Source of the DNA: Pedobacter puniceum
GTDB lineage: Bacteria; Bacteroidota; Bacteroidia; Sphingobacteriales; Sphingobacteriaceae
Assembly (NCBI RefSeq): GCF_009674685.1
Contig: NZ_WKJI01000001.1
Location: 744,001-808,000 of the forward strand
DNA length: 64,000 nt
Direction: 5' to 3'
The position numbers were made by a program, and so were the translations under genes. This document shows, one piece after another, positions 1 through 64,000 of this stretch (position 1 is the stretch's first letter; every line of letters begins with the position of its first letter). A model generated the notes under the pieces. That model saw nothing but the letters and a program-made list of their open reading frames with translations, searched no databases and was not told the DNA's origin.

Positions 1-137
1 CATTTTCCGTCTACACTTCCTCTTTCAAAGAAGAAGAAAACAGATGCAGCTAACATAGCCATGTACCCTGTAAAGAAGGTAAAAGCAACTGGGTCATCCA
101 CTGGGATGGTTACCACGTTTAAAATTGTTGAAATCAT
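1..137 (-). CDS. Microbial rhodopsin, N-terminal part (cut by window edge)
   Basis: This frame is not in the ORF track because it runs off the left edge. Read on the minus strand from the ATG at 137 it gives 45 codons without a stop. The translation contains DDPVAFTFFTGYMAMLAAS followed by a run of Phe and FERGSVDGK. That fits the extracellular N-terminus and helix A of Bacteroidota proton- or sodium-pumping rhodopsins, which typically have an Asp-rich lead-in, then FTFFxGxMAMxAA, then a Lys-rich first loop. Such proteins are light-driven ion pumps in the inner membrane that bind retinal through a Lys in helix G. That Lys and the helix C motif that tells a proton pump from a sodium pump are outside the window, so ion specificity is unknown. 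A possible -7 box (TAATTTTG, minus strand, 180-173) lies upstream, but no clear -33 box was seen. Confidence 0.72.
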   Translation of the reverse strand, partial: MISTILNVVTIPVDDPVAFTFFTGYMAMLAASVFFFFERGSVDGK

Positions 138-771
138 AAAATTTTGTTTAAGGTTTTATAATAATTGTTCAACAAAATTAAATACAAAAAGTTTTAATTG
201 TTTGATTTTTAGGTGTTTAATTTATTAACAAAATTTAGGTATTTTTTAAAAATGTGCCTTTTTGCCTATATAAAGCCTAATTGTAGCGGGGAATAATGTG
301 TAATTTTTACCTCAAAAATTTTCATAATAAGCTAAAATTATCTTTAAAATAGATGTCTTTGGTCTTTATTTTCAGTTGCCAACTGCCAGTTTTTTAGTTG
401 TGAGTTTCAAGTTCTGGGTGTAGAATTTCCTGTTTTTTACTTTTGAATTTTCCCTTTTCCCTTTTGAATTTTCCCTTTTTAACCAGAAAAGCCCATTCCA
501 TACTACTATCATCCGCCAGTCCGGTGCTTTGCTTAACTCCTCGTCCATTTTCCGCAAAAGCTCCAAATGTCCTGTGGGGTATCGCCCTCGCCCCGGTTTA
601 GTTGGGGTAGGGTTGGTGCTAAACGCAGCTAAAAGTTTAAAACCTTAGCTATTGGAAAAAGACTAACTGTTTGTAGTGAGAACTTCCTAAGGTTGCATCC
701 TCATTATTGTCTTTATCACATGATTATTATAGCCACGGGTTTAAACCTGTGGCTATAGAAACAATATGAGA
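138..771. other. AT-rich intergenic region with gene debris, left of the CRISPR array
   Basis: No convincing gene is seen. The minus-strand ORF at 372-566 (64 aa) has a low-complexity C-terminal half built from a short direct repeat (TTTTGAATTTTCCC occurs twice near 440-478). The same frame stays open upstream to about 645, with no start codon before an in-frame TAA, so it looks like decayed coding sequence or chance. No rightward Bacteroidota promoter (TTTG then TAnnTTTG) was found between 560 and 771, which matters because the array appears to be read rightward. A hairpin at 728-757 is listed separately. Confidence 0.5.
728..757. repeat. REP-like palindrome at the distal end of the array
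   Basis: A near-perfect inverted repeat with arms TATAGCCACGGGTTT and AAACCTGTGGCTATA sits 14 bp left of the terminal degenerate CRISPR repeat. Only one G-T pair breaks the symmetry. Hairpins of the form GCCACGGGTTT are common repetitive extragenic palindromes in Bacteroidota genomes and are thought to be mobilised by RAYT-type HUH transposases, one of which lies in the cas operon of this window. That link is inference: the hairpin differs in sequence from the palindrome inside the RAYT gene. There is no T-run after it, so it is not an obvious terminator. Confidence 0.55.
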
Positions 772-3700
772 ATTGTGATTTGCTTTCATTCTTTGAACTA
801 CTGATATTTACAACAATACCAAAGCGGACAACCTGTTTTAGACTTAGTTGTGATTTGCTTTCATTCTTTGAACTACTGATATTTACAACAACAAACTGCT
901 CATCTATAATATCTGTTGCTGAGTTGTGATTTGCTTTCATTCTTTGAACTACTGATATTTACAACAACGTTAGCATACGTTCTGCTACTGCAAGTCCGTT
1001 GTGATTTGCTTTCATTCTTTGAACTACTGATATTTACAACAACACAGCTTTCGTTTTGTGTGCAAGTGCAAGTGTTGTGATTTGCTTTCATTCTTTGAAC
1101 TACTGATATTTACAACAACTGAATCTGCGCAAAGAAAGTTAAGCTATTAGTTGTGATTTGCTTTCATTCTTTGAACTACTGATATTTACAACAACGTACT
1201 CTCTTTATGCCGTACTCTTTATTCTGTTGTGATTTGCTTTCATTCTTTGAACTACTGATATTTACAACAACGGACAACCTGTAAACGGTTTTCCTCCTTC
1301 GGTTGTGATTTGCTTTCATTCTTTGAACTACTGATATTTACAACAACGGTGGTAAAACTGGTGTTAGTGGTGAGGTTGTTGTGATTTGCTTTCATTCTTT
1401 GAACTACTGATATTTACAACAACCCGAGTTCCTCCCCTTGTTTCTTTTTTATTGTTGTGATTTGCTTTCATTCTTTGAACTACTGATATTTACAACAACT
1501 TATATTAGAAGCACTAATGTAGCCTTGCTGTTGTGATTTGCTTTCATTCTTTGAACTACTGATATTTACAACAACTCTAAAATCGCCAGCGATGCGGTCG
1601 TTTTGTTGTGATTTGCTTTCATTCTTTGAACTACTGATATTTACAACAACCTCTAAAATCGCCAGCGATGCGGTCATTCTGTTGTGATTTGCTTTCATTC
1701 TTTGAACTACTGATATTTACAACAACGGTTTTGTTTTCTGATGTTTCTTGTTGAAGGTTGTGATTTGCTTTCATTCTTTGAACTACTGATATTTACAACA
1801 ACTTTCCAATTGACTTTAAGTTTCGCGGTAGCGTTGTGATTTGCTTTCATTCTTTGAACTACTGATATTTACAACAACCCAAACAGTTATAACATAGCAA
1901 AAGAATTTGTTGTGATTTGCTTTCATTCTTTGAACTACTGATATTTACAACAACAAAAGAAAGCGGATTACAGTTATCAAAGCAGTTGTGATTTGCTTTC
2001 ATTCTTTGAACTACTGATATTTACAACAACTTTTAAAGCTGTAAGGGTTTGGGGTGGTTTGTTGTGATTTGCTTTCATTCTTTGAACTACTGATATTTAC
2101 AACAACTTTATGTCCTGTAAGCAAACTTAACGAGGCGTTGTGATTTGCTTTCATTCTTTGAACTACTGATATTTACAACAACAACATCTAGTTTGTTGTT
2201 TAGGAATTTACCGTTGTGATTTGCTTTCATTCTTTGAACTACTGATATTTACAACAACCAGCTTGCACCTCTTCCAATACCAATCCCCGTTGTGATTTGC
2301 TTTCATTCTTTGAACTACTGATATTTACAACAACAACATCTAGTTTGTTGTTTAGGAATTTACCGTTGTGATTTGCTTTCATTCTTTGAACTACTGATAT
2401 TTACAACAACTGTAGGGCTTTGGAGCGGTAATCGGCTGAAGTTGTGATTTGCTTTCATTCTTTGAACTACTGATATTTACAACAACAAATAACAAGGCAT
2501 TACAACGTAGGAACTCGTTGTGATTTGCTTTCATTCTTTGAACTACTGATATTTACAACAACACATTTTTTCCTGCAATTCGGCAATGTTTAGTTGTGAT
2601 TTGCTTTCATTCTTTGAACTACTGATATTTACAACAACGGCTCTTTCTTTGGTGTTGCAAGCACCTAGTTGTGATTTGCTTTCATTCTTTGAACTACTGA
2701 TATTTACAACAACTCTCGGTAAGGGCTTTTTAAAACCATCAATGTTGTGATTTGCTTTCATTCTTTGAACTACTGATATTTACAACAACCTCTAAAATCG
2801 CCAGCGATGCGGTCATTTTGTTGTGATTTGCTTTCATTCTTTGAACTACTGATATTTACAACAACTAATAACTCTAAGTTACCTGCTTCCCTACTGTTGT
2901 GATTTGCTTTCATTCTTTGAACTACTGATATTTACAACAACTTTTAACTCGGCCTTACTTTGTGGATCTATGTTGTGATTTGCTTTCATTCTTTGAACTA
3001 CTGATATTTACAACAACAACGAGGATTAATAATACTGTTTACACCAAAACGTTGTGATTTGCTTTCATTCTTTGAACTACTGATATTTACAACAACAAAT
3101 AACAAGGCATTACAGCGTAGGAACTCGTTGTGATTTGCTTTCATTCTTTGAACTACTGATATTTACAACAACATCCGTTTGAAACATCGGTATACTTTCC
3201 GTGTTGTGATTTGCTTTCATTCTTTGAACTACTGATATTTACAACAACTTGGGCTTTGTTTTTGTGCATTTCGTTTCCGTTGTGATTTGCTTTCATTCTT
3301 TGAACTACTGATATTTACAACAACGTTGTAAGAAATGCTTATAGGCAAATTACTGTTGTGATTTGCTTTCATTCTTTGAACTACTGATATTTACAACAAC
3401 AATAGTAATCATAGAAGACACTGTTTACAAGTTGTGATTTGCTTTCATTCTTTGAACTACTGATATTTACAACAACTTGAAGACGCTCTACTTTGTCCAT
3501 GTTATCGTTGTGATTTGCTTTCATTCTTTGAACTACTGATATTTACAACAACGCCCCAGCGGTAACTGTTTTAGTTTCATCGTTGTGATTTGCTTTCATT
3601 CTTTGAACTACTGATATTTACAACAACGTGTCCTATAATACAAGACTCTAAACCTGTGTTGTGATTTGCTTTCATTCTTTGAACTACTGATATTTACAAC

Positions 3701-6700
3701 AACGCAGAGTTATTCAATCTTGTAGCATCGTTAGTTGTGATTTGCTTTCATTCTTTGAACTACTGATATTTACAACAACCTAATCTGTCTTGTACAGACC
3801 TAGAGTCTAGTTGTGATTTGCTTTCATTCTTTGAACTACTGATATTTACAACAACATAGAACTACAGCTATATATTATACAGACAGTTGTGATTTGCTTT
3901 CATTCTTTGAACTACTGATATTTACAACAACCCACCAAGTCCTCTGGGTAGTCTTCATTATGTTGTGATTTGCTTTCATTCTTTGAACTACTGATATTTA
4001 CAACAACTACGTATAATTTATTTGGAGCTGAAACTATGTTGTGATTTGCTTTCATTCTTTGAACTACTGATATTTACAACAACTCATAAAGCTATGGCAG
4101 TACTTTACAGACCGTTGTGATTTGCTTTCATTCTTTGAACTACTGATATTTACAACAACCAAATTTACCTTTAAGATTAAAACCCCTTGGTTGTGATTTG
4201 CTTTCATTCTTTGAACTACTGATATTTACAACAACTTATGAAGGTTTTCCTGTAATTAGACATTGGTTGTGATTTGCTTTCATTCTTTGAACTACTGATA
4301 TTTACAACAACACAAAGAATTGGCACATGGTAGCCTCCATTGTTGTGATTTGCTTTCATTCTTTGAACTACTGATATTTACAACAACTACAGTTACTACC
4401 GTACCATTTTGTACATTGTTGTGATTTGCTTTCATTCTTTGAACTACTGATATTTACAACAACCACTTGGGAAAGGCTCTACTGGTGTAAATGGTTGTGA
4501 TTTGCTTTCATTCTTTGAACTACTGATATTTACAACAACCACGCAATAAAAATGGCTTTCTTTTCTGTTGTTGTGATTTGCTTTCATTCTTTGAACTACT
4601 GATATTTACAACAACTGGTAATGGTTTTCATCCTACTACCGGGCGGTTGTGATTTGCTTTCATTCTTTGAACTACTGATATTTACAACAACTGGGTGGTA
4701 CTTCTGGCAGCTCTTGCCGGCGTTGTGATTTGCTTTCATTCTTTGAACTACTGATATTTACAACAACTTGTTTATTGATATTCTTTTGTTCTTGGCTGTT
4801 GTGATTTGCTTTCATTCTTTGAACTACTGATATTTACAACAACCAGCCTTTAACCTTTTTACCTCATCCACATGTTGTGATTTGCTTTCATTCTTTGAAC
4901 TACTGATATTTACAACAACAAAGTCAGGAGACCTGCCTAATCGCTCTTTGTTGTGATTTGCTTTCATTCTTTGAACTACTGATATTTACAACAACAAAGT
5001 CAGGAGACCTGCCTAATCGCTCTTTGTTGTGATTTGCTTTCATTCTTTGAACTACTGATATTTACAACAACAAATCAATCTATTTGCTGGCTCTGATTTG
5101 TTGTGATTTGCTTTCATTCTTTGAACTACTGATATTTACAACAACGCATAAAGTCGTTAAATGCTTCTTTGGATTGTTGTGATTTGCTTTCATTCTTTGA
5201 ACTACTGATATTTACAACAACTATCAATCCAGAAGGAAAGACTGTTTATTCGTTGTGATTTGCTTTCATTCTTTGAACTACTGATATTTACAACAACGAA
5301 CTTCGCTGATTACTACAGGGTTCGAATGTTGTGATTTGCTTTCATTCTTTGAACTACTGATATTTACAACAACCAACATACGCTATAGAATGTTGAGTCA
5401 CAGGTTGTGATTTGCTTTCATTCTTTGAACTACTGATATTTACAACAACTAACGTAATTGTTACCAATCCTCTGTTTGTGTTGTGATTTGCTTTCATTCT
5501 TTGAACTACTGATATTTACAACAACTGTTTAAGTATCCTGATGTTTCCTTTTGATGTTGTGATTTGCTTTCATTCTTTGAACTACTGATATTTACAACAA
5601 CCAATATAAGAGTTAACAACGTTAATAATAGGTTGTGATTTGCTTTCATTCTTTGAACTACTGATATTTACAACAACTTGGTTGGCAATCATCCACATAG
5701 GTATTAAGTTGTGATTTGCTTTCATTCTTTGAACTACTGATATTTACAACAACCACGCAATACCAACTCTTTTTGTTTGCTCTGTTGTGATTTGCTTTCA
5801 TTCTTTGAACTACTGATATTTACAACAACATGTTGCGTATTAGGCTCATCAAGAAGTCTGTTGTGATTTGCTTTCATTCTTTGAACTACTGATATTTACA
5901 ACAACTGTAACATCTTTATGTAAAAGCTTTACATCGTTGTGATTTGCTTTCATTCTTTGAACTACTGATATTTACAACAACTTTTATTTGCCTATCTAAT
6001 GCTTGTTGTGTGTTGTGATTTGCTTTCATTCTTTGAACTACTGATATTTACAACAACGGTGGCGGAATTGGTAGACGCTGGGAGTGTGTTGTGATTTGCT
6101 TTCATTCTTTGAACTACTGATATTTACAACAACTCAGGGCTTATTGGTTTAACAGAGTCAAGCGTTGTGATTTGCTTTCATTCTTTGAACTACTGATATT
6201 TACAACAACCATTATGAGGCAAGTAGAGCGAGATTTGGTGTTGTGATTTGCTTTCATTCTTTGAACTACTGATATTTACAACAACGGTATATCATCTAAA
6301 ACCTTGTATAACATTGTTGTGATTTGCTTTCATTCTTTGAACTACTGATATTTACAACAACGGTATATCATCTAAAACCTTGTATAACATTGTTGTGATT
6401 TGCTTTCATTCTTTGAACTACTGATATTTACAACAACGATTATCCTTTATGTATTTGTTCAATTAGTGTTGTGATTTGCTTTCATTCTTTGAACTACTGA
6501 TATTTACAACAACAAAACTTTAGCAAATAGGTTTAAAAAAGGTGTTGTGATTTGCTTTCATTCTTTGAACTACTGATATTTACAACAACTATACATGAAT
6601 ACAACCCTATTGAAAGGTAGTTGTGATTTGCTTTCATTCTTTGAACTACTGATATTTACAACAACTTGATTGATGAGGTAAAAGAAAAAGGTTGTGTTGT

Positions 6701-9700
6701 GATTTGCTTTCATTCTTTGAACTACTGATATTTACAACAACTAAATTCTTAATTGTTACTTGCTGCGTAAGTTGTGATTTGCTTTCATTCTTTGAACTAC
6801 TGATATTTACAACAACATGATTGACCTTGACCGGTAATTTCAATCCGTTGTGATTTGCTTTCATTCTTTGAACTACTGATATTTACAACAACCAGGCCCT
6901 TTAATTGCTGCAATGGAATAGTGTTGTGATTTGCTTTCATTCTTTGAACTACTGATATTTACAACAACAATGGCTTCTTCTACGGTACCATCTTTATGGT
7001 TGTGATTTGCTTTCATTCTTTGAACTACTGATATTTACAACAACACCAGTGCATAAGCTTGATGAGAGCATTTTGTTGTGATTTGCTTTCATTCTTTGAA
7101 CTACTGATATTTACAACAACATAAAAACTCTTCTTCATTACTGGCGTTTCGTTGTGATTTGCTTTCATTCTTTGAACTACTGATATTTACAACAACTTCT
7201 AGGGAATTTATTTGAAGGTATCAAGTGTTGTGATTTGCTTTCATTCTTTGAACTACTGATATTTACAACAACCAAAATCATATAATATAACAGGCTTAGG
7301 CTGTTGTGATTTGCTTTCATTCTTTGAACTACTGATATTTACAACAACTAAAAGACATCGAAAACAAAATAGATAAAAGTTGTGATTTGCTTTCATTCTT
7401 TGAACTACTGATATTTACAACAACATCGAAGCGATGGACAAAATCTCTAAATCTGTTGTGATTTGCTTTCATTCTTTGAACTACTGATATTTACAACAAC
7501 TGTCAATCTAAAAGCAGCATCCAAATCCCTGTTGTGATTTGCTTTCATTCTTTGAACTACTGATATTTACAACAACAAATCTGCTTTTGCTACAGGAGCA
7601 CAAGCAGTTGTGATTTGCTTTCATTCTTTGAACTACTGATATTTACAACAACTATTTTCTGGGTTAACAAATAAAGAGTATAGTTGTGATTTGCTTTCAT
7701 TCTTTGAACTACTGATATTTACAACAACTAAAGCCCTGGCATCTTCATTGGGTACATCGTTGTGATTTGCTTTCATTCTTTGAACTACTGATATTTACAA
7801 CAACTAATTTTATATTGATTAATACATTTTAATTGTTGTGATTTGCTTTCATTCTTTGAACTACTGATATTTACAACAACAGCTTAATGAAAATGTAACA
7901 AAATCCTCGGTTGTGATTTGCTTTCATTCTTTGAACTACTGATATTTACAACAACCAATGGTTCTAAAACCTTTTTGCGGTAAGGGTTGTGATTTGCTTT
8001 CATTCTTTGAACTACTGATATTTACAACAACCGGTTTTCTTTTCAGAGTTAGACTGAATTTGTTGTGATTTGCTTTCATTCTTTGAACTACTGATATTTA
8101 CAACAACTACACCCATACACAACCAAAATAAATGATAGTTGTGATTTGCTTTCATTCTTTGAACTACTGATATTTACAACAACTATCCGTTAAATCTACC
8201 CTACCACCTTTAAGTTGTGATTTGCTTTCATTCTTTGAACTACTGATATTTACAACAACGGTTACCGCTATTATGCGCCCACGCAATCCGTTGTGATTTG
8301 CTTTCATTCTTTGAACTACTGATATTTACAACAACTTAATCTATGGTTTTGAAACATTCTACATGTTGTGATTTGCTTTCATTCTTTGAACTACTGATAT
8401 TTACAACAACTTCTTTCTTTAGCTCAGCTATTCTTTGTTTGTTGTGATTTGCTTTCATTCTTTGAACTACTGATATTTACAACAACTATCGTTCCTTATT
8501 TTCGATTTGTCCGAATGTTGTGATTTGCTTTCATTCTTTGAACTACTGATATTTACAACAACTGTAATTTGATTTTCTTCTATCTCAACTTTGTTGTGAT
8601 TTGCTTTCATTCTTTGAACTACTGATATTTACAACAACGTAACCTTCTAAGCCGGCAAGATTGTTTCCGTTGTGATTTGCTTTCATTCTTTGAACTACTG
8701 ATATTTACAACAACGCAACATTAGCTAATAACAAAGAAGAAGCTGTTGTGATTTGCTTTCATTCTTTGAACTACTGATATTTACAACAACCTTACTTTAT
8801 CTAACCAGGCTATGGCAGCGGTTGTGATTTGCTTTCATTCTTTGAACTACTGATATTTACAACAACTTTTCCAGAGTTTAAATCATCAGATAGTGAGTTG
8901 TGATTTGCTTTCATTCTTTGAACTACTGATATTTACAACAACACTTTCTTTGGGTGTGCTGTATCTGGTGTAGTTGTGATTTGCTTTCATTCTTTGAACT
9001 ACTGATATTTACAACAACTGCTAAAGGCAAGGAATTAACATCAACCTCGTTGTGATTTGCTTTCATTCTTTGAACTACTGATATTTACAACAACGTAAAA
9101 AAGCTTCGCATGCGGTGGCTATGGGTTGTGATTTGCTTTCATTCTTTGAACTACTGATATTTACAACAACAAAACCGCCTGAATTAGCATCGTAAACAGT
9201 GTTGTGATTTGCTTTCATTCTTTGAACTACTGATATTTACAACAACTCCAACTTTAAATGATGTGGCTACATATAGGTTGTGATTTGCTTTCATTCTTTG
9301 AACTACTGATATTTACAACAACAAATGTCAGTTGCACTTGCTCCACCTCCAGGTTGTGATTTGCTTTCATTCTTTGAACTACTGATATTTACAACAACAC
9401 ATGTCACCAAATTATGAACATATGGTGAGTTGTGATTTGCTTTCATTCTTTGAACTACTGATATTTACAACAACCTTATGCTGATAAGGCCCAATCGAAT
9501 CTTGTTGTGATTTGCTTTCATTCTTTGAACTACTGATATTTACAACAACGTATGTTGAAGTAAGCGTTTTAACTATTGAGTTGTGATTTGCTTTCATTCT
9601 TTGAACTACTGATATTTACAACAACGCTGTCTATCTCTTTACCAAAGGCTGTGGCGTTGTGATTTGCTTTCATTCTTTGAACTACTGATATTTACAACAA

Positions 9701-11220
9701 CAGAATGGACATTATTAAAAAATAATAATGAGTTGTGATTTGCTTTCATTCTTTGAACTACTGATATTTACAACAACTTTCAATTTGCATTTGCAATTTA
9801 TCAGCAAGTTGTGATTTGCTTTCATTCTTTGAACTACTGATATTTACAACAACCTGAATACTTAACTAACACTAATTCAGATGGTTGTGATTTGCTTTCA
9901 TTCTTTGAACTACTGATATTTACAACAACATCCGCCCTGGTTTGCAACTTCATCCCATTGTTGTGATTTGCTTTCATTCTTTGAACTACTGATATTTACA
10001 ACAACACATTATCAGATTAAACTAGGTAAAGGATTGTTGTGATTTGCTTTCATTCTTTGAACTACTGATATTTACAACAACGTTAATAGTTGATGAAAGG
10101 GAGGCGGATATGTTGTGATTTGCTTTCATTCTTTGAACTACTGATATTTACAACAACAAATAGTGTTAATATTACTGCTTCCCACATGTTGTGATTTGCT
10201 TTCATTCTTTGAACTACTGATATTTACAACAACCTTTTATGACGCTAACACTGTTGTTTCTAAGTTGTGATTTGCTTTCATTCTTTGAACTACTGATATT
10301 TACAACAACAAAGTATAAAAGAGATGCCTATAGCTCTTGTTGTGATTTGCTTTCATTCTTTGAACTACTGATATTTACAACAACTGATTTTTCTATTCAG
10401 GCATCTCAAAATAGGTTGTGATTTGCTTTCATTCTTTGAACTACTGATATTTACAACAACAGTTTTACCCAAAGTATTATTGTATTGTTCGTTGTGATTT
10501 GCTTTCATTCTTTGAACTACTGATATTTACAACAACTTCCACAGGCTAAGCAAGTTTCATCCGCAAGTTGTGATTTGCTTTCATTCTTTGAACTACTGAT
10601 ATTTACAACAACTAGGCATGCCTTTACCCACACCCATATCTAGTTGTGATTTGCTTTCATTCTTTGAACTACTGATATTTACAACAACCCCAACCCAAGT
10701 ATCACCATAGCCAAAAGCGTTGTGATTTGCTTTCATTCTTTGAACTACTGATATTTACAACAACCCTCGCTTAGTTGGTGGCGAAGAGATAGAGGTTGTG
10801 ATTTGCTTTCATTCTTTGAACTACTGATATTTACAACAACGGATTTTCATTTACGTAATTGTTTTTTAGGGTTGTGATTTGCTTTCATTCTTTGAACTAC
10901 TGATATTTACAACAACGCTGTTGTGAAAATGTCGGTGGCAATTACTGTTGTGATTTGCTTTCATTCTTTGAACTACTGATATTTACAACAACTTGTTATT
11001 TTGAAGTTGTCGAAGCCGTAGTGTTGTGATTTGCTTTCATTCTTTGAACTACTGATATTTACAACAACTTCTTTATTTCGGTTGTGTGTGGTTATGCCGT
11101 TGTGATTTGCTTTCATTCTTTGAACTACTGATATTTACAACAACGAAATTTCATCCCAAACAATATGATTTCCTGTTGTGATTTGCTTTCATTCTTTGAA
11201 CTACTGATATTTACAACAAC
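772..11220 (+). CRISPR. Type II-C CRISPR array, about 138 repeats and 137 spacers
   Basis: A 46-bp direct repeat starts GTTGTGATTTGCTTTC and ends GATATTTACAACAAC. It recurs every 75-76 bp without interruption. Spacers are 29-30 bp. From repeat starts at 847, 5026, 8062 and 11175 I count 136 intervals, plus the terminal repeat at 772. That terminal repeat is altered at its first base (A) and last base (T), as expected at the oldest end; internal copies look identical by eye. The first 16 nt complement the anti-repeat of the tracrRNA at 17281, which fixes crRNA polarity as rightward. The repeat carries TTTG, then 20 nt, then GATATTTA, a weak match to the Bacteroidota promoter, so each repeat may start its own crRNA as in Neisseria II-C. 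Several spacers are duplicated or nearly so (see findings). Confidence 0.99.
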
Positions 11221-11273
11221 ATACCTTGGTTTAAAAAATTGTAAATCAGTATTTTAAATGTAAAATCAGGAAT

Positions 11274-11309
11274 AAAAAAATCCGGTCAGTTTATCTTCCG
11301 GATTTTTTT
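11274..11309. terminator. Bidirectional terminator between array and cas2
   Basis: Seven A, then TCCGG, a 12-nt loop, CCGGA and seven T form a hairpin with U-runs on both strands. It lies 53 bp beyond the last repeat and 32 bp beyond the cas2 stop. It can therefore end both rightward array transcripts and the leftward cas operon transcript. The AT-rich 11221-11273 stretch between the last repeat and this hairpin is the best candidate for the adaptation leader. Confidence 0.85.
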
Positions 11310-11341
11310 ATGTTCAATTTTTTTCTTGCTATCAACTTGCT

Positions 11342-11671
11342 TTAAAATAATTCTAATTGCTGTGGGGTACTAGGTAGGTTCTTTTCTTCCTTACCGTAAA
11401 ACAATTCCATCATTCCAAATTGCTTATCAGTAACGGTCATGATACCTATATGTCCTTTAGCTGGAAGTAGGTTTTTCACCCTTTTTATATGTACTTCCGC
11501 ATTTTCTCGGCTACTACAATGCCGTAAATAAATAGAAAATTGAAACATAGTAAAGCCATCTCGCATGATGTCTTTTCTAAAGCGAGTATAAATCTGCCTT
11601 TCTTTTTTAGTCTCAGTAGGCAAATCAAAAAATACCAATATCCACAAAACGCGATATTGGTTTAAGCGCAT
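11342..11671 (-). CDS. cas2: CRISPR-associated endonuclease Cas2 (type II-C)
   Basis: A 109-aa protein with the Cas2 ferredoxin-like core: the first strand ends in LVFFDLPTET, carrying the conserved metal-binding Asp, and GFTMFQFSIYLRHC matches the second conserved segment of type II Cas2. Cas2 dimers bridge two Cas1 dimers to make the spacer-integration complex. In most systems its role in adaptation is structural. It is the last gene of the cas operon, starting 3 bp after cas1, and faces the array across a terminator. The length is normal for type II Cas2. Confidence 0.96.
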   Translation of the reverse strand: MRLNQYRVLWILVFFDLPTETKKERQIYTRFRKDIMRDGFTMFQFSIYLRHCSSRENAEVHIKRVKNLLPAKGHIGIMTVTDKQFGMMELFYGKEEKNLPSTPQQLELF

Positions 11672-11674
11672 TTC

Positions 11675-12712
11675 CTAAAAAGGTAATTCGGGCTCGTCTG
11701 TACTTTTTTTATTTCCATATTTTATGGTTTTTTCAGCGGCATAACTTATAGGGGTATCATCAATATTTTTTAGGTATCCTATTCTTTTGGCATCAAAATC
11801 TTTTATAATAGGGTAGTTAATTTTTCTTAAAGTGCCCTCATAGCATTTAGCTAATGATGCTGTAGTATACTGTAAGCCAACCATTAAGGGGCTTGTGCCT
11901 TTTTCAAAACTTACATCAACACTAGCAATGCTTAATAACTGAGATTTTATGGCGGTGTTTAATTCTAAGAAATTCTCACCATTATCTATAATTTTAAGTA
12001 CAATTTTATCTACAAAAGGGCGGTAGGGCTCCATAATATCATCGGCCAAGCAATAAGCATTATATTTATTTCTATGATGTATTCCTAAAGTGGGTAACAG
12101 CCCCGAGGAGACTAAAGCTCTAGCTACAATAGCTCTTAAAATAGCATAACCATAGTTTAATAAATTATTAGGTGGGTCGCCATCTCTGCCCCTAAAGAAG
12201 TCTAATTTTTTAGGGAAAACGTTTCTCCAATAATAGGCTGCTGCTCGGCCTTCGTAATTATCAGGGTCGCCAGAGCGTACTGCTCTAGCCCAATGAATCA
12301 TATTTTCGCAAGCTATTCCTCTTTCAAATAAAACTGCCGCCTGGTTTAAAATCTTAGCTTGTACTGTTTGCTGCCACAATTGTTTTTTTAAAGGTAATGA
12401 GGCATCTATTTGATATCTAAAACGCTCACTTTGCGTATCATGTCCATCCAAAGGGAGCAACATTCCTATAGGATGATGGCTTTTATCGCAAGTAATTACC
12501 GCTACTTTATTCTCTAATAAAGCAGCAATACTGGCATGTGTTATGGTTATTTGCTGATTGTCTAAAATAATAACACCTATATCTTCAATAGGTACCAATT
12601 TTACGGATTCTTCTGTTCCCAAAGTTTTTAAATGGGGGAGGTCTATCTGTAATTGCCTATCTTTTAAGTTGAGATAAGCCGGGTTACTGAAGTAGAGGGT
12701 TCTTTTAATCAT
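11675..12712 (-). CDS. cas1: CRISPR-associated integrase Cas1 (type II-C)
   Basis: A 345-aa protein, slightly long for type II Cas1 (usually about 300 aa); the extra length includes a charged C-terminal tail. The N-terminal beta domain (about residues 1-90) precedes the helical catalytic domain. The three metal ligands are visible: Glu154 in NYEGRAAAYYW, a His in GIHHRNKYN (about 212) and an acidic residue in LADDIMEPYRPFVD (about 225). Cas1 integrates prespacers at the leader-repeat junction together with Cas2, and in type II systems also with Cas9. The start codon is 7 bp downstream of the RAYT stop, so the four genes are almost certainly one transcript. Confidence 0.97.
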   Translation of the reverse strand: MIKRTLYFSNPAYLNLKDRQLQIDLPHLKTLGTEESVKLVPIEDIGVIILDNQQITITHASIAALLENKVAVITCDKSHHPIGMLLPLDGHDTQSERFRYQIDASLPLKKQLWQQTVQAKILNQAAVLFERGIACENMIHWARAVRSGDPDNYEGRAAAYYWRNVFPKKLDFFRGRDGDPPNNLLNYGYAILRAIVARALVSSGLLPTLGIHHRNKYNAYCLADDIMEPYRPFVDKIVLKIIDNGENFLELNTAIKSQLLSIASVDVSFEKGTSPLMVGLQYTTASLAKCYEGTLRKINYPIIKDFDAKRIGYLKNIDDTPISYAAEKTIKYGNKKSTDEPELPF

Positions 12713-12719
12713 AGGTCAT

Positions 12720-13346
12720 TCATAGTGTTAGGATTTGATTTTCTATGTGGAGGTATTCTTTAAAGCAATCACGTTTTTCTTGATGATGATTTAAATAATC
12801 GGTAGTTGTACCAAATAACTCTGAACTTAATTTTGGCTGTTGACTATTTAAATGATGAAAAGATGACCATTCCCACTCTGTAAGCTCATTTGTAAAGCCA
12901 TGTTTAATAGGATTGAGGTGAATATATAAAATAAGGTGGAATAAATAGTTTTGATCTTCAACCTCTTTTCTTTTAAAATTTTTCAGAAATAATGAACCTC
13001 GTCTCTGGTAAACCTTATTAAATGATTGGGTATAGGAGCTAAAAAAGTTGGCAAACTGTTTAGATAATAGGTAGGAAAGTTGGAGTTGTTTTTCTTCGGA
13101 ACTTAGATTTTCCAAAGTTCTGAACTTTGGAAAATCTCGTTCTAATTCTTCTTCATCTTTTATACGCACCAACAGGTGGAAATGGTTAGGCATTAAACAC
13201 CACGCAATTGTTTCTGCTATAGGGTCAATATGAATATGATACTTCGATAAGAAAAATGGATAATTCTTAGCTTCTCTAAATAAATTATCATCGCCGTTAG
13301 CATGGTTGTAAATGTGGTAATATTGATTAATTTGGAGATTTTCCAT
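12720..13346 (-). CDS. REP-associated tyrosine transposase (RAYT, HUH nuclease) inside the cas operon
   Basis: A 208-aa Y1-type HUH single-strand endonuclease. The HUH motif is PNHFHLLV (His55, His57) and the nucleophile is Tyr141 in YIHLNPIKHGF, the conserved RAYT motif; QRRGSLF in the centre is also typical. Known RAYTs nick and join single-stranded REP hairpins and are single-copy, domesticated relatives of the IS200/IS605 transposase. The gene starts 5 bp after the cas9 stop and ends 7 bp before cas1, with no terminal repeats around it, so it is a co-transcribed operon member and not a loose insertion. All catalytic residues are present and the frame is intact, which suggests selection. 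Any role in adaptation or array upkeep is speculation; insertion by hitch-hiking is the plain alternative. Codons 71-81 overlap a perfect palindrome. Confidence 0.9.
   Translation of the reverse strand: MENLQINQYYHIYNHANGDDNLFREAKNYPFFLSKYHIHIDPIAETIAWCLMPNHFHLLVRIKDEEELERDFPKFRTLENLSSEEKQLQLSYLLSKQFANFFSSYTQSFNKVYQRRGSLFLKNFKRKEVEDQNYLFHLILYIHLNPIKHGFTNELTEWEWSSFHHLNSQQPKLSSELFGTTTDYLNHHQEKRDCFKEYLHIENQILTL
13106..13136. repeat. Perfect palindrome inside the RAYT gene
   Basis: Arms GATTTTCCAAAGTTC and GAACTTTGGAAAATC are exact reverse complements around a single T. Together they encode about residues 71-81 (DFPKFRTLEN). Palindromes of the type CCAAAGTTC/GAACTTTGG are frequent REP elements in Bacteroidota genomes. 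The element may be the target of its own transposase, embedded in frame. It could also form a hairpin in the operon mRNA between cas9 and cas1, affecting translation or RNA stability. Confidence 0.85.
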
Positions 13347-13351
13347 GATTT

Positions 13352-16300
13352 TTATTCTCCAATTTTTGTAATTTCACCTAAATGGTTCAAACGTACTTTT
13401 ATTGGGTTCTTAGATAGAAATGCTCCAACACTTTTAAATAAGTAAAATCTTCTACTTTCTTTAGCGCCCAATGTTACCTTTAATTCAGAGTTTTTAGTCT
13501 CTAAATGATGTCTAAACCAGTATTGATTATCACCAATACTCCAAACTAAATACAAGTGTTTACTTAATAAGGACTTGTTGTTTTGTCGCATTGCTTCATC
13601 AAATTCTTCTTTTGATAATCCTAGTACAAACATTTCATTTTGTTGCATACTAAGTTGTAGCTCCAAATTATCAGCAGGAAGTTTATCTAAAAATGGTTGA
13701 GGTAATTCTTTGTTGATTAATTCATTCCAAAGAGTATTTGTATTTTTAATGATATAAGGAATTTTGAACTTCTTACGCTCTACTGCATGCCAAAAGGTAC
13801 ATAAGTGTTGTATATATTTACCTGTGTCATCCCTATATAAAGCTATATGATGATTGTTTCCAGTTTTTGCAAAACCAATTTCTTTGCCATTATCATCTTT
13901 TTTGATGGCTTCAACTGCGGAAAGACCTGTAAAACATCTAACTGTTAATATAGGTATTTTTTTATTTTCATTAAACCAGAGTGTATCTTTAAATGCTTCT
14001 TTTTCCTTACCATTGTGAGCATCTAATCTCTCTTGAACCAATTGCTTTACTTTTTCATCGATAATATATTTTACATCATCCTTTTTTAAATCTGTGATTT
14101 TATATTTAATCACAAATTCATCCTTATAACAATGAGAAGAAGTCAGTAATATAGTTTTGCCTAAGTCAAGGTAAATAGGAGACTTTTTTAAGGATTCAAT
14201 AGACTTTTTGATGTCATTATTGAAATCAAGAAGTCTTTCTTTCACTTTTATTTTAATGAGTGGTTCAGCAATCAGATTTGGGTTTTCAAAGAGATACTTA
14301 ATAGGATATTTAATTAATGTACCTGTCTTGAAATCCTTAGAGATAGTTTTAATTTTTCCATAAACAAACTGTTCATGCAAAGCACCTCTTGGCACAATCA
14401 CACCTGTTTTTTTATTTTCGCCTACAGCTTTATATCTGCTGATAGTTGCTACTTTTTTTCCTGCTTTAAAAGATACTAAAATCTTGTCTGCTTCATGTTC
14501 AATTTCTTCAGTTGAGAAAGGCTTTTTCTCTACTAAATAATTTTCTAGTAATGTTAATCGTTCGTTGTAAACAATTCTATCTTCTTCCAATTCTTTTCTC
14601 ATTCCATCTTTTACATCGCTACTACTCAGCGTATTTATGCGTTGTATAAAGCCTTGTTGAGTACAAGCTATAACTAGGGCATCTATTGCATGATGGCGAT
14701 GGTCATCTCTTTTTGTCCAAATTTCTTTGTCGATAATTTCTTTAGTATGCTTTCTATTGCCATGATCACTAGTCCAAGTCTCCAACTTTGTTTGGTTTGC
14801 ATATTTAAATCTTTCAAATTGTAAGTTCATTAATACATCTTCCCAACCCCAAAGTTGTCGTAGTTTTGCAGTAACATTTCCCTCTGTGCTCGTCACATTA
14901 TGGCAAACTTTTCCTAATATTTCTTTTGCTTTTCTAGCAATGTAAGCTGTTTCACGTAATTGTCTGTCAATAAAGTTTTCCCACAACCTTTTATCAGCTT
15001 CTGTTTCTTTACCGACTTTCTTACGTTCTTGATATTCTTCAAATGAAACTTTTAAACGTTGCATTTTTCCGTAAGAAATTATTCCTCGTTTAAACCAATC
15101 ATCTACTCTGGTAACATAAGCGTTTAACGCTTCATTCCCTTTTTTAGCAATATAGTCGTAAGCTGTATTGTTTGTTTTGGTAGCGTTACAACTTCTATGC
15201 ACCAGTACTTTATTAGTTTGCGAATCATCAAACAATAATGCTTTTGGTACTATATGATCTACATCGAAGTTATCTCCACTTAGTGCTTCGGTCAGATTGA
15301 ATGTTTCACCACAATAAATACATTGATTTGCAACTTGGGCTTCTTTCCAGTTTTTATCCTTTGCCGGAAAAATAAACTTATATTTTTGAATGTAGCGTTT
15401 GGTTGTCGGTAGTCCAAGTTCAGTAAGTTTAGTTGCGACTAATTCATTAAGTTTTTTATTAAAACCATTTAGCTTATCAGCGTCTTCTCGCTCATCTTTA
15501 CTTTGTTTTAATTCTCTAGCAAGCTCAACTCTAATCTCCTCAGGTTTTCCATATTTCTGGATAATTGCATTTACTACATTTATCATTTGGTTAAGAATTT
15601 TTTCTACTACTGGTTGTCGCAAGCTGTTTTTAGCCAATAATTGCAAAGGCTCATCTGAAATATTTTTTGATTTTTCTTCTTTAGTAAATTTTCTATTATA
15701 ACCAGCAAAACTTTCAGCATCAGATTGGTTGTAACCTAACATTAAATAAGGTAACATTTTTCGCATTGCTTTATTAGATTTATTCCCAAATGCTGGCTTG
15801 TTAAAATCAATTTTAGAAAGTCTTTCTGCAATTTCTTCTTCAAAGTTAAAACGCTTCATTAAGGCATTTTTGCACTCATCTAACTCTTTTATAGAATAAA
15901 TTGTATGCCATAATTGATACAAAGGTTCTTGTTCTAAAGCTGAACTTAATTCTATGCTATCTCCCTCGTCTAAAATTTCACCAGTTTTTTTATCTAATAA
16001 AATAGCTAAATGTTTTGATGGTACAGTATGAATATCAAATTTTAGATGTTCACTATTACCTATGATTTTATGAATAGCTGAAAAGGTTATATTGCCTTGA
16101 ATACCTTTTAATATCTGTTTATTGGCATAAACCTGTTCTTTTTTGAGCCCTAAAATTTTAAGTAATTCTACGAAACTTAAATTTTCATTTTCTAGCAGAT
16201 AATCTGCAATTGTTTGTTTTTCTTCAATAGTAGGTATTCTATCGCCCCACTTATATTTACTTCCTTCTGGATTTTTAATTTTTAGTGAAATGTTATTCAC

Positions 16301-17182
16301 AACTTCCCATATTTTGCAGAGTTGAAATAATGGAGATGTTCTTGGGGCAACTTTTGGTCCTGTAAATATGGTTTTATTTTGTTGTGTTTTTTCATCAAAA
16401 TAAGTAGTTTCAAAACCTTCGAATTCACAAACGTTTACTAAGCCCTTTTGTGATTTTAGCTTACGTTGGTAGTAGATGATTTCATTACGTAATGAGTGAA
16501 TGACATCATCAGTTAAAAATGAGTGTTTAGGTTTTTGTGTATTAATTATAGCATCAAATTCTTCGATATAGGCTTCCCTAGGATAGACCTTTTCTTTAAC
16601 TCTAAAATAAGTATTATTTTGATTTGCTGCAGATAATTCATTATAGAAGTATTGCCCTAAAGTTTGGTTTTGTTCTTTTAATAATTTATATCTTCCCTTT
16701 ACTTCTGCCACATAATCAGTGTCTTTTTTGTCTGCATTAGCTTCACTTCTTGCTGATTTATATCCTCTTTTTTGGTTGAGCATATAAAGTATTCTACCTA
16801 ATTGTTTAGGAGTTATATTTTCAATGTCAGAAACCGCATCACTTCTTAGTTTCCATAAATCGAGAGTGGGTAATTTCATTAATTCTTCGGTAGGGAAGAT
16901 GTCAAGTTTCTCTAAAATCTTTTTCAGACTATATTTAAAATTATCAGATTTTTTTAGTTGTTTTCTATCATAACCTTTTCTTTGAGTCCTAGCTGTAGTT
17001 CTATCTTTATTTTTTGATATAGCTTGTCCTTTTTGAAATTGGTCTCTATCGTTTGAATACAAAGGAATTATTCGTGAACCCATTGCAATTATTTTAATCG
17101 GAACATTATTATCATCCACTTTGATAATTGCCCAACCAATAGAATTGGTCCCTAAATCAAGGCCTAATATATGTTTTGTCAT
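13352..17182 (-). CDS. cas9: CRISPR-associated endonuclease Cas9 (type II-C)
   Basis: A 1276-aa RNA-guided nuclease. RuvC-I is ILGLDLGTNSIGWA with Asp9; an Arg-rich bridge helix follows near residues 60-75 (KDRTTARTQRKGYDRKQLKK). RuvC-II is IRVELARELK with Glu553. The HNH domain has DVDHIVPKALLF with His643, flanked by CIYCGE and HRSCNATK, which look like a zinc site and the HNH Asn. RuvC-III is HHAIDALVIA with His831 and Asp834. The remaining roughly 440 residues hold the wedge and PAM-interacting region, which cannot be assigned from sequence alone. It uses the crRNAs of the adjacent array and the tracrRNA encoded divergently 99 bp upstream. All catalytic residues are intact, so it should cut both strands. 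Absence of Csn2 and Cas4 supports type II-C. The PAM is unknown. Confidence 0.98.
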   Translation of the reverse strand: MTKHILGLDLGTNSIGWAIIKVDDNNVPIKIIAMGSRIIPLYSNDRDQFQKGQAISKNKDRTTARTQRKGYDRKQLKKSDNFKYSLKKILEKLDIFPTEELMKLPTLDLWKLRSDAVSDIENITPKQLGRILYMLNQKRGYKSARSEANADKKDTDYVAEVKGRYKLLKEQNQTLGQYFYNELSAANQNNTYFRVKEKVYPREAYIEEFDAIINTQKPKHSFLTDDVIHSLRNEIIYYQRKLKSQKGLVNVCEFEGFETTYFDEKTQQNKTIFTGPKVAPRTSPLFQLCKIWEVVNNISLKIKNPEGSKYKWGDRIPTIEEKQTIADYLLENENLSFVELLKILGLKKEQVYANKQILKGIQGNITFSAIHKIIGNSEHLKFDIHTVPSKHLAILLDKKTGEILDEGDSIELSSALEQEPLYQLWHTIYSIKELDECKNALMKRFNFEEEIAERLSKIDFNKPAFGNKSNKAMRKMLPYLMLGYNQSDAESFAGYNRKFTKEEKSKNISDEPLQLLAKNSLRQPVVEKILNQMINVVNAIIQKYGKPEEIRVELARELKQSKDEREDADKLNGFNKKLNELVATKLTELGLPTTKRYIQKYKFIFPAKDKNWKEAQVANQCIYCGETFNLTEALSGDNFDVDHIVPKALLFDDSQTNKVLVHRSCNATKTNNTAYDYIAKKGNEALNAYVTRVDDWFKRGIISYGKMQRLKVSFEEYQERKKVGKETEADKRLWENFIDRQLRETAYIARKAKEILGKVCHNVTSTEGNVTAKLRQLWGWEDVLMNLQFERFKYANQTKLETWTSDHGNRKHTKEIIDKEIWTKRDDHRHHAIDALVIACTQQGFIQRINTLSSSDVKDGMRKELEEDRIVYNERLTLLENYLVEKKPFSTEEIEHEADKILVSFKAGKKVATISRYKAVGENKKTGVIVPRGALHEQFVYGKIKTISKDFKTGTLIKYPIKYLFENPNLIAEPLIKIKVKERLLDFNNDIKKSIESLKKSPIYLDLGKTILLTSSHCYKDEFVIKYKITDLKKDDVKYIIDEKVKQLVQERLDAHNGKEKEAFKDTLWFNENKKIPILTVRCFTGLSAVEAIKKDDNGKEIGFAKTGNNHHIALYRDDTGKYIQHLCTFWHAVERKKFKIPYIIKNTNTLWNELINKELPQPFLDKLPADNLELQLSMQQNEMFVLGLSKEEFDEAMRQNNKSLLSKHLYLVWSIGDNQYWFRHHLETKNSELKVTLGAKESRRFYLFKSVGAFLSKNPIKVRLNHLGEITKIGE

Positions 17183-17246
17183 AGTAGTTAATAAATTGTC
17201 TTGCTAAATATATAAATATTTTTTTTACAGTTTATGTTTTTCCGTA

Positions 17247-17276
17247 TTTGTAATTTAAAAATAAATTATACCTTTG
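17247..17276 (+). promoter_or_regulatory. Promoter of the tracrRNA
   Basis: TTTG at 17247-17250, an 18-nt gap, then TACCTTTG at 17269-17276. This matches the Bacteroidota housekeeping promoter (TTTG, 17-23 nt, TAnnTTTG) exactly. Transcription is expected to begin about 6-8 nt downstream, which is the first bases of the anti-repeat. The match sets both the direction and the 5' end of the tracrRNA. Confidence 0.8.
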
Positions 17277-17280
17277 ATTT

Positions 17281-17349
17281 TGAAAGCAAATCACAATAAG
17301 GATTATTCCGTTGTGAAAACATTCAAGGCGGGGCAACTCGCCTTTTTTT
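17281..17349 (+). ncRNA. tracrRNA
   Basis: The anti-repeat TGAAAGCAAATCACAA (17281-17296) is an exact complement of bases 2-17 of the CRISPR repeat. It is followed by a nexus region (AAGGATTATTCCGTTGTG and on to about 17325), then a terminator hairpin AGGCG/CGCCT and seven T. This order is the standard layout of a type II tracrRNA. It pairs with each crRNA repeat and loads Cas9. It is transcribed divergently from cas9 by the promoter just upstream. Predicted length is about 68 nt, or about 135 nt if transcription reads through the first terminator into the second module. Confidence 0.93.
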
Positions 17350-17365
17350 GTACTAAATAAATTAA

Positions 17366-17420
17366 AAGGATTATTCTGTTGTGAAAACATTTAGTGCCTC
17401 GACTATCTTCGGGGCTTTTT
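17366..17420 (+). ncRNA. Second tracrRNA tail module, lacking an anti-repeat
   Basis: From AAGGATTATTC onward, 28 nt repeat the nexus of the tracrRNA with only two C-to-T differences, 68 bp downstream of the first copy. A different terminator hairpin (GCCTCG/CGGGGC, then six T) follows. Bases before it (ACTAAATAAATTAA) show no anti-repeat, and no promoter of its own is visible. It is probably reached by read-through, giving a longer tracrRNA with two nexus-terminator units. It could also be a decayed duplicate, or a separate small RNA that competes for Cas9. Confidence 0.75.
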
Positions 17421-17465
17421 TATTTCTTCCAATCTCTTTCATAAACCACTCAACCACAAAAATTA

Positions 17466-17520
17466 TATAACACTTTCCTAAAACTGTATAACACTTTCGC
17501 TATTAAAGCCCATAAATTTG
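17466..17520 (+). promoter_or_regulatory. copA promoter with a direct-repeat operator
   Basis: TATAACACTTTC occurs at 17466-17477 and again at 17487-17498, exactly 21 bp (two helical turns) apart. A good -7 box, TAAATTTG, lies at 17513-17520, but there is no TTTG at the -33 position; the second repeat half lies there instead. That arrangement suits an activator bound to the tandem repeats. A metal-responsive regulator is plausible given the copper genes downstream, but none is encoded next to them. Confidence 0.6.
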
Positions 17521-17541
17521 TGTTATGAAAAGGAGGAAAAG

Positions 17542-19767
17542 ATGGCAACAACAATAAAAACCCAAAACTTCCCGGTAACAGGGATGACTTGTGCGGGTTG
17601 TGCGGTAAGTGTGGAGAGTATGCTTGCAGCACAAGAAGGCGTTCAGCAGGCCGAGGTAAATTATGCCAATCAGTCGGTTAAGCTAAGCTTTAACCCAGAG
17701 CAGGTGAAGCCACAAGATTTACAGAAAGCTTTACAAAGTGTGGGTTATGATATCATTATAGACGAAGAAAATGCGCAAGAAAAGCAGGAAGAAGTGCAGC
17801 AGCAGGCTTATCAAAAGTTGAAGTATAACTTTATTCTGGCAGCTATTTTAACCATCCCCGTGGTGGTGATAGGAATGTTTCTGATGGATATGCCTTATGC
17901 CAATGAGCTGATGCTGGTTTTAAGCACACCTGTTTTGTTCTTTTACGGACGAAGTTTTTTCATCAATGCTTATAAACAGGCTAAACATGGCAAAGCCAAT
18001 ATGGATTCTTTGGTGGCTTTAAGCACAGGTATAGCTTATATTTTTAGCGTTTTTAATACTTTTAACCCACATTTTTGGCATCAAAGAGGTTTACATCCGC
18101 ATGTTTATTTTGAGGCGGCGGCAGTAGTGATTGTTTTTATCATGCTGGGGAAATTGCTAGAGGGCAGGGCAAAATCTAGCACCTCTACAGCCATAAAAAA
18201 GCTTATGGGTTTACAGCCTAAAACGGTTATACGTTTAGGCGCTAGCGGAGAGGAAGAAGTTCCGATTAGCCAGGTGCAGGTAGGAGATTTAATTTTGATA
18301 AGGTCGGGTGAGAAGATACCTGTAGACGGCAGGCTAGCAGAAGGTAATTCTTTTGTAGACGAGAGTATGATTAGCGGAGAGCCTATTGCTGTAGCCAAGC
18401 AAACCGGAGATACGGTTTTTGCAGGCACCATAAACCAAAAGGGTAGCTTTAAGTTTACAGCAGAAAAGGTAGGTCAGGATACCTTATTGGCGCAAATTAT
18501 TAAGCTGGTACAAGATGCCCAAGGATCTAAAGCACCTGTACAGAAATTGGTAGATAAAATTGCCGGGATATTTGTACCGGTGGTGATGCTGATAGCCCTT
18601 TTAACCTTTGCCATTTGGATGCTTTTTGGCGGAGAGCATGCTTTTACCCAAGGCTTAATGGCTATGGTAACGGTATTGGTTATTGCTTGTCCTTGTGCTT
18701 TAGGTTTAGCCACGCCAACCGCCATTATGGTGGGTATTGGCAAAGGAGCCGAGCAGGGTATCCTCATCAAAGATGCCGAGGCTTTGGAGGCTGGTCATCA
18801 GGTAAATGCTATCATTTTAGATAAAACAGGCACCATTACAGCAGGGCATCCTCAAGTACAGCAAGTGTTATGGGCAAAAGCAGCCCTCCATAAGGTAGCA
18901 ACATACGAGGCGGTTTTATTAGCTATAGAGCAGCAGTCTGAACACCCATTGGCAGAGGCTATTATCAGCCATTTAAAGCAAAAAACATTAGCTGCAGTGC
19001 AGCTAAGCCAATTTAACAGCCTAACCGGTTTGGGTGTAGAAGCGGTTTTTGAGCAGGAAACTTATACAGCAGCTAGTCATAAAATACTAAAGCTTAAAAA
19101 TTTAGCCATCGCTGATGATTTGCAGCAGCAATTACTGGCTTTAAAAGAGCAAGCCTATACACTGGTATATTTTGCAAACAGTAAAGAAGTTTTGGCTGTA
19201 GTGGCTATTGCCGATGAGGTGAAAGCAGGTTCTAAAGAAGCTATACAACAATTACAGCAGCAAGGTATTTCGGTTTATATGCTTACCGGAGATAATGAGC
19301 AAACGGCCAGAGCTATTGCCCAACAAACGGGTATCACACATTACCAAGCTGATGTTTTGCCTGCGGATAAGGCAGCTTTTGTAGAGAAATTACAGCAAGA
19401 AGGTAAAGTAGTAGCCATGATAGGCGATGGTATCAATGATAGCCACGCTTTAGCGCAGGCCAATGTATCTATTGCTATGGGTAAAGGTTCTGATATTGCC
19501 ATAGATGTAGCTAAAATTACCTTGGTATCCTCAGATTTGAGGTTGATACCTAAGGCTTTGCAGCTATCATCACAAACGGTAAAAACCATCAGGCAGAATT
19601 TGTTTTGGGCCTTTATTTATAACCTTATCGGGATACCCCTTGCAGCAGGAATTTTATATCCCTTTAACGGATTTTTATTGAACCCGATGCTAGCAGGTGC
19701 AGCAATGGCTTTAAGCTCAGTATCGGTAGTAACAAACAGTTTACGCTTAAAATTTTTAACATCATAA
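17542..19767 (+). CDS. copA: Copper-exporting P1B-type ATPase
   Basis: A 741-aa protein from the ATG at 17542. The ORF track starts at a TTG 24 bp earlier, but AGGAGG lies 5-10 bp before this ATG. An N-terminal heavy-metal domain carries the MTCAGC metal-binding motif (Cys17, Cys20). The membrane CPC motif is in VIACPCALGLATP, the phosphorylated Asp in DKTGTIT, and the hinge in GDGINDSHALA. The CPC motif and a single CxxC domain place it with Cu(I) exporters, which pump cytosolic copper outward at the cost of ATP. The transmembrane segments flanking the actuator and ATP-binding domains are all present, so it is full length. The copper chaperone gene follows 10 bp downstream. Confidence 0.93.
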   Translation: MATTIKTQNFPVTGMTCAGCAVSVESMLAAQEGVQQAEVNYANQSVKLSFNPEQVKPQDLQKALQSVGYDIIIDEENAQEKQEEVQQQAYQKLKYNFILAAILTIPVVVIGMFLMDMPYANELMLVLSTPVLFFYGRSFFINAYKQAKHGKANMDSLVALSTGIAYIFSVFNTFNPHFWHQRGLHPHVYFEAAAVVIVFIMLGKLLEGRAKSSTSTAIKKLMGLQPKTVIRLGASGEEEVPISQVQVGDLILIRSGEKIPVDGRLAEGNSFVDESMISGEPIAVAKQTGDTVFAGTINQKGSFKFTAEKVGQDTLLAQIIKLVQDAQGSKAPVQKLVDKIAGIFVPVVMLIALLTFAIWMLFGGEHAFTQGLMAMVTVLVIACPCALGLATPTAIMVGIGKGAEQGILIKDAEALEAGHQVNAIILDKTGTITAGHPQVQQVLWAKAALHKVATYEAVLLAIEQQSEHPLAEAIISHLKQKTLAAVQLSQFNSLTGLGVEAVFEQETYTAASHKILKLKNLAIADDLQQQLLALKEQAYTLVYFANSKEVLAVVAIADEVKAGSKEAIQQLQQQGISVYMLTGDNEQTARAIAQQTGITHYQADVLPADKAAFVEKLQQEGKVVAMIGDGINDSHALAQANVSIAMGKGSDIAIDVAKITLVSSDLRLIPKALQLSSQTVKTIRQNLFWAFIYNLIGIPLAAGILYPFNGFLLNPMLAGAAMALSSVSVVTNSLRLKFLTS

Positions 19768-19777
19768 ATACAAGAAC

Positions 19778-19987
19778 ATGGAAACTATAAAATTTAAAAC
19801 CAATATTAAATGTGGTGGATGTATTGCCACTGTAACGCCTGCTTTAAATGCCTTAGCAGGTATAAACAAATGGGAAGTAGATACCGCTAATGCGGATAAA
19901 ATACTAACGGTAGAAGCAGAGGGTCTAAGCGCACAAGAAGTTGCAGATACAGTAAAAAAGGCCGGCTTTACAGCAGAGCAAATTTAA
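19778..19987 (+). CDS. copZ: Copper chaperone, heavy-metal-associated domain protein
   Basis: A 69-aa single-domain protein with the ferredoxin-like HMA fold. The metal motif is NIKCGGCIATV, a CxxC pair that binds Cu(I) between domains. It follows copA by 10 bp and is surely co-transcribed. Its role is to carry copper in the cytosol and hand it to the N-terminal domain of CopA. Unlike many CopZ proteins, Lys precedes the first Cys and Gly replaces the usual Thr and Ala, a pattern often seen in Bacteroidota copies. Confidence 0.88.
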   Translation: METIKFKTNIKCGGCIATVTPALNALAGINKWEVDTANADKILTVEAEGLSAQEVADTVKKAGFTAEQI

Positions 19988-20005
19988 GTTTAGACTTATA
20001 CAAGT

Positions 20006-20051
20006 ATTAATGCAATTATGTTGCATTAATGTTTTGCTGATATTATATTTG
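20006..20051 (+). promoter_or_regulatory. Palindromic operator overlapping a promoter (Zur-like)
   Basis: ATTAATGCAA, a 5-nt centre and TTGCATTAAT form a perfect 10-bp inverted repeat at 20006-20030. A perfect -7 box TATATTTG sits at 20044-20051, and the TTG inside the right arm (20021) is the matching -33 box, 20 nt upstream. A repressor bound to the palindrome would block this promoter. The gene controlled is a COG0523 GTPase, a family often under the zinc repressor Zur, so a Fur-family regulator is the best guess. Confidence 0.65.
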
Positions 20052-20070
20052 CTTCAAAATAGAAGTAGAT

Positions 20071-21234
20071 ATGAATAAGAAGTTGCCTGTAACAGTTTTA
20101 AGTGGTTTTCTTGGAAGCGGGAAAACCACCTTGCTTAACCATATTTTACACAATAAAGAAGACTTAAAAGTTGCTGTGATTGTGAATGATATGAGTGAAG
20201 TAAATATTGATGCCCGTTTGGTTAAAAACGAGGCTACCCTTTCTAGAACAGAAGAGAAATTGGTGGAGATGAGTAATGGCTGTATTTGCTGCACCTTAAG
20301 AGAGGATTTGATGATAGAGGTAGAAAAATTAGCTAGTGAGGGCAAGTTTGATTACCTTTTGATAGAGAGTACAGGTATTTCTGAGCCTATACCTGTAGCA
20401 CAAACTTTTGCTTTTAAGGATGAAGAAAAGGATATAGACCTTTCACGCTTTAGTTATATCGATCAAATGATTACGGTGGTGGATGCTTATAATTTCTTTA
20501 AAGATTTTGGAACAGCAGAACTATTGAAAGATAGGCAGCTAACAGACATGGAGGATGATAACCGTACCATTGTAAACCTATTAACAGACCAAATAGAGTT
20601 TGCCAATACCATCATCTTAAACAAAATAGATTTGGTACAGCCTGGAGATGTAAAACTCTTAAAAGCTTTAATCAACAAACTTAATCCCGAAGCAAGGATT
20701 ATAGAAACGGTATTTTCTAAGGTTAACCTTCATGATATTCTTTTTACCCATCAGTTTGATTTCGAGAAGGCATCCTCATCTGCAGGATGGCAAAAAGAAT
20801 TGGAAAATGAGCATATCCCAGAAACAGAAGAATACGGTATCAGTTCTTTTGTTTTTAGAGATAAAAGACCTTTTCATCCAGAAAGATGGATGGCTTACCT
20901 GCAACAAGAATTTCCGCATAACATCATCAGGTCTAAGGGTTTGTTTTGGATGGCCGATAAACCTCAAGAAGCTTATAATTTTTCGCAAGCAGGTGGTTCA
21001 TCCCGTTTAGAAGGTGCTGGAGTTTGGTGGGCTAGCATGCCTTTTGCAGAGCGTATCCAATATCCAGACTATATAGAAAACAAAGATTATATAGAAAGTA
21101 AGTGGGATAAAAGGTTTGGCGATCGTTTAAATGAGTTGGTATTTATTGGTCAGGATATGGATAAAATACAAATACTTAAAGACCTAGAAGCTTGTTTACT
21201 TCAAGACGATGAGTTATTGGCTTTTCAGCTTTAG
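20071..21234 (+). CDS. COG0523 (CobW/ZNG1-type) metal-chaperone GTPase
   Basis: A 387-aa G3E-family GTPase. The P-loop is [10 protein letters not shown] (about residues 12-21), the family metal motif CxCC is in [12 protein letters not shown], Walker B and switch residues are in [11 protein letters not shown], and the base-recognition motif is LNKIDL. A C-terminal CobW_C domain begins around residue 250 and is rich in aromatic residues ([10 protein letters not shown] and on). Family members use GTP to load zinc, cobalt or iron into client enzymes when metal is scarce. The palindrome over its promoter suggests zinc-dependent repression. It is a single-gene unit with a strong terminator after it. 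The exact metal and client cannot be read from the sequence. Confidence 0.88.
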
Positions 21235-21272
21235 GCGATGTATACAAACCCAATTGAGGGTGGGTTTAAAAG

Positions 21273-21309
21273 GTGTCGAAGTCTCCTGATTTTCGACACT
21301 ATTTTTTTT
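21273..21309 (+). terminator. Terminator of the COG0523 gene
   Basis: GTGTCGAA and TTCGACAC pair perfectly around an 11-nt loop and are followed closely by a run of eight T. A second, weaker pairing (AAACCC/GGGTTT) lies just before it. Confidence 0.85.
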
Positions 21310-21359
21310 AGACTTTTCGATTAGCCACTCATGATGTACTAAATTTAATTTTACGAGGA

Positions 21360-21397
21360 AAATAAAAACGTCGATAGCATTTGGTGCTACCGACGTT
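21360..21397 (-). terminator. Terminator of the exporter operon
   Basis: On the minus strand, AACGTCG-GTAGCA pairs with TGCTA-CGACGTT around a five-base loop with one mismatch, and the hairpin runs into TTTTTATTTT. It lies about 20 bp after the TolC-family stop codon. Confidence 0.75.
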
Positions 21398-21417
21398 ACA
21401 AACTTAACCTAAAAAAA

Positions 21418-22806
21418 TCAGTTAATTAAAGAACCTAAAAGCCACTCTTTCTTGAGCTTATTTTTAAGGATCTTATTTTGAGTTTCTATCAGCTTCTCCT
21501 GAGCTTCTATCAATTTACTTTCACGAGCATTGATGAGGAATAAAGAGCTGTCACCAAATTTAAAGCGCATTTCTTCACCATCTAATAGCTTTTGGTTGGC
21601 TACCAAAGCAGCTTTAATTGTTTGTAATTGTTTCTGTAAAGTATTGGCTTCAGCTAAATTCTGACTCAGTTTTACGTTTAAATCATTACGTACCAAATCT
21701 TGTTCAAGCTCGGTATTTCTAATTTTAATTTTAGCTTCTGCCAATTCTCCTCTAGCGGCAGAGAAGGTGAGGGGCATCGCAATTTGAAAACTTACCTTAT
21801 TGTTTTGCTCCCAATATCTTCTGTTTACATTTCTTAGAAATTGCGTATCGCTGTTTAGTAAGCCCACTTGTAAATCTATGGTAGGCCTTAAACTTTCGGC
21901 TTTTAAACGCCTTTCTATTTGTAAATCACGCAGCTTAAAGTCATAACTTAAAAGCTTAGGGTTATTAGCAATATTTAATTCGGCACTTTCTGGTAAAGCT
22001 ATATTAGCCTCTTGTGGCAAAGCATTTAATTTTTCAATATCTACAGGCGTATTATCTTCAAGCCATAAAAAAGAGGCTAAAAGGTATTTTGCTGTTTGTA
22101 ATTCTAAAGCAGCCTGTTGGTATTGTACTTCACGTTGCTGTACTTGTGTTAAAGCTTCTACGGTATCAATAGCCGGACGATCTCCTCCTCTAAATCCTTC
22201 TTTTACAGCTTCAAACCTGATGGTGCTTAATGCTAATGCTTGGCGATATACTTCGGCAATTTTATATTGATTTTGCCAGCTTAAATAAGCTTCACCAGCA
22301 TTTAAGATTAAATCGTTAATGATTAAGACCTGTTCATTTTCGCTAGCTTCAGTAAAAATACGAGCCTGTTTTAAAGCAGCCCTTCTTTTATCCATCAATA
22401 AACCTTTACCCAAAGAGAAGTTAAGTCCTACAGTGCTTAAACCTTCCTTAGGAAGCTTATTTTCTGGGTTAAGATAAGCACCTTCTGCGGTAGCATAATT
22501 TCCTTTCAACTCAATGCCATACCATAAAGGTATTTTAACTTCTGGTGTAACAAACTGATAATACTCGGTACCATCAAAAGCTTTTCTATCATAATCCACA
22601 GAAAGTTTAGGGTCAAAACCTCCCCAGGCTTGTAGCATACGAGCTTTTGCTAACCTGCCAACCAAATTAGCTTGTTGTGCTACCGGGTGGTAAGACCTGA
22701 TAATTTCTTTAAAAGCTTCCCATTTAAGGGTGTCAGCAGGCTGTTGTTGCGCAAAAGCCGGCAGCAAAAACGCTATCAGAATAAAAGAACCTAATAACCT
22801 TTTCAT
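21418..22806 (-). CDS. TolC-family outer membrane efflux protein
   Basis: A 462-aa protein with a signal peptide (FILIAFLLPAFAQ). It has the long amphipathic helices of TolC-type channels and two outer_membrane_efflux_protein repeats, seen as the paired motifs around residues 150-250 and 350-450. A family-typical early segment WEAFKEIIRSYHPVAQQA matches the first helix. It should form the trimeric channel through which the exporter of this operon reaches the outside. Its ATG overlaps the stop of the HlyD-like gene by 4 bp (ATGA), so the two are translationally coupled. Confidence 0.9.
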   Translation of the reverse strand: MKRLLGSFILIAFLLPAFAQQQPADTLKWEAFKEIIRSYHPVAQQANLVGRLAKARMLQAWGGFDPKLSVDYDRKAFDGTEYYQFVTPEVKIPLWYGIELKGNYATAEGAYLNPENKLPKEGLSTVGLNFSLGKGLLMDKRRAALKQARIFTEASENEQVLIINDLILNAGEAYLSWQNQYKIAEVYRQALALSTIRFEAVKEGFRGGDRPAIDTVEALTQVQQREVQYQQAALELQTAKYLLASFLWLEDNTPVDIEKLNALPQEANIALPESAELNIANNPKLLSYDFKLRDLQIERRLKAESLRPTIDLQVGLLNSDTQFLRNVNRRYWEQNNKVSFQIAMPLTFSAARGELAEAKIKIRNTELEQDLVRNDLNVKLSQNLAEANTLQKQLQTIKAALVANQKLLDGEEMRFKFGDSSLFLINARESKLIEAQEKLIETQNKILKNKLKKEWLLGSLIN

Positions 22807-24176
22807 TTTTTATCGCTTTTTCCTTTATCCTTACTATCGTTTGATTTATTTCCTGTACTGTTAGCTACATAATACTCAGGCGGGAAGCCATTTAACTGAC
22901 GCCATAATTCGTAAATAACAGGTACATCTTTCAATAAGGCTATACCTTTAGCTCCAGTGCCATAGCTCAGTTGTGGTGGCCACGGTTTATCATTTTTATC
23001 TGGGCGTACCCATGCTCTAAATTTACCGTTTACACTGATGGATGGATCTACCGCAGCGATAACACCACCAAAAGTACCATAAGAGGTGTTTGGCCAGCCA
23101 GAGAATACAATAGCAGGGAAACCATCAAACTGTAAACGCACTTTTTGCCCTTTATTAATAAGGGGTAAATCTAGTGGGTCTACAAATATTTCTACCGCAA
23201 CATCAAAATTAATAGGTACTATTTCTAAAAGTGGGTCGCCTTCTTTAACCGTCTCGCCAATACCTGCTTTAGTGGTTCTGATAACTTGGCCAGATTGAGG
23301 TGCGGTAATAACATAAAAGCCTCGTCTGATTTCGTAGTTAGACAATTGGTTTTTAAGTTTAGCAACCTCGCTTTGTGTAGTAGCCATATCAGATAGGGTA
23401 GATAGCCTATCGCCATTGGCTTTTAATACTTTTTCTTGATATTCTTGTTCTACAGCATTTTGCTCCAGGCGGATGATCAATAGTTCGTTACGACTGTTAT
23501 AAAACTTATTTTCTGCTCCCATCTTTTTAGATAGCGCATCCTGATAAGCTTGTTGTCTTTGCTCGTACTCGGTTAAAGATTTTAAACCAGCATCATACAA
23601 TTGTTTCTGTCTTTTAAGCTGCTCATCAGCAATTCTGAGTTGGTTTTCTGCAGCTACATAGCTAATGCTATCAGACTGTACAATTAAAGTATACTGTTTA
23701 AGCTTGTTTCTAAGCTGACTTAATTTTAAAGTTCTAGCATTTTCTATGGCAATAGCTTGGTCGCCAGTTAATTTAGCCTTGTTCTCATAAAAGTCTATAG
23801 ATGCTGATTTAGCTTTGATTTGCTCATCAACACGTATCAATTGAGAAGGGTCTAAATATTCTTCTTTTACCTCTGTTATTTTAAGTAAGGTATCGCCTTT
23901 TTTTACAATATCACCGTCTTTAACATACCACTTTTCTATTCTACCAGCAATAATGCTGTTAATCTCTTGTGGCCTTTGTTGTGGGTTTATGGTCGAAACT
24001 ACGCCATCGGGCTGTATATTTTGAGTCCATGGTAAACATAAAATAACCAAAATAATGATTAGGGTTATGGTAAACCACTTTCTTCTTTTGGATTTGCCAT
24101 CGCGGTCACGCATAACTCTTCCAAAAGATTGATATTTTGTGAAATGGTCTGAAGGTATCTTGCTATCTAAAAACAT
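22803..24176 (-). CDS. HlyD-family periplasmic adaptor
   Basis: A 457-aa membrane fusion protein. A cytosolic N-terminus of about 35 residues precedes one membrane helix (FTITLIIILVILCLPW). A biotinyl-lipoyl half motif follows (GRIEKWYVKDGDIVKKGDTLL), then about 200 residues of coiled-coil hairpin, the second lipoyl half (ITAPQSGQVIRTTKAGIGETVKEGDPLLEI, a family hallmark), and a C-terminal beta domain. It links the ABC protein encoded just upstream to the TolC channel encoded downstream. The C-terminus is Lys- and Ser-rich. The substrate of the exporter is not evident. Confidence 0.92.
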   Translation of the reverse strand: MFLDSKIPSDHFTKYQSFGRVMRDRDGKSKRRKWFTITLIIILVILCLPWTQNIQPDGVVSTINPQQRPQEINSIIAGRIEKWYVKDGDIVKKGDTLLKITEVKEEYLDPSQLIRVDEQIKAKSASIDFYENKAKLTGDQAIAIENARTLKLSQLRNKLKQYTLIVQSDSISYVAAENQLRIADEQLKRQKQLYDAGLKSLTEYEQRQQAYQDALSKKMGAENKFYNSRNELLIIRLEQNAVEQEYQEKVLKANGDRLSTLSDMATTQSEVAKLKNQLSNYEIRRGFYVITAPQSGQVIRTTKAGIGETVKEGDPLLEIVPINFDVAVEIFVDPLDLPLINKGQKVRLQFDGFPAIVFSGWPNTSYGTFGGVIAAVDPSISVNGKFRAWVRPDKNDKPWPPQLSYGTGAKGIALLKDVPVIYELWRQLNGFPPEYYVANSTGNKSNDSKDKGKSDKK

Positions 24177-24186
24177 AGGTTTAAAC

Positions 24187-25869
24187 TTAATTTTCTACTA
24201 ACTGGCCATTTTCTAAATATAAAGTTCTGGTGCACTGGCTGGTAAAAGCCTCATCATTACTGATGGCAAGCAGTGTAAAAGCATGATCAGGATTGGTTAA
24301 ATAATTGATAACCTGCTGTCTGATTTGCGGCTCTATACCATTCCAATTGTCTTCTACCAAAATAAGCGATGGCTTGGTTACCAAACAACGGGCTAATAGT
24401 ATTTTTTGGATGATATTGAAAGGTAGTTTTTTACCTTGAGGATCTACATAAGTTTCATAGCCTTGCTGTTGTTTACTGATATAATCATCTAAGCCAACAA
24501 TTTTACAAACCAAATCTACATCCTGAAAACTAACTTCTTTATTTCCTACACATATATTATCTAATATAGAACCACTAAATACATCTTCATCTCCCAATAA
24601 AGAAGATATGTTTCTATTTAGTACTTGCGAGTTAATCATTTTCAAAGGCGTATTATTATATAAGATATTACCTTTAAAGTCTTGATAAATGCCTGATAAT
24701 ATGCGTAATAAAGTTGATTTTCCGGAACCTTCTGAACCTAAAATACATACTTTCTCACCAGCATTAATTTTAAGGTTGAGGTTTTTAAGTGTTAAAGATT
24801 CATGAGGATATGCAAAATCTAAAGACGTAATTTTTATTTCTAAGCCAGGGCTAGGGGTAAAAGCCAAGCTTTGTTGTTCGCTAGCCTCATCATCTTGTGG
24901 TTTTGCCAATACCTTGTTTAGTTTTTCTAAAGCTGTAAGTACATCATAAACAACCTCTAAACTTAAAATCATTTTTTCTATAGAGTTTAAAATGGTAATG
25001 ATGATGATTTCTGCCGCGATAAATTGCCCTAAGTTAATTTGCTGCTCTATAAATAAATAAGAACCCAAAATAAGCATCGCAGCAGTAGTTACTACTTTAA
25101 AACCTATTAAAATCCTGTATTGAAATAACAATACAGAAAAGTGTTGATCTCTTGAAGTTAAATAACCATTAACCAACTTATCGGTTCTTTTAAGGTGTAG
25201 CTCGTGATGCCTGTTAAGTTTAAAAGGTTTTACGGCTCTAGATATTTCTTCTAACCAGTGTGCTACATCATATTTGTAATCTGATTCTTTCATACTGGTA
25301 GCGAAACCTTTATCAGAAGAATAATAAAGGATTAATATAACCAATGTAAATACCGTAACTGCAAAAATGATAAAAACCGGGTGGTAGAAACACAGCAAGG
25401 TGAGTCCGAATAAAATTTGAATACTTGCCGCCGGAAAGTCTAATAATAGTTTTGAAAAGCCTTTTTGAAGGTTTGAAGTATCAAAAAAGCGATTTACCAA
25501 TTCTGGAAGATAATAAGAATCAACACTTAATAAATTGAGCTTTGGGATACGATAAGCATAAGCAAAAGTTAAACGGGTAAATATTTTTTGTTGCAAACGT
25601 TCTGTGATACGCATTTGGGCAATTTGTAATATACCCGTTAATAAAACGCCACCAATAACCACCCCTATAAGAACAATTAAGGAGGTACTTACGGTGCCTC
25701 CAAACAGTAAATTTACTATTGCTTGTATGCCTAAAGGTAGTGAGAGTAGTATGAAACCGTTGATGATGGCATAGAAATAAACATTGCTTATTTCTCTTTT
25801 CTCTAAGTTAACCAGTTGGTTAAACCGTTTTATAGCACTTTTAATTGAGTAGTTTTCAGCGTTCGCCAT
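24187..25869 (-). CDS. ABC exporter with fused membrane and degenerate ATP-binding domains
   Basis: A 560-aa half transporter: an ABC_membrane domain with six predicted helices (about residues 30-310) and a nucleotide-binding domain. Walker A is intact (GSEGSGKSTLL). The signature loop, normally LSGGQ, reads LPFNIIQKI. Walker B reads LILVEDNW, so the usual Asp-Glu pair is changed to Glu-Asp. The switch His region reads LLAISNDEAF, with no His. The protein starts the three-gene operon and lies 10 bp before the HlyD-like gene. It lacks an N-terminal C39 peptidase, so it is not a standard bacteriocin processor. Hydrolysis may be slow, or it may need a partner NBD encoded elsewhere. Confidence 0.88.
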   Translation of the reverse strand: MANAENYSIKSAIKRFNQLVNLEKREISNVYFYAIINGFILLSLPLGIQAIVNLLFGGTVSTSLIVLIGVVIGGVLLTGILQIAQMRITERLQQKIFTRLTFAYAYRIPKLNLLSVDSYYLPELVNRFFDTSNLQKGFSKLLLDFPAASIQILFGLTLLCFYHPVFIIFAVTVFTLVILILYYSSDKGFATSMKESDYKYDVAHWLEEISRAVKPFKLNRHHELHLKRTDKLVNGYLTSRDQHFSVLLFQYRILIGFKVVTTAAMLILGSYLFIEQQINLGQFIAAEIIIITILNSIEKMILSLEVVYDVLTALEKLNKVLAKPQDDEASEQQSLAFTPSPGLEIKITSLDFAYPHESLTLKNLNLKINAGEKVCILGSEGSGKSTLLRILSGIYQDFKGNILYNNTPLKMINSQVLNRNISSLLGDEDVFSGSILDNICVGNKEVSFQDVDLVCKIVGLDDYISKQQQGYETYVDPQGKKLPFNIIQKILLARCLVTKPSLILVEDNWNGIEPQIRQQVINYLTNPDHAFTLLAISNDEAFTSQCTRTLYLENGQLVEN

Positions 25870-25898
25870 ATTTCTTGTTTCGCTTCTTTTATGTTTTT

Positions 25899-26352
25899 TT
25901 AAGGCCTGCAGCTTTAGCTACACAGCAATTACAACATTTTTTTTGTTATGAAGTTTAAAATAATATTAATTTTCTGTGCAACCTAGTACTTTTTCTTTGG
26001 TTGAGCTAATTTTCTAATAAATTTTAATGCAATTCTAATTCTTTTGTATTTTTCTTATTGTAAAACAGCCTAATCATTAGTTTTTATAAATGGTTTTTAA
26101 ACTTTTAAAGCAGGCAGCTTGTGCTGCACTGCTTTAACAACATTTATTTGGGGATAAATTTTAACTAATGATGCTTTTCTTGAGCTACTTAGTATGTTTT
26201 TTATTTAGTTACGCTAATTTTTTTAAATTTTAATGCTTTTCTAATGTTTTGTTGACTTTATTTAAAAAAAAATGAATGTTTTTTAATATTAAGGCAGGCA
26301 GCCTTGCGCTGCTCTGCCATAACAACATTTATTTGGGGATAAAATTTAAGCT
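25899..26352. repeat. Three diverged copies of a hairpin-plus-tail unit
   Basis: This stretch has no gene apart from the last codons of the 92-aa ORF. A unit made of a GC-rich hairpin (GGCAGGCAGC and GCTGC/CTGCC halves) followed by ACAACATTT recurs at 25901, 26107 and 26291, 206 and 184 bp apart. A second shared block, GCTAATTTT then TAAATTTTAATGC and TTCTAAT, recurs at about 26004 and 26210. The third copy contains the end of the 92-aa gene (stop at 26329). On the minus strand two of the hairpins run into T-rich sequence and could work as terminators. Confidence 0.7.
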
Positions 26353-26607
26353 GATGCTACTTTGAATGTGTAAATCAACATTTTTTTTCTTAGCAATATT
26401 AATTTGCGCTCTGATATTCTTTAAAGCCTCTTCTAGCTCTTTTATTCTTCTCTGGTCTTCAACAGGAATAGATTTTTGTCCTTCATGATTAATCAAAGAC
26501 TGTCTGTTATGATATTCTAATTTTGCATTATACAGTGTAGAAAGCATATGAGCGGCATCTTCTGCGCTATAAGTCCAATCTATTAAAGAATATTGTTTCT
26601 CTTCCAT
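26329..26607 (-). CDS. Small helical protein of unknown function
   Basis: A 92-aa protein I do not recognise. It is soluble, with no signal or membrane segment. The middle (about residues 50-75) is a charged helix, EDQRRIKELEEALKNIRAQI, likely coiled coil. It is divergent from the LysR-type regulator 91 bp away and upstream of the exporter operon, although about 460 bp of repeat-rich sequence separate it from that. The last codons lie inside the third copy of a local repeat. The start is the only ATG near the promoter-like region. It may be real, but the short length leaves doubt. Confidence 0.6.
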   Translation of the reverse strand: MEEKQYSLIDWTYSAEDAAHMLSTLYNAKLEYHNRQSLINHEGQKSIPVEDQRRIKELEEALKNIRAQINIAKKKNVDLHIQSSISLNFIPK

Positions 26608-26649
26608 GTGATTTGCTTTAATTTTAACATCACAAACATATAAGGTCTA

Positions 26650-26682
26650 TTTCATATATTATTATTTATATTTGATATGAAA
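26650..26682 (+). promoter_or_regulatory. LysR gene promoter within an inverted repeat
   Basis: TTTCATAT (26650-26657) and ATATGAAA (26675-26682) are exact reverse complements 17 bp apart. They enclose a perfect -7 box TATATTTG (26667-26674). The start codon of the LysR-type gene follows 16 bp later. LysR regulators commonly repress their own promoters through such dyads, so this is likely the autoregulatory site. It may also govern the divergent 92-aa gene. Confidence 0.65.
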
Positions 26683-26698
26683 TACATAACTAATTTTT

Positions 26699-27631
26699 AT
26701 GAATTATACGCTGCATCAATTACAGGTTTTCCTTAAAATAGTAGAAACAAAAAGTATTACTAAAGCCGCACATGAGCTTTTTTTAACCCAGCCTGCTGTA
26801 TCTATTCAGTTTAAAAATTTCCAAGACCAGTTTGATATTGCTTTAACGGAAGTTGTTGGTAAACAGGTGTATATAACTGATTTTGGTTTTGAAATAGCCC
26901 ATATGGCGCAAAAAATTTTAGATGAAGTAAATGCCATCAACTATAAAACTCAAGCGTATAAAGGTATCTTATCTGGTAGGTTAAAGCTTGCTGTGGTTTC
27001 TACAGGAAAATATATTATGCCTTACTTTTTAACTGATTTTTTGAAAGAACACCCCGGCATTGATTTAACAATGGATGTAACCAATAAGTCTAAAGTGCTA
27101 GAAAGTTTAGAAAATAATGAGGTTGATTTTGCTTTGGTATCCGTATTACCACAACGGATCGCTGTTCATGAAGAGGTGCTTCTAGAGGATAATTTATACC
27201 TATTAGGTAATAAAGAACATCAGTTTAATAGCGGACCTTACAAGAAAAGTATTTTTAACGAGATACAATTAATATATAGAGAAGTAGGCTCTGGTACACG
27301 CTTTATTATGGAAAGCTTTTTTGAAAAAAGCAAAGTTAACATCAGAAAAAAACTAGAATTAACATCAAACGAAGCTGTTAAGCAAGCGGTTATTGCAGGT
27401 TTAGGTTTTTCTGTAATGCCTTTGATTGGTGTGCATAATGAAGTAATGCTTAAAGATTTAAATATTATACCAGTAGCCGGTTTGCCTATTAAAACCAAGT
27501 GGCGTATGATTTGGTTGAAAACTAAGAACCTATCGCCCGTAGCAGAAACCTTCTTAGAGTATACCAGAGAGCATAAGAAAGAAATACAAGACAAGAGCTT
27601 TAGCTGGGTTAAAGAATTGAACTTAAAATAA
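26699..27631 (+). CDS. LysR-family transcriptional regulator
   Basis: A 310-aa protein with an N-terminal winged helix-turn-helix (residues 1-60; QLQVFLKIVETKSITKAAHELFLTQ is the classic LysR start) and a C-terminal effector-binding domain of the periplasmic-binding fold from about residue 90. The domain has the family features LKLAVVSTGKY and GLGFSVMPLIGV. The effector is not evident. A porin gene follows 47 bp downstream on the same strand and is a likely target or operon partner. Some LysR proteins of this type in other bacteria regulate inorganic-ion or sulfur metabolism, but nothing here settles that. Confidence 0.9.
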   Translation: MNYTLHQLQVFLKIVETKSITKAAHELFLTQPAVSIQFKNFQDQFDIALTEVVGKQVYITDFGFEIAHMAQKILDEVNAINYKTQAYKGILSGRLKLAVVSTGKYIMPYFLTDFLKEHPGIDLTMDVTNKSKVLESLENNEVDFALVSVLPQRIAVHEEVLLEDNLYLLGNKEHQFNSGPYKKSIFNEIQLIYREVGSGTRFIMESFFEKSKVNIRKKLELTSNEAVKQAVIAGLGFSVMPLIGVHNEVMLKDLNIIPVAGLPIKTKWRMIWLKTKNLSPVAETFLEYTREHKKEIQDKSFSWVKELNLK

Positions 27632-27678
27632 GCTAATGCTTTAAAAATTCTTAATTTAGGCTTTTTAAAAAATTTAAA

Positions 27679-28878
27679 ATGGGGACGAAGTATTTTTTTA
27701 GCTTAATTTTATTAGGATGTATTAGTTTGTTTTGTGTTGAAGCGAATGCTCAAACAGAGGTTGATGAGCGTTCTATGCAGTTTAAAGGACTTAAATATAC
27801 TTCTAAAGACTCTCTGTTTTTTATAAACTTTAGGTTTAGAATGCAAAATAGAATGGGCTTCGTAACTGAAGATGCTGAAGATTTGGGTATTAGAGAATGG
27901 GATACTCGTGTGAGAAGACTAAGGCTAAGAGGTGATGGTTATATATTAGGAGAGAAACTAGCTTACAGCGTACAGTTATCTTTTTCTCGTGGCGATCAAG
28001 ATGCCGACAATACAGGAGTAGCTAATATTGTACGCGATGCGGTTATTTTTTATCATTTTACTAATAACTTTTATGTAGCCTTTGGGCAAAATAAACTTCC
28101 AGGAAACAGGCAGCGTGTAAATTCATCTGGGCAATTACAATTTGCAGATCGTTCTATTGTAAACAGTGCTTTAACCATAGATAGAGATTTTGGTTTAAAG
28201 GCTTATTATACCAATAAGTTGGGAAATGCAGTTTATCAGTTAAAAGGAGCTATTTCTACTGGGGAAGGTCGTTCTGTAAATACAACAGATAAAGGTTTAG
28301 CCTATACAGGAAGGGTAGAGTTCTTACCTTTTGGAAGTTTTACCAACGATGGTGATTACTCTGAGGGAGATTTGGAAAGAGAGCAAAAGCCAAAATTGAG
28401 TCTTGCAGGTGGATACTCATATAATAAGGCTACCACCAATACCGGAGGACAGCTAGGTAAAGATTTATTTAGCCCTGTAGATATGAAAACATTCATGTTA
28501 GATGCTATTTTTAAATATAATGGATGGGCTTATGCTGCCGAGTTTATAAAAAGAGATGTAAATAATCCTTTAACTTATAATAGTGATGGCGATTTAAGCT
28601 ATGCTTATGAAGGACATGGTTTGAATAACCAGTTTTCTTATTTATTTAAAAACAACATAGAAACTGCTTTTAGATATTCCTACCTCATTCCATCTAAAAG
28701 GATAGCTAACTTTGAAGATACTCGTGAAGTTTACGAATTAGGTTTAACCAAATATCTAAAAGGGCATAAAGTAAAAGCACAACTTAATTTAAGCTATAAT
28801 GTTGGCAACCAAAATCATAGTTTAAGCAATGATAAAAATTATTGGGGTACCATGTTCCAGATAGAACTTGGAATCTAA
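27679..28878 (+). CDS. OprP/OprO-like outer membrane porin
   Basis: A 399-aa protein with a signal peptide (SLILLGCISLFCVEANAQ). The body is a beta-barrel with alternating polar and aromatic residues. Segments FINFRFRMQNRMGF and VAFGQNKLPGNRQRVNSSGQ match the Porin_O_P family, which in Pseudomonas includes phosphate- and polyphosphate-selective channels. The barrel ends in FQIELGI, a plausible last strand though without a terminal Phe. It follows the LysR regulator and is ended by a terminator. The solute is unknown; phosphate is only the family precedent. Confidence 0.8.
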   Translation: MGTKYFFSLILLGCISLFCVEANAQTEVDERSMQFKGLKYTSKDSLFFINFRFRMQNRMGFVTEDAEDLGIREWDTRVRRLRLRGDGYILGEKLAYSVQLSFSRGDQDADNTGVANIVRDAVIFYHFTNNFYVAFGQNKLPGNRQRVNSSGQLQFADRSIVNSALTIDRDFGLKAYYTNKLGNAVYQLKGAISTGEGRSVNTTDKGLAYTGRVEFLPFGSFTNDGDYSEGDLEREQKPKLSLAGGYSYNKATTNTGGQLGKDLFSPVDMKTFMLDAIFKYNGWAYAAEFIKRDVNNPLTYNSDGDLSYAYEGHGLNNQFSYLFKNNIETAFRYSYLIPSKRIANFEDTREVYELGLTKYLKGHKVKAQLNLSYNVGNQNHSLSNDKNYWGTMFQIELGI

Positions 28879-28912
28879 TAAGAAGGCTGCTACATCATGA
28901 AGACCTATATCA

Positions 28913-28940
28913 AACCCGCTTTGAAGCGGGTTTTGTGTTT
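28913..28940 (+). terminator. Terminator after the porin gene
   Basis: AACCCGCTT and AAGCGGGTT pair perfectly around two bases and are followed by TTGTGTTT. Confidence 0.8.
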
Positions 28941-29053
28941 CATTAACATTTAAACACCATTGAAATGAAATTAAGTGACTTTGGACACAAAAATTGTATT
29001 TTAAATCACTTTTTTTAATCCTTAAGGTCATTCTTTACCCGTGTGGGTCACTA

Positions 29054-29061
29054 TACCTTTG
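29054..29061 (+). promoter_or_regulatory. -7 box for the YceI operon
   Basis: TACCTTTG matches the Bacteroidota -7 consensus. It lies 27 bp before the ATG at 29089 and inside the longer frame of the ORF track, which starts at 29041. A matching TTTG at -33 is not clear. The position argues for the shorter protein. Confidence 0.5.
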
Positions 29062-29088
29062 AACTATAAATCAAATAGTTCAATAGAT

Positions 29089-29682
29089 ATGAAACTTAAC
29101 ATCCACAATCTCACCAAAACAGCTTACATGGCATGTGTAGTGTTGTTCACGTTTATTTACCTTCCTACAACATCAGCTCAAAATACTTATAAGATTGGTA
29201 CCGGTTCGCAAATAAAAGTTATCGGTACATCTAATATACACGATTGGGATATGACCGCAGTAAACTTTGCTTTTGATGCAAACTTTACCGTAAAAGGTAC
29301 TGATGTACTAGATGTTTCTTCTTTAAGTTTTGTACTTCCTGTAAAGAACTTGAAAGGTAAAGAAGATTTATTAAACAGCAGAGCTTACAAAGCCCTTAAA
29401 GAAGAGCAGTTTGATAAAATATCTTTTAAACTGATAGATGCAACTATAGTTCCACAACAAAGAATTATTAAAGCAACAGGTAACTTAACCATTTCTGGCG
29501 TAACCAAAAAGGTACTTATCCAAACTACCTATACCGTAGGTGCAGATGAAAGTATCACTTGTAAAGGTTCTAAAGCTATTAAAATGAGCGAGTTTAATAT
29601 TAAAGCACCAACCTTTATGATGGGAGCACTAAAAGTTGCAGATGATGTAACCATCGATATCCTCTTAAAACTTAAAAAATAA
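29089..29682 (+). CDS. YceI-family secreted lipocalin-like protein
   Basis: A 197-aa protein from the ATG at 29089; the ORF track start at 29041 lies before the promoter. A signal sequence ends near TTSAQNTY. The mature part is a YceI domain: YKIGTGSQIKVIGTSNIHDWDM at the start, then LSFVLPVKNLKGKEDLLNSRAYKALK, then KATGNLTISGVTKK near the end. YceI proteins are periplasmic beta-barrels that bind polyisoprenoid or similar amphiphiles; their physiological role varies. The next gene encodes an outer-membrane protein 44 bp away, and a second YceI gene follows it. Confidence 0.88.
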   Translation: MKLNIHNLTKTAYMACVVLFTFIYLPTTSAQNTYKIGTGSQIKVIGTSNIHDWDMTAVNFAFDANFTVKGTDVLDVSSLSFVLPVKNLKGKEDLLNSRAYKALKEEQFDKISFKLIDATIVPQQRIIKATGNLTISGVTKKVLIQTTYTVGADESITCKGSKAIKMSEFNIKAPTFMMGALKVADDVTIDILLKLKK

Positions 29683-29726
29683 ACATAAATAATCAATTGT
29701 TCTATAATCACTCAATAATAACAATC

Positions 29727-31055
29727 ATGAAAACTAGATTACTTTCAAACCTAAAATTTGGTGCAGCAGCGTTACTAGCTGTAGCAGCAAGCAATGCTTT
29801 TGCTCAAGAAACAGAAGTTGCAAATCTTCGTCCTTATGATAAATCAGGTATTAACGTATTTGAGGCTCCAAAAGAAAACGATGCGGTTTTTAATAAACTA
29901 AAAGTAAGATTTGGTGCAGGTTTTACACAGTCTTTCCAAGGCTTAAAACATGAAAATAAAGCTGGTGGATTATATAAAATCTCTCCGGGATTTAATACAG
30001 CTAACGCTAACCTTTACATGGATGTTCAATTAGCAGATGGTATCAGATTAAATTTAACCAGCTACTTATCAGCAAGACACCATAATGAAACTTGGGTAAA
30101 AGGTGGTTATATCCAATTTGATAAACTACCATTTAAAGGACAGTTCTGGTCTGATTTGATGAAAAACACAACCATCAAAGTGGGACACATGGAAATCAAC
30201 TACGGAGATCAACACTTCCGCAGATCAGACGGTGGGCACACTTTGTACAACCCATTTGCAGAAAACTATATTGTTGATGCATTTACAACAGAAATTGGTG
30301 GTGAAATTTTATATAGAAAAGGCGATTTCTTTGGACAGGTTGCAGTTACTAACGGTATGATTAAAGGTAACGTTGATAGTTTAATTGCTACTCCGCAAGA
30401 TAAAAACATCCACAAATCTCCTGCTATTTACTTAAAAGCTGGTTTTGATAAAAAATTAAATGATGATTTAAGATTACGTTTAGCGGCTTCTTATTACACC
30501 AACAAAAGCTCTGGAGGTCAAACCTTATATGCTGGAGACCGTACAGGTTCTAACTACTTCCTTGTCATGGAAAAATTAGGAAGCACAGCAACAGCTCAAT
30601 TTACATCAGGTCGTTTAAACCCTGGTTTCAGTAAAAAAGTAGACGCTTTCCAATTAAATGGATTTGTTAAAGCTAAAGGTTTAGAATTATTTGGAACTTA
30701 TGAGGCAGCACAGGGTCGTACCAAAACAGAAGTTGATGAAAGAAAAATGTCTCAATATGCTTTAGATGTGATTTACAGATTTGGAAGCAAAGAGAACTTA
30801 TTTGTAGGAGCAAGATACAATGCAGTAACAGCTAGATTAGCAAATGTTGCAGCAGCAGGTACAGCACCAGCAATTACTTACAATGATGACATCGAAGTTA
30901 ACAGAATTGCATTTGGTGCAGGTTGGTTCTTAACAGATAATATCTTATTAAAAGGAGAGTACGTTAAACAACAATACAAAAAATTCCCTACAGCAGATTA
31001 CCGTAATGGTGGCGAGTTTAGCGGATATGTAATACAGGCAGTGGTTGGTTTCTAG
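29727..31055 (+). CDS. Outer membrane beta-barrel protein of unknown function
   Basis: A 442-aa protein from the ATG at 29727, where a good signal peptide begins (KTRLLSNLKFGAAALLAVAASNAFAQ). The ORF track start is 30 bp earlier and would spoil that signal. The mature protein has alternating strands, GHMEINYGDQHFRRSDGGHTLYN in one turn, and a C-terminal strand ending in VVGF, as expected of a barrel inserted by the BAM complex. It seems a porin-like channel but I do not recognise the family with certainty. Its position between two YceI genes suggests that it works with them. Codon use is markedly more GC-rich in the third position than in its neighbours, often a sign of high expression. Confidence 0.65.
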   Translation: MKTRLLSNLKFGAAALLAVAASNAFAQETEVANLRPYDKSGINVFEAPKENDAVFNKLKVRFGAGFTQSFQGLKHENKAGGLYKISPGFNTANANLYMDVQLADGIRLNLTSYLSARHHNETWVKGGYIQFDKLPFKGQFWSDLMKNTTIKVGHMEINYGDQHFRRSDGGHTLYNPFAENYIVDAFTTEIGGEILYRKGDFFGQVAVTNGMIKGNVDSLIATPQDKNIHKSPAIYLKAGFDKKLNDDLRLRLAASYYTNKSSGGQTLYAGDRTGSNYFLVMEKLGSTATAQFTSGRLNPGFSKKVDAFQLNGFVKAKGLELFGTYEAAQGRTKTEVDERKMSQYALDVIYRFGSKENLFVGARYNAVTARLANVAAAGTAPAITYNDDIEVNRIAFGAGWFLTDNILLKGEYVKQQYKKFPTADYRNGGEFSGYVIQAVVGF

Positions 31056-31077
31056 GCCTGGGTATAATAGGTGAGTG

Positions 31078-31131
31078 AAGGGCGTTCGGTTTTAATTTGA
31101 AAAATTAAAAAATCCGGATGCCCTTTTTTTT
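31078..31131 (+). terminator. Terminator after the outer membrane protein gene
   Basis: AAGGGC, TTCGG and TTAATTT pair in order with AAATTAA, TCCGG and GCCCTT, giving a long stem with small bulges, then eight T. Confidence 0.85.
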
Positions 31132-31143
31132 AGATTTAATACA

Positions 31144-31740
31144 ATGAAACTTTTAAAGCTTTTAATCATTTTAGTAGGAGGGGTATTGGTAGCTTTCAAT
31201 ACTAAAGCACCTGCAAGTAAATGGGTGATTTATAAAGCTTGTTCTTTAAAAGTAAATGGTAGTACCAATGTTAATAAGTTTGATTGTGTTATTAATAGCT
31301 ATTACAAACCTGATACCCTATGTTTTATACAAAATAGCCAGCAAGAACCTGTGAGAATGACTGGGGCAATGAAATTAGATATCAACAGTTTTGATTGCCA
31401 TAACCCCATGATGACAGCAGACTTAAGAAAAACACTAAAAGCAAAGCAGTTTCCTAAACTCATTATTAAATTTATCAGTTTAAGTAAGTATCCTCAATTA
31501 AAAGGGCAACAAATAACCGGGTTGGTGCAGATAGAATTAGCAGGTGTAAGTAAAAAGTTTCAGGTTGATTATCAGCTTATTCCTTCAGGTGCAAATGCTT
31601 TACAATTGAAAGGCTTAAAAGAAATCAAGTTTTCTGATTTTAACATAGAACCGCCTAGAAAAATAGGTGGGATGATAAAAACAAACGACGAATTAGATAT
31701 AGAATTTAATCTTCACATTAAAATTATTAACGATATATAA
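31144..31740 (+). CDS. YceI-family protein
   Basis: A 198-aa protein with an N-terminal hydrophobic signal (LLIILVGGVLVAFNTKA). The YceI domain is diverged: WVIYKACSLKVNGSTNVNKFDCVI starts the barrel, MTGAMKLDINSFDCHNPMMTADLRKTLKAKQFPKLII is the middle, and LVQIELAGVSKKFQVDY the last conserved motif. It carries several Cys residues that the first YceI copy lacks, perhaps forming disulfides. It follows a strong terminator, yet the next small membrane protein starts 25 bp after its stop, so it may form a separate two-gene unit. Confidence 0.8.
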   Translation: MKLLKLLIILVGGVLVAFNTKAPASKWVIYKACSLKVNGSTNVNKFDCVINSYYKPDTLCFIQNSQQEPVRMTGAMKLDINSFDCHNPMMTADLRKTLKAKQFPKLIIKFISLSKYPQLKGQQITGLVQIELAGVSKKFQVDYQLIPSGANALQLKGLKEIKFSDFNIEPPRKIGGMIKTNDELDIEFNLHIKIINDI

Positions 31741-31765
31741 GAAGAATTTTTACAAACCTAATGTT

Positions 31766-32173
31766 ATGAAAAAAGTGTTATTATCTGGTCTTGGTGCCGG
31801 ATTTATTTTATTTCTAATGAGTTATTTCGGACTCATGATAGGAATAAGATATTTCCCAGAGTTATTTGTAGAATACAATAACCCTCTATTTAATTCGGAT
31901 GGCAGTAGAGATTTATTATTTTTTATGCATCCTTTTATCATGAGCTTTGCCTTATCTTGGTTTTGGGCTCGTTTTAAAAAGCTATTTCGTGGAGCTATCT
32001 TTTTAAGAGGCTTAGAGTTTGGTTTTGTTTATGCTATAGTAGCATTGCTACCCGTGATGTGGATAACCTTTAGCTCTTTAGATATTACCTTTTTAATGAT
32101 ATCAAGCTGGTTTTTGTATGGCTTTTTTCAGTCGGTAATAGCAGGTTTATTATTTGCAAAAATAAATCCTTAA
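31766..32173 (+). CDS. Small inner membrane protein of unknown function
   Basis: A 135-aa protein with four predicted membrane helices: GLGAGFILFLMSYFGLMIGI, LFFMHPFIMSFALSWFWAR, a helix over FVYAIVALLPVMWITF and a last one over YGFFQSVIAGLLFA. No catalytic motif is visible. I do not recognise a named family. It follows the second YceI gene by 25 bp and converges on the HAD phosphatase gene, the two reading frames overlapping by 4 bp at their ends. Confidence 0.7.
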   Translation: MKKVLLSGLGAGFILFLMSYFGLMIGIRYFPELFVEYNNPLFNSDGSRDLLFFMHPFIMSFALSWFWARFKKLFRGAIFLRGLEFGFVYAIVALLPVMWITFSSLDITFLMISSWFLYGFFQSVIAGLLFAKINP

Positions 32174-32661
32174 GCTATTAAGTGAAGTATTTCGCTTAAA
32201 GGTTGATCTATTTCTATCTTAATTCCATGAACACCTGCGGCATTTGCGGCTTCTACATCTGTTACTTTATCACCAATAAAATAGCATAAAGAGGGTTCCA
32301 GATTATGCTCTTGTATGCCTTTTAATAGCATGCCAGGCTTAGGTTTGCGGCAATCACATTCGCCCGTAAAATTAGGGTGATGCGGGCAATAATATACCGC
32401 TGTAATTTCTATGCCGTGTTTAAGATATTCGTTTTTCAGATGCTCATGCATTTCGTTAAGAATATCAACAGTATACCAACCTTTAGCTAAGCCACCTTGG
32501 TTGGTAGCTATCATTAATAAATAACCTCTGTCTTGTAGTTCTTTTAAAGGCTTAAAATTATGTTCATGCACATGAAAGTCTTCAAACTTACATACATAAT
32601 CTCCAAGTTCACGGTTTAAAACACCATCACGATCAAGAAATATAGCCTTATTTTTTTGCAT
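32170..32661 (-). CDS. HAD-family heptose-1,7-bisphosphate 7-phosphatase-like protein (GmhB-like)
   Basis: A 163-aa HAD phosphatase. The nucleophile motif is FLDRDGVLN (Asp10 and Asp12), motif II is MIATNQGG, the catalytic Lys is in CRKPKPGML, and motif IV is GDKVTDVEAA. The loop CPHHPNFTGECDCRKP has the Cys and His spacing of the zinc site that distinguishes GmhB and histidinol-phosphatase relatives. GmhB removes the 7-phosphate from D-glycero-D-manno-heptose 1,7-bisphosphate in lipopolysaccharide core synthesis. No other heptose gene is nearby, so the substrate is inferred from the family only. Confidence 0.87.
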   Translation of the reverse strand: MQKNKAIFLDRDGVLNRELGDYVCKFEDFHVHEHNFKPLKELQDRGYLLMIATNQGGLAKGWYTVDILNEMHEHLKNEYLKHGIEITAVYYCPHHPNFTGECDCRKPKPGMLLKGIQEHNLEPSLCYFIGDKVTDVEAANAAGVHGIKIEIDQPLSEILHLIA

Positions 32662-33017
32662 GATTTTTTATTAATTTTTTGCGAAGGTATAAATTTATCA
32701 ATAGCTTAAAAAGTCTATTTTATAGAGAAGTTTAAGAGCTCAAAAAAGGGGTTGAAAATCAGAGTTTTTACAGCTTTTTACTGAAAACATGCCTTTTAAG
32801 ATGATTTAAGCTAGGTTTGAGCTTTTGTAAAGTTTGTAAAATAGAAGCTTTAAATTGAAGGATTTGTAATTTAAGGGGTGTTGTATTGTTAATAAATTAA
32901 GAAAATGAGTTTCAATTCGCTTTTTTATTACGAAAATTATAAAAATATTAGCAATGTGCTATTTGGGCAGAAAAATTCGTATTTTTCGGTTTCAAACCGA
33001 AACTATAATTTATATTA
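32662..33017 (+). promoter_or_regulatory. Intergenic region upstream of gltBD with a palindrome
   Basis: This 356-bp AT-rich stretch holds no gene. Near its right end TTTCGGTTT, a single C and AAACCGAAA form a perfect 9-bp-arm palindrome (32984-33002), ending 15 bp before the gltB start codon. Its place at the expected transcription start or leader makes it a good candidate operator for nitrogen control of glutamate synthase. No exact TTTG/TAnnTTTG pair was seen close by. The hairpin could instead act in the mRNA. Confidence 0.55.
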
Positions 33018-36000
33018 ATGAATCAATCTGATCAATCTCAGCAGGGCTTATACGATCCGAAATTTGAACATGATGCATGTGGGACAGGATTTATTACCAA
33101 TATCAACGGTAAAAAATCGCACCAAATTATTCAGAATGCTTTAACTATTCTGGAAAATATGGAACACAGGGGAGCTTGTGGCTGCGATCCTGATTCTGGA
33201 GATGGTGCCGGAATTTTAATGCAAATTCCACATGAATTCTTTCTAGAGGAATGTAATGAATTAGAAATTGACTTAAAAGAACCAGGTCAATATGGTGTGG
33301 GTATGATGTTCTTGCCAAAGGACTCATTAGCGAAGAAAGCAATACGTAAAATTATTACTGATTGTGCAGCACAGCTAAATATTCCTATTTTAGGATTTAG
33401 AAAAGTGCCTGTAAATTCTTCTGTTATTGGAGAAACTGCAAGAACGGTAGAGCCACAAGTGAAACAGCTTTTTGTGGCTAAGCCAGAGCATGTAAAAGAC
33501 AATGATGAATTTGAACGTAAATTATACGTATTAAGAAGATTAATTACCAGAACCGTTTCTGAAGAGGTAAAAACAAATGCAGATCAGTTTTACTTTACTT
33601 CATTATCATCAAGAGTGATTGTTTATAAAGGACAATTAACTACTTATCAGGTTCGTCAATACTACGCAGATTTACAAGACGAGCGTTTCATATCAGCTTT
33701 TGGTATGGTTCACTCTCGTTTCTCAACCAATACTTTCCCTTCATGGAAATTGGCTCAACCGTTTAGATTTATATCTCATAACGGAGAAATCAATACCTTA
33801 ACCGGAAACCTAAACTGGTTCTATTCTGGCGTAAGATCTTTAGTATCACCTTATTTTACACAGGAAGAGATGGAAATTCTTTTACCTGTTATTGATAATA
33901 ACCAATCAGACTCGGCTTGTTTAGATAATATCGTAGAGGTATTAACACATTCAGGCAGATCATTACCACATGTAATGATGATGTTGGTGCCAGAAGCTTG
34001 GGATGGTAATGAAGCTATGGATCCATTAAAGAAAGCGTTTTATGAGTATCACGCTACGCTGATGGAGCCTTGGGATGGTCCGGCTGCATTAACTTTTACT
34101 GATGGTAAAAAATTAATTGGTTCTATTTTAGATAGAAACGGCTTACGTCCTTTACGTTATGTAATTACTTCTGATGGTACTGCAATTGTTGCTTCTGAGG
34201 CGGGTGTATTAACTATCGACGAAAGTACTGTACTTAGAAAAGGTAGGTTACAACCAGGTAAGATGTTCTTGATTGATATTGAGGACGGCAAAATTATTAC
34301 CGACGAAGAGATAAAAGCACAAATAGCTGGCAGACAGCCTTATGGCAGATGGTTAGAGAACTACAAAATCAGGATGGAAGAGCTTCCTGAGCCTCGCGTT
34401 TCTTTTACTAATCTTACTAAAGAATCTGTTTACCGTTACCAAAAAGTGTTTGGTTATAGCCGTGAGGATGTAGAGACAATCATCAAGCCTATGGCTTTAG
34501 ATGGTAAAGAGCCTGTAGGTTCTATGGGTACTGATGTTCCTTTGGCTATCCTTTCAGACAGACCGCAACATTTATCAAGCTATTTCAAACAATTCTTTGC
34601 GCAGGTTACCAACCCACCAATAGACCCTATTCGTGAGCGTTTGGTGATGAGCTTGGCAACTTTCATTGGTAACAATGGAAATATTTTGGATGAAGATAAA
34701 ATGCACTGCCACTGTGTTACTCTAAAACATCCAATTTTAACAGATAAAGAATTAGAGAAACTTAGAAGTATAGATACAGGTTTATTTAATGCTAAAACCT
34801 TACAAACTTACTTCAAAGCAGATAATGTTTCTGGAGCTTTAGAAAGAGGTTTAGAGCGTTTATGCCGTTATGCAGAAGATGCTGTTAATGATGGTTTTGA
34901 GGTTCTAATCTTATCAGATAGAGCTATAGATTCTGAACATGCTGCTATTCCTTCTTTATTAGCAGTATCTGCAGTACACCACCACTTAATTAAAAAAGGA
35001 CTACGTGGGGCTGTAGGTTTAGTTGTTGAGGCTGGCGATGTTTGGGAAGTTCATCATTTTGCTTGTTTATTGGCGTTTGGTGCAACAGCTATTAACCCTT
35101 ATTTAGCTTTAGCATCTATCCATACCTTAAGAGAAGATGGTAAATTAGAAACTACTTTAGACGATAAAAAACTCGTTTATAATTATATCAAAGCCGTTTG
35201 TGATGGTTTGTTGAAGATATTCTCTAAAATGGGTATCTCTACTTTACAATCTTACCATGGTTCTCAAATTTTTGAGATTTTAGGTATCAACAAAGAAGTT
35301 GTAGAGAAATACTTTACAGGCGGTATTACCAGAATAGAAGGTTTAGGTTTAGATGAAATTGCTAAAGAAGCATTAAGTAAACATATTAATGGCTTTAAAG
35401 GCGAAGATGCTGATAGCCATTTATTACCAGAAGGTGGTATTTACCAGTGGAAAAGAAGAGGTGAAGCTCACTTATTCAATCCAGAAACTGTACACTTATT
35501 ACAACACGCAACTCGTACAAACGATTACGAAGTTTATAAGAAATACGCAAAAGCAATTAATAACCAGGCAGAGCGTATGTATACGCTACGTGGTTTAATG
35601 GACTTTTCTCATCACAGAGAGCCAATTTCTATTGATGAAGTAGAACCGGCAGAAAATATCATGACCAGATTTGCTACCGGTGCGATGTCTTTTGGCTCTA
35701 TTTCTCATGAAGCGCATAGTACTTTAGCTATCGCGATGAACAGAATTGGAGCAAAAAGCAACACAGGTGAAGGTGGTGAAGATGAGATGAGATATACACC
35801 ACTTCCAAATGGAGACTCTATGCGTTCTGCTATTAAGCAAATTGCATCAGGAAGATTTGGAGTAACCATCAACTACTTAACTAACGCCGATGAGTTACAA
35901 ATTAAGATGGCTCAAGGTGCTAAACCAGGTGAGGGTGGCCAGCTACCAGGGCATAAGGTTGATGAGTGGATAGCAAAAACACGTCACTCTACACCAGGAG

Positions 36001-37547
36001 TAGGTTTAATTTCTCCTCCACCACACCACGATATTTACTCTATTGAAGATTTAGCGCAGCTAATATTCGACTTGAAAAATGCAAACAGAGCAGCTAGAGT
36101 GAACGTAAAATTGGTTTCTAAAGCAGGTGTAGGTACTATCTCTGCTGGTGTTGCCAAAGCACACGCTGATGTTATCTTAATTGCAGGTTATGACGGTGGT
36201 ACTGGAGCTTCTCCAATAAGTTCTGTAAAACATGCTGGTTTACCTTGGGAACTTGGTTTAGCAGAAGCACACCAAACTTTAGTTAAAAATAAACTAAGAA
36301 GTAGGGTGGTTTTACAAGCCGATGGACAGTTAAAAACCGGAAGAGACTTGGTTATTGCAGCTTTATTAGGTGCTGAGGAATGGGGTGTTGCAACAGCAGC
36401 TTTAGTAGCTGGCGGTTGTATCATGATGAGAAAATGCCACTTAAATACTTGCCCTGTAGGTGTTGCAACACAAGATCCAGAGTTAAGAAAATTATTTAGC
36501 GGTAAGCCAGAGCATGTTGTAAATCTGTTCAGATTTATGGCAGAAGAGATGAGAGAGATTATGGCTGAACTTGGTTTCAGAACCATTAATGAAATGGTTG
36601 GCCGTGTGCAGTTCTTAAAATCAAGAGATAATATTACCCACTGGAAAGCTAAGAAAGTAGACCTTTCTGCTATCTTACACCCAGTATCATTCCCTAAAGG
36701 AATGACTTTATATAACAGCGAGTCTCAAGACCATGGAATGGATCAAATCTTAGATTGGCAGTTAATTAAAGAAGCTGAACAAGCTATCAAAGATAAAACT
36801 CCGGTATTTGGTACTTTCAATGTTAAAAATACCGACCGTACCATTGGTACCATGTTGTCTAATGAGATTGCTAAGGTTTACGGTTCTGCTGGTTTACCAG
36901 ACAATACCATCAATTACAAGTTTAAAGGTTCTGCCGGACAAAGTTTTGGTGCTTTCGCAGCAAAAGGTATCTCTTTTGAGTTAGAAGGCGAAGCAAATGA
37001 CTATGTTGGAAAAGGTTTATCAGGTGCTCAATTGGCTATTTATCCTGCTAAAGAAAGTAAGTTTAAGCCAGAAGAGAACATGATTGTTGGTAACGTAGTA
37101 TTGTATGGTGCTACTTCTGGAGAGCTATTTATCAGAGGTATGGCTGGTGAGCGTTTTGCGGTACGTAACTCTGGTGCAACAGCAGTTGTAGAAGGTGTTG
37201 GAGACCACGGTTGCGAGTACATGACTGGTGGTAAAACATTAATTATTGGTAAAACAGGAAGAAACTTTGCTGCTGGTATGAGTGGCGGTATCGCTTGGAT
37301 TTATGATATTGATGGCGACTTTGTAGATAATTGTAATCGTGAAATGGTTGATTTGGATCCTTTATCTCCATCAGATGAAGAAGAAATCATCAATCTATTA
37401 CGTAAACATCATCAATTAACACAAAGTACAGTTGCTAAATTTTTAATTGAAAATTGGGGCAAAGAGTCAGTTAAATTTATCAAAGTATTCCCTCAGGAAT
37501 ACAAAAAAGTATTATCGCAAAAGCAAAAATTGGAGTCGATTAGCTAA
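33018..37547 (+). CDS. gltB: Glutamate synthase, large subunit
   Basis: A 1509-aa protein. The N-terminal class II glutaminase domain begins after a short propeptide, with the nucleophile Cys21 in EHDACGTGF. The central domain is followed by the FMN-binding TIM barrel (about residues 850-1200: MSFGSISHEAHSTLA, AKPGEGGQLPGHKV). The 3Fe-4S cluster Cys residues are in CIMMRKCHLNTCPVG. The C-terminal beta-helix domain is typical (GDHGCEYMTGG, AAGMSGGIAW). It transfers the amide of glutamine to 2-oxoglutarate and makes two glutamates, with electrons from the small subunit. Full length. gltD follows 5 bp after the stop. Confidence 0.98.
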   Translation: MNQSDQSQQGLYDPKFEHDACGTGFITNINGKKSHQIIQNALTILENMEHRGACGCDPDSGDGAGILMQIPHEFFLEECNELEIDLKEPGQYGVGMMFLPKDSLAKKAIRKIITDCAAQLNIPILGFRKVPVNSSVIGETARTVEPQVKQLFVAKPEHVKDNDEFERKLYVLRRLITRTVSEEVKTNADQFYFTSLSSRVIVYKGQLTTYQVRQYYADLQDERFISAFGMVHSRFSTNTFPSWKLAQPFRFISHNGEINTLTGNLNWFYSGVRSLVSPYFTQEEMEILLPVIDNNQSDSACLDNIVEVLTHSGRSLPHVMMMLVPEAWDGNEAMDPLKKAFYEYHATLMEPWDGPAALTFTDGKKLIGSILDRNGLRPLRYVITSDGTAIVASEAGVLTIDESTVLRKGRLQPGKMFLIDIEDGKIITDEEIKAQIAGRQPYGRWLENYKIRMEELPEPRVSFTNLTKESVYRYQKVFGYSREDVETIIKPMALDGKEPVGSMGTDVPLAILSDRPQHLSSYFKQFFAQVTNPPIDPIRERLVMSLATFIGNNGNILDEDKMHCHCVTLKHPILTDKELEKLRSIDTGLFNAKTLQTYFKADNVSGALERGLERLCRYAEDAVNDGFEVLILSDRAIDSEHAAIPSLLAVSAVHHHLIKKGLRGAVGLVVEAGDVWEVHHFACLLAFGATAINPYLALASIHTLREDGKLETTLDDKKLVYNYIKAVCDGLLKIFSKMGISTLQSYHGSQIFEILGINKEVVEKYFTGGITRIEGLGLDEIAKEALSKHINGFKGEDADSHLLPEGGIYQWKRRGEAHLFNPETVHLLQHATRTNDYEVYKKYAKAINNQAERMYTLRGLMDFSHHREPISIDEVEPAENIMTRFATGAMSFGSISHEAHSTLAIAMNRIGAKSNTGEGGEDEMRYTPLPNGDSMRSAIKQIASGRFGVTINYLTNADELQIKMAQGAKPGEGGQLPGHKVDEWIAKTRHSTPGVGLISPPPHHDIYSIEDLAQLIFDLKNANRAARVNVKLVSKAGVGTISAGVAKAHADVILIAGYDGGTGASPISSVKHAGLPWELGLAEAHQTLVKNKLRSRVVLQADGQLKTGRDLVIAALLGAEEWGVATAALVAGGCIMMRKCHLNTCPVGVATQDPELRKLFSGKPEHVVNLFRFMAEEMREIMAELGFRTINEMVGRVQFLKSRDNITHWKAKKVDLSAILHPVSFPKGMTLYNSESQDHGMDQILDWQLIKEAEQAIKDKTPVFGTFNVKNTDRTIGTMLSNEIAKVYGSAGLPDNTINYKFKGSAGQSFGAFAAKGISFELEGEANDYVGKGLSGAQLAIYPAKESKFKPEENMIVGNVVLYGATSGELFIRGMAGERFAVRNSGATAVVEGVGDHGCEYMTGGKTLIIGKTGRNFAAGMSGGIAWIYDIDGDFVDNCNREMVDLDPLSPSDEEEIINLLRKHHQLTQSTVAKFLIENWGKESVKFIKVFPQEYKKVLSQKQKLESIS

Positions 37548-37552
37548 GAGTC

Positions 37553-39031
37553 ATGGGAAAAGTTACAGGATTTAAAGAATATCAAAGAGAACTTCCAGAG
37601 AAAGTTCCTGCCCAGGAAAGGGTAAAAAATTATAAAGAGTTTGTTGGTATGTATAGTGATGAAAAGCTTAACCAACAATCAGCAAGATGTATGAATTGTG
37701 GTATCCCATTTTGCCACTCGGGTTGTCCGCTAGGGAATGTTATTCCAGAGTTTAATGATGCCGTTTATAAAGCAAATTGGGAAGAAGCTTATCAAATATT
37801 AAGCTCAACCAATAACTTCCCTGAGTTTACAGGCAGAATTTGTCCTGCACCATGTGAATCTGCATGTGTATTAGGAATCAATAAACCTGCTGTAGCTATT
37901 GAAGAAATAGAAAAGCATATCATTGAGATTGCATATTCTAAAGGATATGTTAAACCTCATGCACCATTAATTCGCACTGGCAAAAAAGTAGCTGTTGTAG
38001 GTTCTGGTCCAGCAGGTTTAGCAGCGGCAGCACAGTTAAACAAAGCTGGTCATGAAGTAACTGTTTTTGAAAGAGACAGCCAACCAGGTGGTTTGTTAAG
38101 ATATGGTATTCCTGATTTCAAATTAGAGAAAACTGTAGTTGAGCGTAGAGTAGAAGTGATGAAAGAAAGTGGTATTATATTTAAATGTAATACCGAAGTA
38201 GGTAAAGATATCAACGCAAAGGAATTAACTAAAGAATTTGATGCTGTTTTATTAGCTGGAGGTTCTACCATACCAAGAGATTTACCTATAAAAGGTAGAG
38301 AACTTAAAGGTGTTTACTTTGCCATGCAGTTTTTAAAACAACAAAACAAACGCGTAAGTAATGAGCCTGTAACTGAAGAAGAAATTCTTGCTACTGGTAA
38401 AGATGTGGTTGTTATTGGTGGTGGTGATACTGGATCTGACTGTGTTGGAACTTCAAACCGTCAGGGTGCAAAATCTATCTTACAATTTGAATTGATGTTT
38501 AAGCCATCAAAAGAGCGTACAGATAATATGCCTTGGCCTACTTACCCAATGTTGCTTAAAACAACAACTTCACATGAAGAGGGGTGTGAGCGTTACTGGG
38601 GTATCAATACTAAAGAGTTTATTGGCGATGAAAATGGCGAATTAAAAGAGCTTCGTATTGTAGATGTACAGTGGGAGGTTGATGCCATGGGTAGACCAGT
38701 TAAATTTACTGAAGTTGAAGGTACAGAAAGAGTTATTCCTTGCCAAAGAGTATTCTTAGCCATGGGATTTGTGAACCCTCAATATGATGGTATGTTAGAA
38801 CAGTTAGGTGTTGAACTTGACGGACGTAAAAACGTACTAGCTACAGAAGGTGTTTACAGAACCAATGTAGATAGGGTATTTACTGCAGGAGATATGAGAA
38901 GAGGACAATCACTAGTTGTTTGGGCAATATCAGAAGGTAGAGAAGCAGCTAGAAAGATTGACCAATATTTAATGGGGCACTCTAACTTAGAAAGCAAAGA
39001 AGCAGTAAATATGTTTGAAGAAGTAATGTAA
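37553..39031 (+). CDS. gltD: Glutamate synthase, small subunit
   Basis: A 492-aa flavoprotein. N-terminal Cys clusters for 4Fe-4S centres are in CMNCGIPFCHSGCPLGN and CPAPCESACV. The FAD-binding motif is VVGSGPAGLAAAA and the NADPH motif is VIGGGDTGSDCVG; AGDMRRGQSLVVWAISEGRE is the C-terminal FAD signature of this family. It passes electrons from NADPH to the FMN of the large subunit. It is co-transcribed with gltB and ended by a strong bidirectional terminator. Confidence 0.98.
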   Translation: MGKVTGFKEYQRELPEKVPAQERVKNYKEFVGMYSDEKLNQQSARCMNCGIPFCHSGCPLGNVIPEFNDAVYKANWEEAYQILSSTNNFPEFTGRICPAPCESACVLGINKPAVAIEEIEKHIIEIAYSKGYVKPHAPLIRTGKKVAVVGSGPAGLAAAAQLNKAGHEVTVFERDSQPGGLLRYGIPDFKLEKTVVERRVEVMKESGIIFKCNTEVGKDINAKELTKEFDAVLLAGGSTIPRDLPIKGRELKGVYFAMQFLKQQNKRVSNEPVTEEEILATGKDVVVIGGGDTGSDCVGTSNRQGAKSILQFELMFKPSKERTDNMPWPTYPMLLKTTTSHEEGCERYWGINTKEFIGDENGELKELRIVDVQWEVDAMGRPVKFTEVEGTERVIPCQRVFLAMGFVNPQYDGMLEQLGVELDGRKNVLATEGVYRTNVDRVFTAGDMRRGQSLVVWAISEGREAARKIDQYLMGHSNLESKEAVNMFEEVM

Positions 39032-39054
39032 TCATCAAACATATAGAAATAAGA

Positions 39055-39082
39055 AAGCCGACTAAATGTCGGCTTTTTTTAT
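39055..39082. terminator. Bidirectional terminator between gltD and the DUF4397 gene
   Basis: AAGCCGAC and GTCGGCTT pair perfectly around five bases. T-runs follow on the plus strand (seven T after the stem) and, more weakly, on the minus strand. It serves two convergent genes. Confidence 0.85.
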
Positions 39083-39083
39083 T

Positions 39084-39731
39084 TTAATTATTTACCAATA
39101 CTGTAAATGTGGGCGTACCGTTACCCGATATGAATAAGGTATAATTCTTATTTGCTAGAAAGTTATAATTAGTAGTTAACAGGGGAGTTGTACCACTAGA
39201 AGGAAATATTCTTAAGATAGAGCCTGGTTCTACCTCAATATAACTAGAAGCGGTTTTAAAACCTAAGTTACTAATTAGGGCTACATCGCTTGCGTTTCTA
39301 ACCGTAATACCTGTGTTTTGGTTGGCATAACTAAAATGTATGAACCTTATTCTGGCATTATTTAATGCAGATGGTGTGCGGCTATCTTCTACTTGTAAAG
39401 CTGTGTTTTGACTTCCTCCGCTAAAGAAATAGGTATAATACCTATCTGCTGTAGTTCTTAAAGAAGATGAAGAGTTTACAAAAGCTGTTCCTGTATTTTT
39501 AAACTCTATTTTACGGTTGCCTGCAGGCAAAGCGCTATAACCAGTACTTTCTAAATAGCCTAAAGGTGTCATGGTAGATTTTACATCATCAAAATAAATA
39601 TCTTGCTTCGCAGAGCCTTCCAAAACGTTAATGATATTTACTTGTGCGGTACCGCTAGTGACAGAGCCATCCTCAGAACTACAAGAAGTAAATAAAAGAG
39701 CTATCAATAAAAGCTTAAAAATATGATTCAT
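39084..39731 (-). CDS. DUF4397 domain lipoprotein
   Basis: A 215-aa protein from the ATG at 39731, where a lipoprotein signal starts (FKLLLIALLFTSCSSEDGS, lipobox Cys). The ORF track extends 90 bp further upstream into the methyltransferase gene, but that would bury the signal. The mature protein matches DUF4397: AQVNIINVLEGSAKQDIYFDD at the start, then YSALPAGNRKIEFKNTGT, and ARIRFIHFSYANQNTGITV in the second half. These are surface-attached beta-sandwich proteins of unknown role, common in Bacteroidota. It lies just downstream of the SpoU methyltransferase gene on the same strand. Confidence 0.8.
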   Translation of the reverse strand: MNHIFKLLLIALLFTSCSSEDGSVTSGTAQVNIINVLEGSAKQDIYFDDVKSTMTPLGYLESTGYSALPAGNRKIEFKNTGTAFVNSSSSLRTTADRYYTYFFSGGSQNTALQVEDSRTPSALNNARIRFIHFSYANQNTGITVRNASDVALISNLGFKTASSYIEVEPGSILRIFPSSGTTPLLTTNYNFLANKNYTLFISGNGTPTFTVLVNN

Positions 39732-39741
39732 AGCGTGTTGA

Positions 39742-40272
39742 TTATTTATGGAGTTTACTGTAAAAATCCCAAAGTACAATACCTGTACTGATAACGATAT
39801 TGAAAGAATGTTTAGTGCCAAATTGAGGGATTTCTAAACAAGTATCCACTTCTTTCATCACTTCATCGCTTACACCATTTACCTCATTACCAAAAAATAA
39901 AGCAAATTTTTGATCACTCTCTGGTTGATAATCTAATAAAGAAACGCTGTTTTCTGCTTGTTCAATAGCTACAATTTGGTATGATTGTGTTTTTAGTTCT
40001 TCAAGAGCATCAGCAACACGTTCGAAATACTTCCATTGGATAGATTGCGTTGCACCCAATGCCGTTTTTTCTATTTCTCGGTGTGGTGGTTGCGCCGTAA
40101 TGCCACATAAATATAAAGCCTCAACTGCAAAACCATCAGCCGTTCTAAAAGCCGAGCCTACATTGTGTAAACTTCTTACATTGTCTAAAACTACAATAAT
40201 GGGTAGTTTTTCTTGTTGTTTAAATTCTTCGATTGATGGTCGGTTAAGTTCATCAAGCTTAAGTTTTCTCAT
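39742..40272 (-). CDS. SpoU/TrmH-family RNA 2'-O-methyltransferase
   Basis: A 176-aa SPOUT methyltransferase with the three family motifs: motif 1 NVRSLHNVGSAFRTAD, motif 2 FALFFGNEVNGVSDEV, and motif 3 CLEIPQFGTKHSFNIVISTGIVLWDF. In motif 3 Phe-Asn replaces the usual Leu-Asn. It has no N-terminal extension, so it is closer to small TrmL- or TrmH-type tRNA enzymes than to RlmB, but the target RNA cannot be settled from the sequence. It uses S-adenosylmethionine bound in the trefoil knot. It is divergent from the DEAD-box helicase 83 bp away. Confidence 0.87.
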   Translation of the reverse strand: MRKLKLDELNRPSIEEFKQQEKLPIIVVLDNVRSLHNVGSAFRTADGFAVEALYLCGITAQPPHREIEKTALGATQSIQWKYFERVADALEELKTQSYQIVAIEQAENSVSLLDYQPESDQKFALFFGNEVNGVSDEVMKEVDTCLEIPQFGTKHSFNIVISTGIVLWDFYSKLHK

Positions 40273-40355
40273 GCCCTAAAGATACTATGCTTTTTCTTTA
40301 TCAAATTGCTGTAAACAGATAAATTTAAAAGATATTTGCTTTTTAAATACAAGTT

Positions 40356-41666
40356 ATGCTAAAAGAGCTCCTTCAAAAATTACAAATAACAACATTAAAC
40401 GAAATGCAAAATGCCGCTTTAGAGGCTATTGCACAAAAAAATGATGTTATGGTGCTGTCTCCAACAGGTTCTGGGAAGACATTAGCATTTCTATTGCCTT
40501 TGGTTCAAAAACTTAATCGTCAAATAAAAGGGGTACAAGCTATTGTTGTAGTACCTTCTAGAGAATTGGCTATGCAAATAGACCAGGTTTTTAGGCAATT
40601 ACAATCAGGCTATAAAATAACTTGTTGCTATGGCGGGCATTCTACTAAAGTAGAAAAAAGTTCATTGTCAGATGCTCCGGTAATTATAGTGGCTACTCCA
40701 GGTAGGTTGGCTTACCACATCAGAGAAGGAAATTTTGATGTTTCTTCTGTTAAAACTTTGGTATTAGATGAATTTGATAAATCTTTAGAGTTGGGCTTTG
40801 AGGAAGATATGTCAGAGATTGTATCTTCATTATTTAAGTTGGAACAGAAAGTTCTTACATCGGCTACCCAATTAGAAGATTTTCCAGCATTTTTGCAGCT
40901 TCAAAAGCTAAAAACACTTAATTTCTTAAAAGATTTAGAGGCTATCCCGGATATTAAAACCGTTATCCTACAATCAAAATCAAAAGATAAATTCAATATT
41001 TTGATGGATGTTCTTTACAGAAATAAAGATGGTCAAAGCTTGGTTTTCTGTAACCATAGAGATGCTGTAGAACGGATTACCTTGATGTTGGCTGATAAAG
41101 GAATTGTAAATGGCGTTTATCATGGAGGTTTGGTACAGCAAGATAGAGAAAAGGCACTTTTTAAGTTTAGAAATGGAACCTATAATATATTAGTTACTAC
41201 AGATTTAGCTTCCAGGGGTTTAGATATTCCTGAAATAGAAACGGTTATCCATTACCAAATTCCGCATACGCTTGATGCTTTTATACATAGAAATGGTAGA
41301 ACAGCAAGAATGAAAGCTAGTGGTAAAGCTTATTTGTTACTATCCGAAGAAGAAACTGTTCCTCCGTATTTGAAAGAATATGAATTTACAGATACAGTGG
41401 TAGAAGAAAGGGAAATAAATTTAAACCATACCGGATGGGTTACCTTTTACATTGCAGGAGGTAAAAAAGATAAGTTGAGCAAGATGGATATTGCAGGTCT
41501 TTTATATAAAAAAGGTGATTTAGCTAAGGATGAAGTGGGCTTAATAGCTATTTACGACCAAATGTCTTATGTGGCTGTAAAAAGAAAAAAAGCAAGAGAG
41601 GTGTTGAAGAAAGTTAGCCAAGAAAAAATTAAAGGGAAGCGATATAAAATAGGGATAGATGAGTAA
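40356..41666 (+). CDS. DEAD-box RNA helicase with DbpA-type RNA-binding domain
   Basis: A 436-aa helicase. Motif I is SPTGSGKT, motif Ia PSRELAMQ, motif II is DEFD in place of DEAD, motif III TSAT, and motif VI HRNGRTAR. A C-terminal domain of about 80 residues (GWVTFYIAGGKKDKLSKMDIAGLL) matches the DbpA RNA-binding domain. DbpA-type helicases act in 50S ribosome assembly through 23S rRNA helix 92. The DEFD variant occurs in a Bacteroidota branch of this family. It is a single gene; the fecR gene downstream is separated by 80 bp and has a different promoter. Confidence 0.88.
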   Translation: MLKELLQKLQITTLNEMQNAALEAIAQKNDVMVLSPTGSGKTLAFLLPLVQKLNRQIKGVQAIVVVPSRELAMQIDQVFRQLQSGYKITCCYGGHSTKVEKSSLSDAPVIIVATPGRLAYHIREGNFDVSSVKTLVLDEFDKSLELGFEEDMSEIVSSLFKLEQKVLTSATQLEDFPAFLQLQKLKTLNFLKDLEAIPDIKTVILQSKSKDKFNILMDVLYRNKDGQSLVFCNHRDAVERITLMLADKGIVNGVYHGGLVQQDREKALFKFRNGTYNILVTTDLASRGLDIPEIETVIHYQIPHTLDAFIHRNGRTARMKASGKAYLLLSEEETVPPYLKEYEFTDTVVEEREINLNHTGWVTFYIAGGKKDKLSKMDIAGLLYKKGDLAKDEVGLIAIYDQMSYVAVKRKKAREVLKKVSQEKIKGKRYKIGIDE

Positions 41667-41709
41667 TCTATTTTAAATATATTTGCAGCTCCAATTTTTT
41701 TTATAAATA

Positions 41710-41717
41710 ATGTGTGT
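41710..41717 (+). promoter_or_regulatory. Possible control motif upstream of fecR
   Basis: ATGTGTGT lies 29 bp before the fecR start codon. It resembles the start of the 13-bp motif shared by the lyase and AraC promoters (48017 and 52304), but diverges after eight bases. It could be a promoter for the PUL ECF sigma factor. Confidence 0.35.
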
Positions 41718-41746
41718 TAGTCAATGCATTTAGCTCTATTAATTTA

Positions 41747-42895
41747 ATGACACAAGAAGAGTATATTAAGCTTTATGAAAAATATCAGGAGGGGAAACTA
41801 ACTGAGGATGAAGAGCAAAGCCTTTTAAATTATCATGATGATTTTGAACTGGCTGAATACCAGTGGGATGAGGAAAAAATGGGTGTTAAAGCTAATGTGC
41901 AGGCTGAAATCTATAACCAAATTTCAAAAGAAATTCATAAAACTTCTTCTAAGAGAAACTTTACATGGTTGGCAGCCGCATCTATATTATTAGCTGTTTT
42001 TTCTTTATTTTATTATTTCCAATCTCAGGATAAAAACTTAAACGATAACCAAATCGTAAAAAAAACGCTTATTCAAGAAGAGTTAAAACCCGGTAAAAAT
42101 GGGGCAATCTTAAAACTTTCTGACGGCTCTGAAATTGTACTTAATGAGACAAAAGATGGTTTTGTGAAGTATGATGGTAATGCAAAAATCAATAAACAAA
42201 ACGATTTATTAAGTTATAAAAGTGGCGATAATACCAATGAAAGCGTATTTAACATGATTTATACTCCTAAAGGAGGGCAATATAAAGTTGAGCTAGAAGA
42301 TGGCACAAAAGTTTGGTTAAATGCGGCATCGTCTTTACGTTTTCCTACTGTTTTTAACGATGATAAAAGAGTTGTTGAACTTCAGGGTGAAGCTTATTTT
42401 GAAGTAGCTAAGAATAAAAATAAGCCTTTTAAGGTTTTAGTAAATGATGCCTCACATCATAAGAAAATGGAGGTTGAGGTATTAGGAACACATTTTAATA
42501 TACAAGCCTACCATAATGAGGATTTTAAAACCACACTTGTGGAAGGTGCGGTAAAAGTAAATAATCAATCTCAAAACAGTTTTATTCTTACCCCTGGTGA
42601 GCAATCAACCCTATCTTCAAAATCCGAAAAGTTAGTGGTTAAAAAAGCAAATGTTAAAGAAGCTTTAGCTTGGAAAAATGGTTTATTTATTTTTGATAAG
42701 GAGCATATTTACACGATCATGAATAAGATTTCTAGATGGTATGATGTTGAAATTGTTTATGAGGGTAATATGGAAAATAAAGAGTTTGTAGGCACCATTT
42801 CCAGAGATGAAAGCCTTTCTGAAGTACTAAAAACACTTGAACTTACTGGTACCATAAAATTTAAGGTAGAAGGTAGGAAAGTTATTGTAAAATAG
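41747..42895 (+). CDS. FecR-family anti-sigma factor
   Basis: A 382-aa protein from the ATG at 41747; the ORF track start 33 bp earlier falls in the promoter region. The cytosolic N-terminus (about 75 residues, QEEYIKLYEKYQEGKLTEDE) binds the sigma factor. One membrane helix follows (TWLAAASILLAVFSLFYYF), then the periplasmic FecR domain (YTPKGGQYKVELEDGTKVWLNA) and a DUF4974 domain (EVLKTLELTGTIKFKVEG). It senses the cognate SusC-type receptor and releases the ECF sigma factor. Usually the sigma gene is directly upstream; here it is not. The only ECF sigma in the window is at 51553, on the other strand. Confidence 0.93.
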   Translation: MTQEEYIKLYEKYQEGKLTEDEEQSLLNYHDDFELAEYQWDEEKMGVKANVQAEIYNQISKEIHKTSSKRNFTWLAAASILLAVFSLFYYFQSQDKNLNDNQIVKKTLIQEELKPGKNGAILKLSDGSEIVLNETKDGFVKYDGNAKINKQNDLLSYKSGDNTNESVFNMIYTPKGGQYKVELEDGTKVWLNAASSLRFPTVFNDDKRVVELQGEAYFEVAKNKNKPFKVLVNDASHHKKMEVEVLGTHFNIQAYHNEDFKTTLVEGAVKVNNQSQNSFILTPGEQSTLSSKSEKLVVKKANVKEALAWKNGLFIFDKEHIYTIMNKISRWYDVEIVYEGNMENKEFVGTISRDESLSEVLKTLELTGTIKFKVEGRKVIVK

Positions 42896-42951
42896 CGTAT
42901 CTTGTTGTTTTACAATTGCTGTTAACCAATTAAATTAAAAGGTCTTATTTC

Positions 42952-45900
42952 GTGAATTACTTTAGAGATGGCGACCGCTTTAGTCAATTTCATGGGCCGT
43001 TTAAAATTTTTATAAGCTTCGGTTTCTACAGGCTTCTGATGCTGGTATGTTTTCTTCTGTTAGCAATAACAAAGACACATGCTCAAAAAATTTCTTTGTC
43101 TGAAAGAAAAGCATCCTTAGAAAATATCTTTCAACTGATAGAGCAGCAAACTTCCTATCGCTTTGTTTTTAATACCATTATTCTAGAAAAAGCAAAGCCC
43201 GTAGATATCAAAATAAAAAATGCCGAGATTGGAGAAGTCTTGGATTTAGTCTTTAGAAATCAACCTCTTACCTATACCATTGTTAAGCAAAATATCATCC
43301 TTAAAGAAAAAGAAGTAAGTAGTCCAGAAATCATGGTTATTTATGGAATTGTTACGGATGAAAAAGGAATTGGGTTTCCAGGGGCCAGAATTGGCATTAA
43401 AAGTAAGAATATCAATACCATTACAGATGAAGAAGGAAAGTATAAACTTGTTATCAATGATGTAAAAGATCAAATCATAAGTTTTGAGGCTTTGGGATAT
43501 CAAAAACAAGAAGTTATTATCCAAGATAATTTTAATATTGATATTCAATTAAAGCCAGATCTGAAAATACTAGAGGAAATTATAATTGTAGGTTATGGAG
43601 AGGTAAATAAAAGAGATTTAACAGGCTCTGTTGGTGAAGTAAACATGAAAGATTTAACAAAAGCACCTGTAAAGTCTTTTGATGATGCTTTTGCAGGACG
43701 TGTTGCAGGTGTACAAGTTACCTCGCCTGATGGGCAGCCGGGCGCAGTGCCAACCATTATTGTAAGAGGTGGTAATTCTGTAACTCAAGATAATTCTCCA
43801 CTTTATGTGATTGATGGTTTTCCAATAGAAGATTATAATATAAATGCTATACACCCAGATGATATTGCTTCAATTGAGGTTTTAAAAGATGCTTCATCTA
43901 CAGCTATTTATGGCGCCAGAGGTGCTAATGGTGTTGTTATTGTAAGTACTAAAAAAGGTATAAAAGGAAAGTCGGTTTTCTCTTTTAATAACTATTATGG
44001 CTTGCAAGGAAATACCTCGCAGATAGAGCTTATGAAACCATATGAGTTTGTAAAATATCAATTGGAGTTAGACTCTATTAGAGCTGCAGGTATATATCTA
44101 CAAGATGGTAAAACTTTAGAAAGTTATCGAAATGAAAATGGCATCAATTGGCAGGATGAACTTTTTAGAGAAGCACCTATGTTGAGTTCTTATTTTGCTG
44201 TTAGAGGCGGTAATAAAGATAATAGCTATGCTTTTTCAAGCTCTTTGTTTGACCAAAAAGGAACAGTTATAGCCTCAGGATTTAAACGTTATCAAGCCAG
44301 ATTGGTGATAGAGCAAAGTTTGAATAAACGCTTTAAAGTTGGAGTAAACGCTAATTTAAGTAGCTTAAAAAGCTATGGTACTATTTTTACAGGTACCAGA
44401 AACACATTCCTAAATATTTTAATTAATACTTGGCAGTATAGGCCAATTGCAGGTAACTTCTCTTTAGATGAGCTTTTAAATAATGCGCAAGATCCGGCAG
44501 TAGCATCTGCAACCAATTACCAATGGAACCCAGTACTTACTGCTACAAATGAGTTGAGAGACCGTATGAATAGCCTTTTAACCTCAAATGTTTATGGCGT
44601 TTACGACATTAGTAATGCTTTAAAATTAAGAGTAACAGCAGGTTTAAATTTAAGTAAGCTCAGAAATGATGAGTTTAATAACTCTAAAACTAGGCAAGGA
44701 AGTAGCGCTAGTCCGTTAGGGCAACGTGGTGTTAATGGTGCTATAACTTTTACGGAGCTCAGCAATTTAATTAATGAGAATACACTTACTTATCAAAAAT
44801 CAATCAATAAAGAGCATTTCTTTACATTACTTTCGGGTTTTACCATTCAGGAAAATAAATTTGCTTACTATGGTTCTGGAGCTATCAGAATACCTAATGA
44901 AACTTTAGGTATCGGAGGGTTAGCCCAAGGTGTACCAGTTGCTATTCCTTCTCAAAACTCAGAAAATAGGCTGCTTTCTTTTTTAGGTAGATTAAACTAT
45001 AACTATAAATCAAAATATTTATTCACAGGAACTTTTAGAGCAGATGGTTCATCAAAGTTTACCGGTAATAATCAATGGGGCTATTTCCCTTCTGGATCTT
45101 TTGCGTGGAATATAGCGCAAGAGAAGTTTATGCAGGGGCTTCATTTTTTATCAGAAACCAAATTAAGATTAAGCTACGGTTTAACAGGAAATAACAGAAT
45201 TAGTGAGTATGCATATTATGGTGCTATTACCCAAGGAGGCAATAATTCTTATATGCCAGGTGGGACTTTTATAAGTGGTGCTTATGTTTCTAATTTAAGT
45301 AATCCCGATTTAAAATGGGAAAGTACAGCAGAATTAGATTTTGGTTTAGATATTGGTTTTCTTAATCAGCGTTTTACTTTAACAGCAGATATTTATAAAA
45401 AGAAAACAAACGACTTATTATTAAATGCACAATTACCTACTTCTAGTGGATTTAGTAATGTTTTCCAGAATATAGGTGCTGTTGAGAATAAAGGTTTAGA
45501 GCTTACTTTACAATCTTTTAATATCAGAAATGAAAAAATAAAGTGGAATACTTCTTTCAACATATCTTTCAATAGAACAAAATTAGTAGGCTTAGCTCAA
45601 AATCAAAAAGAGTTATTAAGTACAGTGAGGTGGAACTCTGGGAATGATTATGCGCAAAATCCAGCTTATGTAGCCCGTATTGGGCAGCCTGTGGCTATGT
45701 TTTATGGTTTTGTTTGGGATGGAGTTTATCAATTTTATGATTTTGATAAAACACCTACAGGTACTTATGTACTAAAAGCAGATATTCCTAATAATGGTAA
45801 TCCACGACAAAATATACAACCCGGTGATATCAAGTATAAAGATATTAATGGTGATAATGTTGTTGATATGCAAGATAGAACAGAGATAGGAAACCCTAAT

Positions 45901-46395
45901 CCCAAGTTTTTTGGAGGTTTAGCTAATAACCTCAGCTTTAAAAATTTTGATGTTCATGTTTTCTTGCAGTTTGTTTATGGTAATGAAGTGATGAACGTAA
46001 ACAGGTATTTAATGGAAGGTGGTACCACTACATTGGGTGCTAACCAATTTGCAAGCTACCAAAATCGTTGGACGCCAGAAAACCCATCAAATGAGCATTT
46101 TAGAACAAGAGGATGGGGGCCATCAGTTTATTCATCAAGAGTTATAGAGGATGGTTCTTTTATTAGATTAAAAACCATAAATTTAGGTTATAAAGTAGAA
46201 AATAAACTTTTACAGCGTTTAGCAATAAGCAATTTTAGAGTTTATGTAGCCGCTCAAAACCTAATTACATTAACTAGATATTCAGGTAATGACCCAGAAG
46301 TTTCAGTATTTGATTCTGCTTTAACACCGGGTTTAGATTATTCTGCATATCCAAGAGCAAAAGTGGTAACATTAGGTTTAGATATTTCTTTTTAA
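42952..46395 (+). CDS. SusC-type TonB-dependent outer membrane transporter
   Basis: A 1147-aa receptor. The signal region ends near ITKTHAQ; residues about 45-115 are an STN domain (SLSERKASLENIFQLIEQQTSYRF), used for signalling to FecR. A carboxypeptidase-like beta-sandwich follows (IVTDEKGIGFPGARI), then the plug (VIVGYGEVNKRDLTGSV, VIVRGGNSVTQDNSPLYVIDG, IEVLKDASSTAIYGARGANG) and a long barrel ending in LGLDISF. It imports oligosaccharides with energy from TonB. The chosen start is the GTG at 42952; the next in-frame ATG (43039) is possible but would shorten the signal. susD starts 1 bp after the stop. Confidence 0.96.
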   Translation: MNYFRDGDRFSQFHGPFKIFISFGFYRLLMLVCFLLLAITKTHAQKISLSERKASLENIFQLIEQQTSYRFVFNTIILEKAKPVDIKIKNAEIGEVLDLVFRNQPLTYTIVKQNIILKEKEVSSPEIMVIYGIVTDEKGIGFPGARIGIKSKNINTITDEEGKYKLVINDVKDQIISFEALGYQKQEVIIQDNFNIDIQLKPDLKILEEIIIVGYGEVNKRDLTGSVGEVNMKDLTKAPVKSFDDAFAGRVAGVQVTSPDGQPGAVPTIIVRGGNSVTQDNSPLYVIDGFPIEDYNINAIHPDDIASIEVLKDASSTAIYGARGANGVVIVSTKKGIKGKSVFSFNNYYGLQGNTSQIELMKPYEFVKYQLELDSIRAAGIYLQDGKTLESYRNENGINWQDELFREAPMLSSYFAVRGGNKDNSYAFSSSLFDQKGTVIASGFKRYQARLVIEQSLNKRFKVGVNANLSSLKSYGTIFTGTRNTFLNILINTWQYRPIAGNFSLDELLNNAQDPAVASATNYQWNPVLTATNELRDRMNSLLTSNVYGVYDISNALKLRVTAGLNLSKLRNDEFNNSKTRQGSSASPLGQRGVNGAITFTELSNLINENTLTYQKSINKEHFFTLLSGFTIQENKFAYYGSGAIRIPNETLGIGGLAQGVPVAIPSQNSENRLLSFLGRLNYNYKSKYLFTGTFRADGSSKFTGNNQWGYFPSGSFAWNIAQEKFMQGLHFLSETKLRLSYGLTGNNRISEYAYYGAITQGGNNSYMPGGTFISGAYVSNLSNPDLKWESTAELDFGLDIGFLNQRFTLTADIYKKKTNDLLLNAQLPTSSGFSNVFQNIGAVENKGLELTLQSFNIRNEKIKWNTSFNISFNRTKLVGLAQNQKELLSTVRWNSGNDYAQNPAYVARIGQPVAMFYGFVWDGVYQFYDFDKTPTGTYVLKADIPNNGNPRQNIQPGDIKYKDINGDNVVDMQDRTEIGNPNPKFFGGLANNLSFKNFDVHVFLQFVYGNEVMNVNRYLMEGGTTTLGANQFASYQNRWTPENPSNEHFRTRGWGPSVYSSRVIEDGSFIRLKTINLGYKVENKLLQRLAISNFRVYVAAQNLITLTRYSGNDPEVSVFDSALTPGLDYSAYPRAKVVTLGLDISF

Positions 46396-46396
46396 T

Positions 46397-47992
46397 ATGA
46401 AAAGTCTAACATCCATAGCGTTTTTGTTTTTAATACTACATAGTTCTTGCGAGAATTATTTAGAAACAAAGCCTATTAACTTTGCTACACCAGAGACTTT
46501 TTATAATAATGAACAAGAACTAACAGCTGCTTTAATGGCTGTTTATTCTGAATTGGGAAGCACTAATGAAGGCACTTACTCTAGATTTTTATCTTTAGAA
46601 GCACCTGCTTCAAATGATGAGATTTTAAGAAGAGGCGCCAATACAGAAGCTGCCGCTGATGCTTATAATGCAAGTGCCTCTTATGATAGGTTTTTTAATT
46701 GTTGGACAGCTCTTTACTCTGGCATACAAAGAGCTAATTTGTTACTTGAAAATATCAATAAAGCACAAGTTTCTTTAGATGTAAAGAATAAGATTAGGGG
46801 AGAAGCTATGTTTTTAAGAGCTTATTATCATTTTATATTAGTGTCTTATTGGGGCGATGTACCATTAAAATTATCATCAACAAATTCTTTAAATCAAATT
46901 TATATTGCTAGAACTCCTGCCAAACGGGTTTATGAAGCGGTTATTCAAGACATGATCAATTCTTATGATTTAGTAAATGATATAACCTCTTATAATCATG
47001 CTGGTAGGGTCTCTAAAACTGCTGTTGCAGGTGTTTTAGCAAGAGTTTTTTTACACGCGGCAGGACGTTTGCAAGATGCCTCATATTATCAAGAAGCAAA
47101 AGATTGGGCTTTAAAAGTAATACAATCAGGAATCCACAGTCTAAATCCTGATTATAAGCAAATATTCATTAACCATAGTGCTGATATTTATGATATAAAA
47201 GAATCTATTTGGGAAGTAGAATTTGAGCAAGATAATAATTCACAAAGAAACGAAGGAGAGCGCTTTGGCTCTACTATTGGCATCAGGAATAACGACGATA
47301 GGACAGGGTTTATGCAAGGTAATTATACAGCTACAGGAGTATTGTATAATTTATATGGTATAGGTGATTTAAGAAGAGATTGGAATATAGCCCCGTTTTA
47401 TTATCCTAATTTTGATAGAAATAACCCGCCAGTAATGTATCCTGCAAATTATAGATGGGGGCGTTATGTAGCAAAGTGGAGAAGAGAATATCAAACTAAA
47501 GATTATAATAAAAACTTTGGTGGTACAAATTGGCCTTTATTAAGATATGCCGATGTCTTATTGATGTTTGCAGAGGCAGAAAATGAAATTAATGGGCCTA
47601 CAGCAGAGGCTTATCATGCCGTAAATATGGTGAGAAGAAGGGCCCACAGACTCCCAGCAGAGCAAAATAGTACTGCCGCTGATTTACCTTCTGGCTTAAA
47701 TAAACAATCTTTTTTTAATTGGATAAAAGATGAAAGAGCTAGAGAGTTAGCTTTTGAAGGTCATCGTAAGTTAGATTTATTACGTTGGAATTTATTAAGC
47801 ACTACCATGCAACAAATGGTAAGTATAATTTCTACTTCCGCACCATCAGCCTCAAATACGGCTTTGGGCTATTCAGGCAGGACTTCTTCTTTAAGACCTT
47901 ATCAGAATTTTAGTAGTAGAGATTTGTTTTTTCCTATTCCTACTCAAGAAATATCATTAAATAGTCTAATGGTACAAAATACAGGCTGGTAA
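46397..47992 (+). CDS. SusD-type surface glycan-binding lipoprotein
   Basis: A 531-aa RagB/SusD lipoprotein. The signal is SIAFLFLILHSSCENYLETKP with the lipobox Cys; the N-terminal SusD domain has FYNNEQELTAALMAVYSEL and the TPR-like helices (GEAMFLRAYYHFILVSYWGDVPL is the hallmark). The C-terminal domain includes LRYADVLLMFAEAENE and WIKDERARELAFEGHRKLDLLRW. It caps the SusC channel and delivers the glycan. Paired with susC by a 1-bp gap. The preferred glycan cannot be read from it. Confidence 0.96.
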   Translation: MKSLTSIAFLFLILHSSCENYLETKPINFATPETFYNNEQELTAALMAVYSELGSTNEGTYSRFLSLEAPASNDEILRRGANTEAAADAYNASASYDRFFNCWTALYSGIQRANLLLENINKAQVSLDVKNKIRGEAMFLRAYYHFILVSYWGDVPLKLSSTNSLNQIYIARTPAKRVYEAVIQDMINSYDLVNDITSYNHAGRVSKTAVAGVLARVFLHAAGRLQDASYYQEAKDWALKVIQSGIHSLNPDYKQIFINHSADIYDIKESIWEVEFEQDNNSQRNEGERFGSTIGIRNNDDRTGFMQGNYTATGVLYNLYGIGDLRRDWNIAPFYYPNFDRNNPPVMYPANYRWGRYVAKWRREYQTKDYNKNFGGTNWPLLRYADVLLMFAEAENEINGPTAEAYHAVNMVRRRAHRLPAEQNSTAADLPSGLNKQSFFNWIKDERARELAFEGHRKLDLLRWNLLSTTMQQMVSIISTSAPSASNTALGYSGRTSSLRPYQNFSSRDLFFPIPTQEISLNSLMVQNTGW

Positions 47993-48016
47993 ATAATCCG
48001 CAAAAAAAACATTTGG

Positions 48017-48029
48017 TTTATGTGTGTGC
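48017..48029 (+). promoter_or_regulatory. Shared motif upstream of the lyase gene
   Basis: TTTATGTGTGTGC is identical to the sequence at 52304-52316, upstream of the AraC gene. It lies in the 233-bp gap between susD and the PL14-like gene, about 200 bp before the latter's start. It is a candidate binding site or promoter of the regulator that links these two operons. Confidence 0.5.
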
Positions 48030-48225
48030 TATACCCAAATAAGCTCTTTACAATTATAACTTATTAAACCAATTTTAAATCTGTATCTATAAAAGTGAAG
48101 ATATTCTCCTCACGATGATAAATAAGATTTAGGCTTATAATTATTAATCTAATAAACACTCTCATGGGGTTTAAGGCCCGTTTTATTGCGATTAATTAAC
48201 CAATTATAACCTAAAAATTAGAAAA

Positions 48226-49080
48226 ATGATTCAAAAACATCAACCAAGAAACATGGTTTCTTTGTCTTTGCTTTTTATAGCAGGACTATTCACTGCATGT
48301 GAAAATGATTTACAACCGCTTATTGGCGAACAAAATGAAGCCACCCAGGCAAGAGCTATTTACAGTACCAGAACCGTAAATTGGAATAACCTTTCTGATG
48401 GCACCTATACAAATACCGAAGCTGTTGCAGATTTTGGTAATGTAACCGGATGGAATGAAGCCAGAGCTTATATTTCTTCTGGTACAGCTCGTGTAAAATT
48501 AGAACCTAATGCCTTATCAGGTGCTGGCGGAATGATATCAAACATTGATATTTCTGATGGCAGCGAATATGAACTACAGTATGATGTGAAATTCCATAGC
48601 CAGTTTGATTGGAGTCGTGGCGGAAAAGTAGGTTTCGGTTTTAAAATTGGCGATGGTAATACCGGATGTGATAAAGCTGATGATGGCAATGGAGGAAGTG
48701 CCAGAATGATGTGGTATACCGATAATAATGGTGTTACAAGATTAAAGCCTTACATCTACTATAAAGATATGCCAGGCACTTGCGGATATGATTTTGGTAA
48801 AGGATATCCCGCATCAGGAAGTATACAGAGAGGAACCTGGTATACGGTTAAGATTTATGTTAAAAGTAATACCGGAACCAACACAAATGGTTGGCTAAGA
48901 GTTACTGTTGAAGGACAAACTATTTTAGATACTGCAATTAGATGGACAACCAACGATGCTAAACGTTTGATCAATACCATGGCTTTTACCTCATTTAGAG
49001 GAGGAAGTGATTCTTATTGGGAATCTAGCACAGTAGGTTATATCTATTACGATAATTTATCGTGGACTAAAATAAACTAA
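48226..49080 (+). CDS. Polysaccharide lyase-like secreted lipoprotein (PL14-like fold)
   Basis: A 284-aa protein. The lipoprotein signal is SLSLLFIAGLFTACENDLQ. The mature part resembles the PL14/PL20 beta-jelly-roll lyases that act on alginate or glucuronan: DWSRGGKVGFGFKIGDG, then GGSARMMWYTDNNG, then KPYIYYKDMPGTCG, then GTWYTVKIYVKSNTG. These enzymes cleave the glycosidic bond next to a uronic acid by beta-elimination and leave an unsaturated end, which the GH88 enzyme encoded at 62193 could remove. Substrate is unknown. It follows susD after a gap with its own regulatory motif and has its own terminator. Confidence 0.7.
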   Translation: MIQKHQPRNMVSLSLLFIAGLFTACENDLQPLIGEQNEATQARAIYSTRTVNWNNLSDGTYTNTEAVADFGNVTGWNEARAYISSGTARVKLEPNALSGAGGMISNIDISDGSEYELQYDVKFHSQFDWSRGGKVGFGFKIGDGNTGCDKADDGNGGSARMMWYTDNNGVTRLKPYIYYKDMPGTCGYDFGKGYPASGSIQRGTWYTVKIYVKSNTGTNTNGWLRVTVEGQTILDTAIRWTTNDAKRLINTMAFTSFRGGSDSYWESSTVGYIYYDNLSWTKIN

Positions 49081-49113
49081 TCACACAATCACCATAAAAG
49101 GTTAATTAATCAA

Positions 49114-49149
49114 AGCCAGATTCTGAATATTTTAGAGTCTGGCTATTTT
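49114..49149 (+). terminator. Terminator after the PL14-like gene
   Basis: AGCCAGA-TCT pairs with AGA-TCTGGCT with one mismatch. The tail ATTTTAAAAT is weak in T, so termination may be partial. Confidence 0.6.
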
Positions 49150-49154
49150 AAAAT

Positions 49155-50021
49155 ATGAAAGCACTTAAATTACTTCTTTTATTAGTTTTCTTTAAGAGCG
49201 GTTTACAAGCGCAAAACTATTTAGAAGTAGATTTTTCTTCGGCTTACCAAACAGATGATTTTAAATGGTCTATTGCAGGTAATAGTAGGGGGCAAAATCC
49301 TAATATTTTATCAGAAGTAAGTTGGCAAAACCTAAAAGGTACTGCCTTTAATTTGGATATTCACTTTCCTATGGGTTCTAAATTTGCGCTAAAAGCTAGT
49401 TTAGGCCAGTTCTTTATTCTTAATGGGCGGGTAAACGATACTGATTATTTAGAAGATAACCGTAAAAGCCCATCATTCTCGGCAGATTTAGAAAGTAATA
49501 AAGGTTACAGCAGAAATTATCAATTGGGCTTGAGTTATCAAGTACATTTAAAGAATATCAGGCTAGAGCCTATGCTAGCTTATGGTTTAACACAGCAACT
49601 ACTTTATCTACAAGATGATAATAGCTTAAATAGTACTTATAAAGCCAATTGGTACGGTATAAGTGCTGGATTTAATATGAAACATCCTTTACTTAAAAGC
49701 TTAGAGCTTAATCATACTGTTAATTATCATCAGTTAAAATATAGAGCAACTGCCAATTGGAATTTAATAGAAAATTTTGCTCATCCAGAGAGTTTTAAAC
49801 ATGATGCAAATGGCTATGCGCTATCTGGAGAAACTAAAACAGTGTATCTTTTTAATCATAAGATTAATCCATTTGCTTATTTCAGATTCCAATGGTGGAA
49901 TACAGGTAAAGGAATTGATGAAGTCTTTTACGCTAACGGAACGCAATCATACACCCAATTACAAGATGTGGCAAGAAAAAGTGCTGCATTAGGAGTTGGT
50001 ATCCATTATAAACTAAAATAA
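49155..50021 (+). CDS. Outer membrane barrel protein, omptin-like or protochlamydia-type
   Basis: A 288-aa protein with a signal peptide (LLLLLVFFKSGLQAQ). The first strands read YLEVDFSSAYQTDDFKWSIAGNSRG and NPNILSEVSWQNLKGTAFNLDI, a pattern of the omptin-fold barrel superfamily seen in Bacteroidota and Chlamydiae. The C-terminal strand is GVGIHYKLK, without a terminal aromatic residue. Classical omptin catalytic Asp-His pairs are not evident, so a protease role is doubtful. It sits between two carbohydrate-active genes and is probably a surface component of the locus. Confidence 0.55.
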   Translation: MKALKLLLLLVFFKSGLQAQNYLEVDFSSAYQTDDFKWSIAGNSRGQNPNILSEVSWQNLKGTAFNLDIHFPMGSKFALKASLGQFFILNGRVNDTDYLEDNRKSPSFSADLESNKGYSRNYQLGLSYQVHLKNIRLEPMLAYGLTQQLLYLQDDNSLNSTYKANWYGISAGFNMKHPLLKSLELNHTVNYHQLKYRATANWNLIENFAHPESFKHDANGYALSGETKTVYLFNHKINPFAYFRFQWWNTGKGIDEVFYANGTQSYTQLQDVARKSAALGVGIHYKLK

Positions 50022-50030
50022 ACCCATAAA

Positions 50031-51548
50031 ATGCTGAAAAAAATTACGCTTATCTCATTACTTCAAATTGGTTTAGGAAACGCTTTTGCACAAGAAGTAT
50101 CACCATTATGGACCGATTTTCTAAACGCTAAAAAGACAGGTAAAGAGGCTGTTTTACCTGATTTTTCTTTTGCAGGATACCATTTTTCTGAGAAAAATAT
50201 TCCTGATGTTAGCAAGCACAAATACTTTAATGTGAAAGATTTTGGTGCTTTACCTAACGATGATAAATTTGATGATGAAGCTATCCAAAAAACTATAAAA
50301 GCGGCTGAGGCGTTTAACAAACCTGCTGTTGTGTTTTTTCCTGCTGGTAAATACCTTATAGCGCCTGATGAAGATTCTACCAAGCATATTAGAATCAGTA
50401 AAAGCCATATTGTTTTAAAAGGAGCAGGAAGTGGGGTTAATGGTACAGAAATATATCAGGCAAATAAAAGAATCAATGGTCGTCAGTTTATTTTTAAGCC
50501 CGAGGATAGTAAGCCTACCAGAATAACTCAAATTACAAAAGATGCTAAAAGAGCAAGTTTTGAGGTTGTAGTTGCTGATGCCTCGAAATTAAAAGTTGGG
50601 CAAGATGTGGTTATCAACCATAGAAGCGAGGCTTATACCAAGCAGTATTTTGCTCCTTTAAATTTAAAACCACAGTGGACAAGGTTATTCGGCGATAATG
50701 GTGGGATGCAAATTTTTGAAATCCATACCATCACTAAAATTGATGGAAATAAATTAACCTTTAAAAATCCAATTCACTTAGATATAAAGATGATAGAAGG
50801 AAAAAGCTGGAACATCCTTACTTATCCATCTATTGAAGAATGTGGTATTGAGGATATATTATTTAGTAGTAATTGGAAAAGTTATCCTGAAGAATTTGTG
50901 CATCATAAAGATTTAATTCATGATTATGCTTATGAGGCCATAGGGATGGAGTTTGTGAAAAATAGCTGGGTAAGAAATTGTGTTTTTCAGGATTGGAATG
51001 AAGGGATTAATATCCGTTCTGGTTACCAGGTAAGTGTATTAAATACTCATTTTAGAGGTAAAAAAGGTCATGCTTCTGTACATGCTAGAACAGGTTATGG
51101 CGTCTTAATCAAGAATTGTTCATTCAATGGTGCACAACATCATGGTGCAGGTAACGGTTATAGTGCAGTAAATACGGTTATTACACAATGCACTTTGGGT
51201 AAAGATCAAAATTTTGATATTCACTCGGGCCAACCCATTGCAACTTTGTTTGATGCTATAGACGGTGGTGTATTTTATAATCTTGGAGGTCCGGAACCGG
51301 GCTATCCACATCATGGTAAGGATTTAGTACTTTGGAATTTTAACCACTTGGCAGATAAAAATCAGCATTATAACTTTTGGGATGAAACCAGAAGAAGAAA
51401 TAATACTATAGCACAACCCATTTTGGTTGGTTTTACTTCAAACACCACGGTTACTTTTGAGAAAGTAGGAGTAAACGAGTCGCAAGGAAAGAATGTATTG
51501 CCAAAATCATTATTTGAAGCACAACTTGAGTTAAGATTGCGTAAATAA
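50031..51548 (+). CDS. Right-handed beta-helix protein, pectate-lyase-superfamily with DUF4955-like C-terminus
   Basis: A 505-aa secreted protein (signal ISLLQIGLGNAFAQ). HKYFNVKDFGALPNDDKFDD opens a Pectate_lyase_3-type beta-helix of the kind also found in rhamnogalacturonases and phage tailspikes. The helix runs with repeated turns such as GIEDILFSSNW, NSWVRNCVFQDWNEGINIRSG and GVLIKNCSFNGAQHHGAGNGY. The C-terminal segment (LVLWNFNHLADKNQHYNFWD) looks like DUF4955. Likely a lyase or glycosidase acting on the uronic-acid backbone, but the active site is not identified. It follows the barrel protein by 9 bp and is the last gene before the oppositely oriented sigma gene. Confidence 0.72.
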   Translation: MLKKITLISLLQIGLGNAFAQEVSPLWTDFLNAKKTGKEAVLPDFSFAGYHFSEKNIPDVSKHKYFNVKDFGALPNDDKFDDEAIQKTIKAAEAFNKPAVVFFPAGKYLIAPDEDSTKHIRISKSHIVLKGAGSGVNGTEIYQANKRINGRQFIFKPEDSKPTRITQITKDAKRASFEVVVADASKLKVGQDVVINHRSEAYTKQYFAPLNLKPQWTRLFGDNGGMQIFEIHTITKIDGNKLTFKNPIHLDIKMIEGKSWNILTYPSIEECGIEDILFSSNWKSYPEEFVHHKDLIHDYAYEAIGMEFVKNSWVRNCVFQDWNEGINIRSGYQVSVLNTHFRGKKGHASVHARTGYGVLIKNCSFNGAQHHGAGNGYSAVNTVITQCTLGKDQNFDIHSGQPIATLFDAIDGGVFYNLGGPEPGYPHHGKDLVLWNFNHLADKNQHYNFWDETRRRNNTIAQPILVGFTSNTTVTFEKVGVNESQGKNVLPKSLFEAQLELRLRK

Positions 51549-51552
51549 TCTT

Positions 51553-52149
51553 CTAATAATTATCCATTATTCTGAGTAAAACCAGGATAATGGATAAATC
51601 TTTTAAACAATTTCTCAAATGTTTTAAAGCGTGTGTTAACTGGTTTTCTACCGTACGTTTAGAAATATTAAGCTTCTCAGCAATTTCGTCATTAGAAAGG
51701 TTTTCTTTTCTGCTCATGATAAAAATCTCTCTACAACGTTTTGGTAAGTTGGTTAAATAAGTGTCAATTCTGCTTTCTAGCTCTTGGTATTTTATTTTAT
51801 CATCAATAGGGTTGCCATTTTCTGGCTTATCTATTAATAAGTCGTAATTTTCTACCAGTTCTAACGGAGATGTCTTTAAGGCTTTTAATTTTTTATAAAC
51901 ATGGTATCTGGCAGAACTTGTTAAATAAGCTTGTAAAGATTCTATTTCTAGCTGTTCTCTTTTATTCCAGATGTTTAAAAATAAATCATTAACAATCTCG
52001 GTACAAGTATCTTTATCTTTTAAATACCTAAAAGCTGTAGTAAAAACTTTAGACCAATACATGTCAAATAAAGCTCTAAAAGCTTTTTGATCATGCTTTT
52101 TTATCAATTTCCATAATTCGTTATCCGTCAGTTTATCGTATCCTAGCAT
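51553..52149 (-). CDS. ECF sigma factor (RpoE-like, FecI-type)
   Basis: A 198-aa sigma-70 family protein. Region 2 has AFRALFDMYWSKVFTTAFRYLKDKDTCTEIVNDLFLNIW; region 4 has LPKRCREIFIMSRKENLSNDEIAEKLNISKRTVENQL. It is typical of the sigma factors that pair with FecR anti-sigma factors in polysaccharide loci. It converges on the beta-helix gene, whose stop codon is 4 bp from its own. Since fecR at 41747 has no sigma neighbour, the two are likely partners split by rearrangement. That is inference. Confidence 0.92.
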   Translation of the reverse strand: MLGYDKLTDNELWKLIKKHDQKAFRALFDMYWSKVFTTAFRYLKDKDTCTEIVNDLFLNIWNKREQLEIESLQAYLTSSARYHVYKKLKALKTSPLELVENYDLLIDKPENGNPIDDKIKYQELESRIDTYLTNLPKRCREIFIMSRKENLSNDEIAEKLNISKRTVENQLTHALKHLRNCLKDLSIILVLLRIMDNY

Positions 52150-52502
52150 TGCTTTTAGCTTGTACGCTCTTGATCATCTAAATACTCAAAAATCAATGAT
52201 ATTACTATAAGATATTAAAAGTCTTATAGGTATTTATCTCTGCTAAAGTTCTAATTGGTGTCCAAATAAAGTAAAATATAAAGTCTTAAAAAAATTTAAA
52301 ATTTTTATGTGTGTGCCAACCTCTTTAAGTCTCTACTATTTTAGTGAGAAGCCCAACTCAAGGCTTAAGCTGTAAAACCAATTAAACTAAAGATAATACT
52401 TCTGTTTGATGAAATAGTAGAATGAATAGAATTTACTTTTTGGTAAATTTTATTTCGCTGTTTTCTTAAGTGATGTATGATTTATAAACTGATTTAATTA
52501 AG
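52150..52502. promoter_or_regulatory. Divergent control region between sigma and AraC genes, with the shared motif
   Basis: No gene in 353 bp. TTTATGTGTGTGC at 52304-52316 repeats exactly the motif found upstream of the lyase gene at 48017, on the same strand. It lies 187 bp before the AraC gene and likely marks a long leader or a binding site. An AT-rich block fills the rest; no standard housekeeping promoter stands out. Its position lets it serve the sigma gene as well. Confidence 0.5.
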
Positions 52503-53390
52503 TTGATGATGAGACCACAATTACTAAAAGTTACTTCAGGACCTGTACATTCTTTTACAGTAAGACAGGATTTATTACCTAACATTGATAAGCTACATTA
52601 TCATCAAGAGATTGAGCTTATTCAAATTGTAAAGGGTAAGGGTACCCAGTTTATTGGCGATAGTATCAAAAGATTTGAGGCCGGAGATATCTTTCTTATA
52701 GGCTCTGGTTTACCTCATAACTTAAAGTATGATGAGCCTTATGTGCAAGAGTCGGGGAAATCATTAACAGAGTCTAGAGTTATTCAGTTTCATGAGAATT
52801 TCTGGGGAGAATCTTTTCTAAACTTACCTGAAAATAAAATCATCAGAGATTTATTGGAGCAATCTAAACGTGGTATACAAATTCAAGGGATAGCCAAAAT
52901 AAAAATAGCCTCATTTTTAGATAAATTAGTAGATGCAGAAGGGCCAGAAAGAATATTATTGTTACTTACTATTTTACAAACCTTAGCAAAAGCGCCTCAT
53001 GATGTTTGTTTATTATCATCTATAGGTTTTAATAATGAGGTTAAAGATTTTGAAAATCATAGAATGAGCTTAATTTATGAGTATACTTTAGCTAATTTTA
53101 AAAAGAAAATCCAATTAGAAGAAATCGCTAAAATAGCACATATCAGTCCGCATTCATTTTGCCGATATTTTAAATCAAGAACTAAGAAAACCTATTCTCA
53201 GTTTTTATTAGAGGTAAAAGTTGGCCAGGCTTGTAAATTACTAATGGAGAATGATTTAAGTATAAAAGAATTGTGTTATGAAAGTGGGTTTAATAATTTT
53301 GCTAGTTTCCATAAATATTTCAAAATCATCACAGGCTTAAGTCCTTTGAGTTACAAAAAGGAATTTAACCAAAGAAAACCAGCAGCATAA
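52503..53390 (+). CDS. AraC-family transcriptional regulator with cupin sensor
   Basis: A 295-aa protein. The N-terminal half is a cupin (LHYHQEIELIQIVKGKGTQFIGDSIKRFEAGDIFLIGSGLPH), which in this family binds a sugar or small metabolite. The C-terminal 100 residues form two helix-turn-helices: LEEIAKIAHISPHSFCRYFKSRTKKTYSQFLLEVKV and SIKELCYESGFNNFASFHKYFKIITGLSPLSYKK. It heads the sulfatase operon, 29 bp before the first sulfatase gene, and so probably activates its own operon and perhaps the lyase gene in response to a breakdown product. The start could equally be the second or third ATG. Confidence 0.92.
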   Translation: MMMRPQLLKVTSGPVHSFTVRQDLLPNIDKLHYHQEIELIQIVKGKGTQFIGDSIKRFEAGDIFLIGSGLPHNLKYDEPYVQESGKSLTESRVIQFHENFWGESFLNLPENKIIRDLLEQSKRGIQIQGIAKIKIASFLDKLVDAEGPERILLLLTILQTLAKAPHDVCLLSSIGFNNEVKDFENHRMSLIYEYTLANFKKKIQLEEIAKIAHISPHSFCRYFKSRTKKTYSQFLLEVKVGQACKLLMENDLSIKELCYESGFNNFASFHKYFKIITGLSPLSYKKEFNQRKPAA

Positions 53391-53419
53391 TTTTTTGGGC
53401 TACCAATTTAAACCATATA

Positions 53420-54889
53420 ATGATTATAAAGTATCTAAAAGCAAGACGTTTTATTATTAAACAATTAACAGCTTTTTTTACAATTTGCTTAGTTTCTATT
53501 TCTCAGTTGGTTTGGTCTCAAGAAAAGCCCAATGTATTATTTTTAGTTATTGATGATTTAAACGATTGGGTTTCTATTTCTAAGAAATTTCCGGGAGTTA
53601 AAACACCAAACATAGATAGGTTAGCCAAATCAGGAACTTATTTTGAAAAGGCTTACAGTCAGGCGCCACTTTGTGGCCCTTCAAGAGCTTCTTTCTTATC
53701 TGGTTTATTGCCATCTAAAACAGGTGTTTATCTTCAAATAAAAGATACCGACCTAAAACAATACCTAGATGATAAATTTCAGGTTGATTTTCTGCCTAAT
53801 TATTTCTCTAAAAACGGATATAAAACTTTAGGAGTAGGTAAGATTTTCCATAACGGAGAAGGCATAGATGCTTTTGATGAGTATGGTGGAAAGTTTGAAG
53901 CTTATGGTCCTTTGCCAGAAAAACGTTTCAATTACGACCCTGCCTGGTTTGGGCAAAAAGGAACACAAACAGATTGGGCTGCTTTTCCGGAGAAAGATGA
54001 GCAAATGCCTGATTATAAATACGCTAACTGGGCTGCTAGTCAATTAGCTAAAAAGCATGAAAAGCCGTTTTTTATGGCAGTTGGTTTTATAAGACCACAT
54101 GTGCCGTGGTATGTACCTCAAAAATGGTTCGATTTGGTGAAGAACTCGCCAACGCAAATGCCTCCATACCTTAAAACAGATATGGATGACATCCCACAAA
54201 TAGGGAAATCTATTACTGAGGTTTTAGAAATGCCAACTACAGAATGGGCCATCCAAAAAAATAACTGGAAAGATATGGTACAGGCTTACTTGGCGTGTAT
54301 TGCTTTTGTAGATGCTCAAGTAGGTAAAGTGCTTGATGCTTTAGAAAAATCGGCTTATAAAGACAACACTTACATTGTTTTATTATCAGACCATGGTTAT
54401 CATTTAGGTGAGAAAAATAGGTTTGCCAAGCATTCTTTATGGGAACGTTCTGCCCATGTTCCACTAATTATCAGTGGCCCAGGTTTACAGCAAAACAAGT
54501 TAAATCATAATCCTGTAGGCTTAGTAGATATTTATCCAACCTTACTTGATTTATGCGGCTTACCAAAAAATAAGCAAAATGATGGCAGAAGTTTAACTCC
54601 AGTTTTAAGAAATCAGGCTAAGCATTGGGATTATCCGGTTTACGCATTTTATGGAACCAACAATATCTCTGTTTATAAAAGCAAATATCACTACATCAAA
54701 TACGAAGACCTTTCAGAAGAGTTTTATGATTTAGAGAAAGACCCACAAGAGTGGAGAAATAAAGCCTCAGATTTAAAAGAATCTGTTTTATTAAATACTT
54801 TCAGGAAGTTGGCACCTGCAAAAACAGCAGCATATGCACCTAATTCTCTCATGGATGGTAATGCTTATTTCAAGTCTAAAAAACCTTAA
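53420..54889 (+). CDS. Sulfatase (S1 family, iduronate-2-sulfatase-like), copy 1
   Basis: A 489-aa secreted sulfatase. The N-terminal signal is TAFFTICLVSISQLVWSQ. Metal ligands are in NVLFLVIDDLNDW; the formylglycine site is in PLCGPSRASFLSG, the CxPSR pattern. The active-site Asp-His pair LLSDHGYHLGEKN and FIRPHVPWYVP are family features. These enzymes remove sulfate esters from uronic acids or other sugars and need a formylglycine-generating enzyme for maturation. No anSME or FGE gene lies in this window. First structural gene of the operon. Confidence 0.93.
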   Translation: MIIKYLKARRFIIKQLTAFFTICLVSISQLVWSQEKPNVLFLVIDDLNDWVSISKKFPGVKTPNIDRLAKSGTYFEKAYSQAPLCGPSRASFLSGLLPSKTGVYLQIKDTDLKQYLDDKFQVDFLPNYFSKNGYKTLGVGKIFHNGEGIDAFDEYGGKFEAYGPLPEKRFNYDPAWFGQKGTQTDWAAFPEKDEQMPDYKYANWAASQLAKKHEKPFFMAVGFIRPHVPWYVPQKWFDLVKNSPTQMPPYLKTDMDDIPQIGKSITEVLEMPTTEWAIQKNNWKDMVQAYLACIAFVDAQVGKVLDALEKSAYKDNTYIVLLSDHGYHLGEKNRFAKHSLWERSAHVPLIISGPGLQQNKLNHNPVGLVDIYPTLLDLCGLPKNKQNDGRSLTPVLRNQAKHWDYPVYAFYGTNNISVYKSKYHYIKYEDLSEEFYDLEKDPQEWRNKASDLKESVLLNTFRKLAPAKTAAYAPNSLMDGNAYFKSKKP

Positions 54890-54900
54890 AAATTGTTGTT

Positions 54901-55692
54901 TTGAAGTATCTATTGCTATATCTTATCATCGTTCTAAATACTGCTTTTGCGCAAGATTTAGCTAAAGCTGATTTTAAAAACATCAATGAATTATCAGGCT
55001 GGAAGTTGTCATTTCAGGATGATGGAACAAAAGCTTGGCAAAAAAACTGGTTCTTAGATGGTTTAAGAGCAAAAATTGAAAACTCCGAACGTGGTTTATT
55101 ATTTAGCGCCGGAGATGTTGAAGGTGATGATGCTTGTCATGCTGTATTATGGACAAAACAATCTTTCTCTGGCGATATTAAGATTACCTACAATTATACC
55201 CGTACCGATACAAGGCAAAACTGGGTTAACATTGTTTACATCTATGCAACCGGAATTGGAGAAAAACCTTACAACAAAGATATTTCTACTTGGAGCAATT
55301 TAAGGATGATACCTTATATGTCTTCCTATTTTAAATACATGAATGCTTTGCACATTAGTTATGCAGCTTATGACGATGAGTTACCTAAAGGACAAGATTA
55401 TATCCGTTTAAGGAAATACCCGGTAGCACCTAAAGCAAATTTCTCTAAAACTACAGAAATAGCACCTTCTTACTTTGATACCGGTTTATTTATACCAGGG
55501 CAAGAGTATCAAATTACACTTATAAGGAAAGGAAATTGCTTTTATTTTCATGTAAAAGGAGACAAGCAAGACAAATTATATACTTGGGATATTTCATCTG
55601 CAACAAACATTACAGAGGGAAGAGTAGGTCTAAGGCATATGTATACAAGATCATCTCTATATAAAAATTTCAAAATTTATACTCACAATTGA
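54901..55692 (+). CDS. DUF1961 family secreted protein
   Basis: A 263-aa protein from the TTG at 54901, giving the signal KYLLLYLIIVLNTAFAQ. The mature protein is a concanavalin-like jelly roll of the DUF1961 family: GWKLSFQDDGTKAWQKNWFLDG, GRVGLRHMYTRSSLYKNF at the end. Members occur in Bacteroidota and Planctomycetes glycan loci and may be polysaccharide lyases or hydrolases. Its function is not settled by the sequence. It starts 11 bp after the sulfatase and ends 1 bp before the GH43 gene. Confidence 0.75.
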   Translation: MKYLLLYLIIVLNTAFAQDLAKADFKNINELSGWKLSFQDDGTKAWQKNWFLDGLRAKIENSERGLLFSAGDVEGDDACHAVLWTKQSFSGDIKITYNYTRTDTRQNWVNIVYIYATGIGEKPYNKDISTWSNLRMIPYMSSYFKYMNALHISYAAYDDELPKGQDYIRLRKYPVAPKANFSKTTEIAPSYFDTGLFIPGQEYQITLIRKGNCFYFHVKGDKQDKLYTWDISSATNITEGRVGLRHMYTRSSLYKNFKIYTHN

Positions 55693-55693
55693 T

Positions 55694-57325
55694 ATGAAGA
55701 AATTAGTACTAGGCAGTTTATTATTAAGTTTTTTTATGATTGGATTGTGCCAACGTTTGCACAGTCAAAATTATTATCAAAATCCTATTCTCAAAGGTTT
55801 TTATCCAGATCCGTCTATATGCCGTGTTGGTAGTGATTATTATATGGTTACTTCAACATTTGAGTACTTTCCGGGTGTGCCTATTTTTCATAGTAAAGAT
55901 TTAGTGAATTGGAAACAGATTGGACATGTTTTAAGCAGACCATCACAACTTAATTTAGATAGTGTTAGAATTTCTGGAGGTATATACGCACCAACCATCC
56001 GGTATCATAACGGAACTTTTTATATGATTACCACCTTAATAGGAACTAAGCAAGGCGGTAATTTTTTCGTAACAGCAAAATCTCCGGCTGGGCCATGGTC
56101 AGACCCACAATGGTTGCCTAAAGAAGCCATAGGTATAGATCCATCTTTGTTTTTTGATGATGATGGTAAAGTATATTATACCGGAAATAAAAAACCTATT
56201 AATCAAGCTCAAGAAACTAGATATAGACAAATTTGGCTTCAGCAGGTTGATTTAGAGAAAAGAACATTTGTAGGTGAGCGTAGTATTATCTTAGAGGAAG
56301 GTGCTTTACATGGTGCACATAATGCTGAGGCTCCGCATATCTATAAAAAAGATGGTTATTATTATTTGGTTATAGCCGAGGGTGGTACTGCTGATAACCA
56401 TGCAGTAACCATTTTTAGAAGTAAAAACATAAATGGTCCTTACGAAGGGAATAAGAAGAACCCAATTCTTACACATCGCCATTTAGGCGTAAATTATCCT
56501 ATAACCGCAACCGGTCATGCCGATTTTGTTGAAACTCAAAACGGCGAATGGTGGATGGTTTTACTAGGAATAAGAAAATACGGTGGTTTACATTATAATT
56601 TGGGCCGAGAAACCTTTCTAGCTAAAATAGAATGGCAAGACGGTTGGCCTATTGTTAACCCTGGAGAAGGAAAAGTTTTAGCTCAGCAATTGAAGCCTAA
56701 CTTACCAGAATTTAACATCACACAAGAGAATTTAAGGGATGATTTTTCTGCAGATACCCTTTTCTATTACTGGAACTTCTTAAGAACACCCAGAACAGAT
56801 TTTTGGTCGCTATCTAAAAGAAAAGGTTTTTTAAGACTACAATTAGGAAAAGCACAAGTTACAGCGTTAGCAGCACCATCTTTTGTTGGAAGAAGACAAC
56901 AAGATAGCTCTTTTACAGCCGAAACATCTTTGCAGTTTAATCCTAAAAAAGAAAATGAGCTTGCCGGAATGGTTTTGATGATGAATGGTAATTTCCAATA
57001 TCGTTTAGAGAAAATATTGCAGAAGGGAAAACCACATGTGCAATTAATTAAAAGGTTTAAAGGTGTGGATGAAGTAGTGAACACCATAGCTATAGAGAAA
57101 GGCGATTTAGTGATGGGGATAAATGCTCAAGGACGAGATTTAGATTTCTATATCAAACAAAATGGAAAGAAACAAAACTTGGCTACAAAAGCAGATGGTA
57201 GGATATTAAGCGTGGTAAATGCTGGTGGTTTTACAGGAGTTTATATTGGTCTTTATGCTAGTTCTAAAGGTATTCAGTCAAGCAATTATGCTGATTTTGA
57301 TTGGTTTGAATATAAAGGGTTATAA
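55694..57325 (+). CDS. Glycoside hydrolase family 43 protein, copy 1 (beta-xylosidase/arabinofuranosidase-like)
   Basis: A 543-aa protein with a signal peptide ending near CQRLHSQ. The five-bladed propeller carries the three GH43 residues: catalytic base Asp in GFYPDPSICRVG, the pKa-modulating Asp in GIDPSLFFDDDG, and the acid Glu in NAEAPHIYKKDG. A C-terminal beta-sandwich (about residues 330-540) is the usual GH43 ancillary domain. It should release xylose or arabinose from side chains. Similar to the copy at 58975 throughout, so the two arose by duplication. Ends 17 bp before the next sulfatase. Confidence 0.93.
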   Translation: MKKLVLGSLLLSFFMIGLCQRLHSQNYYQNPILKGFYPDPSICRVGSDYYMVTSTFEYFPGVPIFHSKDLVNWKQIGHVLSRPSQLNLDSVRISGGIYAPTIRYHNGTFYMITTLIGTKQGGNFFVTAKSPAGPWSDPQWLPKEAIGIDPSLFFDDDGKVYYTGNKKPINQAQETRYRQIWLQQVDLEKRTFVGERSIILEEGALHGAHNAEAPHIYKKDGYYYLVIAEGGTADNHAVTIFRSKNINGPYEGNKKNPILTHRHLGVNYPITATGHADFVETQNGEWWMVLLGIRKYGGLHYNLGRETFLAKIEWQDGWPIVNPGEGKVLAQQLKPNLPEFNITQENLRDDFSADTLFYYWNFLRTPRTDFWSLSKRKGFLRLQLGKAQVTALAAPSFVGRRQQDSSFTAETSLQFNPKKENELAGMVLMMNGNFQYRLEKILQKGKPHVQLIKRFKGVDEVVNTIAIEKGDLVMGINAQGRDLDFYIKQNGKKQNLATKADGRILSVVNAGGFTGVYIGLYASSKGIQSSNYADFDWFEYKGL

Positions 57326-57342
57326 TTTTTATTTCTGTAATC

Positions 57343-58971
57343 ATGCTCAATAAAAATATAAGATACATTTTGATGCTAAGTTTAGGTTTTACTTTGCAAT
57401 CAAACCAATTTCTTAAAGCACAGGAAAAAGTAAAGCATCCAAATATTTTATGGATTACCTGTGAGGATATGAGTGCTAATTTATCCATGTATGGCGATTC
57501 TACCATACAAACACCATATTTAAGCAAGTTTTCTCAACAAGCTGTGAAATATACTCGTATGTATTCGGTTGCTGGGGTTTGTGCACCAAGTCGGTCTGGT
57601 ATTATTACAGGTATGTACCCTCCAGCTATCGGGACCCAACACATGAGAACAGGTACAGGTGGAGAAAAAGACCCATCTATACCAAGTTACCAAGCGGTAA
57701 CACCGCCAGAGGTAAAAGCTTTTCCAGAGTATTTAAGAGCCGCAGGTTATTACTGCACCAATAATCAAAAAACAGATTATCAAATAGGGGAACCATTTAC
57801 CGTTTGGGATGATTGTAGTAAAGATGCACATTGGCGTAACAGACCAAAGGACAAACCTTTTTTTGCTGTTTTTAACATCAATGAAACGCATGAATCTATG
57901 ATCTGGAGAAATGCGAACAGACCTTTAAGGGTAAATCCTAAAGACATAAAATTACCACCTTATTATCCAGAGAGTGATATTATTAGAAGAGATATAGCTC
58001 GTTATTACGATAATATTATGCTGATGGATAGCATTGCAGGCAGCATTTTAAAACAGTTAGAAGATGATGGATTGGCAGAAAATACCATTGTTTTCTTCTT
58101 TAGCGACCATGGTGCTGCTTTACCTTGGTATAAAAGAGAAATTTATGAAAGAGGTTTACATGTGCCTTTTATGGTGAGATTTCCTGATGGTCAACTGGCC
58201 AATACAAGCGATAATCAGTTGCTAAGTTTTATGGATTTAGCACCAACCGTTCTTTCATTAGCCAATATTCCGTTGCCTAAGCATTTTAACGGACAAGCAT
58301 TTCTAGGAAATCAAAAAGCTGAAAGTCCAAGGCGATACATATTTGCTGCTAGAGATAGATTAGATGAGCATTATGATTTAGTGAGAACTGTAAGGGATAG
58401 CAAATTTCAATATATCCGTAACTACCAACCAGAAAAATTGAACTATATGGATGTTGGTTTTCGTAAGCAAATGCCATTAATGGCAGAAATTCTTAAGCTT
58501 AGAGACCAAAAGAAGCTAGATAGTATTCAAAATAGATGGTTTAAAAGTAAGCCTGTAGAAGAACTTTATGACCTAGAAAAAGACCCTTTCGAGTTAAATA
58601 ATTTGGCAGAAAACCCGGATTATGCTACTAAATTAAATGAATTAAGAGAGGTGCAGAATAATTGGTCTTTACAAATTAAGGATAAGGGCTTCATGTCTGA
58701 AAAAGATATGGTTCGTTTGATGTGGCCCGGGGGATTACAACCAACAACAGCAAAACCAACTTCACAAATTAAGCAACAGAAACAACTAACTCAAATTGCT
58801 TTAAGTTGCCCTACAAACGGAGCTTCTATAGGCTATAAAATAGGTGATTCTGGTTCTTGGGAATTATATCATCAGCCTATAGAGGTGAAAAAAGGAGTTA
58901 AAGTGTATGCCAAAGCTGTTCGTTATGGCTATAAAGAGAGTGAAGAGATTATCATTACCACAAATAAATAA
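57343..58971 (+). CDS. Sulfatase (S1 family), copy 2, with C-terminal beta domain
   Basis: A 542-aa secreted protein. The metal site is in NILWITCEDMSANL, the formylglycine Cys in VCAPSRSGIITGMYP, and FFFSDHGAALPWYKR is the second metal segment. This is the atypical heparan N-sulfatase-like branch of S1. The last 60 residues (IALSCPTNGASIGYKIGDSG and on) form a CHB_HEX_C-type beta-sandwich, often attached to glycan-active enzymes. It follows GH43 copy 1 and precedes copy 2 by 3 bp. Substrate bond unknown. Confidence 0.92.
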   Translation: MLNKNIRYILMLSLGFTLQSNQFLKAQEKVKHPNILWITCEDMSANLSMYGDSTIQTPYLSKFSQQAVKYTRMYSVAGVCAPSRSGIITGMYPPAIGTQHMRTGTGGEKDPSIPSYQAVTPPEVKAFPEYLRAAGYYCTNNQKTDYQIGEPFTVWDDCSKDAHWRNRPKDKPFFAVFNINETHESMIWRNANRPLRVNPKDIKLPPYYPESDIIRRDIARYYDNIMLMDSIAGSILKQLEDDGLAENTIVFFFSDHGAALPWYKREIYERGLHVPFMVRFPDGQLANTSDNQLLSFMDLAPTVLSLANIPLPKHFNGQAFLGNQKAESPRRYIFAARDRLDEHYDLVRTVRDSKFQYIRNYQPEKLNYMDVGFRKQMPLMAEILKLRDQKKLDSIQNRWFKSKPVEELYDLEKDPFELNNLAENPDYATKLNELREVQNNWSLQIKDKGFMSEKDMVRLMWPGGLQPTTAKPTSQIKQQKQLTQIALSCPTNGASIGYKIGDSGSWELYHQPIEVKKGVKVYAKAVRYGYKESEEIIITTNK

Positions 58972-58974
58972 TAC

Positions 58975-60618
58975 ATGAAGCGCTTTATTGCAATTTTATA
59001 TGTTACATTTTTGATGTCAATCTTGAACAATATTTCAGGATTGGCCCAAACTAAATCAACTTTTCAAAATCCTATTTTAAAAGGTTTTTATCCAGACCCA
59101 TCTATTTGTAGAGTGGGAGATGATTATTATATGGTTACTTCTAGTTTTGAGTATTTTCCGGGAGTACCTATTTTTCATAGCAAAGATTTAGTGAATTGGC
59201 AGCAGATAGGTCATGTATTAAACAGGCCATCTCAATTAAATTTAGATAAAATTCATCCTTCAGGGGGGATTTTTGCACCTACAATCCGTTATCATAAAGG
59301 AACTTTCTATATGATAACCACCTTAATCACCAATAAAAACAATACAGGAACAAATTTTTATGTGACAGCTAAATCTCCTTATGGCCCATGGTCTGAGCCC
59401 AACTGGCTTGAAAATGCCCCAGGTATAGACCCCTCTTTGTTTTTTGATGATGATGGAAAAGTATATTATACAGGAAACAGAACTCCTGATGATAAACCAG
59501 CTGGTTCTAAATACAGACAAATTTGGATTCAGGAATTAGATACTGTAAAGAAACAATTAGTGGGTAAGGTTACCGTTGCTGTAGAAGAAGGTGCTTTACA
59601 TCAAGCAGTAGTGGCAGAGTCTCCTCATATGTATAAAAAAGACGGTTATTATTATATCATGATTGCAGAAGGAGGCACTGGAATAGACCATGCAGTAACC
59701 ATTTTTAGAAGTAAAAATCCACTTGGACCTTATGAAGGAAATAAGAAAAATCCTATCATTACACATCGTCATTTAGGTAAGCAATATCCTGTAGCTTGTA
59801 TAGGGCATGCAGATTTGGTAGAAACACAACAGGGAGAGTGGTGGATGGTACTACTTGGTGTTAGAACCTATGGAGGTTTTCATTATAATTTGGGTAGAGA
59901 AACTTTTCTTACACCCATTAACTGGCAAGAAGATTGGCCTGTTGTGAATATAGGAGTTGGTAAAGTATTACTTGAAGAAAGAAAACCTAACTTACCAGCT
60001 TTCACCGCTAAAAAAGAAAGTACTTTTGATGATTTTAATAGTGATAGCTTACATTACTATTGGAATTTTTTACGTACGCCAAGAAGCAATTTTTGGTCTT
60101 TAACGGATAAAAAAGGATATATATCCTTACAATTAAGACCAGAGACATTAATAGATATCGCTCAACCTTCTTTTATTGGAAGAAGACAGCAAGACACCTC
60201 TTTCTTTGCAGAAACAAAAATGCTTTTTGAGCCTAAAGCAGCACACGAAAGTGCTGGTTTGGTAGTCATGATGAACAATAATTTCCATTTCAGGCTAGAA
60301 AAGATATTAGAAAACAGCAAACTTTATCTAAAACTCATCAGAAGACATGCTGGAAAAGAGGAACTTTTGGCTAAGCAAGAAGTTTTAAAAGGAGAGCTTG
60401 TTATAGGTGTTAAAGCTATCGGTCAGGATTACTCTTTTTATGTAAAGCAAAACGATAAAACCGTTTTTCTAAAAGAAAATGTTGATGGCAGAACGTTAAG
60501 TAGGGTAAATACCGGAGGATTTACCGGAACATATATAGGTTTATACGCCTCATCAAATGGTTTATCATCAAAAAATAAAGCATTTTATGATTGGTTAAAC
60601 TATCAGCAAATAAAATAA
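58975..60618 (+). CDS. Glycoside hydrolase family 43 protein, copy 2
   Basis: A 547-aa protein with signal NNISGLAQTKS. Same residues as copy 1: base Asp in GFYPDPSICRVG, Asp in GIDPSLFFDDDG, acid Glu in VAESPHMYKKDG. Most blocks of the propeller are identical to copy 1, but the C-terminal sandwich has drifted more, which suggests different side-chain recognition. It starts 3 bp after the sulfatase copy 2 stop, a likely translational coupling. The next sulfatase ATG is 11 bp beyond the stop. Confidence 0.93.
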   Translation: MKRFIAILYVTFLMSILNNISGLAQTKSTFQNPILKGFYPDPSICRVGDDYYMVTSSFEYFPGVPIFHSKDLVNWQQIGHVLNRPSQLNLDKIHPSGGIFAPTIRYHKGTFYMITTLITNKNNTGTNFYVTAKSPYGPWSEPNWLENAPGIDPSLFFDDDGKVYYTGNRTPDDKPAGSKYRQIWIQELDTVKKQLVGKVTVAVEEGALHQAVVAESPHMYKKDGYYYIMIAEGGTGIDHAVTIFRSKNPLGPYEGNKKNPIITHRHLGKQYPVACIGHADLVETQQGEWWMVLLGVRTYGGFHYNLGRETFLTPINWQEDWPVVNIGVGKVLLEERKPNLPAFTAKKESTFDDFNSDSLHYYWNFLRTPRSNFWSLTDKKGYISLQLRPETLIDIAQPSFIGRRQQDTSFFAETKMLFEPKAAHESAGLVVMMNNNFHFRLEKILENSKLYLKLIRRHAGKEELLAKQEVLKGELVIGVKAIGQDYSFYVKQNDKTVFLKENVDGRTLSRVNTGGFTGTYIGLYASSNGLSSKNKAFYDWLNYQQIK

Positions 60619-60629
60619 TCCAACATCAT

Positions 60630-62168
60630 ATGAAACCTAAATTTTTAGCTTTTTTAAGCTTAAGTTTCTTGTTTTTAACAACTGTTATTGCACAAGAACA
60701 AAAGAAACCAAATGTTTTATTCATTGCGGTAGATGATTTAAAACCTTATTTAAACTTTTATGGCTATGCGGCTGTAAAATCTCCAAACTTAGATAAGCTA
60801 GCAGAAAAGAGTACTGTTTTTATGAGTAATTATTGTCAGCAAGCAGTATGTGCCCCAACAAGAGCTAGTTTATTAACTGGTTTACGCCCAGATAGAACTC
60901 AGGTTTGGGATTTAAAGACACTCATCAGAGATAAAGTGCCACAGGTAGTTACTTTGCCACAACTTTTTAAAGAAAATGGTTACACTACGGCTGCATTAGG
61001 TAAAATTTTTGATCAAAGAAGTGTTGATAAGAAACATGATGAAATATCATGGTCTGAGCCTTATAAAAATAAGTTTAAGTTTCCTGATGCTTATGGTGCA
61101 CCAGTAGCTGGTCATTATCAAAATCCAGAACTGAAAAAGAAATATGGCGATATATTAGAAGAAACACCTAACAATCCTAAGGTAAAAGAAAATATAAAAG
61201 TTTCTACAGAAGCTTTAGATGTGCCAGATGAAGCTTACGCTGATGGTGCTATGGTAACAGAAGCTATTAAAGATTTAAAAAAATATGGCAAGGCAGGCAA
61301 ACCATTCTTCTTAGCAGTTGGCATTCGTAAACCACACTTGCCGTTTGTTGCCCCAAAAAAATATTGGGATTTGTATGATAGAAGCAAAATAGAGCTTGCA
61401 AAATGGCAAAAACCATCTATTGACGGACCTGCTATAGCTTATCATAATTCTGGCGAATTAAGAGGATATAATGATATTGTACCTTTAAATAATAATACAG
61501 AACAGTTAAGTTTAAATGAAGATAAACAGCGAGAACTTATACATGGTTATTACGCAAGTATCAGCTATATAGATGCACAAATAGGAAGGTTACTAAATGA
61601 GTTAAAAGCATCTGGACTAGATAAAAACACCATTATTATTCTTTGGGGAGACCACGGTTGGCATTTTGGCGATCACAACCTTTGGAACAAACACTCTAAT
61701 TTTGAGCAAGCTACAAGAACTCCTTTAGTTATTTCAATTCCAGGCCAAAAGGAAAAAATTTTATATAATCATTCTACAGAGTTTGTAGACGTTTATCCAA
61801 CTTTGGCAGAGCTAGCTCAAATTAAAACTCCTCAAGGTCTTGATGGTAAAAGTTTAGTTCCTGCTTTAAAAGGAGTACAAACGCCAATCAAAGATTTTGC
61901 TATAAGCCAATATCCACGTAAAGATAATCATATGGGTTATGCCCTAAGAACTAAACAATATCGTTATGTAGAGTGGGTTAAAGATTTTAGAACTACAGGC
62001 AATTTTAATGCAGCTAATGTACACGCTATAGAGCTATATGATTATGAAAAAGACCCTTTAGAAACAAAAAATGTTGCTAACGACCCAGCCTACAAACAAA
62101 TAAAAGAAGATTTAAGCAACAGAATGCATAAATTTTATGCAGAGCAAGCAGCAAAAGTTAAAAAATAA
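60630..62168 (+). CDS. Sulfatase (S1 family, iduronate-2-sulfatase-like), copy 3
   Basis: A 512-aa protein from the ATG at 60630, giving a clean signal (KFLAFLSLSFLFLTTVIAQ); the ORF track start 39 bp earlier is inside GH43 copy 2. Metal ligands in NVLFIAVDDLKPYL, formylglycine Cys in AVCAPTRASLLTG (a CxPTR variant), WGDHGWHFGDHN and GIRKPHLPFVAPK. It resembles copy 1 more than copy 2. Three distinct sulfatases imply at least three different sulfate esters on the substrate. Confidence 0.92.
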   Translation: MKPKFLAFLSLSFLFLTTVIAQEQKKPNVLFIAVDDLKPYLNFYGYAAVKSPNLDKLAEKSTVFMSNYCQQAVCAPTRASLLTGLRPDRTQVWDLKTLIRDKVPQVVTLPQLFKENGYTTAALGKIFDQRSVDKKHDEISWSEPYKNKFKFPDAYGAPVAGHYQNPELKKKYGDILEETPNNPKVKENIKVSTEALDVPDEAYADGAMVTEAIKDLKKYGKAGKPFFLAVGIRKPHLPFVAPKKYWDLYDRSKIELAKWQKPSIDGPAIAYHNSGELRGYNDIVPLNNNTEQLSLNEDKQRELIHGYYASISYIDAQIGRLLNELKASGLDKNTIIILWGDHGWHFGDHNLWNKHSNFEQATRTPLVISIPGQKEKILYNHSTEFVDVYPTLAELAQIKTPQGLDGKSLVPALKGVQTPIKDFAISQYPRKDNHMGYALRTKQYRYVEWVKDFRTTGNFNAANVHAIELYDYEKDPLETKNVANDPAYKQIKEDLSNRMHKFYAEQAAKVKK

Positions 62169-62192
62169 GCTAACCATCAATATATCTCAAGA

Positions 62193-63386
62193 ATGAAAAA
62201 TTTAAAATTATTAGTAAGTGTTGTATCCCTAGGGTTTTTAAGTGAAGTTTCTTATGCTCAGGATGTTAAAAGTGCTTTTACTCATGCCGAGCTACAAGCA
62301 ACAGAAATGCTAAAGCAAGTGAAACTGGCAAAAGAAAAAACTCCCACAAACAGTAAAAATGAGCCATTGGTATCTCCACGTACTTTAGAACACGGAGAAC
62401 TAAAACTTGTAACTTCTAAAGACTGGACAAGCGGATTCTTTCCGGGTGAGTTATGGTATTTATATGATTATACCAAAAACCCTAAATGGTTAAATGCTGC
62501 AAAAGCTTTTACTGCTGATATTGAAAGAGAAAAGTTAAATGCAACTACCCACGATATGGGTTTTAAAGTGTTTTGCAGTTTTGGTAATGCATACCGCTTA
62601 ACAAATGATAATTATTATAAAGATGTTATCATTCAATCAGCTAAAACCTTAGCTACTAGATTCAATCCTAAAGTAGGTGCTATCCGTTCTTGGGACCATA
62701 ACTCTGATAAATGGGATTTCCCTGTTATCATAGATAATATGTTAAATCTTGAGCTTTTATTTGAAGCTACCAAGCTAACAGGCGATTCTTCTTTCCATAA
62801 AATTGCTGTAACACATGCTAATACAACTTTAAAAAATCATTTCAGACCTGATTATAGTACTTACCATGTCATCAGTTACAATCCACAAACAGGTGCTGTA
62901 GAAAAGAAAAATACGCATCAGGGTTATTCGCATGAGTCTGCATGGTCTAGAGGGCAAGCTTGGGGATTATATGGCTATACTTTATGTTACCGATATACAA
63001 AAGATAAAGCTTACTTAAAACAAGCAGAAAATATCGCTAAATATATTTTTACACATAAAAACTTACCAGCAGACTTAATTCCTTACTGGGATTTTGATGC
63101 TCCAGGAATAACAAATGAGCCAAGAGATGTTTCTGCCGCAACTGTAATAGCATCAGGTCTTTACGAGCTAAGTAAATACAGTAATAATAGTAAGTTCTAT
63201 GTAGAAAAGGCAAATACCATTTTGAAAAATTTAAGCACAAAGTACATCGCACCAAAAGGTACTCATAAAGGTTTTGTATTGTTACATAGTACAGGGTCTA
63301 AGCCACATAATGGCGAGATTGATGTACCAATTATTTATGCAGAATATTATTATTTAGAAGCTTTATTAAGATTTAAAAATTTATAA
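62193..63386 (+). CDS. Glycoside hydrolase family 88, unsaturated glucuronyl hydrolase
   Basis: A 397-aa secreted protein (signal VVSLGFLSEVSYAQ). It has the (alpha/alpha)6 barrel of GH88: DWTSGFFPGELWYLYDYT, then THDMGFKVFCSFGNAYRL with the conserved Asp, then SHESAWSRGQAWGLYGY. These enzymes hydrate the 4,5-double bond left by a polysaccharide lyase and release the unsaturated uronic acid. That makes the lyase at 48226 or the beta-helix protein at 50031 its likely upstream partner. It starts 24 bp after sulfatase copy 3. Confidence 0.94.
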   Translation: MKNLKLLVSVVSLGFLSEVSYAQDVKSAFTHAELQATEMLKQVKLAKEKTPTNSKNEPLVSPRTLEHGELKLVTSKDWTSGFFPGELWYLYDYTKNPKWLNAAKAFTADIEREKLNATTHDMGFKVFCSFGNAYRLTNDNYYKDVIIQSAKTLATRFNPKVGAIRSWDHNSDKWDFPVIIDNMLNLELLFEATKLTGDSSFHKIAVTHANTTLKNHFRPDYSTYHVISYNPQTGAVEKKNTHQGYSHESAWSRGQAWGLYGYTLCYRYTKDKAYLKQAENIAKYIFTHKNLPADLIPYWDFDAPGITNEPRDVSAATVIASGLYELSKYSNNSKFYVEKANTILKNLSTKYIAPKGTHKGFVLLHSTGSKPHNGEIDVPIIYAEYYYLEALLRFKNL

Positions 63387-63395
63387 GAAACAGAT

Positions 63396-64000
63396 ATGAA
63401 AAAGTACTTAAGTATAACTGCTTTATTAATTGTTGTGACTTTAGTTGCAGCTAGTTTTCAAACACCTAAAAATGTTTTAATTATTGGTGATTCTATTTCT
63501 ATAGGATATACACCATTTATCCAAAAAGCTTTAACAGGTGTTAATGTTGAGCATAATCCCGGTAACGGAGGCCCTACAACAAGAGGAGTACAAAATATAG
63601 AGAAATGGGTTGGAGATAGAGAGTGGGATGTTATCACCTTTAATTTTGGTTTACATGATATGGTTCATAGAGATTCTTCAAATAAATATGATGTTGTAAA
63701 AGGTAAAATCAGTGTTCCTTTAGAAGATTATAGAAAGAACTTACAAATCATTGTAGATAAGTTAAAAGAGACTACAGCAACTATAATTTTTATCAATACT
63801 ACAACAGTACCAGAAAATGCAGCTGGCAGAAAAGTAGAATCTCCGGCTCAGTATAATAAAGTAGCTCTAGAGGTGATGAAAAAGAATAAAATTGAAGTTT
63901 TAGATCTTTACAAGACATCTTTAACAGTACACCCAGCAAATTCTAAACCGGGTAATGTGCATTATACAGAGCAAGGCTACGAGTTATTAGCTCAGCCTAT
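63396..64000 (+). CDS. SGNH/GDSL-family esterase, cut by right edge
   Basis: Read from the ATG at 63396 this frame is open for 201 codons and leaves the window, so it is absent from the ORF track. A signal peptide (SITALLIVVTLVAASFQ) precedes block I NVLIIGDSISIGYT. Block II Gly is in NPGNGGPTTRG; block III is FGLHD where GxND is usual; block V is VHYTEQGY with the catalytic His. These enzymes often deacetylate polysaccharides, which would fit a locus for a decorated glycan. It is 9 bp downstream of GH88 and in the same operon. C-terminus unknown. Confidence 0.85.
   Translation, partial: MKKYLSITALLIVVTLVAASFQTPKNVLIIGDSISIGYTPFIQKALTGVNVEHNPGNGGPTTRGVQNIEKWVGDREWDVITFNFGLHDMVHRDSSNKYDVVKGKISVPLEDYRKNLQIIVDKLKETTATIIFINTTTVPENAAGRKVESPAQYNKVALEVMKKNKIEVLDLYKTSLTVHPANSKPGNVHYTEQGYELLAQP

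Follow-up and report, generated by a model that had tools for sequence, protein, structure and literature searches.

A RAYT-type HUH enzyme gene recurs between cas9 and cas1 in type II-C CRISPR operons of Bacteroidota

TnpA of the IS200/IS605 elements, together with IscB, represents the presumed ancestry of Cas9. The work of Altae-Tran in 2021 reportedly mentions tnpA in the vicinity of one branch of II-C Cas9 proteins of very large size, so that part of what is described here may have been noticed before. Another branch of the single-tyrosine (Y1) HUH enzymes comprises the RAYTs or TnpA-REP proteins, which form class 2. Subclass 2.4 (RAYT group 4) is hosted by Bacteroidetes, carries a REP inside the tnpA gene and shows the motifs YIxNNP and NH[IFV]H, and subclass 2.1 contains TnpA-REP proteins without REPs; CRISPR is unmentioned in the paper on subclass 2.4 (PMC6006769). 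Among genes linked to CRISPR adaptation, those listed by FLSHclust encode RNase H and DNA polymerase (PMC10910872). The open-access full-text literature that we searched holds no description of a RAYT or any Y1 gene in a type II-C operon. Here, we report such a RAYT, which is real, recurrent and apparently undescribed in that literature.

The locus was found in a stretch of 64,000 nucleotides of Pedobacter puniceum (contig NZ_WKJI01000001.1, positions 744,001 to 808,000), referred to as the window. The minus strand carries, in this order, type II cas9 (13352..17182; 1276 aa), the RAYT-type gene (12720..13346; 208 aa), type II cas1 (11675..12712; 345 aa, TIGR03639) and cas2 (11342..11671; 109 aa), followed by a CRISPR array (771..11220) with 137 exact copies of a 46-nt repeat, a degenerate first one and spacers of mostly 30 nt. 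The label type II-C fits the locus, as cas9, cas1 and cas2 are its only cas genes. The RAYT reading frame is intact and starts with ATG; it is separated by 5 nt from cas9 upstream and by 7 nt from cas1 downstream, which confirms the frame and spacing given in a preliminary description of this DNA. A probable tracrRNA anti-repeat (ATTGTGATTTGCTTTCAAAATCAAAGG, 17271..17297, minus strand), read by eye, lies upstream of cas9, and two similar short stretches (ATGTTTTCACAAC.GAATAATCCTT) occur near it. The 136 spacers of the array include 133 distinct ones, a few being duplicated, and a palindrome at 731-754 (AGCCACGGGTTTAAACCTGTGGCT), present as a single exact copy in the genome, adjoins the old array end.

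The preliminary description had identified the gene product as a RAYT HUH enzyme with all catalytic residues, an assignment that our analysis bears out. The protein contains the HUH motif NHFH and the tyrosine motif YIHLNP, and residues H55, H57, Y141, N145 and P146 are invariant among 21 aligned cas-linked members. The closest PDB match of its AlphaFold2 model (pLDDT 90.8) is 4er8, the crystal structure of a RAYT in complex with a REP hairpin (E = 1.3e-6, TM 0.65 by target). A Pfam scan of the protein gave no match; its best family match is NCBIfam REP_Tyr_transpos (NF047646, E = 1.7e-14), a model by which it is a distant relative, at 53.9 bits against a curated cut-off of 80 bits. The window RAYT thus resembles the known RAYTs in its HUH and Y---NP motifs, its fold, its low copy number (one gene and one distant relative at 32% in a genome search) and a REP-matching palindrome, but unlike them it remains below the family cut-off and is seated in a cas operon slot, without flanking REPs or a genomic REP population. 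With subclass 2.4 it shares the in-gene palindrome, the fitting NHFH and the Bacteroidetes host, whereas its YIHLNP is not YIxNNP and rather fits subclass 2.1 (PMC6006769). As with IS200/IS605 TnpA and IscB, a Y1 HUH enzyme here neighbours an RNA-guided HNH/RuvC nuclease; unlike that TnpA, the window RAYT belongs to class 2, has YIHLNP instead of Y[IV]ENQ, lacks IS ends and terminal repeats and is present in a single copy. In pairwise codon models, omega was about 0.04-0.27 in RAYT, compared with about 0.03-0.07 in cas1, and dS was near saturation in several pairs. Judged by these models, the cas-linked RAYT is under purifying selection with its catalytic residues intact, and the relaxed selection that the preliminary description had weighed against its own proposal was not observed.

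A search of related genomes found RAYT between cas9 and cas1 in many species, so that the arrangement is not restricted to a single genome. A scan of one genome per species with neighbour mapping yielded more than 25 loci with the order cas9, RAYT, cas1, cas2, often with gaps between -4 and +16 nt, and the carriers belong to Chitinophagaceae, Sphingobacteriales, Flavobacteriales, Cyclobacteriaceae, Marinilabiliaceae and others. As a RAYT-led search is biased, type II Cas1 was searched first in 396 Bacteroidia genomes, 94 of which had a type II cas1 above the cut-off. A RAYT profile (A1) built from cas-linked members and run against these 94 genomes placed a family RAYT within the cas locus in about 20 of them, three of these copies being broken and a further one truncated at the end of a contig. 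RAYTs of the cas-linked family occur in 76 of the 396 genomes (E <= 1e-20; E-values and trees rest on short proteins here), and cross-reading of two tables showed no contig on which such a RAYT accompanies any of the roughly 48 matches to other Cas1 types. Over all loci fetched, many of the loci coming from metagenome bins and the 'Hungatella' locus being probably mis-binned, RAYT lies on the operon strand in 47 of 48 cases and between cas9 and cas1 in 40 of 48; in the remaining eight it follows cas1 ahead of cas2, follows cas2 ahead of cas9, or precedes cas9. Because it recurs in some 40 other loci, the cas9-RAYT-cas1 arrangement is not due to chance.

Colinear cas9 and cas1 were present in 76 of the sampled loci; the slot between them was empty in 42 of these, 15 had a RAYT there, 16 had other genes, and three had a gap lacking an ORF. 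No other single occupant is as common as RAYT (15 of the 31 ORF-holding slots), and the other cargo includes Fic, AAA ATPase, RhuM-Fic, nucleotidyltransferase, HIRAN, pRiA4b ORF-3-like and IS200 genes. Varied cargo was observed in L193, L194, L196, L206, L208, L209, L217, L218, L226, L232, L242, L249, L250 and L252. The gap ORF of L217 is an IS200 Y1_Tnp by Pfam match, and HUH-like sequence was recognized by eye in L250 (7416-8042; a protein without Pfam match) and in the gap ORF of L111, all three beside type II-C cas genes.

The gene had also been called a built-in member of the operon, which does not fit its distribution. It is present in about 20% of type II loci, its tree follows neither Cas1 nor Cas9, its position differs in eight of 48 loci, some copies are broken (pseudogenes beside intact cas genes in G295, G327 and G244), and elsewhere the slot holds unrelated cargo. 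Strict co-inheritance with cas1 and cas9 was rejected by the scatter of RAYT presence on a tree of 104 Cas1 proteins (26 changes versus 32.4 with shuffled labels) and by near-zero Mantel correlations across 34 loci with intact RAYT (RAYT-Cas1 rho 0.20, p = 0.07; RAYT-Cas9 rho 0.01). Since RAYT does not follow Cas9 in descent, the cas-linked RAYT is a later arrival and not a relic of Cas9 ancestry. Carriage by phages, plasmids or viral contigs was likewise rejected, with no matches in phages, plasmid matches of at most 40% identity and two weak viral matches.

Where the preliminary description had reported no terminal repeats, we likewise found neither flanking inverted repeats nor flanking palindromes at the window RAYT; it had missed, however, a perfect 33-bp palindrome with 16-nt arms inside the gene (13105..13137; AGATTTTCCAAAGTTC / GAACTTTGGAAAATCT), which is the only copy of this motif in the 3.9-Mb genome. 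Nearly all close relatives carry a similar palindrome at about nt 200-270 of RAYT. Arm pairs matching at >=14/15 positions were present in 45 of 58 RAYT genes, in contrast to none of 115 cas1 genes searched in the same way and to 3 of 1160 synonymous shuffles, a comparison that is free of palindrome-selection bias. An alignment of 37 palindromes revealed both-sided changes in 12 of 15 pairs and 101 compensated cells versus 21 after shuffling; the percentage paired in this alignment is inflated, as its sequences were chosen as palindromes. The stretch is translated in two frames across relatives (TFPKFxTLEK or NFSKVxNFRKV), and conservation therefore concerns the DNA rather than the peptide. 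Where both exist, the in-gene palindrome matches the RAYT's own flanking REPs at 13.4 of 15 positions (permutation p = 0.0005); it is therefore most likely the cognate REP, and RAYT probably acts on it. The in-gene palindrome is found in 38 of 41 cas-linked versus 14 of 61 unlinked RAYTs, while REPs on both flanks occur in 5 of 41 versus 23 of 61, and in 0 of 18 in the core group. The cas-linked genomes G000, G065, G075, G428, G527, G325 and G539 contain a single copy of the palindrome; in G388 and G238 the searched palindrome also occurs elsewhere, with 26 in G238. Thus, cas-linked RAYTs retain the inner REP and lose the flanking pair as well as the genomic REP population, which is new.

RAYT moves from operon to operon independently of cas9 and cas1, and several pairs of loci bear marks of its exchange. 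In L181 and L189, which belong to different families, RAYT is 81% identical compared to 57% for Cas1 and 29% for Cas9, and the homologous DNA block starts at the RAYT start. For the Niabella pair L036/L037, dS was 0.31 for RAYT versus 1.75 for cas1, and nucleotide identity was highest (0.95-0.98) around the palindrome; same-codon identity did not differ between the 5' and 3' parts of RAYT in this pair (0.80 and 0.77). In L181/L189, L046/L181 and L046/L189, recent sharing is limited to the first ~360 nt of RAYT, which include the palindrome: same-codon identity is 0.73-0.78 in this 5' part versus 0.43-0.47 in the rest (p 2e-4 to 5e-4), and the 3' part is at the cas1 background level. Such tracts, seen in few pairs only, resemble conversion tracts around a nicked site, but an equally simple cause would be ordinary homologous recombination for which RAYT, the sole shared gene, offers the only homology. 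An association of the 5' half with Cas9 and of the 3' half with Cas1 was tried and rejected (5'-3' rho 0.76, 5'-Cas9 0.04, 3'-Cas1 0.17). As the halves show no such split across the whole set, a crossover within the gene is backed for individual pairs only.

These findings point, by a narrow balance of probability, to a former REP-RAYT element that became a specialist of type II cas operons in Bacteroidota and spreads between them in a homing-like manner. Its ancestor would have been a REP-flanked RAYT element, whose descendant settled chiefly in the cas9-cas1 slot, lost the flanking REPs and, in the genomes checked, the genomic REP population, and kept the catalytic residues and one in-gene palindrome as its putative recognition site. 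RAYT, expressed from the cas operon and travelling with cas loci, would bind and, as expected from its family, nick this palindrome as single-stranded DNA; repair or recombination with incoming DNA may then place a partial or complete copy of the gene in further operons that have the slot or the palindrome in common with it. Spacer acquisition would not require RAYT. Such an element would work like homing endonucleases without being one of them: in both, a nuclease gene seemingly spreads between equivalent sites, and the conversion tracts seem to surround RAYT's own putative target, but this target is located inside the gene and not in an empty site. RAYT thereby looks like a specialised CRISPR-operon passenger more than a proven immune component, although its strand-matched placement and the REP loss would fit a domesticated gene that serves the host just as well.

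One such host role would be in adaptation, where RAYT could process single-stranded DNA ends or nick near the leader and thereby aid spacer capture and integration by Cas1-Cas2, in place of the fourth adaptation gene (csn2 or cas4) that type II-C lacks. The co-directional position next to cas1, the invariant catalytic residues of the 21 aligned members, the purifying selection and the link to type II rather than to other Cas1 types are consistent with this, and a sporadic extra gene adjoining cas1 recalls cas4, csn2, reverse transcriptase and the FLSHclust links; unlike those genes, RAYT is an HUH nickase by family and is not co-inherited with cas1. The preliminary description had further tied RAYT to an exceptionally long array. 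The window array of 138 repeats is an outlier, and complete arrays had a median of 24 repeats with RAYT versus 29 without (p = 0.77), which removes this tie; repeat period and its regularity were also the same in loci with and without RAYT. These data therefore lend no support to RAYT acting in spacer capture or in array growth, and as RAYT is moreover present in only about a fifth of type II loci and its broken copies adjoin intact cas genes, we regard a co-opted adaptation factor as unlikely. The slot might instead tolerate any co-directional gene, so that RAYT would be there by chance and decaying, as the unrelated cargo and the three pseudogenes would suggest. This reading is already weakened by the purifying selection, with most copies intact and omega well below 1; RAYT is also the commonest single occupant and retains its catalytic residues and palindrome, and we give little credence to a plain neutral hitch-hiker.

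RAYT bound to its in-gene palindrome might also tune the expression of cas1-cas2 relative to cas9. Compensatory changes keep the palindrome while the genomic REPs are gone, and 40 of 48 loci have it between cas9 and cas1, as would be expected of an operon regulator. However, the palindrome is also present in RAYTs far from any cas gene and hence did not arise for cas control, and in-gene REPs are already known from RAYT subclass 2.4 (PMC6006769); this regulatory role appears quite improbable. Likewise improbable, if slightly more so, is that RAYT serves as a dedicated joint, at which nicking of the in-gene palindrome would drive exchange of whole Cas9 against a retained cas1-cas2 module. Nearly every RAYT-bearing pair with Cas1 identity of at least 75% has a replaced Cas9 (about 27% identity), compared to about half of the RAYT-less pairs, and over all pairs this enrichment is suggestive; with disjoint pairs counted by hand it amounts to 6-7 of 8 versus 6 of 12, which is not convincing. 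In Bacteroidota, type II-C loci exchange their effector and adaptation modules very freely. Whole Cas9 is swapped (23-30% identity) between loci with 80-97% identical Cas1, both with and without RAYT, for example in the window/L032, L036/L037, L047/L050, L056/L059, L224/L236 and others.

The homing-like, independently spreading RAYT that dwells in the operon with a putative in-gene target is of more interest than an adaptation factor would be. With a family of single-stranded DNA nickases that has settled repeatedly where effector and adaptation genes meet, it becomes testable whether HUH enzymes can serve or parasitise spacer acquisition, and what drives the extensive Cas9/Cas1 reshuffling in type II-C loci. 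With one putative target site per genome, this RAYT also offers a clean system for the role of domesticated RAYTs. As a separate observation, one operon (L187:8890-11114) contains two different RAYTs, one ahead of and one behind cas1, and the in-gene and flanking palindromes of each RAYT are of a type peculiar to it.
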